In this document: positions 1 through 32,904 of the stretch, piece after piece
Numbering within the stretch: the first letter of the stretch is position 1
Layout: each line of letters opens with the position of its first letter
Source: Wenzhouxiangella sp.
GTDB lineage: Bacteria; Pseudomonadota; Gammaproteobacteria; Xanthomonadales; Wenzhouxiangellaceae
Reading direction: 5' to 3'
DNA length: 32,904 bases
Assembly (NCBI GenBank): GCA_007134485.1
Contig: SLKT01000050.1
Span: 1-32,904, forward strand
The notes under the pieces: model-generated
What the model was told of the DNA's origin: nothing
The model's database searches: none
Seen by the model: only the letters and a program-made list of their open reading frames with translations
Program-made: the position numbers and the translations under genes

Positions 1-60
1 AAGGTGAAAGGTGAAAGGTGAAAGGTGAAAGGTGAAAGGTGAAAGGTGAAAGGTGAAAGG
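1..60. repeat. Heptamer tandem array, unit GGTGAAA
   Basis: Eight perfect head-to-tail copies of GGTGAAA fill positions 3-58, and the array may continue beyond the left edge of the window. It is the first of four different 7-bp arrays packed into the first 222 bases. There are no unique spacers, so it is not a CRISPR. No coding role is seen. Confidence 0.95.
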
Positions 61-63
61 GTA

Positions 64-105
64 GACGGGAGACGGGAGACGGGAGACGGAAGACGGAAGA
101 CGGTG
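64..105. repeat. Heptamer tandem array, unit GACGGRA
   Basis: Six consecutive 7-bp units: GACGGGA three times, GACGGAA twice, then a decayed GACGGTG. The same unit family returns at 32804-32831 just after thiG, so it is a dispersed repeat family and not a single local expansion. Confidence 0.93.
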
Positions 106-139
106 ATCGGAGGTGGCGGTTGTCGAGCTATCAGATTTT

Positions 140-174
140 CCTTGCGCCTTGAACCTTGTTCCTTGAGCCTTCCC
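140..174. repeat. Heptamer tandem array, unit CCTTGNN
   Basis: Five 7-bp units in register: CCTTGCG, CCTTGAA, CCTTGTT, CCTTGAG and a degenerate CCTTCCC. The first five bases are constant and the last two vary, which looks like an older, diverged array compared with the perfect one at 3-58. Confidence 0.85.
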
Positions 175-187
175 CGTAAACCATTCT

Positions 188-1042
188 TCACCGTCCCCTG
201 ACCCCTGACCCCTGACCCCTGAATCCTATCGCCTTAACCTCATCAACCACCGGCGCCATGTCCGGACGCTGGCCGGTCCAGATTTCGAACGCCAGCGCAG
301 CCTGGCCGACCAGCATGCCCAAACCGTCGTGGCAGGGGATGGTGTGTTGATCGCACCAGGACTTGAATGGCTGGTGTGCTTCGCCGTAGTTCAGATCGCA
401 GGCGATGGCGTCGGGCGCCAGCCAGGCCGGGTCAATGTTGGGTGATTGTCCGCTGTGGCCCAGGCTGGTGGCCTGGACAAGCAGGGTGTAATCCTCTCGG
501 GGCGGGCCTTGGTCAAGACTGCCGGCATCAATTGGCCCCAGGTGTTCGAAGCGTTCGGCCAGTTCCACACCGCGCTCAAAGGTTCGATTGAGCAGGGTGA
601 CGAGTGCCGGTTGGGCACCCAGCAAGGGTCCGAGGATGCCTGAAGCCACACCGCCGGCGCCGACAATCAGGATGCGTGCGCCGCGGGTGTTGACCCCGAT
701 ACGCCCAAGATCCAGCAACAAGCCGGCGCCATCGGTATTGAAGCCGTGCCAGCCACCGTCTTCGAGCTTGAGCGTATTGACCGCCCGCGCCTGGCGGGCG
801 GCCCGGTCCAGGCTTCGACACAGGCGCAGGCCGGCATGCTTGAGCGGGAGAGTCAGGTTGGCGCCGATCCCGCCAACGGCTGCAAACTGCGCGATGCGAT
901 CGGGCAATTGATCGATGCTGCATCGGATTCTGGAATAGTCGACCGACAGGCCAAGCTGATCGGCGAACAGGTTGTGGATGACCGGCGACAGGCTGTGTTC
1001 GACCGGATCGCCGAATACGGCCAGTTTCAAGGTGCTGGACAT
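188..1042 (-). CDS. aroE: Shikimate dehydrogenase (NADP+)
   Basis: Reduces 3-dehydroshikimate to shikimate in the cytosolic shikimate pathway. The 284-residue protein shows the substrate-binding EHSLSP motif (residues 15-20), the catalytic lysine in NLTLPLK (K69), the partner aspartate in FNTDG (D104) and a nucleotide-binding GAGGVASG loop near residue 128. The ATG at 1042 is preferred over the TTG one codon upstream. It lies 10 bases after the hemB stop, so the two are probably co-transcribed. The last dozen residues, with sequence GFRGQGSGVRGR, are encoded by the heptamer array at 199-222. The usual family C-terminus seems to end just before it, so the tail is probably a repeat-derived extension. 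Family assignment is secure; the effect of the tail is unknown. Confidence 0.96.
   Translation of the reverse strand: MSSTLKLAVFGDPVEHSLSPVIHNLFADQLGLSVDYSRIRCSIDQLPDRIAQFAAVGGIGANLTLPLKHAGLRLCRSLDRAARQARAVNTLKLEDGGWHGFNTDGAGLLLDLGRIGVNTRGARILIVGAGGVASGILGPLLGAQPALVTLLNRTFERGVELAERFEHLGPIDAGSLDQGPPREDYTLLVQATSLGHSGQSPNIDPAWLAPDAIACDLNYGEAHQPFKSWCDQHTIPCHDGLGMLVGQAALAFEIWTGQRPDMAPVVDEVKAIGFRGQGSGVRGR
199..222. repeat. Heptamer tandem array, unit TGACCCC, inside the aroE 3' end
   Basis: Three copies of TGACCCC plus a trailing TGA. The reverse complement (GGGGTCA) occurs four times at 10253-10280, and the same heptamer fills the right end of the window from 32868. Here the array overlaps the last codons of aroE and is translated from the minus strand as a short Gly/Arg/Gln/Ser stretch. 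Confidence 0.93.
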
Positions 1043-1052
1043 CAAGTTCGTT

Positions 1053-2341
<1,289 letters not shown>

Positions 2342-2412
2342 GACTGCGCTCCTTGGATAAGTGATGAACGGATTGCATGGGTTTGTTCGAGCCTCTCCAG
2401 TATACGACCAAT

Positions 2413-4269
2413 TCACGGCATCCATTCTGGATCACGGCGACGTTTTCTCAGGATGAAGCGTTCAGGCGCCAGGGCATCGACCAGGCCCGGATCAGCCGGG
2501 AGCGGGAGATCGCTGGCCAGGTCGGCGATCAGGTCGGCACACAGCGGCGTATGAGTGATTGCGCGCGAGCCATGAGCCAGATTCAGCCCAACGCCCGGTT
2601 CGATTTCATGCGGGTTGCGGCGGGGGTTGGGCAACGCGCCGACCAGCGGCAGGGTGTCGCGGCTGTGGCAGCGCAAACCGGCGCGCGAGTCGACCAGTTC
2701 GATATTCCGACCACCCAGTGCCCGGTAATGGTCAGGCAGGTGTTGCTCGAGCTGGGCGAGGTTGATGCGGTCATCCTCTGGTGAAACCACGGGTCGGTCC
2801 GAGTGATGGTCGAAGGTGGCCCCGAACGAATGCAGACCGTCGACAGCCGGTGTCAGGTAGCCGGCATGGCAGATTGCCTGTGGCCAGTGTTGACTCTCGG
2901 TGGTGGCGCGACAGTAGCTGACCTGGCCGCGGCTGGTTTTCAGCGGCAGCCAGTCAAGTCCGGGAAGCGTTCTGGCTGCATGAGCGGTACAGATCACCAG
3001 GAAGTCGACTTCGGGGTGTGAGCCATCATCCAGCCGGGTTTGCACTCGCGCGCCGGGCTGAAAGCATTCAATGGCCTGATCTGTGACAACAATACCGGGG
3101 TGATCGAGCAGGAACTCACACCACGCGCGTGGAGCAATAGTGCCGCCCGGTATGAGAAAACCGCCATCATCGTTATGGTGCAACAGTGATGGTGGCCAGG
3201 CGCCCGACTCCATGGCATGGCTGAATTTGACCCGGGCGCGCTCGTCGGGCGGAAAGTGCAATACGCCGTTGAGGTTGCCCTCGCGATCACTGCGCGGAAA
3301 ACCGAGGCGATCGAACCAGCGCAATGCATGGCACAGGCCCAGTTGATAGAAGCGGTTCTGGGCGGTGAGGTGGGCGCTGGGCGTGGTGTGGATGACACCC
3401 AGACGATTGCCCGAGGCGCCATTGGCAATACCGGCCGGGTCGGTGACCCGAACCTGCCAGCCCCGCTGTGCAAATGCCCGAGCGGTGGTGGCTCCGGCCA
3501 GCCCCGTTCCGGCAATCAACACATGACCGCGACGCAACCGTCGAGGTTTGGCTTGGCCTGGCCACTGCGCGATCAGTCGATGACGCTTGCGGCCAAAGCC
3601 CTCAACTCGATGGACTTCGAAACCGACCTGGTCCAGACCGCGCCGGACCTGACCGGCGGCCGTGAAGGTCGCGGCCGTGCAACCCGGACGCGATCGTGCG
3701 GCCAGAGCGCTGAACAATGATTCACTCCACATTGCCGGATTGCGGGCCGGCGCAAATCCATCCAGAAACCAGGCATCGACATCAATGCGACTGCCCGCCC
3801 AGCATTCGGCGGCCTCGCCGAACATCAGTGTCAGTTCGATATTGTCGGCCAGACCGAGGCGATGGTAACCGGGGGTTGGCGCCGGCCAGGCTCGTCGCAG
3901 CGGCTGACTCCAGCGGGCCAGTTCCGGCCACTGATCCAGTGCGCGGGTCAGGTCACTGGATTGGAGTGGATGCAGCTCGGCAGATACAAGGTGCAGCCGG
4001 GCTTCGGCCGGCGCATGTTCTGCAAAACAACGCGCCGCCAGCAGGCAGTTCAGCCCCGTGCCAAAACCGGTTTCGCCGATCACGAAATACTCATCATCGT
4101 CCAGCGCTCTGAAACGCTCGGCGAGTCGGTTGGCTTCGATGAACACCACCCGGGTTTCGGCCAGCCCCTGGCCGGGCATGAAATAGGCATCGGAATACTT
4201 GTCCGAGACCGGGGTATCGTGATCGAATTTGATGCTCGCCGGCACGATCGGCGCCATTCGGTCGCGCAT
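2413..4269 (-). CDS. mnmC: Bifunctional tRNA U34 methyltransferase / FAD-dependent oxidoreductase
   Basis: Completes the mnm5(s2)U modification at the wobble base of tRNA: the FAD domain removes the carboxymethyl group of cmnm5U and the methyltransferase domain then methylates nm5U. At 618 residues it is slightly shorter than the E. coli protein (668). The N-terminal half carries the SAM loop GETGFGTGLN (residues 65-74) and FLDGFAPARNPAMW (168-181). The C-terminal oxidoreductase begins with the dinucleotide motif GTGLAG (254-259). The ATG at 4269 leaves the conserved FDHDTPVSDKYSDAYF segment near the N-terminus, as in the family. It is divergent from the MerC-domain gene across about 127 bases. 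Both domains look complete. Confidence 0.95.
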   Translation of the reverse strand: MRDRMAPIVPASIKFDHDTPVSDKYSDAYFMPGQGLAETRVVFIEANRLAERFRALDDDEYFVIGETGFGTGLNCLLAARCFAEHAPAEARLHLVSAELHPLQSSDLTRALDQWPELARWSQPLRRAWPAPTPGYHRLGLADNIELTLMFGEAAECWAGSRIDVDAWFLDGFAPARNPAMWSESLFSALAARSRPGCTAATFTAAGQVRRGLDQVGFEVHRVEGFGRKRHRLIAQWPGQAKPRRLRRGHVLIAGTGLAGATTARAFAQRGWQVRVTDPAGIANGASGNRLGVIHTTPSAHLTAQNRFYQLGLCHALRWFDRLGFPRSDREGNLNGVLHFPPDERARVKFSHAMESGAWPPSLLHHNDDGGFLIPGGTIAPRAWCEFLLDHPGIVVTDQAIECFQPGARVQTRLDDGSHPEVDFLVICTAHAARTLPGLDWLPLKTSRGQVSYCRATTESQHWPQAICHAGYLTPAVDGLHSFGATFDHHSDRPVVSPEDDRINLAQLEQHLPDHYRALGGRNIELVDSRAGLRCHSRDTLPLVGALPNPRRNPHEIEPGVGLNLAHGSRAITHTPLCADLIADLASDLPLPADPGLVDALAPERFILRKRRRDPEWMP

Positions 4270-4347
4270 GACTCAGTCATTCTGAAAGTAAACGCCCAGT
4301 TTGCATGAATCAGGGATCAATGGGATCGGATCGATGCATGACTGACA

Positions 4348-4370
4348 AATATGTTATATCATTGCATTTC
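4348..4370 (+). promoter_or_regulatory. Zur-box-like operator upstream of the MerC-domain gene
   Basis: A 23-bp A/T-rich imperfect palindrome begins AATATGTTATA and ends CATTGCATTTC. Written against the gammaproteobacterial Zur consensus as I remember it (GAAATGTTATA-n-TATAACATTTC), about 18 of 22 defined positions agree. It stands out in G+C-rich surroundings and lies 27 bases before the ATG of the MerC-domain gene, where a bound repressor would block the promoter. It could instead be a Fur-type site, since the two boxes are related. mnmC starts about 80 bases away on the other strand and could also be affected. Confidence 0.6.
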
Positions 4371-4396
4371 ATTGCCTGAGCAACGATTACGAATCC

Positions 4397-4819
4397 ATGG
4401 CTGCCGTATTCGACGACGAAAAATCCGGACACAAGGGCGCGCTGTTCGATCGTGCCGCCATCTGTGTTTCCGGCCTGTGCCTGGCTCAGTGCCTGCTGTT
4501 GCCGGTGCTGGTCGTTGTCACGCCGCTGGTTTCGGTGGGTGTGCTCGGTGATGAGCTGTTTCACCTGGCGTTGCTTGGTGTGATCCTGCCGCTGAGCATC
4601 GCCGCATTCGTCCAGGGTTACAGCGTTCACCGCAATGCGCGCATGCTGGCTCCGGGGCTTGCCGGTCTGGTGATTGTGGTCCTGGCAGCGGTGCTTCATG
4701 GCGGGGTGCTGAGTGACATGGCCACCGCACTCCTGACCTCACTGGGTGGTGTCCTGCTGATTGGCGCCCACTGGCTCAATCTGCGTCTGCGCCGTCGGGT
4801 TTGCCTGCAGGCCAGGTAA
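4397..4819 (+). CDS. MerC-domain integral membrane protein
   Basis: A 140-residue, very hydrophobic protein with about four membrane helices (roughly residues 20-42, 44-72, 85-103 and 108-127) and the MerC-family layout: an early Cys-containing helix (C23, C28, C32 in AICVSGLCLAQCLLLP) and a closing HWLNLRLRRR segment. MerC proteins of mer operons import Hg(II), but chromosomal stand-alone members usually have no merR, merT, merP or merA nearby, and none is seen here. With a Zur-like box just upstream, a role in zinc or other metal uptake is a more likely reading than mercury resistance; that is inference. No strong ribosome-binding site is seen before the ATG. Confidence 0.82.
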   Translation: MAAVFDDEKSGHKGALFDRAAICVSGLCLAQCLLLPVLVVVTPLVSVGVLGDELFHLALLGVILPLSIAAFVQGYSVHRNARMLAPGLAGLVIVVLAAVLHGGVLSDMATALLTSLGGVLLIGAHWLNLRLRRRVCLQAR

Positions 4820-4853
4820 TCGCGCTACTGTCAGTCAATCTTCTCGAGTTTGC

Positions 4854-4862
4854 TGATAGAAT
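4854..4862 (+). promoter_or_regulatory. Candidate extended -10 element for gcvH
   Basis: TGATAGAAT matches an extended -10 (TGn followed by TAGAAT) 31 bases before the gcvH ATG. No good -35 is visible 17 bases upstream (GTCAAT), consistent with an extended -10 promoter. TAGAAT is also found before gshB and algH. Confidence 0.4.
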
Positions 4863-4893
4863 TCCAGGCAAAATTTCTTCGTAGGGATTGAAT

Positions 4894-5280
4894 ATGAGCG
4901 AGATACCTTCGGACCTGCGCTTTTCCGAAAGTCATGAGTGGGTCAGCCAGGAAGAAGACGGGCTGGTCAAGATCGGCATCAGTGATCACGCCCAGGCGCA
5001 GCTTGGCGACCTGGTTTTCATTGAATTGCCCGAAGAGGGTGCGACCTTCAGCCAGGGCGATGCCTGTGCGGTCGTCGAATCGGTCAAGGCGGCTTCCGAT
5101 GTCTATTGCCCGGTTTCAGGCGAGATCGTGGCGATCAACGAGCTGCTCGCCGATTCTCCGGAGATTGTCAACAACGATCCCTACAACGACGGCTGGCTGT
5201 TCAGTGTTCGTCTGGACGACGCCGATGAGCTGGAAGAGCTCATGGATGCCGACGCTTACAAGGATCATATCGAGGACTGA
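4894..5280 (+). CDS. gcvH: Glycine cleavage system H protein
   Basis: Lipoyl carrier that shuttles the aminomethyl group between the P, T and L proteins of the glycine cleavage system. The 128-residue length is typical, and the lipoylation lysine is K65 in ESVKAASDV. The ATG at 4894 is chosen because it follows an AGGGA site; the TTG two codons upstream is not needed. No gcvT or gcvP lies in the window, so the system is split in this genome. Its 3' end overlaps the 3' end of nfi, on the other strand, by 16 bases, leaving no room for a terminator between them. Confidence 0.97.
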
Positions 5281-5924
5281 GCATCGCTCGCGCTGCGTCC
5301 GGCCAGCTTGTCCGCCAGGCGAATGGGCTCCGGTAGTCGATAGCGGGGCGTGCACGCCAGCACCCATTCCACGGCGGTCTCGAGACTGACTCGATGACCG
5401 GTCGATACATAGACCGGTCGCACGTCGGCGCGTGTGCGCACAACCATTCCGATGATTTCGCGCCCATCCTCGAGAGGTGATCGGGCGCCCTTTTGGGTGC
5501 CCGGTTCATCAGCTTGTCCGCATAGCCGGCTCTTGGCCACGCCGATGGTCGCCAGACCGGTCTCGATGCCCAGGTGGCAGGCAATGCCGAGGCGGCGAGG
5601 GTGCGCTCGTCCCTGGCCGTCGCACAACACCAGGTCGGGGCGAGTGCCGAGTTGCCCGATGGCCCGGGCCACGCCGGGCAATTCGCGAAATGACAGCAGT
5701 CCCGGGATGTAGGGTAGGGTAGTGGTCACTTCCACAACGGCCTGATCAAGTACGTCCAGCCCGGGGTAAGACATCAACACCGCGGCCGCCCGGGTCACGT
5801 TCCGGCCGCGCGGAAAGGCCGCGTCAACACCCGCCACGGTCGCGATCGAAGCGGGCAGCTCATCGGTCGGAATGACCTGCGCGGCAAGGCGTCGTTGCGA
5901 CTCGATCAGGTCTTGAATGCCCAT
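5265..5924 (-). CDS. nfi: Endonuclease V (deoxyinosine 3' endonuclease)
   Basis: Nicks DNA at the second phosphodiester bond 3' of deoxyinosine, starting repair of deaminated adenine. The 219 residues match the family length (E. coli 223). The acidic active-site residues are D34 (AGVDAAF), E81 (SFRELP) and D102 ([12 protein letters not shown]); the strand-wedge motif [11 protein letters not shown] (71-81) and the conserved lysine K131 are present. The start overlaps the end of glnE by 19 bases, so it is probably the last gene of that operon. Its end overlaps gcvH tail to tail. Confidence 0.96.
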
Positions 5925-8437
5925 GCCCAGGCCTGATCAATTCGCTCGCTGACTTCTTCGGCCACCGGCCGGTCCGGTTCTCGTTCCAGCCAGTCATGGT
6001 GACGACGCTCCAGCAAATGCCGCCAGGCATGGATCAGGTCATCGGCCATTGCCTTGTCGAGCCAGCCACTTTGCCCCAGAATCTCCAACTGATCATCCGG
6101 TTTGCGACATTCGACCAGATCGGCCTGCTCGGCGGAACGGGCCAGCACACCCAGCTCAGCGATGAACTGCAGGTCAACCAGGCGTTGCCTGACCGCGCCC
6201 TCATCGCGTTCGCGGCGCTGGCGCTGGCGCATTTCCAGCAGGTCCTTGCGCAATCGGGCTTCATCCCGGACCTGGCGCAGCACTTCTTTGCGCGCCTGCT
6301 CGAACCCCTCGGCCAACTCGGGGTTACCGGCGATCCAGCGCGCCCGGATCAAGGCCTGATGCTCCCAGGTCCAGGCCTGTTCGGCCTGGTACTCGGCAAA
6401 CCGGTCCAGCCGGCTGACCAGTAGCCCGGCACGCCCGTTGGGCCGCAAGCGGGTATCGATCTCGAACAGGCGGCCACCGGGAATCGGCATCTGCATGAAG
6501 CTGATCAGGCGCTGGGCGCTGCGCACCGGCGCGCTGCCCGGGCCGTGCAGGAACACCAGGTCCAGATCCGAGGTGTAGTGGAGCAGTCCGGCGCCCAGGT
6601 TGCCGTAGGCAATCACGGCCAGGTCGGGTTCGCCCTCGCTGATCAGCTCCAGCACCTTTTCGATGATGGTCTCGGCGACTTCGGTCAGGCGGGCGGCAGC
6701 AGCATCCGCCTCGAGACGTCCATCCAGCTCGGCCAGACCGGTACGCAGGAAAGCCGCCTGGCGCCAGCGCCCCAGTGCGTGCAGGCTGGCCTCGGGATCA
6801 TCCGGCTCCGTGACCGGCAGGGCGGGCAGATCAAAGCCATGCACGGGATCAAGCAGATCATCGAGCAACTGGGGTGCGGCCACGATCCATTCGGCCAGCC
6901 GGGTACTGAGACGGAATACCCGCACCAGGCGTTCCAGGGTGGCCGGGCGTTCGTAAAGCAGCGCCATATAGGCTGAACGGCGGCTGATCTGGTCGACCAG
7001 GCCAAGCAGGGCTTCCAGGCCGGTTTCGGGATGATCATGGCGGCTGACCTGTTCAATCAGCAGGGGCATGAGGCGTTCCAGTCGTCTTCGGCCCTCGGCG
7101 CTGAGGGCGCGGTTGGATAGGCGCCCATGCAGTCTGTCAAGCAGTTCGGCAACGCCTTCGGGTTGTTCGAAACCGGCTTGTTGCAGGCGCTCGGTCAATC
7201 CCGGCTCCGGCGGCCACAGGGCCAGCCGGGTGTCGGTGTCGGGTTCGCGGAAGTGCTGCTTGAACCGCTGGCGGACCCGTTCGCGGTGTTGATCAAGTTC
7301 CAACATCAATTCCTGCCAGTTTTCGTTGCCCATCAGCCAGGCCAGGCGCTCCTGTCCCCGCTCGTCATCCGGAAGGTGATGACCTTGTCGACCGGTCATC
7401 GCCTGCAAACGGTTTTCCAGAATGCGCAAGTATTGATAGGCCTGCTTCAGACTTTCACCGGGTTCGGCTTCGATCAGCCCCAGTTCCACGGCCGCTGAAA
7501 GGGCGGGCAGAAAACCCGGTTGGCGCAACTCGGGCTCCTTGCCGCCGCGCAGGATCTGCAGGCTTTGCACCAGGAACTCGAGTTCGCGAATGCCGCCGGC
7601 GCCGCGCTTGATGTCTTCGCCGCGCGCATGCGCCCGGCTGGCGGCATCGATTCTGGCATGCAGATCGCGCAGGGATTCGAAGATGCCGTAATCCAGGTAG
7701 CGTCGGTAGATGAACGGCTGCAAGGCCTTGAGCAAGGCCCGACCGCTTTCTAGATCTCCGGCCACGGGTGCGGCCTTGAGCCAGGCGTATCGTTCCCAGG
7801 TGCGTCCTTCATTGAGAAAGTACTGCTCCATGGCCGACACCGACCACACCAGTGCCCCGGCATCGCCGAATGGACGCAGGCGTGTATCCATGATCCAGAC
7901 CCGTCCATGGGCGGTGACCGGATCGATCAGGCCGATCAGCTCCCTGGCCAGCAGTTTCAGCCAGGCGCCGGCATCCACGCGACGCGGCCCGGTGCTGTGA
8001 CCCTTGCCGCGGTAGCTGAACACCACATCAATGTCGGAGTTGAAGTTGAGCTCTTCGCCACCCAGCTTGCCCAGCCCCAGGATGGCCAGTCCGATGGGCT
8101 GACCATGCTCATCGACCAGTTCGCCGTGGCGTTCGCGGACTTTGACGGCAGCGGCTTTCAGGCCCAGATCCAGACAGGTGGCCGCAAGTTTCGACAAGGC
8201 CCTGCCGGTCTCGGCGATGCTTGCCTGACCGGTCAGGTCGCGCCACAGGATGTGCACCGAGGACAGCTGGCGGAATCGTCTCAGGCTCAGACCCGGGTCT
8301 TCGAGCAGGCGGTCTTCATCCGGTTCGGGCACGGGTTGGTCCGGTGAGTCATGATCGGGGAATCGCCGCCAGGTTTCAGCGACAAAATCGCTGCGTGCCG
8401 ACAGATCCCCCGTTTCGATGTCGATGGCTCGTTTCAT
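5906..8437 (-). CDS. glnE: Bifunctional glutamine synthetase adenylyltransferase / deadenylylase
   Basis: Adds AMP to, or removes it from, the regulatory tyrosine of glutamine synthetase, switching its activity with nitrogen status signalled by PII. Two nucleotidyltransferase domains are visible: the N-terminal one with GLGKLGGEELNFNSDIDVVF (D135, D137) and the C-terminal one with SDLDLVF (D624, D626), separated by a helical linker. At 843 residues it is about 100 shorter than the E. coli enzyme, partly because the N-terminus before the first domain is shorter; catalytic motifs are complete. The ATG overlaps the stop of the upstream amidotransferase as ATGA, so translation is probably coupled. 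Confidence 0.96.
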   Translation of the reverse strand: MKRAIDIETGDLSARSDFVAETWRRFPDHDSPDQPVPEPDEDRLLEDPGLSLRRFRQLSSVHILWRDLTGQASIAETGRALSKLAATCLDLGLKAAAVKVRERHGELVDEHGQPIGLAILGLGKLGGEELNFNSDIDVVFSYRGKGHSTGPRRVDAGAWLKLLARELIGLIDPVTAHGRVWIMDTRLRPFGDAGALVWSVSAMEQYFLNEGRTWERYAWLKAAPVAGDLESGRALLKALQPFIYRRYLDYGIFESLRDLHARIDAASRAHARGEDIKRGAGGIRELEFLVQSLQILRGGKEPELRQPGFLPALSAAVELGLIEAEPGESLKQAYQYLRILENRLQAMTGRQGHHLPDDERGQERLAWLMGNENWQELMLELDQHRERVRQRFKQHFREPDTDTRLALWPPEPGLTERLQQAGFEQPEGVAELLDRLHGRLSNRALSAEGRRRLERLMPLLIEQVSRHDHPETGLEALLGLVDQISRRSAYMALLYERPATLERLVRVFRLSTRLAEWIVAAPQLLDDLLDPVHGFDLPALPVTEPDDPEASLHALGRWRQAAFLRTGLAELDGRLEADAAAARLTEVAETIIEKVLELISEGEPDLAVIAYGNLGAGLLHYTSDLDLVFLHGPGSAPVRSAQRLISFMQMPIPGGRLFEIDTRLRPNGRAGLLVSRLDRFAEYQAEQAWTWEHQALIRARWIAGNPELAEGFEQARKEVLRQVRDEARLRKDLLEMRQRQRRERDEGAVRQRLVDLQFIAELGVLARSAEQADLVECRKPDDQLEILGQSGWLDKAMADDLIHAWRHLLERRHHDWLEREPDRPVAEEVSERIDQAWAWAFKT

Positions 8438-9219
8438 TGCCTGTTGGACTCGGCAGCACGAATGACGGCGCGAAACAAGGCGCGTTGTTCAGGTCTTTGC
8501 GGCAGGTATTCCGGATGCCATTGCACGCCCAGCAGGAAAGGCAACCGGCCATGTTCGATGGCCTGGATCACGCCGTTGGGCTCGCGTGCGCACACATTCA
8601 TGTGCTCACCGAGGCGGTCGATGGCCTGGTCATGCAAGGCGTTGACCTGGGCGCTGGCCCGTCCCAGGGCCCGGGCCAGCAGCGAATCGGACTCGACTTC
8701 GACCTGCTTGCGCGGCAGCACCGAGCGAATGGCCGGATGCTCCTCGTAGAAACTCTCGATGTTCTGGTGCAGGCTGCCCCCGGCGACCACGTTGATCAAT
8801 TGCATGCCGCGGCAAATGCCGAACACAGGCAGATCCCGTTCCAGGGCTTCGCTGATCAGCCGCTTTTCGAGTTCGTCGCGGGCATGATTGAGCCCGGTGG
8901 TCTTGGTGGTCAGCACCCGGCGCAAGGCCGCCAGCAGCGGAAACATGATGATTCCCGCCAATCGTCGCCAGCCGCTCATGCCGCGATCCTTGAGTTGCTC
9001 GATCTTCGGCATGGACTCCTGGCCATAAAGGTTCGGGCTGACATCCGCACCACCGCCGATGATCAGTCCGTCCAGTTCATCGATCGAGCGCGGCTTGCCC
9101 GGCCGGATCCGTATCGGTTTGCCGCCTGCCCGTCGTACTGCGTGGCGAGTGAACAGCCAGGCGGCCAGACCGCCCTTGTCCGGACCGGTGACACCGATTC
9201 TGGGTCTCTTCGGCCTCAT
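8434..9219 (-). CDS. Class I glutamine amidotransferase / gamma-glutamyl hydrolase-like protein
   Basis: A 261-residue member of the triad amidotransferase fold, closest by eye to PuuD-type gamma-glutamyl hydrolases. Visible are IIGGGADVSPNLYG (53-66), the nucleophile elbow FGICRGMQ (C136) and the HPE triad segment in GVQWHPEYLP (H235, E237). Between the first motif and the nucleophile there is a basic and hydrophobic stretch, WRRLAGIIMFPLLAALRRVL (84-103), longer and greasier than expected, which might dock on a membrane or partner. The ATG at 9219 overlaps the amidoligase stop as ATGA; a longer upstream reading frame begins with low-quality Arg-rich sequence and was not used. The pairing suggests it hydrolyses or processes the amidoligase product; the substrate is unknown. 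Confidence 0.88.
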   Translation of the reverse strand: MRPKRPRIGVTGPDKGGLAAWLFTRHAVRRAGGKPIRIRPGKPRSIDELDGLIIGGGADVSPNLYGQESMPKIEQLKDRGMSGWRRLAGIIMFPLLAALRRVLTTKTTGLNHARDELEKRLISEALERDLPVFGICRGMQLINVVAGGSLHQNIESFYEEHPAIRSVLPRKQVEVESDSLLARALGRASAQVNALHDQAIDRLGEHMNVCAREPNGVIQAIEHGRLPFLLGVQWHPEYLPQRPEQRALFRAVIRAAESNRQ

Positions 9220-10238
9220 GAGCGAATTTTGCGGATGGTGCTGGCGATCAGGCTGCGCAGTGTGCTGGCGCCGGCCAGGCGGTCGGTTCGGGCGGTCTCC
9301 AGTGCTTCCGGATCGGCGGCCAGGCGCTCGACCTCGAGCCAGTCGTTCCAGGGCTTGGCCAGCGACCAGTCGGGTTCGTCGATCAGGCAATTGGGCAAGC
9401 GGTAGTGAAAGGCCGGGCGGGGTTTGATCAACTCGGTTTCCACGTCGGCGGCCATGACTCGCTTGCGATCAATGTGGGCGAACAGCGGCAACATGTCCAG
9501 CGGCCGATTCCGGGTAGGTGTGAATTCCAGGAAGTCATCGATCAATCGGCGGATGCTGGGGCGGTACTTGCCTTGCATGACATGAACGACGTAGTCCTCC
9601 GGGTAGGGATGGATGTACGGGCTGATGCGGCGGGCCAGGTCGATATCGCTGCGTTCCAGCAGCCAATCGTACTTGAGCAGGAAGGCACGCAGCATGGCCA
9701 GCAGATACTCGGCCTTGAGGCTGGCCGTCTCGATGTTGAGGTGCAGCCCGAAGGCATAAAAGGGGGAGCCGTGGGTGCCACGGGCGCCGGCCTTGTGCAG
9801 TTTTTTGCGGATGGCATCCAGACGCTCCAGCTTGCTCCATGGAATCGGCGGGCCGACCAGCTCCAGCGGTACCACTAGTCCGGCAACCCTGGAAATCAGC
9901 GCCTCGACATTCTCGCGTGTCTCTCCCTCGCCGATCTCTATGCCCAGTTCCGACAGGTGCTGCTGATACTTTCGGCTGGTCAGCAGGTTGGCATCCAGTT
10001 CGATTTCGAAATCCCCCAGCTCGGTATCCACTACACGGGTGGAAAAAGCGCTTTCGCGTTCCACACGTCCTCCCAGCGTGGCGGTCACGGCTTTGGCCAT
10101 GACTTCCGGCTCGATGCCGGCCATTTCCATTTCCACTCCGACGCGCCGTTCGCCGCCTTCACTGTTGTTGGTCCAGGGGGGCGGGTTGAATCTGGAGGGG
10201 GTGGACTTGTTCGTGTCGGCGGGCTCGGGCATGTGCAT
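9216..10238 (-). CDS. Putative amidoligase (glutamine-synthetase-like COOH-NH2 ligase fold)
   Basis: A 340-residue protein with features of the Amidoligase_2 family: RRVGVEMEMAGI (31-42; E36 and E38 would bind metal/ATP), GDFEIELD (75-82), FGLHLNIE (163-170; H166, N168) and a late RPAFHYRLPNC (274-284). Such enzymes are thought to form amide bonds between a carboxylate and an amine using ATP, and published genome surveys place them next to class I glutamine amidotransferases, as here. The substrate cannot be read from the sequence. The ATG at 10238 lies 15 bases from the heptamer array at 10253-10280 and beyond that is the groEL terminator, leaving little space for a normal promoter. Likely first gene of the operon with the amidotransferase, glnE and nfi. 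Confidence 0.85.
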   Translation of the reverse strand: MHMPEPADTNKSTPSRFNPPPWTNNSEGGERRVGVEMEMAGIEPEVMAKAVTATLGGRVERESAFSTRVVDTELGDFEIELDANLLTSRKYQQHLSELGIEIGEGETRENVEALISRVAGLVVPLELVGPPIPWSKLERLDAIRKKLHKAGARGTHGSPFYAFGLHLNIETASLKAEYLLAMLRAFLLKYDWLLERSDIDLARRISPYIHPYPEDYVVHVMQGKYRPSIRRLIDDFLEFTPTRNRPLDMLPLFAHIDRKRVMAADVETELIKPRPAFHYRLPNCLIDEPDWSLAKPWNDWLEVERLAADPEALETARTDRLAGASTLRSLIASTIRKIRS

Positions 10239-10252
10239 AGGTTACTACTTAA

Positions 10253-10283
10253 GGGGTCAGGGGTCAGGGGTCAGGGGTCAGGG
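10253..10283. repeat. Heptamer tandem array, unit GGGGTCA
   Basis: Four perfect copies (10253-10280) plus GGG. This is the reverse complement of the TGACCCC array at 199-222 and at the right end of the window. It sits exactly between the terminator of groEL and the start of the amidoligase operon. Confidence 0.95.
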
Positions 10284-10284
10284 T

Positions 10285-10316
10285 AAAAAAAACCCCGGCC
10301 GAGGCCGGGGTTTTTT
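10285..10316. terminator. Bidirectional rho-independent terminator downstream of groEL
   Basis: A run of eight A, then CCCCGGC, a CGAG loop, GCCGGGG and six T. The 7-bp all-G/C stem flanked by A and T tracts works as an intrinsic terminator in both directions. For groEL (minus strand) it lies 25 bases past the stop codon and shows the ideal stem followed by a long U tract. Confidence 0.93.
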
Positions 10317-10340
10317 CGGGTCTTGCCTTGGGTGGATGGC

Positions 10341-12026
<1,686 letters not shown>

Positions 12027-12061
12027 TTATCGATTACGTCAATTCAGCTTTGACGGCGGGC

Positions 12062-12352
12062 TCAGGACTCGATGACGGCCATGATGTCGTCTTCACGCAT
12101 CACAAGCAGTTCTTCATCATCGACCTTGACCTCGGTGCCGGAATACTTGCCGAACAGCACCTTGTCGCCGACCTTGACGTCCAGCGCACGCTGTTCGCCA
12201 CTGTCGAGGATCTTGCCATTGCCGACGGCCAGCACTTCACCGCGAATCGGCTTTTCGGTGGCGCTGTCGGGAATGACGATTCCGCCGGGGGTGGTACGCT
12301 CTTCTTCGACGCGCTTGACGATCACGCGATCATGCAAGGGACGCAGTTTCAT
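12062..12352 (-). CDS. groES: Co-chaperonin GroES (10 kDa)
   Basis: Heptameric lid of the GroEL chamber. The 96-residue length is standard; the mobile-loop segment [20 protein letters not shown] (17-36) and [20 protein letters not shown] near the end are typical. The ribosome-binding site AAGGGAG lies 8 bases before the ATG. A sigma-32 promoter is found about 150 bases upstream (12505-12533). No CIRCE inverted repeat was seen. Confidence 0.99.
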
Positions 12353-12673
12353 GGGTTGTTCTCCCTTTCTAAGGTTGAATTGGTCTCAAAAAACTCATTT
12401 CACCGACTCCGGCCTCCTGGATGACTCCGGGGGAGACTGTGTCGGCACCGGGTAATTCGGGCGATCTCGCTCCGTGCAGATACGGATCACCGATACGAAT
12501 TGGCAAATGGAGCCCAGCCTCGCCTATTTCAAGGGCTGGATGACCTGTGGATCAGCGTTGATATCCGTGCTGTGCGTCGAATTGCTCCGCGCAGACTCAC
12601 TCGCAAGATTTCATCGGCCCGGCCGGTCTGATGCGGTACCCTGTCAGGCGCTTTGAAATTGCAGGAGGTTGAT
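12353..12673. other. Divergent intergenic region between groES and cutA
   Basis: A 321-base gap. It holds the groESL leader and heat-shock promoter on the minus strand and, near its right end, the ribosome-binding site AGGAGG of cutA (12663-12668). I could not pick a convincing promoter for cutA. No RNA gene, repeat array or small protein stands out. Confidence 0.7.
12505..12533 (-). promoter_or_regulatory. Sigma-32 (heat-shock) promoter of groES-groEL
   Basis: Read on the minus strand: CTTGAAA (12533-12527), a 14-base spacer, then CTCCATTT (12512-12505). This is a full match to the heat-shock -35 (CTTGAAA) and 7 of 8 to the -10 (CCCCATnT), with a normal spacer. The implied 5' leader of groES is roughly 145 bases. 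Confidence 0.82.
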
Positions 12674-13012
12674 ATGGAACTTTCCCTGGTCATGACAACC
12701 TGCGAGACCCGCCAGCAGGCGGAACGTCTGGCCCGTTTGCTGGTCGAAAATCGTCTTGCCGCCTGTGTCTCGATCGGGGCGCCCGTGACCAGCGTGTTTC
12801 CGTGGCAGGGGCAGATTGATAGCGAGCAGGAGGTCACGTTAACCATCAAGACTCGACCCGAGCAATTGCCGGCCCTGAAACAGGCCTTCAACGATCATCA
12901 CCCCTATGAGGTGCCCGAGATGCTGGTATTGCCGGTCGTTGACGGACTCAAGCCCTATTTCGACTGGGCTCGTGAATGGATTGACCATGATAGCGACAAG
13001 AACAATCACTGA
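12674..13012 (+). CDS. cutA: CutA1 divalent-cation tolerance protein
   Basis: A small trimeric protein named for copper tolerance in E. coli, where mutations affect this locus and dsbD; its biochemical role remains unclear. The 112 residues show the family pattern: LVMTTCETRQQAERLARLL, RLAACVSI and HPYEVPEMLVLPV. AGGAGG sits 5 bases before the ATG at 12674. The last 26 bases overlap the start of dsbD in another frame, so the two are co-transcribed and probably translationally coupled. The groESL/cutA/dsbD neighbourhood is also found in E. coli. Confidence 0.96.
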   Translation: MELSLVMTTCETRQQAERLARLLVENRLAACVSIGAPVTSVFPWQGQIDSEQEVTLTIKTRPEQLPALKQAFNDHHPYEVPEMLVLPVVDGLKPYFDWAREWIDHDSDKNNH

Positions 13013-15236
13013 GTCACACTGGCTGGCTGCCGTATGGCTGATGCTGGCCATGGCGATGTCCGCGCCGGTGGCCGGCCAGATCACCATGGACGATCTGCTG
13101 CCGGTCGAAGAAGCGTTTGCGCTGAGTGCGTCGGCCGAACCTGACAAGGTTCGCCTGACCTGGCAGATCGCCGACGGTTACTACATGTATCGTCACGCCT
13201 TTCGGGTCGAAAGTGACAGCGAGGGCATCGAACTCGGCGAGCTCGAGATCCCACCCGGCGAGGAGACCTACGACGAGTTCTTTGGTGAAACCGAGACTTA
13301 CCGGGATCAGGTAGAAGTGGTTGTGCCGCTGCAGGATCGTCCGCAGTCCGGCGCCGTTACGCTGCAGATCCGCTCTCAGGGTTGTGCTGATGTCGGCGTG
13401 TGTTATCCGCCGCATCGTGAATCCATCCAACTGGATTTGCCAAAGCAGGAAGCAAGTGCCAACGGCCTTGCCGGATTGCTCGGAAAGTCGCAACCCGAAG
13501 CCCGGGGGGCGCTGGGCAGGAAGCCCGAAGGCGCGTTGCCGGCTGAGCAGGCTTTCAGTTTCGAGGCCATCGCCGGTGATGCCGGCAGCGTGCTGGTGCG
13601 ATTCATTTCACGGCCGGGCTATTACCTGTACCGCGACCAGTTCGCGTTCGATGTCATCGAGGACGATGTCGAGGTGGTCCGGGCGCAACTGCCCGAGGCG
13701 GTTGAAATTCACGACGAATCCTTCGGTGATACCCACGTCTACTACGGCGAGGTCGAGATTCCGGTGCAATTGTCGCGTCCGGCCGGACCGGCTCGCGAGA
13801 TCCAGTTACGGGCCGATTTCCAGGGTTGCAAGGAAGGCGATATCTGTTACCCGCCGATGGATCGCACCCTGGCGGTGGATTTGCCGGTGGCCGAATCCGA
13901 CATCCGCATCGACCAACCGGCTGCGGCCGGAGCAGCGCCGCCACCCCAGGCCGAGCAGGACCGCCTCGCCGCCGCCCTGACCGGCACACCGGTGCTGGCC
14001 CTGAGCCTTTTCCTTCTGGCCGGTGTTCTGCTGGCCTTTACGCCGTGCGTGTTTCCCATGGTGCCCATTTTGTCGGGGCTGATCGCCGGGCAGGGCGATC
14101 GCATGACCACCGCCGGGGCATTTCGCCTGTCACTGGTCTATGTGCTGGCCATGGCCCTGGTGTACACCGCCTTTGGTGTGATTGCCGGGCTGTTCGGTCA
14201 GAACCTGCAGGCGGTATTCCAGCACCCGGCGGTGTTGATCGGTTTCGCCGGTCTGTTCGTGGTGCTGTCTCTGGCGATGTTCGGATTCTATGACCTGCAG
14301 TTGCCCTCGCGCCTGCAGACCCGTCTCAACGAGTGGTCGAATCGCGCCGAGGGCGGCACCCTGATGGGCGCGGCCATCATGGGCGCGCTGTCGGCGCTGA
14401 TTGTCGGGCCGTGTGTGGCTCCGGCCCTGATGGGCGCCCTGATCTACATCGGCCAGACCGGGGATGCCGTGCTCGGTGGCGCCGCGCTTTTCTCCATGGC
14501 CATCGGCATGGGAATCCCGCTGGTAATCTGGGGCACTTCAGCCGGCCGATGGCTGCCGCGGGCCGGTGGCTGGATGAACGCCATCAAGGCGGTATTCGGT
14601 GTCGGTCTGCTGGCCCTGGCCATCTGGATGCTCGAGCGGGTGGTTCCGCCCGAGGTGGTAATGCTGATGTGGGGCGCGCTGGCCATTGCTTGTGCGGTTT
14701 ACCTGGGCGCGTTGACCCGCCTGCCGCCGGAGGTCTCGGGCTGGCGCAAGCTCTGGCAGGGGCTCGGCATCATGTTGCTGGTGGTCGGCGTGATCCAGTT
14801 TGTCGGCGCGCTGTCCGGCGGACAGGACTGGACCCGCCCGCTCAATCACTTGCGTACGGCTTCGGCGGGACCGGTCGAAGTGCCCGAGTTTCGCCATGTG
14901 GATACCCTGGATGAACTGGAACAGGCCATTGCGGCATCCAGTGAACCGGTGTTCCTTGATTTCTACGCGGACTGGTGCGTGGATTGCGTGCGCATGGAGC
15001 GGCGCACCTTCCCTGACCCGGAAGTGGCCCGGACCATGGCCTCACTGACGCTGATCAAGGTCGATGTCACCGATTACACGTCCGATCATCAGGAAATCCT
15101 GTCACATTTCGGACTGATTGGACCGCCCGCCTACCTGTTCTTCCGACAGGGCGAGGAGCTGGCTCATTTGCGGACGTTCGGATTCCTGGCGCCGACGCGT
15201 TTCAATGCGTTGCTGGGTGAGGTGCTGCAGCCGTGA
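12987..15236 (+). CDS. dsbD: Thiol:disulfide interchange protein DsbD with two N-terminal alpha domains
   Basis: Inner-membrane reductant conduit that passes electrons from cytosolic thioredoxin to periplasmic DsbC and related proteins. The 749-residue protein has a signal peptide (about 1-31), then two DsbD-alpha-like domains with Cys pairs C133/C139 (QGCADVGVCYPP) and C281/C287 (QGCKEGDICYPP). The beta membrane domain follows with C354 (FTPCVFP) and C476 (VGPCVAP), and then a thioredoxin-like gamma domain with C664-V-D-C667. E. coli DsbD has one alpha domain and about 565 residues, so the extra length is the duplication. The ATG at 12987 is inside the end of cutA and gives a proper signal peptide. 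The stop overlaps the GTG of the next gene. Confidence 0.95.
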   Translation: MIATRTITESHWLAAVWLMLAMAMSAPVAGQITMDDLLPVEEAFALSASAEPDKVRLTWQIADGYYMYRHAFRVESDSEGIELGELEIPPGEETYDEFFGETETYRDQVEVVVPLQDRPQSGAVTLQIRSQGCADVGVCYPPHRESIQLDLPKQEASANGLAGLLGKSQPEARGALGRKPEGALPAEQAFSFEAIAGDAGSVLVRFISRPGYYLYRDQFAFDVIEDDVEVVRAQLPEAVEIHDESFGDTHVYYGEVEIPVQLSRPAGPAREIQLRADFQGCKEGDICYPPMDRTLAVDLPVAESDIRIDQPAAAGAAPPPQAEQDRLAAALTGTPVLALSLFLLAGVLLAFTPCVFPMVPILSGLIAGQGDRMTTAGAFRLSLVYVLAMALVYTAFGVIAGLFGQNLQAVFQHPAVLIGFAGLFVVLSLAMFGFYDLQLPSRLQTRLNEWSNRAEGGTLMGAAIMGALSALIVGPCVAPALMGALIYIGQTGDAVLGGAALFSMAIGMGIPLVIWGTSAGRWLPRAGGWMNAIKAVFGVGLLALAIWMLERVVPPEVVMLMWGALAIACAVYLGALTRLPPEVSGWRKLWQGLGIMLLVVGVIQFVGALSGGQDWTRPLNHLRTASAGPVEVPEFRHVDTLDELEQAIAASSEPVFLDFYADWCVDCVRMERRTFPDPEVARTMASLTLIKVDVTDYTSDHQEILSHFGLIGPPAYLFFRQGEELAHLRTFGFLAPTRFNALLGEVLQP

Positions 15237-15763
15237 AATCCGTATTGTTGTTCGCGGGTGTGGCCGTGCTGGGACTGGCGATTGGTATCGGGGCCGCGTT
15301 GCTGAACCGCCCGTCGCCGCCCGAACCCGGCACGTCCGGAGCGGCGGTTGGCGATCCACGGCCTGATTTTCGCCACGGTGACCTGTCGGGTCAGTGGGTA
15401 TCGGCTGATGATTTTGACGGACGCCTGCTGCTGGTCAATTTCTGGGCCACCTGGTGCGCCCCCTGCCGCCGGGAGATGCCGGTTCTGCAGGATGCCGACC
15501 GCGAGCATGGCGACAACCTGGCGGTTGTCGGGATTGCCATTGACGATCCAGGTCCAGTGAAGGACTTCGTCGCAGAGCTGGGTATCGAATACCCGATCCT
15601 GGTGGGTGCGGCCGATGTGATGGCGACCCAGCAGGCCTGGGGGAACTCGGCCGGGGCGCTGCCCTATACCGTGCTGGTGGATCAATCCGGCATCATACGC
15701 TGGCAGCACCTCGGCGAAGTCAGTGCCGAGGAGTTGGCTTCGGAGCTCTCGAACTGGCTTTGA
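15233..15763 (+). CDS. TlpA-like periplasmic thiol:disulfide oxidoreductase
   Basis: A 176-residue thioredoxin-fold protein with an N-terminal membrane anchor or signal (residues 3-24) and the active site WCAPC (C75, C78) in LLLVNFWATWCAPCRREMPV, typical of TlpA/ResA reductases that help cytochrome c maturation or other periplasmic reductions. The LPYTVLVDQSG segment near residue 145 contains the cis-proline expected opposite the active site. Translation begins at GTG within GTGA, overlapping the dsbD stop, so it is likely made together with DsbD and may receive its electrons; that partnership is inferred. Confidence 0.92.
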   Translation: MKSVLLFAGVAVLGLAIGIGAALLNRPSPPEPGTSGAAVGDPRPDFRHGDLSGQWVSADDFDGRLLLVNFWATWCAPCRREMPVLQDADREHGDNLAVVGIAIDDPGPVKDFVAELGIEYPILVGAADVMATQQAWGNSAGALPYTVLVDQSGIIRWQHLGEVSAEELASELSNWL

Positions 15764-15890
15764 CGGCTGCCGGGCTAATAATTCCCGAGCCGTGACCAAA
15801 ACCGCGAAAAATTCACCAAACGTCGCCGAACGTGTGGACATTTCCGTTAACATGCGGCACACTTGATCCTTTTGCAGGCAATCCGCTGTC

Positions 15891-16337
15891 ATGACCTCCG
15901 TTCTGGTTCTGCATGGTCCCAATCTGAATCTGCTGGGCAGCCGTGAGCCGGAGTTTTATGGCTCGACCACGCTTGCCGAGATCGACGCGCAAATGGACCG
16001 ATTTGCAACCGAGTGCGGGGTGGACCTGGAGACTTTTCAGTCCAACGCCGAACATGAACTGATCGGTCGCATTCACCAGGCCGCAGGTGATGGCACCAAT
16101 TGGATTCTGATCAATCCGGCGGCCTTCACCCATACATCGATTGCGTTGCGCGACGCACTCATTGCGGTCGGCTTGCCGTTTATCGAAATTCACTTGAGCA
16201 ATCCGGACAGTCGCGAAGCATTTCGCCATCAGTCCTGGTTCTCCGACCTGGCCGTGGGCACCATCAGCGGTTTCGGCGCGGATTCATACTTGCTGGGTCT
16301 GCAGGCCGTAATCAACCGAATCGAATCATCGGGGTAA
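15891..16337 (+). CDS. aroQ: Type II 3-dehydroquinate dehydratase
   Basis: Converts 3-dehydroquinate to 3-dehydroshikimate in the shikimate pathway. The 148-residue length fits the dodecameric type II enzyme. Key residues are visible: Y23 (EPEFYG) as base, N75 and H81 (NPAAFTHTS) and H101 in EIHLSNP. It is followed by accB after three bases, the common aroQ-accB-accC arrangement of gammaproteobacteria. The 127-base gap upstream (15764-15890) must hold the operon promoter, but no convincing -35/-10 pair could be chosen. Confidence 0.97.
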
Positions 16338-16340
16338 GGA

Positions 16341-16820
16341 ATGGATTTAAGAAAAATCAAGAAACTGATCGAATTGCTGGAAGAATCCCAACTTGCAGAG
16401 ATTGAAATTCACGAGGGCGAAGAGTCGGTTCGCCTGATTCGCCACCATCCACAGCAAAGTGCAGCGCCTCAGGCTTTCCAGGTTCCCGCCCCCGCGCCGG
16501 CTCCGGCCCCGGCGGCGCCTGCGGCCGATGCAGCTACAGCGCCATCTCATGGCAGCGAGGATACGGCCGAGTTGCCCGATGGCGACGTCATTCGCTCCCC
16601 CATGGTCGGTACCTTTTACAGTGCGCCCAATCCGGATGCAGAACCCTTTGTCAAGGTCGGATCGACAGTGGCGTCCGGCGACACCTTGTGCCTGATCGAG
16701 GCGATGAAGATGTTCAACCAGATCGAAGCCGAATTTGCCGGCAAGGTCATCGCGGTATTGGTCGAGGACGGACAGCCGGTCGAATTCGATGAACCTCTGT
16801 TCGTGATCAAGAAGGGCTGA
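16341..16820 (+). CDS. accB: Biotin carboxyl carrier protein of acetyl-CoA carboxylase
   Basis: Carries carboxybiotin between the AccC and AccAD subunits in the first step of fatty-acid synthesis. The 159 residues comprise an N-terminal helix ([15 protein letters not shown]), a Pro/Ala-rich flexible linker (about 48-68) and a C-terminal biotinyl domain with the biotin lysine K123 in [18 protein letters not shown] directly precedes the ATG and overlaps the aroQ stop. Two bases separate its stop from accC. Confidence 0.98.
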
Positions 16821-16822
16821 TC

Positions 16823-18172
16823 ATGGCCCCATTCAAGAAGATCCTGATCGCCAATCGCGGCGAAATCGCCCTGCGGGTGCTTCGTGCCTGCCAGGCCATG
16901 AATATTCGCACCGTTGCGGTTCACTCGACTGTGGATCGCAACCTCAAGCATGTCGGCATGGCCGATGAATCGGTATGCATCGGCCCGGCCGCGGCGGGCC
17001 AGAGTTATCTGAACGTGCCCGGTATCATCGCCGCCATGGAAGTGACCGATGCAGAAGCGGTTCACCCCGGATATGGTTTCCTGGCCGAGAACGCAGACTT
17101 TGCCGAACGGGTCGAGGAGTCCGGTTTCACCTTCATCGGCCCGCGCGCCGAGACCATTCGCCTGATGGGTGACAAGGTCTCCGCCATCAACGCCATGCGC
17201 CAGGCCGGGGTACCCTGCGTGCCCGGATCGAATGGCCCGCTGGATGATGATGACCGGCGCTCGGAGCGTCTGGCTGCGGAAATCGGGTTTCCGGTTCTGA
17301 TCAAGGCGGCCGCGGGTGGTGGTGGTCGCGGCATGCGCGTGGTGGAGCATCCGGAAGATCTGATCAAGTCCATCAGCCTGACGCGCCAGGAAGCGCGGTC
17401 GGGATTCGGCGATGAAACGGTCTACATGGAGAAGTTCCTGACCAATCCGCGCCATATCGAGATCCAGGTCCTGGCCGACGCCCACGGCAATGCGGTCCAT
17501 CTGGGCGAGCGGGATTGTTCGATGCAGCGTCGCCATCAGAAAGTGATCGAGGAGGCGCCGGCGCCCGGAATCACGCCGGACGAGCGTGAGCGCATCGGCC
17601 GGATCTGCACTGATGCCTGCCGGCGGATCGGGTACCTGGGCGCGGGCACTTTCGAGTTTCTGTACGAAGATGGCGAGTTCTACTTCATTGAAATGAACAC
17701 TCGTATTCAGGTTGAGCATCCGGTGACCGAGTGCGTCACCGGCCTGGACCTGATTCGGGCCCAGATACTGGCCGCGGCCGGCGAGCCGTTGCCGTTTTCG
17801 CAGGATGATGTGGTGATCCTGGGACATGCGATCGAATGTCGCATCAACGCCGAGGACCCCGAGAAATTCATTCCGCAACCCGGTCGGGTGGAGTCTTTCC
17901 ATGCGCCTGGCGGCCCCGGCATCCGGGTCGATTCTCATATTTACGACAGCTACCGCATCCCGCCCAACTACGACTCAATGATCGGCAAACTGATTGCCCA
18001 TGCCGAAAACCGCGAAGCCGCGATTGCCCGGATGCGCGTGGCGCTGGACGAGTTGGTGCTGCGCGGGGTGATCAACAATATTCCCCTGCATCAACGCCTG
18101 ATGCGCGATTCAGGATTTATCGAGGGTGGCGCGAATATCCACTACCTGGAAAAGTTGTTGAAGGGAGGGTGA
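16823..18172 (+). CDS. accC: Biotin carboxylase subunit of acetyl-CoA carboxylase
   Basis: ATP-dependent carboxylation of biotin on AccB. The 449-residue ATP-grasp enzyme begins with [18 protein letters not shown] and shows the glycine-rich loop [12 protein letters not shown] (about residue 160), the [19 protein letters not shown] segment and [16 protein letters not shown]. All are standard. It ends the aroQ-accB-accC operon. prmA, which often follows in related species, is absent here: the next gene is chpC, convergent, 31 bases beyond, with no clear terminator between. Confidence 0.99.
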
Positions 18173-18203
18173 TTCCGGCTCTACGCACGACCGCCATCGG
18201 CCG

Positions 18204-18677
18204 TCAGCTTGTCAACGGCAACGCGCCAAACGCGGCGTGTGCGACCAGGTGGCCGAGGCGGTCAAGATCGGGCACGACCACTTCCATATCACCGATGATG
18301 GCCTTTCCGGCAACCGCAATCGGGTTGGATTCGCTCGGTACTTCGGTCAGATTGTCGGGGGTTACCGTGGTCAGGCGAGGGAAGCCCTGGGCAAGGACTG
18401 CAATGTAGGGCATGCGATCGTTGTCGATCAGGGTCTTGGTGATGCACATCCGGGCCCCTTCGACCGATTCATGGTCGGCGAATTCGGTCAATCGGGCAAA
18501 GCTGATCAGCGGTACTTGCCAGCCGCGCCACAGAAAAGTGCCAAACAGCCAATCCGGTGCATCCGGCACTGGATCCGGTTCGGCATATCCGACAACTTCG
18601 GCGACAGTGGCATTGGGAATCAGTATCTGGACGCCCGACAACGGCACCACGACACTGCGAACTTCAGTTTCGCTCAT
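18204..18677 (-). CDS. chpC: CheW-like adaptor, ChpC type
   Basis: A 157-residue single CheW domain (VRSVVVPLSGVQILIPNATV at the start; RGWQVPLISFARL near residue 52; GDMEVVVPDLDRL at about 130). CheW-like proteins couple chemoreceptors to the CheA-type kinase. Its place directly after chpA (six bases from the chpA stop) matches Pseudomonas chpC, which follows chpA and chpB there. It is diverged compared with PilI, and may link extra receptors to the Chp system. The site AAAGGAT lies about 10 bases before the ATG, inside the end of chpA. Confidence 0.85.
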   Translation of the reverse strand: MSETEVRSVVVPLSGVQILIPNATVAEVVGYAEPDPVPDAPDWLFGTFLWRGWQVPLISFARLTEFADHESVEGARMCITKTLIDNDRMPYIAVLAQGFPRLTTVTPDNLTEVPSESNPIAVAGKAIIGDMEVVVPDLDRLGHLVAHAAFGALPLTS

Positions 18678-18683
18678 CGGTGA

Positions 18684-21600
18684 CTATCCTTTTGGTACCG
18701 GCATTTTGAGTAGATCGAACACGTGGCCGACCAGTTCCGACTCCTGGTAGGGTTTGGCCAGGTAATCATCGACACCAACCTCACGGGCGCGCTGGCGGTG
18801 TTTCTCGCCGCTTCGAGATGTGATCATCATCATCGGGATGTGTTTCAAGCGGGCGTCATTGCGAACGTGGGTCGCCAGTTCATACCCGTCCATGCGCGGC
18901 ATCTCGATATCGAGCAGGATGAGGTCGGGGATACGATCAAACATGGTCTCGACCGCATCGAGCCCATCGCGAGCGGTCATGACCTCCAGGCCGCGGTGTT
19001 CGAGGACACGGGACGTGACCCGGCGCATGGTGATGGAATCGTCGACCACCATGACCAGCGGAGTGCGCTTGACTTCCTCGGCTTCGGGCGCTTCCAGATC
19101 GCCACGTTCTCCGGGGACCAGCCCCTGCTCGAAGGCACGTTGTACCAGCGGACCCATGTCGAGAATCGGAACGACCTGGCCATCGCCGGTAATGGTTCCA
19201 CCAAGGATTCCCGGGATGGAGCTGATCTGCGGTCCGACCGGTTTGATCACGATCTCGCGGTGACCGAGCAGTTCGGTGACGCGCAATGCGGCCCGTTGTT
19301 CACCGGCCTCGATCATCAGCAATGAAAGGGTGCCACTGCTGACCTCCTCGGGCTTGAAGTCCAGCTGCGGTTCGAGTTCGAGCAGGGGGTAATCCTCGCC
19401 TGCATAATCCTGAACCGGATCCGGTTTTTCAATCTCGCGCAGCCAGTCATCGGCCAGGATGCGAGTCACACCGCGAACGGCCTGGAGCGGGATGGCAAAA
19501 TGTCGGTCGGCTGCACGCACCATGATCGCCTGCATCACGGTCAGGGACAGCGGAATGCGGATGGTGAAGCGAGCACCCTTGCCGGCTTCCGATCGCGCCG
19601 TGACATTGCCACCGATCTGGCGGACTTCGTTGGCGACCACATCCATGCCAATGCCGCGCCCGGCCAGCTCGCTGATCTGTTCTGCGGTTGTAAACCCGGG
19701 CACGAAGATGATCTGGCTGATGGCCTGTTCAGTCAGCTCATCATCCGCCTTGATCAGATCGCGTTCGATCGCGCGCTGGCGAATGGCATCGAGATCCAGG
19801 CCGGCACCGTCGTCGCTGATGCGCATGACCAGCTCGGTGGCCTCGCGACTGACCTCGATGCTGACCGTCCCGGTATCGGGTTTACCAGCGGCTCGCCGCT
19901 GCTGGGGCGTTTCGATGCCGTGGCTGATGGCGTTTCGCAGCAAGTGCTCGAGCGGCGCCGTAATGCGGTCGAGCACATTGCGGTCCAGTTCACTCTCACC
20001 CTTGAGATTGACGCGCAACTGGGCCTTCTTGTCCAATTCGCGGGCGGCGTTGCGGACCACCCGTCGAAAGCGCGGCAGCAGGGTGTTGAACGATACCATG
20101 CGCGCCTGCATCAGGCCTTCCTGCAGTTCCGTGTTGACCCTGGACTGCTGCATCAGCAGGGTTTCGGACTGACGCGTCGCGTCGTCGAGTATGCCGGTCA
20201 GGCTGGTCAGGTCATTGACCGACTCGGCCAGGCCGCGCGAGAGCTGCTGAATGGTTGAATAGCGATCCAGTTCCAGTGGATCGAACGCTTCCTCGGCAGG
20301 GCCGTGCTCGCGTTCGTAGCGGGCGAGAATCTGGGCCTCGGTTTCGATTTCGAGCTTGCGCAACTGATCGCGCAGTCGAATCACGGTCTCATCGACCTCC
20401 CCGACGTTATTGCGGAACACGCTGATCTGCTGCTCCAGTCGTGACCGGAAGATGCTGATTTCACCGGCGTAGTTGACCAGGTCATCAATCAGTGTCGAGG
20501 GTACGCGCAGATTCTCGGTTCGGGTCGGCGCGCTTTCGACCTCTTCGGTCACCTGTTCCTGATCCCGCTCAGGCACCAGTTCGGTCAGTTCAGCGGCTTC
20601 CTCGATATCCTCGGCCTGGTCGGCAAACAATTCATCGATTGACCGCATCGGCATGGGGTCACGCTTGTCGACCGCATCGACCATGGCGTGTAGGTGATCA
20701 CAGCCGATCTCCAGGGCATCGATTCGATCGCCGGTCGGGTCCTTCAGTCCAGCGGCAATGCCCTCCAGCAACTCCTCCATGACATGAGCGACCTGACCGA
20801 TCGGCGTGAGCCCAACCATGCGCGAGCTGCCCTTGACGGTATGCAGGTCGCGCTGCAAGGCGGTGACCAGGCTCTTGTCATCGGGTGCTTCGCGCCATCT
20901 CTGCAGCAATCCGTCGGAATGCTCCAGCAGCTCGCCGGCTTCTTCAAGGAAGGCTTCGAGCAGGTCCTCATTCAGTGCGTCATAGTCGAAGTCAATGACA
21001 TCGTCGTCGAGTTCTTCATCCGGTGTGGGATCTTCGGGCTGCACTTCAGGATCGAACCGATCCGGCACGAAGCCGACCTCGGCCGTTTCAAGTTCCAGGT
21101 CCTGATCATCCTCCTGATCCGACTCGACAGCGGCAACTTCCTCGATATCCGGCGATTCATCCACCTCCGGACCATCTTCAAGTTCGCTTTCTGGCGCACG
21201 CTCGCCGTCGAGCTGCTCTTCGAACGTTGGTTCCGTTTCACGTGGCTGCTCGATTGATTCCTCGGCATCCGGCTCGGTTTCGGACGGCGCTTCGGGCTCG
21301 GATTCGGATTCGGCAGCCTGCTCGAGATCATCAACCCGTTCTTCAATGACTGACTCGGTCGCCGACTCGTCGAATGCCGCATCGTCGACTTCCTCATCGT
21401 CGACTTCCTCATCGGCTTCGAGCGCTGCCGATTCGCCATCATCGTCCTGCGCCGCTTCGAGATCGTCTTCCGGCTCGGTCTGATCATCGAGATCATCCTC
21501 GCTCATCTCCGGTTCGGCCTCGGTCTCGGCTGCGATTTCCTCATCATCTACATCGAAGAAATCCGAATCATCATCGATCAGATCGGCATCGACTTCCGAG

Positions 21601-24470
21601 TCGGAACTGAATGTCATTTCCTCTTCGGGTTCTTCTTCCGTAACCGGCGGTTCGGTCGATTCAGGCGGCTGCACGGGAGTCCGTGCCGCAGCCGGACCCG
21701 GGGCATGCTCTCCGGTACGGTCACGGTGCGCCTGGTTATGCAGATCGCGAAGCTCGGCAGCTAGCTCACCGGTCTGGAAGGCATCATCCTCGACCGGCTC
21801 GCATTGCAGACGGGCAAGACGCTGGCCAAACAGTTCCGAGGCGTGTGTCATGGCGTCCAGGCCGGCGTTGGAGGGCGGTGCATCACACATTGACAATTCC
21901 TCGAGGTAAGCTTCGAGGATCTGGGCGGTTTCCGCCTCATCGCCGATCGGCGCCAGGCGCATGGTGCCTTTCATGGTATGAACGATGCGCACAAGCGGTT
22001 CACTGATGGCGCGCGCCCGCCCGCTTTCCCGGGCTTCATCCAGCCATTCGTTGTAAATCTCAAGATTTTCGGACAGCTCCTTGATCATCAGCTCGATCAA
22101 GGTTGGATCCATGCCTTCAAGCTCCGGCGGTGGCGGCGCGGTTTCGGCTTCGCTCAGCTCGCCCTCGGCAGCGAGCGCTGCTCGCTCGGCCAGTTCGGCG
22201 CAGGCCTGTTCATCCAGTTCGGCGCCATCTTCATCCGCCAGCCGTGCACGCATGCTCGGCAAGGCCGCTACCGCTTCGGCGACCAGGCCGGTGAGCAGCG
22301 GTGTGGCCTGAATCTGGCGATCCAGTATCCGGTTGAGCAAGTTTTCGATCTGCCAGGCGAACTCCCCGATTTCAGTTGCACCGGCCATCCTTCCCGAGCC
22401 TTTCAGAGAATGAAAGGCGCGCCGGATCGTGGTCGTCTGCTCTTCATTGGAGGGATCGTCCTGCCACTGAGGGATGATGTCGTTCAGGGTTTCGAGTTCC
22501 TGATCGAATTCCTCCAGGAATATCTCGACAATATCGAAATCATCAAAGGCCGATCCTGAATCTGTCTCTTCCTCCAGATCGCTGTCATCAAGATCGAATT
22601 CACCGTCTGCGGCGAGTGATTCGGCCTGTGCTTCCTCAACCGCTTGGAGTTCATCGACCTCCTCCGGAACTTCTTCCGGCGGCTGTTCGGAATCCAGCTC
22701 GATGGCGGCTTCTTCCTGATCCTTGATTTCGGCAGGTTCCTCATCGGAATCGACTTCGTCCGATCGGGATTCCGGCTCGTCCTCGGTTGTTTCAGTGACC
22801 GATTCCGGCCAATAGCCGAGTTTCTCGATTCGTACCCGGGCGGGCTCGAGATAGTGTGCGCCTTGCGGGTTTTCTCCGGCCAGGCTTTCAAGGTAAAACT
22901 CGGAAACCGTGAGCGCCTCGGCCAGAATATCCAACGCTTCGCGGCCATCGCCCGATGGCGTATCACCGAGATGATCAGCAGCAATATTGCCGGCCGCCTC
23001 GATCATGATCGCTGATTCGTCCAGTTCGGCCATGTGTAGTGCGCCGGCAATCCGGGCCAGAATGCCGCTCGCTTCATCGATGGCATTGGCGTCGGCTTTC
23101 TGGCGATTGATGGCATCAAGAAGATGCTTGGCATGAGCCAGGTCTTCGAGCGCCTCCTTGACCAGTTGCCGGGTCACCCGGCGCTTTTCGGACCTAGGCA
23201 ACAGAGTGCCGCCCGGGTCGGACTCACCCGCGTCCTCTTCCCGAGCGGTCACGCCGAAACTCTCCTCGAGCTGCGATTCGACGACCAACAATTCACGGGC
23301 GACCATCAGCAGGGTCGGGTCATCCGGATCCGTGCCCAGCTCGGCAAGTTTCCCGGCCTGTGTCTTGACGCGTGCGGCCAGGTGGTCGAGGCCCAGCATG
23401 GCCAGACTCTCGCCAACCGAGTCGAGCATGACCGATTGCTGCTCGAGCATCTCGGTGTCCTTGCCCTGTTCCAATTGTGAACCCAGGGCTTCCTTGATCC
23501 TGGCCAGATCCTCGCGCGCGGCAGTCGTGACTGCCGAAAACAGAGCGCGGTTTCGTCCGGCCAGAAAGACCTTGGCCTGAGTCATCTGGTCGGGCGTGTG
23601 TTCGGCCAGGTCAAAGGCCTCGTGGACCTCGAGCGCGCGCGGATTTTGGGCCTGGGTGATAGCAACCTGGAACAGCAGGGCACGGGTCAGGTCACTGGCA
23701 TGGTCATCGAGCGCTTCACTTGGGCCCGATTCCACGGTTTCCTTCAGCAGCACATCCATCCGGGCGAATAACCTGACGATGTTGGGCGTGCTCGCGATCT
23801 GGCCTTCCTTGATGCCTTCAAGAATGGCTGCGGCCACCCAGCTGGCACACCGAACGAAATCAGGCAGCACCTTTTGGTCCCGAATCTGGATCGCGATCTC
23901 GGTCAGTCGGTCGATCGAGGCGGAGTCGTCGTTATCAAGCAATAATCCGCGCAGGGCGTGTTGATACTGGCGCCGAAGTCCGGCAGCCTCGAGTTCCGGT
24001 TCGTGTTCGATATCGGGCAACCGACTGGTGTCGATTTCCGGACGAAAGAAGTTGCCCTCGTCGAGCAGCTTTTGTCCGGCAGCCGCCCGCAAGTCATTGA
24101 TGGTTGACAGCACGACAATGGGTGCGTCGCGCTGCGTGGTTTCGAGAAAATCCAGGTAGTCGGGCAGGATTGCGGTGGCTTCGAGCAACGTCTCAACCGC
24201 CCGCGCCTCGTCCCGTGTCTGGCCATCGTGCAACGCTTGCAGTACATGGCCCATGGCCTCGGCGATCAACTGACCACTGTGAAACTCCATGACGGCTAGC
24301 GAGCCGGCGACCTTGTCGCTCGCCTCGATCGCACTGACAAGCTCTCCTTCCTGGCGATCCCCTTCGGTATCACCGAAATTTTCGACTGCGTGACGGACCT
24401 CCTCGCACAGCTCATCAAGCAGTGGACGAGTCCACTGCAAGGATTGGTGACTCAAGTGCGTGGAGCTCAT
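18684..24470 (-). CDS. chpA: ChpA/PilL-type hybrid histidine kinase of the type IV pilus chemotaxis system
   Basis: A 1928-residue CheA-type kinase. In order: a FimL-like N-terminal region (about 10-550, including a phosphotransfer-like SDKVAGSLAVMEFHSGQ without the usual H-x-x-K-G core); Hpt with H687 (FHSLKGSGRMAG); Hpt with H831 (VHTMKGTMRLA); Hpt with H1210 (LHTVKGSSRMVG); a dimerisation region; an ATPase with N-box NAISHGIE (about 1510), DDGAGLD and GRGIGMDVV; a CheW domain; and a C-terminal receiver with phospho-acceptor D1854 (LLDIEMPRMDGYE). Very acidic linkers lie at about 557-640 and 943-1160. P. aeruginosa ChpA is larger (about 2470 residues) with more Hpt-like domains. PilJ probably drives it and PilG is its likely output. 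It is about 107 bases after pilJ. Confidence 0.95.
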   Translation of the reverse strand: MSSTHLSHQSLQWTRPLLDELCEEVRHAVENFGDTEGDRQEGELVSAIEASDKVAGSLAVMEFHSGQLIAEAMGHVLQALHDGQTRDEARAVETLLEATAILPDYLDFLETTQRDAPIVVLSTINDLRAAAGQKLLDEGNFFRPEIDTSRLPDIEHEPELEAAGLRRQYQHALRGLLLDNDDSASIDRLTEIAIQIRDQKVLPDFVRCASWVAAAILEGIKEGQIASTPNIVRLFARMDVLLKETVESGPSEALDDHASDLTRALLFQVAITQAQNPRALEVHEAFDLAEHTPDQMTQAKVFLAGRNRALFSAVTTAAREDLARIKEALGSQLEQGKDTEMLEQQSVMLDSVGESLAMLGLDHLAARVKTQAGKLAELGTDPDDPTLLMVARELLVVESQLEESFGVTAREEDAGESDPGGTLLPRSEKRRVTRQLVKEALEDLAHAKHLLDAINRQKADANAIDEASGILARIAGALHMAELDESAIMIEAAGNIAADHLGDTPSGDGREALDILAEALTVSEFYLESLAGENPQGAHYLEPARVRIEKLGYWPESVTETTEDEPESRSDEVDSDEEPAEIKDQEEAAIELDSEQPPEEVPEEVDELQAVEEAQAESLAADGEFDLDDSDLEEETDSGSAFDDFDIVEIFLEEFDQELETLNDIIPQWQDDPSNEEQTTTIRRAFHSLKGSGRMAGATEIGEFAWQIENLLNRILDRQIQATPLLTGLVAEAVAALPSMRARLADEDGAELDEQACAELAERAALAAEGELSEAETAPPPPELEGMDPTLIELMIKELSENLEIYNEWLDEARESGRARAISEPLVRIVHTMKGTMRLAPIGDEAETAQILEAYLEELSMCDAPPSNAGLDAMTHASELFGQRLARLQCEPVEDDAFQTGELAAELRDLHNQAHRDRTGEHAPGPAAARTPVQPPESTEPPVTEEEPEEEMTFSSDSEVDADLIDDDSDFFDVDDEEIAAETEAEPEMSEDDLDDQTEPEDDLEAAQDDDGESAALEADEEVDDEEVDDAAFDESATESVIEERVDDLEQAAESESEPEAPSETEPDAEESIEQPRETEPTFEEQLDGERAPESELEDGPEVDESPDIEEVAAVESDQEDDQDLELETAEVGFVPDRFDPEVQPEDPTPDEELDDDVIDFDYDALNEDLLEAFLEEAGELLEHSDGLLQRWREAPDDKSLVTALQRDLHTVKGSSRMVGLTPIGQVAHVMEELLEGIAAGLKDPTGDRIDALEIGCDHLHAMVDAVDKRDPMPMRSIDELFADQAEDIEEAAELTELVPERDQEQVTEEVESAPTRTENLRVPSTLIDDLVNYAGEISIFRSRLEQQISVFRNNVGEVDETVIRLRDQLRKLEIETEAQILARYEREHGPAEEAFDPLELDRYSTIQQLSRGLAESVNDLTSLTGILDDATRQSETLLMQQSRVNTELQEGLMQARMVSFNTLLPRFRRVVRNAARELDKKAQLRVNLKGESELDRNVLDRITAPLEHLLRNAISHGIETPQQRRAAGKPDTGTVSIEVSREATELVMRISDDGAGLDLDAIRQRAIERDLIKADDELTEQAISQIIFVPGFTTAEQISELAGRGIGMDVVANEVRQIGGNVTARSEAGKGARFTIRIPLSLTVMQAIMVRAADRHFAIPLQAVRGVTRILADDWLREIEKPDPVQDYAGEDYPLLELEPQLDFKPEEVSSGTLSLLMIEAGEQRAALRVTELLGHREIVIKPVGPQISSIPGILGGTITGDGQVVPILDMGPLVQRAFEQGLVPGERGDLEAPEAEEVKRTPLVMVVDDSITMRRVTSRVLEHRGLEVMTARDGLDAVETMFDRIPDLILLDIEMPRMDGYELATHVRNDARLKHIPMMMITSRSGEKHRQRAREVGVDDYLAKPYQESELVGHVFDLLKMPVPKG
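21381..21410. repeat. In-frame 15-bp tandem duplication in the chpA acidic linker
   Basis: Two exact copies of ATCGTCGACTTCCTC, coding on the minus strand for a repeated Asp/Glu/Val pentapeptide (DEEVDDEEVDD). A length of 15 keeps the frame, and the linker is expected to tolerate such changes. Confidence 0.85.
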
Positions 24471-24577
24471 GTCGACCGTCCGTCAGGCATTTCAGAATGA
24501 TGGCAACGCATGACCATTTGGTTTTCCTTGCTCAGTGGCTGATTCCGGGCTGCAACCCGGCAATAGTCAGGTTGACC

Positions 24578-26617
24578 TCAGGATTCGTCTTCCGGCAACT
24601 TGAAGTCGGCGACCGAATCGCGCAGCTCGCGGACCAGGTCGGCGAGGTTGGCCACCGACTTGGCGGTCTGCCCGGTACCTTCCGTGGTTTGCACGGAAAT
24701 GTCACGAATACTGTTCATCAACTGGGCAATCTTGGATGCGTTGCGGGATTCCTCCTGGGCTTGATGTGAAATGTTCTGAATCAGTCCGGCCAGATCATTG
24801 GAGACCTTCTCGATGGATTCCAGCGCCTCACCGGCATCCTCGGCCAGACGCGCACCGGAGACCACCTGGGTAGTCGTTTGCTCCATCGAATTGACCGCCT
24901 CTGCGGTATCGGCCTGAATGGTCTGGACCAGTGCCTCGATTCGGCGTGTGGCGTTGGTGGCGCGTTCGGCCAGGCGCTGGACTTCGTCGGCAACGACCGC
25001 GAAACCGCGACCGGCGCCGCCGGCCGATGCCGCCTGAATGGCGGCGTTAAGCGCCAGCACGTTGGTTTGTTCGGAAATGCCGTTAATCAGCTCGACGATG
25101 TCTCCAATCTCCTGCGACGATTCACCCAGGCGCTTGATTCGCTTGGAAGTTTCCTGGATCTGGTCGCGAATGCTGTCCATGCCCGAAATGGTCTGGCGCA
25201 CCATGTCGGCGCCGCGGTTGGCGATTTCGACCGAATTCTGGGCGACATCGGCCGACTCGCTGGAGCGCTTGGCCATGTCATCAAACGAGCGCGCCATTTC
25301 GTCAATGGTGTCGGAGGCTTCACGAATTTCCTTGGCCTGGTGCTCGGAGGCCTCGGCCAGTTGCATGGTGGTGGCCCGGGTTTCCTGGGCCTGGGCGGCC
25401 ACCTGCTGGGCAGTGTTGTTGACCCCGGCCACCAGGTCGCGCAAGGCTTCGACCGCGTAGTTGACCGAGTCGGCGATGGCGCCGGTGACATCCTCGGTCA
25501 CGGTCGCCTGCACGGTCAGGTCACCATCGGCCAGTGAACTCATTTCATCCAGCAGGCGCAGAATGGCGTCCTGGTTTCTCTGGTTGACCTCGGCGGTCTG
25601 GCGGGCGCGCTTGCGCTGAGCAAAGTAGGCGCCGGCGCCGATCATGAACAGGATGGCCAGGGCTGCGCCGAACGCGGCCAGGCCGGCCAGCAGCGAGGGC
25701 CACAATTCGTCTTCGCCCAGGGTTGCGTACTCGGTTGCCAGCACACGGGCCTGATCGGTCAGATCCTCGGCGTCAAGGAAAATCTCGTCAGCGGCCTCAC
25801 GCACTTCAAACAGGTCGGTCGATGCGGTCAGGATGGTATCGACATCGATGCGGATTTCCTCGAACAGCGGCATGACTTCGGCCAGCGACTCGAGCACCTG
25901 ACTATTGCGAACCGCTGATAATCCCAGACCTTCGTCGCCCTCGACCAGGCCCTCGAGGACCCGCTCGAACAGGCTGGCGTCGCGGCTGAAGGCATCGGCC
26001 GCGGTAATCGCGCCAGTGCCGCCGGCCATGATGTCCCCGACCCGGCGCAACATGCGATCGGCGAGAACAAGCTGCCGACTGGCGATATAGATCTGAACGG
26101 TCGGTGCGCCGGTTTCGATCATGCGGCGCACGACTTCATCAGAGCGTGCCTGAAGCTGGGGAATATTGGTCGAAAAGGCAGCCGCACTGTCGGCCAGTTC
26201 GATGACCAGGTCGTTTCGATCAAGAATCTGGGTGGCGAACTCGTCGATTCGGCTCCACATCTGCTCAAGCGTGGATAGCGAGTCGTTGACCGTCGCCGGT
26301 GATGCCGGCAGGTTGATGGCCGGGTCGCCGCGCCGCAATGTATTGATGGCGTCGTCGATGATATCCCGGGTCTGGCGCAACTCGTCGAATGCATCGAAGT
26401 TGCCAACGGCGGATTCACCGGCTGCCTTGGCCAGCTGTTGGGCGCGTACCTGGATATCCGTCGTCAACGCCAGGTATTCGGTTTCCTGCTGATTGCGCTG
26501 GTTCAGCAGATAGAAATTGTACGCCACCAGGCCCAAAAGGAGGACCAGCAGCACGAACAACAGCAACTGTGTGGAAGACAGTCGCTGCTCAGTTGATTGC
26601 GTGGCCACGCTACTCAT
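24578..26617 (-). CDS. pilJ: Methyl-accepting chemotaxis protein PilJ
   Basis: Transmembrane receptor of the Chp system that controls twitching motility and surface responses. The 679 residues contain a first membrane helix (about 17-38), a periplasmic sensor region with two PilJ-type modules, a second helix (about 308-336), a HAMP-like segment (ILRLLDEMSSLADGDLTVQA) and a cytoplasmic signalling domain. Its hairpin tip (GRGFAVVADEVQRLAER, about 530-547) contacts CheW and the kinase. The C-terminus DFKLPEDES resembles the end of Pseudomonas PilJ. No pilK methyltransferase or chpB methylesterase is nearby, so adaptation by methylation is in doubt. It follows pilI after a 193-base gap. Confidence 0.95.
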   Translation of the reverse strand: MSSVATQSTEQRLSSTQLLLFVLLVLLLGLVAYNFYLLNQRNQQETEYLALTTDIQVRAQQLAKAAGESAVGNFDAFDELRQTRDIIDDAINTLRRGDPAINLPASPATVNDSLSTLEQMWSRIDEFATQILDRNDLVIELADSAAAFSTNIPQLQARSDEVVRRMIETGAPTVQIYIASRQLVLADRMLRRVGDIMAGGTGAITAADAFSRDASLFERVLEGLVEGDEGLGLSAVRNSQVLESLAEVMPLFEEIRIDVDTILTASTDLFEVREAADEIFLDAEDLTDQARVLATEYATLGEDELWPSLLAGLAAFGAALAILFMIGAGAYFAQRKRARQTAEVNQRNQDAILRLLDEMSSLADGDLTVQATVTEDVTGAIADSVNYAVEALRDLVAGVNNTAQQVAAQAQETRATTMQLAEASEHQAKEIREASDTIDEMARSFDDMAKRSSESADVAQNSVEIANRGADMVRQTISGMDSIRDQIQETSKRIKRLGESSQEIGDIVELINGISEQTNVLALNAAIQAASAGGAGRGFAVVADEVQRLAERATNATRRIEALVQTIQADTAEAVNSMEQTTTQVVSGARLAEDAGEALESIEKVSNDLAGLIQNISHQAQEESRNASKIAQLMNSIRDISVQTTEGTGQTAKSVANLADLVRELRDSVADFKLPEDES

Positions 26618-26774
26618 TCTTTCACCTCATCGATCTTGCGTTCGTTTTGCCGGTTTGCGAGCCAACGGAACATCGTACCTGTGTCCAAGCCCGCTGTCGC
26701 CTGCCTGCTCATAAAAACTGATTGTTGATGCATGTCTTGTTCTATAGTGTTCTACAGGGTTTCCGGTGACCGCT

Positions 26775-26797
26775 CCACCCGACCATGCTTCGGGTGG
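26775..26797 (-). other. Hairpin in the pilI-pilJ gap
   Basis: A perfect 8-bp inverted repeat, CCACCCGA and TCGGGTGG, with a 7-base loop, 14 bases past the pilI stop. There is no T run after it, so it is not a normal intrinsic terminator; it may stabilise the pilGI transcript or lower readthrough into pilJ. Further along the minus strand TAGAACA occurs twice in close succession, which might include a -10 for pilJ, but this is weak. Confidence 0.5.
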
Positions 26798-26810
26798 CGC
26801 CGTCTTGTGA

Positions 26811-27383
26811 TCAGTGTGTCCTGGCGCCATCCATGAAGTCGGTACGGCGCTGGAGTTCTTCGATTCGGAAAACACCCCAGTTCTGTTCATTGCTCGGGAA
26901 CTGTTGCTGGACCAGTCCGGCCAGTTCCGTGTCCTCCCAGTGCTCGTCTGGCTTGAGGTCATCGGTATGAAAGTGTCGCTGACCGAAGACTTCATCGACG
27001 ACCAGACCTGCCAGGCGTCCCTGCAGCCGTGTCAGGATCAATCGGGTTCTCGCGGTGACCGGTGTTCGGGTTCCGAACAGATACCAGCCAAGATCCGAGA
27101 CCGGGGCGAGATTACCCCGAACATTGGCAATGCCCAGTAACCAGTCCTTGGTTCCCGGCACCGGGTAGAAGGGAGGAAATGCAATGATTTCATCGATCTG
27201 GTCGATTCGGCAGGTCAGGTAGTAATCGCCGAGCCTGAAGACCACGCCATCCCAGTTGCTGATCTGCTGCTGTCGGCTGGCTTCGCCAACATCGTGGCCC
27301 AGACTGCGGGTTTCAAACCCGACCAGCACGTCGAACATGGTCCGGCCACTCCCGGCCTTTTCGATTGAATGGTCCCCTTTCAT
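26811..27383 (-). CDS. pilI: CheW-like adaptor PilI
   Basis: Scaffold that joins PilJ to the ChpA kinase. It has a CheW domain over most of its 190 residues: WDGVVFRLGDYYLTCRIDQI (about 44-63), LLGIANVRGNLAPVSDL (about 82-98) and RLAGLVVDEVFGQRHF (about 122-137), the last two close to Pseudomonas PilI. Two starts are possible: the ATG at 27383, used here, or the internal ATG at 27338 (MFDVLVGF), which would give a length nearer the Pseudomonas protein (178). It lies 34 bases after pilG. Confidence 0.9.
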   Translation of the reverse strand: MKGDHSIEKAGSGRTMFDVLVGFETRSLGHDVGEASRQQQISNWDGVVFRLGDYYLTCRIDQIDEIIAFPPFYPVPGTKDWLLGIANVRGNLAPVSDLGWYLFGTRTPVTARTRLILTRLQGRLAGLVVDEVFGQRHFHTDDLKPDEHWEDTELAGLVQQQFPSNEQNWGVFRIEELQRRTDFMDGARTH

Positions 27384-27417
27384 GACTCCTCAAAATCCTC
27401 AACGCATGGCGTCGTGT

Positions 27418-27846
27418 TCAAGCGGTTTCCGATTGGCCGATCTGGTCGCGCAATGCCGCCAGTAGCTCGTCGCGGGTAAATGGTTTGGTCAGGTATTGAT
27501 CCGAGCCAACAATACGGCCGCGTGCCTTGTCAAAAAGGCCGTCCTTGCTGGTCAGCATGATGACGGGCACCTTCTGGAATCGCGTATTGTTCTTGATGAT
27601 GGCGCAGGTCTGGTAGCCGTCGAGTCGTGGCATCATGATGTCGACAAAGATCAGGTCCGGTTCGTGTTTGTGGATCAGTGACAAGGCCTCGAACCCGTCG
27701 TTGGCGGTGATGACCTCGCAGCCTTCACGGCTGAGCATGGTTTCCGCCGAACGCCGAATGGTCCGACTGTCATCGATCAGCATGACTTTCAGACCCTGAA
27801 GTCCGGCATCGCCGTTGGTTGCTGCTTGCTCGTTCTCTTCGCTCAT
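27418..27846 (-). CDS. pilG: Response regulator PilG
   Basis: A CheY-like single receiver domain protein of 142 residues. Visible are the acidic pair in KVMLIDDSRTIRR, the phospho-acceptor in IFVDIMMPRLDGYQTC, the Thr in VIMLTSKDG and the Lys in YLTKPF. The stretch GLFDKARGRIVGSDQYLTKP is nearly that of Pseudomonas PilG and not PilH. PilG favours pilus extension and cAMP signalling in Pseudomonas. The ATG at 27846 is chosen because the longer frame would start at TTG with no ribosome-binding site. First gene of the Chp cluster, divergent from gshB. No pilH follows. Confidence 0.92.
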   Translation of the reverse strand: MSEENEQAATNGDAGLQGLKVMLIDDSRTIRRSAETMLSREGCEVITANDGFEALSLIHKHEPDLIFVDIMMPRLDGYQTCAIIKNNTRFQKVPVIMLTSKDGLFDKARGRIVGSDQYLTKPFTRDELLAALRDQIGQSETA

Positions 27847-27897
27847 TTTCGCTATTGATGGTGAGTCGACGGTTTTTCGAATTGTCAAGTAATCCCT

Positions 27898-27938
27898 AGA
27901 TTAGTCGATCTTTGCCGTTTTTGCCAATCCAGTAGAAT
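27898..27938. promoter_or_regulatory. Candidate divergent promoters for pilG and gshB
   Basis: On the minus strand, TTGGCA (27927-27922), an 18-base spacer and TAATCT (27903-27898) could start the pilG transcript. On the plus strand, TTTGCC (27911-27916), a 16-base spacer and TAGAAT (27933-27938) could serve gshB. The two overlap, so the polymerases would compete. Both are moderate matches to sigma-70 elements and were picked by eye. Confidence 0.35.
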
Positions 27939-28036
27939 AGGTCGTCTCAAGTTCATGGCGGCAAAGGACTTTGTTGGCCGCATTCTGCCTGAATTACTGA
28001 TCGATTGCATCTCGGTGTATCAACCCTGGAGTCTGC

Positions 28037-28975
28037 ATGCGAAAAAATCTCATTGTCGTCATGGACGATATTGCCTCGATCACGGTCAGGAAGGACACCA
28101 GCCTGGCCCTGATGCTGGAGGGTCAGCGTCGTGGCTACCACCTTCATTACATGAATGATCCGGATCTGTTTCTGGACAACGGCGAGATCATTGCTCGCAT
28201 GCACCGGATCCGGGTCAGGGATGATGCCGATGGCTGGTTCGAGCTCGGAGCGGAAGTCACCCGGCCACTCGGTGAGGAGGATCTGGTGCTGATGCGCTCC
28301 GATCCCCCGGTCGATGACGATTATCTGTTTGCAACCTACCTGCTCGAACTGGCCGAGCGTGCCGGTGCCCGGGTGGTCAATCGCCCGCGCGCGCTGCGCG
28401 ATTTCAACGAAAAGCTGGCCATTGCTCACTTTCCCGACCTGACTCCCGATACCCTGGTCTCGTCGAACCCGGCGCGTTTACGCGAATTCGTGGGCGAGCG
28501 CGAGCGGTCGGTGCTCAAGCCACTCGACGGCATGGGCGGGAAGAGCATATTCCTGAGCGCTCCCGGTGATCCGAACCTCAACGTGATCATCGAAACCCTG
28601 ACCCGCAACGGCCGGCGTCTGGCCATGGCCCAGGAATTCCTGCCTGCCATTGCCGATGGAGACAAGCGCATTCTGATCATTCACGGTCGTCCCGTGCCCT
28701 ATTTGCTTGCCCGTATTCCCGGAGAGCAGGATTTCCGCGGCAACCTGGCTCGCGGCGGGCGCGGGGAAGGGCGGGAGTTGTCGCCGACCGACCGGGCGAT
28801 CGCCGAGGCAGTGGCGCCGCTGTTGCTCGAAAATGGAATTGATCTGGCCGGACTCGATGTCATCGGTGACCGGTTGACCGAAATCAACGTGACCAGCCCG
28901 ACCTGCGTGCGGGAACTGGATGCCCAATTCGGGATCAACATTGCAGGAGATCTGTTCGACGCCGTCGACCCATGA
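28037..28975 (+). CDS. gshB: Glutathione synthetase
   Basis: Joins glycine to gamma-glutamylcysteine with ATP, the last step of glutathione synthesis. The 312-residue ATP-grasp protein has DPPVDDDYLFATYLLE (about 94-109), the glycine-rich VLKPLDGMGGKSIF loop (about 158-171), the RILIIHGRPVPYLLARIP segment and GLDVIGDRLTEINVTSPT near the end. GGAG lies 5 bases before the ATG. It overlaps tonB as ATGA. The gshB-tonB-algH-ruvX-pyrB order next to pilG is the same as in Pseudomonas aeruginosa. Confidence 0.97.
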   Translation: MRKNLIVVMDDIASITVRKDTSLALMLEGQRRGYHLHYMNDPDLFLDNGEIIARMHRIRVRDDADGWFELGAEVTRPLGEEDLVLMRSDPPVDDDYLFATYLLELAERAGARVVNRPRALRDFNEKLAIAHFPDLTPDTLVSSNPARLREFVGERERSVLKPLDGMGGKSIFLSAPGDPNLNVIIETLTRNGRRLAMAQEFLPAIADGDKRILIIHGRPVPYLLARIPGEQDFRGNLARGGRGEGRELSPTDRAIAEAVAPLLLENGIDLAGLDVIGDRLTEINVTSPTCVRELDAQFGINIAGDLFDAVDP

Positions 28976-29835
28976 AATCAAAGCTGTCCGTCACGTTCGG
29001 GGGAGATTCGCTGACCCTGGCCCTTGCCGTGGCCATTGCGCTGCATGTGGTCGTGATCGGGCTGGTGCACTTTGACGTGATCCTCGATCGTCCGGACTCG
29101 GTCCCCACCAGCCTGGACGTCATCCTTGTTGAGTGGGCCACCGACGAGCCCCCGGAAGACGCCGACTTTCTGGCCCAGGTCACGCAGCGCGGGGCCGGGG
29201 AAAGTCCGGACCTGGACCGACCCGCCGAGCCGGTTCCGGCCGGGGAAGTGATGCCCGAGGTCGAGCCGGAACCCGAGGAGGTCGAGGCCGAGACGCCCGA
29301 GGTCGAAATGGCCCCGACCGAACTGATCGCCACCGAGGCGCTGGATGCCGACCTGCTGGTCGATCCCGAACCGGATGATGCACCGACCGACCGGGTCGAT
29401 GCGCGTGAGCTTCGCCAGCAGTCACTGGCCATGGCCCGATCCTCGCCCGACCGCTTTGCCCAGGCCCAGGACTTTCCGGAGCGCAAGCGGCGCAAGTTCA
29501 TATCGGCCAATACGCGCGAACACCTCTATGCCAGCTACATGCGGGCCTGGGTCGCCAAGGTGGAACGGGTGGGCAATATGAATTACCCCGAGCAGGCGCG
29601 GCGCATGAACCTGGAGGGCAGCCTGGTGTTGAGTGTGGATGTGCTGGCCGATGGCAGTGTCGATCAGATCCGCGTGCTGCGCTCGTCCGGCTACGACGTA
29701 CTGGATGAGGCGGCGGTCAGAATCGTGCGCCTGTCGGCGCCTTTTGCGCCCTTGTCCCAGGAGATTCGCGAAGAGGTGGATGTACTGACCATTACCCGGA
29801 CCTGGCAATTCTCCAGTCGCACGGGACTGCACTGA
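28972..29835 (+). CDS. TonB-family energy transducer (TonB3-like)
   Basis: A 287-residue protein with one N-terminal membrane helix (about 14-34), a long acidic Glu/Asp/Pro spacer (about 55-145) and a C-terminal TonB domain (about 195-280; NYPEQARRMNLEGSLVLSV, SVDQIRVLRSSGYDVLDEAA). TonB proteins pass proton-motive force from ExbB/ExbD to the outer membrane. The spacer lacks the Lys-Pro repeats of classical TonB, and exbB/exbD are not nearby. In Pseudomonas the gene at this position (tonB3) is needed for normal twitching, so a link to the adjacent pilus system is likely, though inferred. It starts inside the gshB stop. Confidence 0.9.
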   Translation: MKSKLSVTFGGDSLTLALAVAIALHVVVIGLVHFDVILDRPDSVPTSLDVILVEWATDEPPEDADFLAQVTQRGAGESPDLDRPAEPVPAGEVMPEVEPEPEEVEAETPEVEMAPTELIATEALDADLLVDPEPDDAPTDRVDARELRQQSLAMARSSPDRFAQAQDFPERKRRKFISANTREHLYASYMRAWVAKVERVGNMNYPEQARRMNLEGSLVLSVDVLADGSVDQIRVLRSSGYDVLDEAAVRIVRLSAPFAPLSQEIREEVDVLTITRTWQFSSRTGLH

Positions 29836-29880
29836 GCGGCAGGTGGTCGGGGGTGTGTCCACGCCGTTGTTTCCCGGCGC

Positions 29881-29889
29881 TGGTAGAAT
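29881..29889 (+). promoter_or_regulatory. Extended -10 immediately upstream of algH
   Basis: TGGTAGAAT fits an extended -10. Only six bases separate it from the GTG start of algH, so transcription would begin at or next to the start codon and the mRNA would be leaderless. No ribosome-binding site is seen before the GTG. Confidence 0.45.
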
Positions 29890-29895
29890 ACCGGT

Positions 29896-30453
29896 GTGAG
29901 TTACCTGGAGCATCAATTCCTGATCGCCATGCCCGGCATGGAAGACCCCAATTTTTTCCGTGGCGTCACCCTGCTATGCCAGCACAATGAAGAAGGCGCA
30001 TTGGGGATTACCATCAATCGGCCATCGAGCGAATTCACCCTGGCTGACGTACTGACTCAGATCGGAATTGCCTGCGAGGATGATCGAGTCGCCACCATGC
30101 CGGTCTACGAGGGTGGGCCGGTCCACCCGGAACGCGGCTTCGTGCTGCACACCGGGGAACCGAACTGGGAATCGAGCATGGTTGTCGGCAACGGGATCAG
30201 TGTGACGACATCGCGCGATGTGCTCGAGGCCATCGGCGCCGGTCGTGGCCCCGACAAGTTTTTGGTGGCCTTGGGCTATGCCGGTTGGGCCGCCGGCCAG
30301 CTCGAGGACGAAATGCGCGAAAATGCCTGGCTGAACGTGATGGCTCGCTCCGACATTGTCTTCGATCTCCCCGACGACAAGCGCTGGGAGCAGGCGGTTG
30401 CAGCGCTCGGCATCAACGTTTCCAGCTTGCAGCCGTCTGGCGGCCATGCCTGA
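29896..30453 (+). CDS. algH: AlgH/YqgE family protein (UPF0301)
   Basis: A 185-residue cytosolic protein of the conserved YqgE/AlgH family, with FLIAMPGMEDPNFFRGVTLL at the start, GALGITINRPS (about 34-44), YEGGPVHPERGFVLH (about 71-85) and LGYAGWAAGQLEDEM (about 128-142). Its biochemical role is not settled; in Pseudomonas it was reported to affect alginate gene expression. The GTG at 29896 puts the conserved N-terminus in place and no better start is available. The end overlaps ruvX by 8 bases. Confidence 0.93.
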   Translation: MSYLEHQFLIAMPGMEDPNFFRGVTLLCQHNEEGALGITINRPSSEFTLADVLTQIGIACEDDRVATMPVYEGGPVHPERGFVLHTGEPNWESSMVVGNGISVTTSRDVLEAIGAGRGPDKFLVALGYAGWAAGQLEDEMRENAWLNVMARSDIVFDLPDDKRWEQAVAALGINVSSLQPSGGHA

Positions 30454-30892
30454 AAGCGCCGACGGCAACTGGCTGGCCATCGACTTCGGTGAGCGCACCA
30501 TCGGCCTGGCGGTTGCCCATCCCCTGACCGGATCGGCCAGACCCCTGGATCCGGTTCGCAATACCAGTCTCGAGGGCGTCGACCAGGCGCTGGTCGATCA
30601 GATTCGGCAGTGGCGTCCGGTCGAAATCGTGATCGGATTGCCGCTTGACGGCGAAGGCAACGATACCGGGATGAGCCGTCGAATCCGCCAGTTTGCCGCG
30701 CGTATTGCCGAACTGGCGCCCGATGTGCCAGTCAGTCTCCACGATGAACGTCTCAGCTCGGCAGCTGCGGCCAATGAATTTGCCCATCGTCGCAGCCAGG
30801 GCAGGGCAAGGCGACGTGACGCGGCCCGGCTCGATAGCCTGGCGGCGGCCCAGATCCTGGATTCCTGGATGCGAGAACATGGAAAAGCCTGA
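30446..30892 (+). CDS. ruvX: RuvX/YqgF pre-16S rRNA nuclease family protein
   Basis: An RNase H-like nuclease of 148 residues, described as a putative Holliday-junction resolvase and as the nuclease maturing the 5' end of 16S rRNA. Seen are WLAIDFGERTIGLAV (first catalytic Asp), VIGLPLDGEGNDTGMSRR and the final SLHDERLSS and DAARLDSLAAAQIL segments. The ATG at 30446 overlaps the algH stop, giving the usual short N-terminus; longer in-frame upstream sequence lies within algH and was not used. Its end overlaps pyrB by 14 bases. Confidence 0.94.
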   Translation: MPESADGNWLAIDFGERTIGLAVAHPLTGSARPLDPVRNTSLEGVDQALVDQIRQWRPVEIVIGLPLDGEGNDTGMSRRIRQFAARIAELAPDVPVSLHDERLSSAAAANEFAHRRSQGRARRRDAARLDSLAAAQILDSWMREHGKA

Positions 30893-31790
30893 TCGCGGCT
30901 TGCATCATCTGCTCGGCATCGACTCGCTGACCGACCGTGATATCGAATCATTGATCGAGCGGACGCTGGAATTGTCCAACGGCGCGCCGGCAAGTTCGGC
31001 AAGCGTCACCACCGCAAACCTGTTCTTCGAGCCGAGCACGCGTACCCGGGTGTCGTTCGAGCTGGCGGCATTGCGACTGGGCATGCGGGTGATCAACATC
31101 GAACTGGAGAAATCATCCGCCACCAAGGGTGAAAGCCTGGAGGATACCGTGGCCACCCTGGCGGCGATGGGGGTCGGCTGCCTGGTCATCCGGCATCCTC
31201 AGACCGGACGACTGCAGCAACTGGCCGAAAATCTGCACGCGCCGATCCGGCTGCTCAATGCCGGTGATGGACAGGGCGAGCATCCCAGCCAGGCGTTGCT
31301 GGATGCAGCCACGCTGGCCGCCGACGGCCTTGACTGGTCGCAGGCAACAATCGCCATCGTGGGCGATATCCGCCATTCCCGGGTGGCCGGTTCCAACCTC
31401 AAACTTTTTGATCGGCTTGGCGCCGGTCGTTTGCGAATCGCCGGCCCGGAGGAAATGCTGCCTGATCCGCCGGGTATCGAGCGGGTGGAAGTCTGTCACT
31501 CGATCGAGGCGGCGGTGCGTGATGCCGATGTCATCATGATGCTGCGTGTCCAGCGCGAGCGCATGGATCGAGCCGGCTGGCCGGATCCCGACCAGTACCA
31601 TCGTCGCTGGGGCTTGAATCCGGCGCACCTGGAGCTGGCCCGGCCCGGCTGTCGCGTGATGCACCCGGGTCCGATCAATCGGGGCATGGAGATCGACGGG
31701 GCGGTGGCCGACTCCGACCAATCCTTGATTCTTGATCAGGTGCGCATGAGCGTATTCGCGAGAATGGCCATCTTCGAGTGGTTGCATTAG
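30879..31790 (+). CDS. pyrB: Aspartate carbamoyltransferase catalytic subunit
   Basis: Forms carbamoyl-aspartate, the committed step of pyrimidine synthesis. The 303-residue protein shows FFEPSTRTRVSFELAA (carbamoyl phosphate binding), KGESLEDT, GEHPSQALLD and VMHPGPINRGMEI (aspartate side), all intact. The ATG at 30879 overlaps the ruvX 3' end; a longer frame would run back through ruvX. Neither pyrI, pyrR nor a pyrC/pyrC' partner follows: in Pseudomonas pyrR lies between ruvX and pyrB, and it is absent here, so any UMP control must differ. Confidence 0.96.
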   Translation: MEKPDRGLHHLLGIDSLTDRDIESLIERTLELSNGAPASSASVTTANLFFEPSTRTRVSFELAALRLGMRVINIELEKSSATKGESLEDTVATLAAMGVGCLVIRHPQTGRLQQLAENLHAPIRLLNAGDGQGEHPSQALLDAATLAADGLDWSQATIAIVGDIRHSRVAGSNLKLFDRLGAGRLRIAGPEEMLPDPPGIERVEVCHSIEAAVRDADVIMMLRVQRERMDRAGWPDPDQYHRRWGLNPAHLELARPGCRVMHPGPINRGMEIDGAVADSDQSLILDQVRMSVFARMAIFEWLH

Positions 31791-31796
31791 TAAAAT
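31791..31796 (+). promoter_or_regulatory. Candidate -10 for thiS
   Basis: TAAAAT directly follows the pyrB stop and precedes the thiS ATG by 7 bases. If used, the thiS transcript would be nearly leaderless, as suggested for algH. No good -35 was found, and readthrough from pyrB is equally possible. No TPP riboswitch could fit in the 13-base gap. Confidence 0.3.
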
Positions 31797-31803
31797 ACCC
31801 GGC

Positions 31804-32004
31804 ATGAACATTTATGTGAATGGCGAGAGCCGTAATATCGAGCAGGCCGGCTCGGTGGCCGAGTTGTTGATCGAACTCGGGCTGGCCGAAAAGCGCGTGG
31901 CCGTCGAGCGCAATGGGGAACTGGTTCCCAGGAGTCGACATGCCCAGCAACCCATCGAAGAAGGCGATCGTGTCGAGATCGTCCAGGCCATCGGCGGGGG
32001 TTGA
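31804..32004 (+). CDS. thiS: Sulfur carrier protein ThiS
   Basis: A 66-residue ubiquitin-like protein whose C-terminal Gly is adenylated and thiocarboxylated to donate sulfur to the thiazole of thiamine. It starts MNIYVNGE and ends [10 protein letters not shown], so the Gly-Gly tail is present with one extra Gly. thiG begins two bases after its stop. thiF, needed for activation, is not in the window and must lie elsewhere. Confidence 0.94.
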
Positions 32005-32006
32005 GG

Positions 32007-32801
32007 ATGTCCACGTTGCCTGAAGACAAGCCGCTGGTGATTGCCGGCCGGACGTACCGTTCGCGACTGCTGACCGGGACAGGAAAATACGCCGATCTCG
32101 AGCAGGCCCGACAGGCCACCGAGGCCGCCGGCGCCGAGATCGTGACGGTCGCCATTCGCCGCAGCAATATCGGCCAGAATCCGGACGAGCCCAACCTGCT
32201 GGATGTGTTGCCGCCGGATCGTTACACCATCCTGCCCAATACCGCCGGATGCTTCACGGTTACTGAGGCCGTGCGTACCTGCCGCCTGGCGCGCGAGCTG
32301 CTGGACGGGCACAAGCTGGTCAAGCTCGAGGTGCTGGGTGATGAAAAGACCCTCTTCCCGGACATCACCGCAACCCTGGAGGCAGCCGAAACCCTGATCG
32401 ACGAGGGCTTCGATGTGATGGTCTACACCAATGATGACCCGATCATGGCGCGCCGATTTGCCGAGATGGGCTGCGTGGCGGTCATGCCGCTGGCCGCTCC
32501 GATTGGCTCGGGCCTGGGCATCCAGAATCACTGGAACATTCTGACCATCGTCGAGGAAGCCACCGTCCCCATCCTCGTCGATGCCGGGGTCGGTACGGCA
32601 TCGGATGCCGCCATCGCCATGGAGCTGGGCTGCGATGGCGTGCTCATGAACACCGCCATCGCCCAGGCAAAGGATCCGGTTCGCATGGCCCGCGCCATGA
32701 AACTGGCCATTGAAGCCGGACGCGAGGCGTTCCTGTCGGGGCGTATTCCACGTAAGCGATTTGCCTCGGCCTCATCGCCTTTGGATGGGATGTTTTTTTG
32801 A
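32007..32801 (+). CDS. thiG: Thiazole synthase
   Basis: Builds the thiazole phosphate of thiamine from deoxyxylulose 5-phosphate, dehydroglycine (or glycine imine) and ThiS-carried sulfur. The 264 residues show [11 protein letters not shown] (20-30), the Schiff-base lysine K106 in [25 protein letters not shown] and [15 protein letters not shown], all typical. The ATG at 32007 is used; a TTG two codons earlier is inside the thiS stop region. GAGG directly precedes the ATG. No terminator is seen after it, and repeat arrays begin two bases past the stop. Confidence 0.97.
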
Positions 32802-32803
32802 AG

Positions 32804-32831
32804 GTCGGGAGACGGAAGACGGGAGACGGAA
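32804..32831. repeat. Heptamer array, unit GACGGRA, after thiG
   Basis: Four 7-bp units: GTCGGGA, GACGGAA, GACGGGA, GACGGAA. Same unit as at 64-105, again beside a TGACCCC-type array, so the two array kinds travel together. Confidence 0.9.
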
Positions 32832-32846
32832 GAAGGCTCCAGACCT

Positions 32847-32904
32847 CCGACTTCTGACCTCTGACTTCTGACCCCTGACCCCTGACCCCTGACCCCTGAC
32901 CCCT
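32847..32904. repeat. Heptamer array, unit CTGACYY, at the window end
   Basis: Eight full units in register: CCGACTT, CTGACCT, CTGACTT, then five CTGACCC, continuing to the last base. It is the same repeat as at 199-222 and 10253-10283 (other strand), diverged on the left and perfect on the right, and it runs out of the window. Confidence 0.93.

What the first reader, a model, noticed from the sequence alone, without database searches (positions are those of the whole stretch)
1..222. Four different heptamer tandem arrays packed in one intergenic region
GGTGAAA, GACGGRA, CCTTGNN and TGACCCC arrays follow each other within 222 bases, all with a 7-bp period but with different units. Two of them recur together after thiG. 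A shared period with unrelated units suggests a common expansion mechanism, or a selected structure, and not random slippage of one seed. I know similar heptamer arrays in some cyanobacteria, but not a described function in gammaproteobacteria.
Basis: partly seen in the sequence, partly recalled or inferred. Interest (0 to 1): 0.7.

Follow-up and report, generated by a model that had tools for sequence, protein, structure and literature searches.

The report
Seven-base repeat arrays between genes
A bacterium of the family Wenzhouxiangellaceae carries hundreds of short tandem arrays between its genes, nearly all with a 7-base unit but with many different unit sequences; this belongs to a repeat phenomenon already known from Xanthomonas, cyanobacteria and Beggiatoaceae, here with an unusually large and fast-changing set of units.

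Summary
GGTGAAA (1-60), GACGGRA (63-103), CCTTGNN (140-171) and TGACCCC (195-222) arrays fill one convergent intergenic region; GACGGRA and TGACCCC recur after thiG. The window is a whole contig of a 206-contig Wenzhouxiangellaceae draft. Both its ends lie in arrays because arrays break the assembly, but a complete genus-mate has them too, so they are not artefacts. Period 7 dominates: 34 arrays in 443 kb of unselected contigs, at most 5 for any other period, and 2 in 1.36 Mb of other proteobacteria. More than 20 units occur; repertoires differ by species.

New points: (1) the G-rich strand points away from the nearest gene (57:16), even for units without GG, so G-quadruplexes are not the general cause. 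(2) Against a close relative about 14 of 15 comparable sites keep an array, but at about six the main unit differs; one site has one TGACCCC copy against five. (3) CCTTGNN arrays form a dispersed composite.

Best reading: slippage-type expansion of 7-nt words, filtered by neighbouring genes. The heptamer bias, a polymerase explanation and the Xanthomonas geometry are published (PMC4679880, PMC4692102). New variant of a known kind; no function shown.

The parts
1..60 (+). GGTGAAA array, 8.6 copies, cut by the contig start
   Evidence: TRF; in relative G014 the orthologous array has 4.5 copies and begins at the stop codon of a usp-like gene
63..103 (+). GACGGRA array, 5.9 copies
   Evidence: TRF; only degenerate words at this place in G014
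140..171 (+). CCTTGNN array, four units plus CCTT
   Evidence: sequence; recurs at 17 places in the sampled genome
195..222 (+). TGACCCC array, 4.0 copies, overlapping the 3' end of the aroE frame
   Evidence: TRF; absent in G014; aroE translation
10252..10283 (-). TGACCCC array between groEL and the next gene
   Evidence: TRF, sequence
32806..32833 (+). GACGGRA array just after the thiG stop
   Evidence: TRF; same unit at the orthologous place in G014
32842..32873 (+). GACCTCC/GACTTCT array (14-bp register of two heptamers)
   Evidence: TRF
32854..32904 (+). TGACCCC-type array, 7.3 copies, cut by the contig end
   Evidence: TRF; absent at the orthologous place in G014

Best explanation
The four arrays are one instance of a genome-wide class of 7-bp tandem arrays. 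Shown: unit length is nearly fixed at 7 (a few at 8) while unit sequence is not; arrays lie between genes or run over gene ends; copy number and unit differ between related species at sites that usually stay occupied; the G-rich strand runs away from the adjacent gene. Inferred: arrays arise by slippage-type tandem duplication during replication, with a 7-nt preference set by the replication machinery (the published polymerase idea), from heptamer words already present in one or few copies. Old arrays decay while neighbouring words expand, which puts several unrelated arrays side by side. Arrays survive only where they do not harm neighbouring genes; the strand polarity is most simply explained by removal of Shine-Dalgarno-like G-rich units from 5' leaders and a weaker constraint at gene ends. 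No dedicated function is needed.
For: Period spectrum and background. Species-specific repertoires: GACGGRA in the own genome, GTGTTAA in G019, CCTGAAA in G003. CCNKRAA-type arrays in 26 of 30 genus genomes against almost none for the reversed pattern; GACGGRA arrays in only 9 of 43 family genomes. One TGACCCC copy in G014 against five at the orthologous own site L040:15955-16070. Unit exchange at kept sites, e.g. TGACCCC against CCGTAAA at L048:16742 and TTTCACC against GACGGGA/CCGTCTC at L039:4943. Outward-G polarity 57:16, starts 28:4, stops 29:12, absent from array-free intergenic regions. Published heptamer bias with a polymerase proposal (PMC4679880). mutS1 is present in all genomes at least 90% complete, so loss of mismatch repair is not needed.
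Against: Slippage alone does not explain why 5- and 6-mers are almost absent, nor CCTTGNN arrays whose units keep the pentamer while NN differs between neighbours (identical in 7 of 39 adjacent pairs), nor the recurring order CCTTGNN then CCGNAAA in 11 of 17 arrays (counted). The polarity also appears at gene ends, where the Shine-Dalgarno argument does not apply. G-arm and C-arm units match somewhat more often than by permutation (13 of 26 within one mismatch, null 7.8, p 0.01). Loss of SD sites before array-fronted genes was not significant.
Confidence: 0.6

Rival explanations
1. Selected boundary element: a periodic G-rich then C-rich array pair is kept at gene boundaries because it acts there (termination, leader structure, G4/i-motif or protein binding), with the unit sequence largely free.
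For: Polarity rule and G-then-C pairs 17:0; about 14 of 15 comparable sites occupied in both species while units change; arms share units more than by permutation; published suggestions for Xanthomonas (PMC4692102) and Beggiatoaceae (PMC4679880).
Against: No excess fold at 1-222 or 32799-32904; units without GG follow the same rule, so G4 is not general; complete genus-mates G041 and G045 do almost without arrays in the 200 kb sampled of each; most genus-mates lack arrays at aroE; site persistence can be plain inheritance.
Confidence: 0.2
2. Dispersed composite repeat: modules such as TTTT-CCTTGNN-CCTTTTCC-GNAAACCG are copied between loci by ectopic gene conversion or an unknown mobilising activity, and tandem expansion follows.
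For: Same module order at 11 of 17 places; TTTTCCTTGCGCCTTG six times against none in background; the same module in G014.
Against: No terminal repeats, target duplications or enzyme identified; most arrays (GGTGAAA, GACGGRA) are not in a fixed composite; shared sequence constraint not excluded.
Confidence: 0.13
3. Templated synthesis of repeats by a reverse transcriptase (DRT10- or telomerase-like) at DNA ends, giving head-to-head G-then-C arrays.
For: Geometry resembles head-to-head joined telomeres; DRT10 makes tandem-repeat DNA (PMC12632851).
Against: No PF00078 match in the own genome or in array-rich G003; far too many units for one template.
Confidence: 0.02
4. Assembly artefact.
For: 27 of 98 contig ends lie in arrays; both window ends do.
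Against: 22 arrays in 400 kb of a single-contig 3.84-Mb genus-mate; orthologous arrays in an independent draft.
Confidence: 0.01

Closest known systems
GGGAATC / GGGGAYT heptameric repeats of Xanthomonas and Nostoc (Rehm et al. 2015, PMC4692102)
   Same: 7-bp units, intergenic, dispersed, near gene boundaries with the G-rich strand on the coding strand after stops and on the non-coding strand before starts, frequent convergent pairs, sites kept between related species with changing copy number.
   Different: There essentially one unit type per genome, with GGG or GGGG, proposed to form G4. Here more than 20 units per genome, many without GGG and some in genus-mates without GG, with exchange of units at kept sites.
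Heptamer excess among long simple sequence repeats of prokaryotes (earlier survey summarised in PMC4679880; Mrazek and Huang 2014, PMC4060949)
   Same: Heptamers as the dominant long tandem unit in most genomes; interaction with DNA polymerase proposed as the cause of the 7-nt length.
   Different: Survey-level; the multi-unit packing, turnover at orthologous sites and polarity of units unable to form G4 are not in the passages read. The 2007 survey itself was not available.
TAACTGA direct repeats of marine Beggiatoaceae (PMC4679880)
   Same: 7-nt tandem repeats, almost all intergenic, often directly before start codons where the ribosome-binding site would be; other heptamers noted beside them in some Bacteroidetes.
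   Different: One fixed unit, two to six copies in that genome, one main orientation before starts, proposed as binding sites in mRNA.
Three tandem heptanucleotides of Calothrix PCC 7601 (cited in PMC4692102)
   Same: Several different heptamers in one genome.
   Different: Cyanobacterial; original not read here.

Membership tests
Xanthomonas/Nostoc-type heptameric intergenic repeats (PMC4692102) | Tandem unit of 7 bp | tested here: met
   34 period-7 arrays against at most 5 at any other period in 443 kb
Xanthomonas/Nostoc-type heptameric intergenic repeats (PMC4692102) | Predominantly intergenic | tested here: met
   73 intergenic with both neighbours called, 38 at fragment edges, 8 inside called genes, most of them in one doubtful ORF of L046
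Xanthomonas/Nostoc-type heptameric intergenic repeats (PMC4692102) | G-rich strand on the coding strand after stops and on the non-coding strand before starts; convergent pairs | tested here: met
   57:16 outward; pairs 17 G-C, 0 C-G
Xanthomonas/Nostoc-type heptameric intergenic repeats (PMC4692102) | G-tracts of 3-4 in the unit, able to form G4 | tested here: not met
   Many units have only GG (GGTGAAA, CCGGTTT, ACGGTTT) or none (AAGTGTT in G019)
Xanthomonas/Nostoc-type heptameric intergenic repeats (PMC4692102) | Preference for four units | tested here: inconclusive
   GGG units at 2/3/4/5 copies = 22/19/18/4, GG units 54/34/15/1; p 0.025
Xanthomonas/Nostoc-type heptameric intergenic repeats (PMC4692102) | Repeats are transcribed | not testable with these tools
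   No RNA data
TAACTGA repeats of Beggiatoaceae (PMC4679880) | Unit TAACTGA | tested here: not met
   Not among the units found
TAACTGA repeats of Beggiatoaceae (PMC4679880) | Occupy the place of the Shine-Dalgarno site | tested here: inconclusive
   SD-like in 3 of 20 array-fronted genes against 228 of 694 others, p 0.14
DRT10 / telomerase-like repeat synthesis (PMC12632851) | Reverse transcriptase in the genome | tested here: not met
   No PF00078 match in the own genome or G003
Phase-variation (contingency) repeats | Slippage switches a reading frame or promoter | not tested
   The arrays here flank housekeeping genes (aroE, thiG, groEL); no population data

The most novel reading that the evidence does not exclude
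Intergenic regions are under selection to hold a 7-bp-periodic array pair of fixed strand polarity (G-rich strand outward from each gene) while the unit itself is free, so that species swap the sequence but keep the place, period and polarity: a sequence-agnostic element that acts at the RNA or DNA level at gene boundaries.
Probability: 0.15. Interest if true: 0.7.

Novelty: new variant of a known kind. Interest (0 to 1): 0.4.

Why it matters
Period-7 arrays with many different units in one genome separate the length preference from the sequence, so this family could be used to test why bacteria favour 7-nt repeats. The same strand polarity in units that cannot form G-quadruplexes argues against G4 as the general explanation of the geometry published for Xanthomonas. 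In practice such arrays break short-read assemblies at gene boundaries.

Tried and rejected
All-frame stop array: TGA or TAA occurs in many units but not in GACGGRA or CCGGAAA on either strand, so it is not a general role. Conserved hairpin: fold z-scores +1.07 and -1.08. Rfam: no family in the window. General intergenic G skew as the source of the polarity: about 0 in array-free regions. Loss of mutS: present in every genome at least 90% complete. Reverse transcriptase: absent. Four-unit preference as proof of G4: only weak. Loss of SD sites in front of genes: p 0.14. Papers on tandem repeats in Wenzhouxiangella: none in the library.

Full report
What is there. The window is the complete contig C63 (32,904 bp) of a 206-contig, 3.35-Mb draft genome. 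The closest named HemB relative is a Wenzhouxiangellaceae MAG at 82% identity. Its first 222 bases hold GGTGAAA (1-60), GACGGRA (63-103), CCTTGNN (140-171) and TGACCCC (195-222) arrays. GACGGRA and TGACCCC recur after thiG up to the contig end, and TGACCCC lies between a terminator-like hairpin downstream of groEL and the next gene.

Is period 7 special? In 443 kb of contigs fetched without regard to arrays, 34 arrays have period 7, five have period 8, and no other period from 4 to 14 has more than two; first-order randomisations gave none. In 1.36 Mb of flanks from other proteobacteria there were two period-7 arrays, about 50 times fewer per base. Several of the octamer arrays look alike in style.

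Artefact? 27 of 98 contig ends of the draft lie within 60 bp of an array, against 74 of 9226 interior windows, so the arrays break the assembly. C91 and C206 both end in the GGTGAAA array that relative G014 reads through. But G019, a single contig of 3.84 Mb, has 22 arrays in the 400 kb sampled. The arrays are real.

Who has them? Three consecutive CCNKRAA units occur in 26 of 30 genus genomes, against almost none for the reversed control pattern. Density is patchy: the first 200 kb of the closed genomes G041 and G045 hold one and none, although G045 has matches elsewhere. Among 231 other gammaproteobacterial genomes drawn evenly, nine match the same pattern; a few (G110, G195) match the reversed control tens of times, which suggests that other heptamers have multiplied in other families. 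Repertoires differ by species.

Geometry. With rough gene calls of my own, 57 of 73 arrays have the G-rich strand running 5' to 3' away from the nearest gene boundary (p 1.5e-6; starts 28:4, stops 29:12; co-directional stops alone 15:8, not significant). Neighbouring arrays of opposite type are always G then C, 17:0. Intergenic regions without arrays show no skew. Units without GG follow the rule 8:0. This is the geometry reported for Xanthomonas and Nostoc heptamers (PMC4692102), where G4 formation was proposed; here G4 cannot be the general cause. The G-then-C order of pairs is roughly what the outward rule predicts for independent arrays. Arms share the unit slightly more than expected (13 of 26 within one mismatch, null 7.8, p 0.01).

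Turnover. G014 is the nearest genus-mate (AroE 89%, ThiG 92%). At aroE it has GGTGAAA (4.5 copies, directly at the stop of a usp-like gene) and CCTTGNN (four units with other NN), but no TGACCCC and only degenerate GACGGRA words. In the own genome the aroE frame runs into the TGACCCC array and gains a new C-terminus. Over about 15 comparable sites, read by eye, about 14 have an array in both genomes, yet at about six the main unit differs. At L040:15955 one TGACCCC copy in G014 stands against five in the own genome: expansion from a seed, or contraction to one. An automatic table of regions (array in both, own only, G014 only, neither) gave 5, 2, 0, 6 (p 0.02); in both own-only regions the G014 arrays are visible and were lost to my gene calls. 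Most other genus-mates lack arrays near aroE.

The CCTTGNN module. Seventeen arrays with 56 units keep the pentamer while NN varies; adjacent NN are equal in 7 of 39 pairs. The search pattern requires the pentamer, so its constancy inside the match is partly by construction; units next to an exact pair mismatch mostly at the last pentamer base. Eleven of 17 are followed by CCGTAAA or CCGGAAA, and TTTTCCTTGCGCCTTG occurs six times against none in the background. This composite points to copying between loci or a shared constraint; I cannot tell which.

Mechanism. Shown: fixed period, free unit, intergenic position, polarity, sites kept with unit exchange. Inferred: slippage-type expansion with a 7-nt preference of the replication machinery. 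That idea is published: heptamers are the most abundant long repeats in most genomes, and 7 nt may be the stretch that interacts with the polymerase (earlier survey summarised in PMC4679880). Loss of mutS and a reverse transcriptase (compare DRT10, PMC12632851) are not the cause. The polarity is probably a selection filter at gene boundaries, strongest before starts, where G-rich units would mimic Shine-Dalgarno sites; a direct test of SD loss was not significant.

Verdict. Real and far above chance, of a known kind, with a new degree of unit diversity and turnover. No function is shown.

Noticed in passing
L048:937-1100, L057:16234-16284, L051:1-126: Period-8 arrays of similar style (GGGCTAAT, GGGCGAAA, CCTCTTGA) sit beside or among the heptamers.
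   Followed up: partly
window 140-171 and 16 other places in own-genome loci: CCTTGNN arrays with variable NN, followed by CCGNAAA in 11 of 17: looks like a dispersed composite repeat.
   Followed up: partly
window 188-240: The aroE frame runs through the TGACCCC array, giving a C-terminus (FRGQGSGVRGR) that the relative G014 lacks.
   Followed up: yes
G019:C1:3792391-3820990: Nine reverse-transcriptase matches, several with identical scores, packed in 29 kb of the complete genus-mate.
   Followed up: no
G195 and G110 (other gammaproteobacterial families): 151 and 79 matches to the reversed control heptamer pattern: other heptamer types seem to have multiplied in unrelated families.
   Followed up: no
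L046:4766-8194: An open frame of about 1,150 residues holding three pairs of heptamer arrays: either a false ORF or a protein with array-encoded repeats.
   Followed up: no

Follow-up and report, generated by a model that had tools for sequence, protein, structure and literature searches.

PuuD and SpuA are gamma-glutamyl-amine hydrolases. PuuA, the partner enzyme in the PuuD pathway, has the glutamine synthetase fold, and the pairs of glutamine synthetase-like and GAT1-like proteins of this pathway (PuuA/PuuD) and of the aniline pathways are synthase/hydrolase pairs. A further family of amide-forming enzymes, Amidoligase_2, was reportedly described by Iyer et al. in 2009, and neighbourhoods combining an amidoligase with a GAT1 protein have been predicted from genome surveys; a search by family name through titles and the openings of abstracts found no tested function for Amidoligase_2. 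A two-gene unit of a ligase and a glutamine amidotransferase has also been described for peptidoglycan amidation, namely MurT–GatD (PMC3267633). The locus analysed here lies in a window of 32,904 nucleotides (the whole stretch of DNA that was studied) from Wenzhouxiangella sp., and its amidoligase is a clear member of the Amidoligase_2 family. Its GAT1 shares fold and catalytic triad with PuuD and SpuA, at 28% identity in structural alignment, but differs by an inserted helix and falls under the cut-off of the PuuD equivalog NF008471 of NCBIfam (89.2 bits vs 266); as with PuuA, the partner of this GAT1 has a predicted glutamine synthetase fold. The arrangement likewise resembles MurT–GatD as a two-gene unit of ligase and glutamine amidotransferase, although the amidoligase is without a Mur ligase domain, Pfam showing Amidoligase_2 alone. 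New here are the inserted-helix GAT1 subtype, the linkage of helix-less loci to YqaA, and the single-origin linkage to glnE.

The four-gene locus

The genes concerned and their surroundings are arranged as follows.

9216..10238, minus strand: amidoligase, Amidoligase_2 (PF12224, E 2.9e-65), predicted glutamine-synthetase-type fold, 340 aa
8434..9219, minus strand: GAT1, class I glutamine amidotransferase / peptidase C26, PuuD-like, 261 aa
8902..8973, minus strand: GAT1 insert, Arg-flanked hydrophobic helix, residues 83-106 (modelled helix 83-103)
5906..8437, minus strand: glnE, glutamine synthetase adenylyltransferase/deadenylylase, 843 aa (PF03710 and PF08335)
5265..5924, minus strand: nfi, endonuclease V, 219 aa (PF04493, E 8.2e-73)
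10291..10306, minus strand: terminator-like hairpin and T run between groEL and the amidoligase gene
10341..11993, minus strand: groEL, the neighbour upstream of the amidoligase gene

The start of GAT1 was taken as the ATG at 9219 (the entry 8434-9390 of the open reading frame list opens at an upstream TTG). The first-pass annotation had described an overlapping operon of amidoligase, class I amidotransferase, glnE and nfi, and both names and layout hold: profile matches agree with all four names, the amidoligase/GAT1 and GAT1/glnE joints are both ATGA on the minus strand, and the start of nfi, on the same strand, falls within the end of glnE, the two genes overlapping by 19 bases. The four genes may be translated in a fixed ratio, as that annotation proposed. 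GlnE scores 700 bits against an NCBIfam equivalog cut-off of 487 (NF008292; profile positions 90-933 of 946) and Nfi 281 bits against a curated cut-off of 230. An in-frame 4-base overlap of amidoligase and GAT1 (ATGA, GTGA or TTGA being accepted) is found in 18 of the 19 named loci that have glnE, a gap of -4 between GAT1 and glnE, as placed by the gene caller, in 15 of them, and nfi after glnE in 11, in one of which (L035) another gene lies between; nfi is the weak member of the gene set. The region scan found no sigma-70-like promoter, and its three terminator-like sites do not exceed expectation (shuffled mean 4.3).

The amidoligase lies far over the Pfam gathering cut-off for PF12224 (221 bits vs 22; profile positions 2-244 of 245), and its conserved acidic and basic residues are E36, E38, E80, D82, E126, R203, R243, R274, H278 and R280. 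As modelled (pLDDT 89.7), the protein has a glutamine synthetase-type (COOH-NH2 ligase) fold, aligning with glutamine synthetase at Z 12.3 and rmsd 3.3 over 197 positions. Foldseek alone gave no row with E under 0.001; its top six rows, all weak (E 0.012-0.3), include YbdK and plant glutamate-cysteine ligase, families to which the amidoligase has no Pfam sequence match, and solved structures searched with the amidoligase profile yielded no convincing hit (best E 0.22). GAT1 matches PF07722 (E 5.5e-50) and PF00117 (E 2.6e-17), its triad C136, H235 and E237 is invariant in 50 aligned rows, and its closest folds include PuuD (E 2.2e-20) and the glutamyl-thioester structure of SpuA (E 6.3e-20); by triad and fold match it is a class I glutamine amidotransferase / peptidase C26. 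The earlier description of an amide-bond enzyme beside a gamma-glutamyl-hydrolase-like enzyme stands at the level of fold. A gamma-glutamyltranspeptidase gene lies 18 bp upstream in one locus (L079), which gives a gamma-glutamyl hint; no polyamine-pathway oxidase or dehydrogenase was recognised among the portion of the neighbours that was scanned with Pfam.

The amidoligase–GAT1 pair and its two subtypes

The two genes occur together in 76 of the 80 named loci, in 18/21 loci of the class survey and in 23/25 places of the phylum survey, the two surveys having three genomes in common. When the GAT1 insert was mapped on the amidoligase tree (107 typed rows), 2 changes sufficed; in the clade with the insert, Pseudomonadota are mixed with Thermodesulfobacteriota, Balneolota, Bdellovibrionota, Myxococcota and Verrucomicrobiota. 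Because the insert needs so few changes and its clade mixes phyla, the pair appears to have been inherited jointly and to have spread horizontally, and amidoligase and GAT1 are best read as a two-gene unit that is mobile between phyla. This tree leaves out the repeats L027, L030, L031, L237, L238, L239 and L241, and also L259, L270 and L276 (L241 and L259 both come from genome G121, which is therefore absent), and L029 was typed helix-less by hand. The amidoligase and glnE trees are quick searches with SH-aLRT support only and carry long-branch warnings; locus genes came from a small codon-usage caller that placed some starts wrongly, so that several GAT1s seemed short before alignment. Phage records gave no amidoligase match at E 0.001, nor did PHROGs give any, whilst 11 plasmid records match the amidoligase, every one below 60% identity. 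PADLOC had no match for either protein, so neither points to a defence system on its list.

An Arg-flanked hydrophobic helix was found in the GAT1 of 80 of the 96 typed loci (the loop type being unreadable in 9 of 105). In the helix-less loci GAT1 is followed in 7/16 by YqaA, a DedA-type membrane protein, vs 0/80 with the helix; counted over distinct GAT1 sequences, the 80 insert-type loci holding repeats across collections, the figures are 0/75 vs 7/16 (p 1.4e-6), with L027 and L071 also looking like the same contig. The seven neighbours are, by sequence, YqaA-type DedA proteins, each carrying a VTT domain (PF09335) over cut-off at 38-44% identity to E. coli YqaA. In E. coli itself yqaA precedes gshA, the gene for glutamate-cysteine ligase, by 72 bp; this DedA-type partner has been little characterised (PMC10127716). 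A strict split into 'helix or VTT protein' is weakened because other VTT-domain genes adjoin insert-type GAT1 in L249 and L091. YqaA follows GAT1 in only 1/25 places of the phylum survey, where the loop type was unreadable in 7/25, two of these being without GAT1. Outside the Wenzhouxiangella set, and with segments called by a simple hydropathy rule, at least two predicted membrane segments were found in 14/33 same-strand neighbours within 60 bp vs 10/118 other flanking genes (p 2e-5), and in 7/26 once the seven YqaA rows are removed (p 0.016). The hydrophobic core of the insert is just ~11-13 residues; with so short a core, it may serve to contact another protein and not to anchor GAT1 in the membrane.

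Linkage to glnE and the rival readings

glnE follows the pair in 22 of the 26 loci from the search of relatives (the window's own counted); of the remaining four, L021 is cut off by the end of its contig, and the flanks of L022, L023 and L024 contain no glnE. It adjoins the pair in 19/80 named loci, and on the amidoligase tree the window and the named glnE-linked loci form one side of one branch, the adjacency (20/121 rows) requiring 1 change with support of 99, that is, a single origin. Within flanks of ~1.5 kb no glnE was found beside the pair in the 21 class-survey or the 25 phylum-survey places, and outside the glnE-linked lineage the pair adjoins other, varied genes. Five relatives that are without the pair still have glnE, which groEL directly adjoins in three of them (G007, G024 and G026); absence of the pair takes 2 changes on the glnE tree, and in G035 and G033 the pair is present but not beside glnE. 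Upstream of the 19 named trios stand groEL (within ~1.2 kb) in 10, pyrB in 5, a CitMHS transporter in 2 and other genes in 2; the gene caller missed groEL in L135, where tblastn shows it. It had been proposed earlier that the pair is coupled to nitrogen control, and that this would be weakened if the pair sat next to many unrelated genes with glnE adjacency limited to this genome: the neighbours are indeed many and unrelated, yet the adjacency is conserved through one lineage. The constant part is the pair and the lineage-specific part is glnE, so work can begin on the pair itself, with the inserted helix of GAT1, the recurring DedA-type partner and carriers with acidic proteins as handles for testing.

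The link to glnE looks inherited and not functional. We lean, if only somewhat, towards the reading that the pair is a mobile, membrane-associated module that forms and cleaves amides on glutamate- or glutamine-type substrates, glnE being a mere neighbour. The module would be self-contained, spreading between phyla and passing on as a unit; in an ancestor of the Wenzhouxiangella-type lineage it would have landed directly before glnE, where it has largely persisted as an overlapping operon. That GlnE is a neighbour and not a working part is suggested because the adjacency arose once and relatives without the pair keep glnE; against this, the trio was kept as upstream genes changed, as would likewise be expected of a real functional tie. 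The amidoligase would activate a carboxyl group at the expense of ATP and join it to an amine; the likeliest such group is the gamma-carboxyl of glutamate or of some compound that contains glutamate. GAT1, as a Cys-His-Glu amidase of the PuuD/SpuA type, would cut a gamma-glutamyl amide or glutamine via a glutamyl thioester. Both enzymes would act at the inner membrane, where the inserted helix may hold GAT1 of the large subtype and where, in part of the helix-less subtype, GAT1 may work beside YqaA. The near-constant pairing, the joint inheritance, the intact triad, the predicted fold of the amidoligase (the best known members of the glutamine synthetase fold use ammonia) and the membrane signs, both helix and membrane-segment neighbours, would also suit a glutamine-dependent amidation complex comparable to MurT–GatD, in which GAT1 frees ammonia from glutamine and the amidoligase amidates a carboxylate to give a carboxamide, which might be carried by a membrane-linked molecule. 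We consider this a serious but unlikely alternative: by sequence and by fold the closest proteins to GAT1 are lin1909, PuuD and SpuA, with synthetase-coupled amidotransferases such as those of GMP and CTP synthase further off, and the comparable pairs named at the outset are synthase/hydrolase pairs. The proposal that a glutamate/glutamine-derived product must track glutamine synthetase activity, and is for that reason co-translated with GlnE, is very doubtful. It can draw on the trio kept in the window and the 19 named loci across changing upstream neighbours, on the 4-base overlaps retained in most of them, and on Thioalkalivibrio, where the pair has a P-II gene nearby in 17 loci and an ammonium transporter gene in 15, on the opposite strand and with genes between; the link is nevertheless weak because of the single origin, the complete lack of glnE beside the pair in both surveys and the persistence of glnE in relatives without the pair, and the separated pairs of G035 and G033 also speak against it.

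Salt, acidity and compatible solutes

A membrane-bound amide system serving life at high salt or pH, in which GAT1 is tethered to the membrane through its helix or teams up with a lipid transporter of the YqaA/DedA type, seems improbable to us; if true, its product would be an uncharged glutamine-derived solute or a modified envelope molecule, and the overlap with glnE in Wenzhouxiangella would tie its glutamine supply to glutamine synthetase. N-carbamoylglutamine amide has been reported from Ectothiorhodospira marismortui, alias E. mobilis (PMC1224877), and a table of PMC7824335 gives strain DSM 4180T under the name E. marismortui; the pair is present in E. mobilis DSM 4180 (L078). This compound was dropped as a candidate product: relatives of this strain and many unrelated groups have the pair too.

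Carriers of the pair have more acidic proteins than non-carriers, as compared in one stretch per genome (16/19 fetched carrier and 49/60 non-carrier stretches, any shorter than 9 kb or yielding fewer than 6 called proteins of 100 residues being dropped). Halophiles have acidic proteins, and the difference suggests salt adaptation, but G+C content also differs between the groups (p 0.009) and the acidity statistics ignore shared ancestry. Across 370 gammaproteobacterial genomes, ectoine synthase was found in 7/21 carriers vs 51/349 others (p 0.03). Once G389, in which a 132-base remnant is what stands for the amidoligase, is counted with the non-carriers, the figures become 6/20 vs 52/350 (p 0.10). 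If the ectoine matches are restricted to the 54 that exceed the curated cut-off, the values are p 0.02 and, with G389 moved, 0.055, and the co-occurrence of the pair with ectoine synthase is weak.

The overlapping locus and its linkage to glnE

The genome of the window comprises 3.35 Mb in 206 contigs, of which the window is contig 63, and the closest rows to it on both the amidoligase and the glnE trees are mostly titled Wenzhouxiangella. The first-pass annotation had proposed an overlapping operon of four genes, and this arrangement is present: ATGA overlaps occur at both the amidoligase/GAT1 and the GAT1/glnE joints (GAT1 being the class I glutamine amidotransferase), and nfi starts within the last 19 bases of glnE. 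Both glnE and nfi pass the curated NCBIfam cut-offs. In order of transcription, the genes are:

Minus strand: groEL, preceding the Amidoligase_2 gene
9216-10238, minus strand: Amidoligase_2 gene
8434-9219, minus strand: GAT1, class I amidotransferase gene
5906-8437, minus strand: glnE
5265-5924, minus strand: nfi

The convergent nfi and gcvH genes overlap by 16 bases (5265-5280), and a short direct repeat of the TGACCCC type lies at about 10250-10285, between a terminator-like hairpin of groEL and the amidoligase start.

A search of 61 genomes, drawn from the window's genus, family and order and including its own, gave an amidoligase match in 25. With the window's own locus counted, glnE follows the amidoligase–GAT1 pair in 22 of 26 loci; of the other four, one (L021) is cut short by the end of its contig and three (L022, L023, L024) have no glnE in the flank. 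In genomes G033 and G035 the pair lies beside genes other than glnE. Among named genome contigs, at least 592 stretches matched in a scan and 570 were confirmed; of the best 80, 76 have GAT1 after the amidoligase and 19 have glnE after the pair. The class survey found an amidoligase match in 21/370 genomes, yielding 21 loci without the window's own (G276 gives two and G389 a remnant); GAT1 is present in 18 of these, and glnE in none within flanks of about 1.5 kb, nor in twenty wider stretches of 8 to 14 kb each. The phylum survey, which has three genomes in common with the class survey (G096, G121 and G374), gave a match in 26/397 genomes, with GAT1 at 23 and glnE at none of 25 places once the window's own was left out. 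The coupling to glnE, from which a tie to nitrogen control had been proposed, is kept among relatives but does not extend to the class and phylum surveys. In a tree built from 121 amidoligases, a single branch (support 99) separates the 20 glnE-adjacent rows, the window among them, from all the others, and the coupling is best regarded as having arisen once and been retained through operon structure. On a contig titled Phycisphaerales (L040) both the amidoligase and GlnE fall within the Wenzhouxiangella clade; this contig is probably mis-binned.

Five genomes of the window's genus (G007, G020, G021, G024 and G026) gave no amidoligase match on search. All five have glnE, which therefore does without the pair, although in G021 (84% complete) it is a piece at a contig edge; groEL directly adjoins glnE in G007, G024 and G026, and not in G020. 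The pair-less rows lie among pair-carrying rows on the glnE tree and need 2 changes, which fits two losses, with gains as the alternative.

The upstream neighbour differs among the 19 named loci with pair and glnE: 10 have groEL within about 1.2 kb, 5 have pyrB immediately adjacent, 2 have a gene for a CitMHS-type transporter and the remaining 2 have other genes. Where pyrB is the neighbour, the trio is preceded by gshB, tonB and pyrB; because the window carries homologues of all three at 28037-31790, a local rearrangement would account for these five cases. An Mpo1-like gene lies 3' of glnE, before nfi or in its place, in L135 (978-1430; identified by domain scan) and in L137, L138, L139 and L035 (identified by sequence).

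The two proteins and the GAT1 helix

The amidoligase model, built from a 54-row alignment (mean pLDDT 89.7), aligns best with glutamine synthetases (Z 12.3, rmsd 3.3, 197 residues), whilst Foldseek alone gave weak matches, the top ones being a predicted glutathione synthase, YbdK and a plant glutamate-cysteine ligase. Acidic and basic residues such as a glutamine-synthetase-type active site would be expected to hold are conserved in the protein, and we infer these to be catalytic. The GAT1 model (50-row alignment, mean pLDDT 87.1) matches the uncharacterised lin1909, PuuD and SpuA, and C136, H235 and E237 are invariant across the 50 rows; GAT1 falls below the curated PuuD cut-off and is not a PuuD by that measure.

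Between its GGGAD motif and nucleophile, the window's GAT1 has a predicted helix (residues 83-106) with a hydrophobic core and arginine flanks. In 80 loci the loop between the two motifs measures 78-89 residues, or 126 in the case of L086, and in 16 others it measures 50. Mapped on the amidoligase tree, where 107 rows were typed, the insert requires 2 changes. At 11-13 residues the hydrophobic core is on the short side for a helix that spans the membrane, and an in-plane anchor or docking helix is more likely.

Membrane neighbours and a possible function

A gene for YqaA, a DedA/VTT-domain protein that we take to belong to COG1238, lies directly 3' in 7/16 helix-less loci against 0/80 insert-type loci (p = 1e-6), or 0/75 when the latter are reduced to distinct ones. 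It also occurs at L029, whose GAT1 loop was not typed by pattern, and at L267.

Amidoligase and helix-less GAT1, then YqaA: L029 (9945-11058), L105 (10313-11403), L243, L244, L246, L247, L250, L251, L267

The linkage shows 7 changes on the amidoligase tree and has thus been gained or lost repeatedly; it is rare in the phylum survey (1/25). In two insert-type loci other VTT proteins are encoded upstream. The yqaA gene of E. coli is located 72 bp upstream of gshA. At loci outside the Wenzhouxiangella set, two or more membrane segments are predicted in 14/33 same-strand neighbours within 60 bp as against 10/118 other flanking genes (p = 2e-5), the background among all called genes there being 158/1170; with the seven YqaA rows removed the close neighbours number 7/26 (p = 0.016). 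One study describes COG1238 as a little-known DedA subfamily and proposed mover of uncharged or positively charged lipids, and its models use YqaA, in line with membership (PMC10127716).

Our reading is that the pair forms a membrane-associated ligase/amidase module with a substrate of glutamate or glutamine type. Gamma-glutamyl chemistry is a candidate activity, in favour of which the kinship of GAT1 to PuuD and SpuA and one gamma-glutamyltranspeptidase neighbour count; the latter gene (L079, a Desulfuromonadales MAG, 8288-9985) lies 18 bp upstream of the amidoligase. Alternatively, amidoligase and GAT1 may form a glutamine-fed amidation complex, as their near-constant pairing and joint inheritance suggest, and sequence does not separate the two chemistries. 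No paper on the pair was among the literature matches listed for fold, neighbourhood, family name, operon, haloalkaliphile, PuuD and Wenzhouxiangella topics; the amidoligase family was reportedly surveyed by Iyer et al. in 2009.

Nitrogen genes, habitat and salt

In Thioalkalivibrio, a P-II gene lies near the pair in 17 loci (L050, L051, L053, L056-L060, L064, L065, L067, L068, L070, L073 and L075-L077) and a gene for an ammonium transporter in 15. These genes are on the strand opposite to the pair and are separated from it by FolB, HPPK or Gcw_chp genes; one member of each neighbour gene was scanned. CsbD-like stress genes lie close to the pair in three genomes (L122, 446-652, the gene scanned; L125; L129).

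The best 80 named loci include many from genera that inhabit salt and soda lakes (Thioalkalivibrio, Ectothiorhodospira, Desulfurivibrio, Gracilimonas and Fodinibius), in what is a biased sample of close relatives of one halophile's gene with many MAGs from few sampling series. Among gammaproteobacteria, with one stretch taken per genome and ancestry ignored in the statistics, the 16 carriers had a median protein pI of 5.79 and the 49 non-carriers one of 6.47 (p = 0.0017); proteins under pI 5.5 made up a share of 0.44 and 0.20, respectively (p = 7e-5). Ectoine synthase was weakly associated with carriers. On contig 7 of G389 (L176), a remnant of an amidoligase gene, 132 bases long and containing a stop (1024-1155), lies directly 3' of same-strand ectoine genes (1299-2965), of which ectC was identified by search match and ectB by its sequence.
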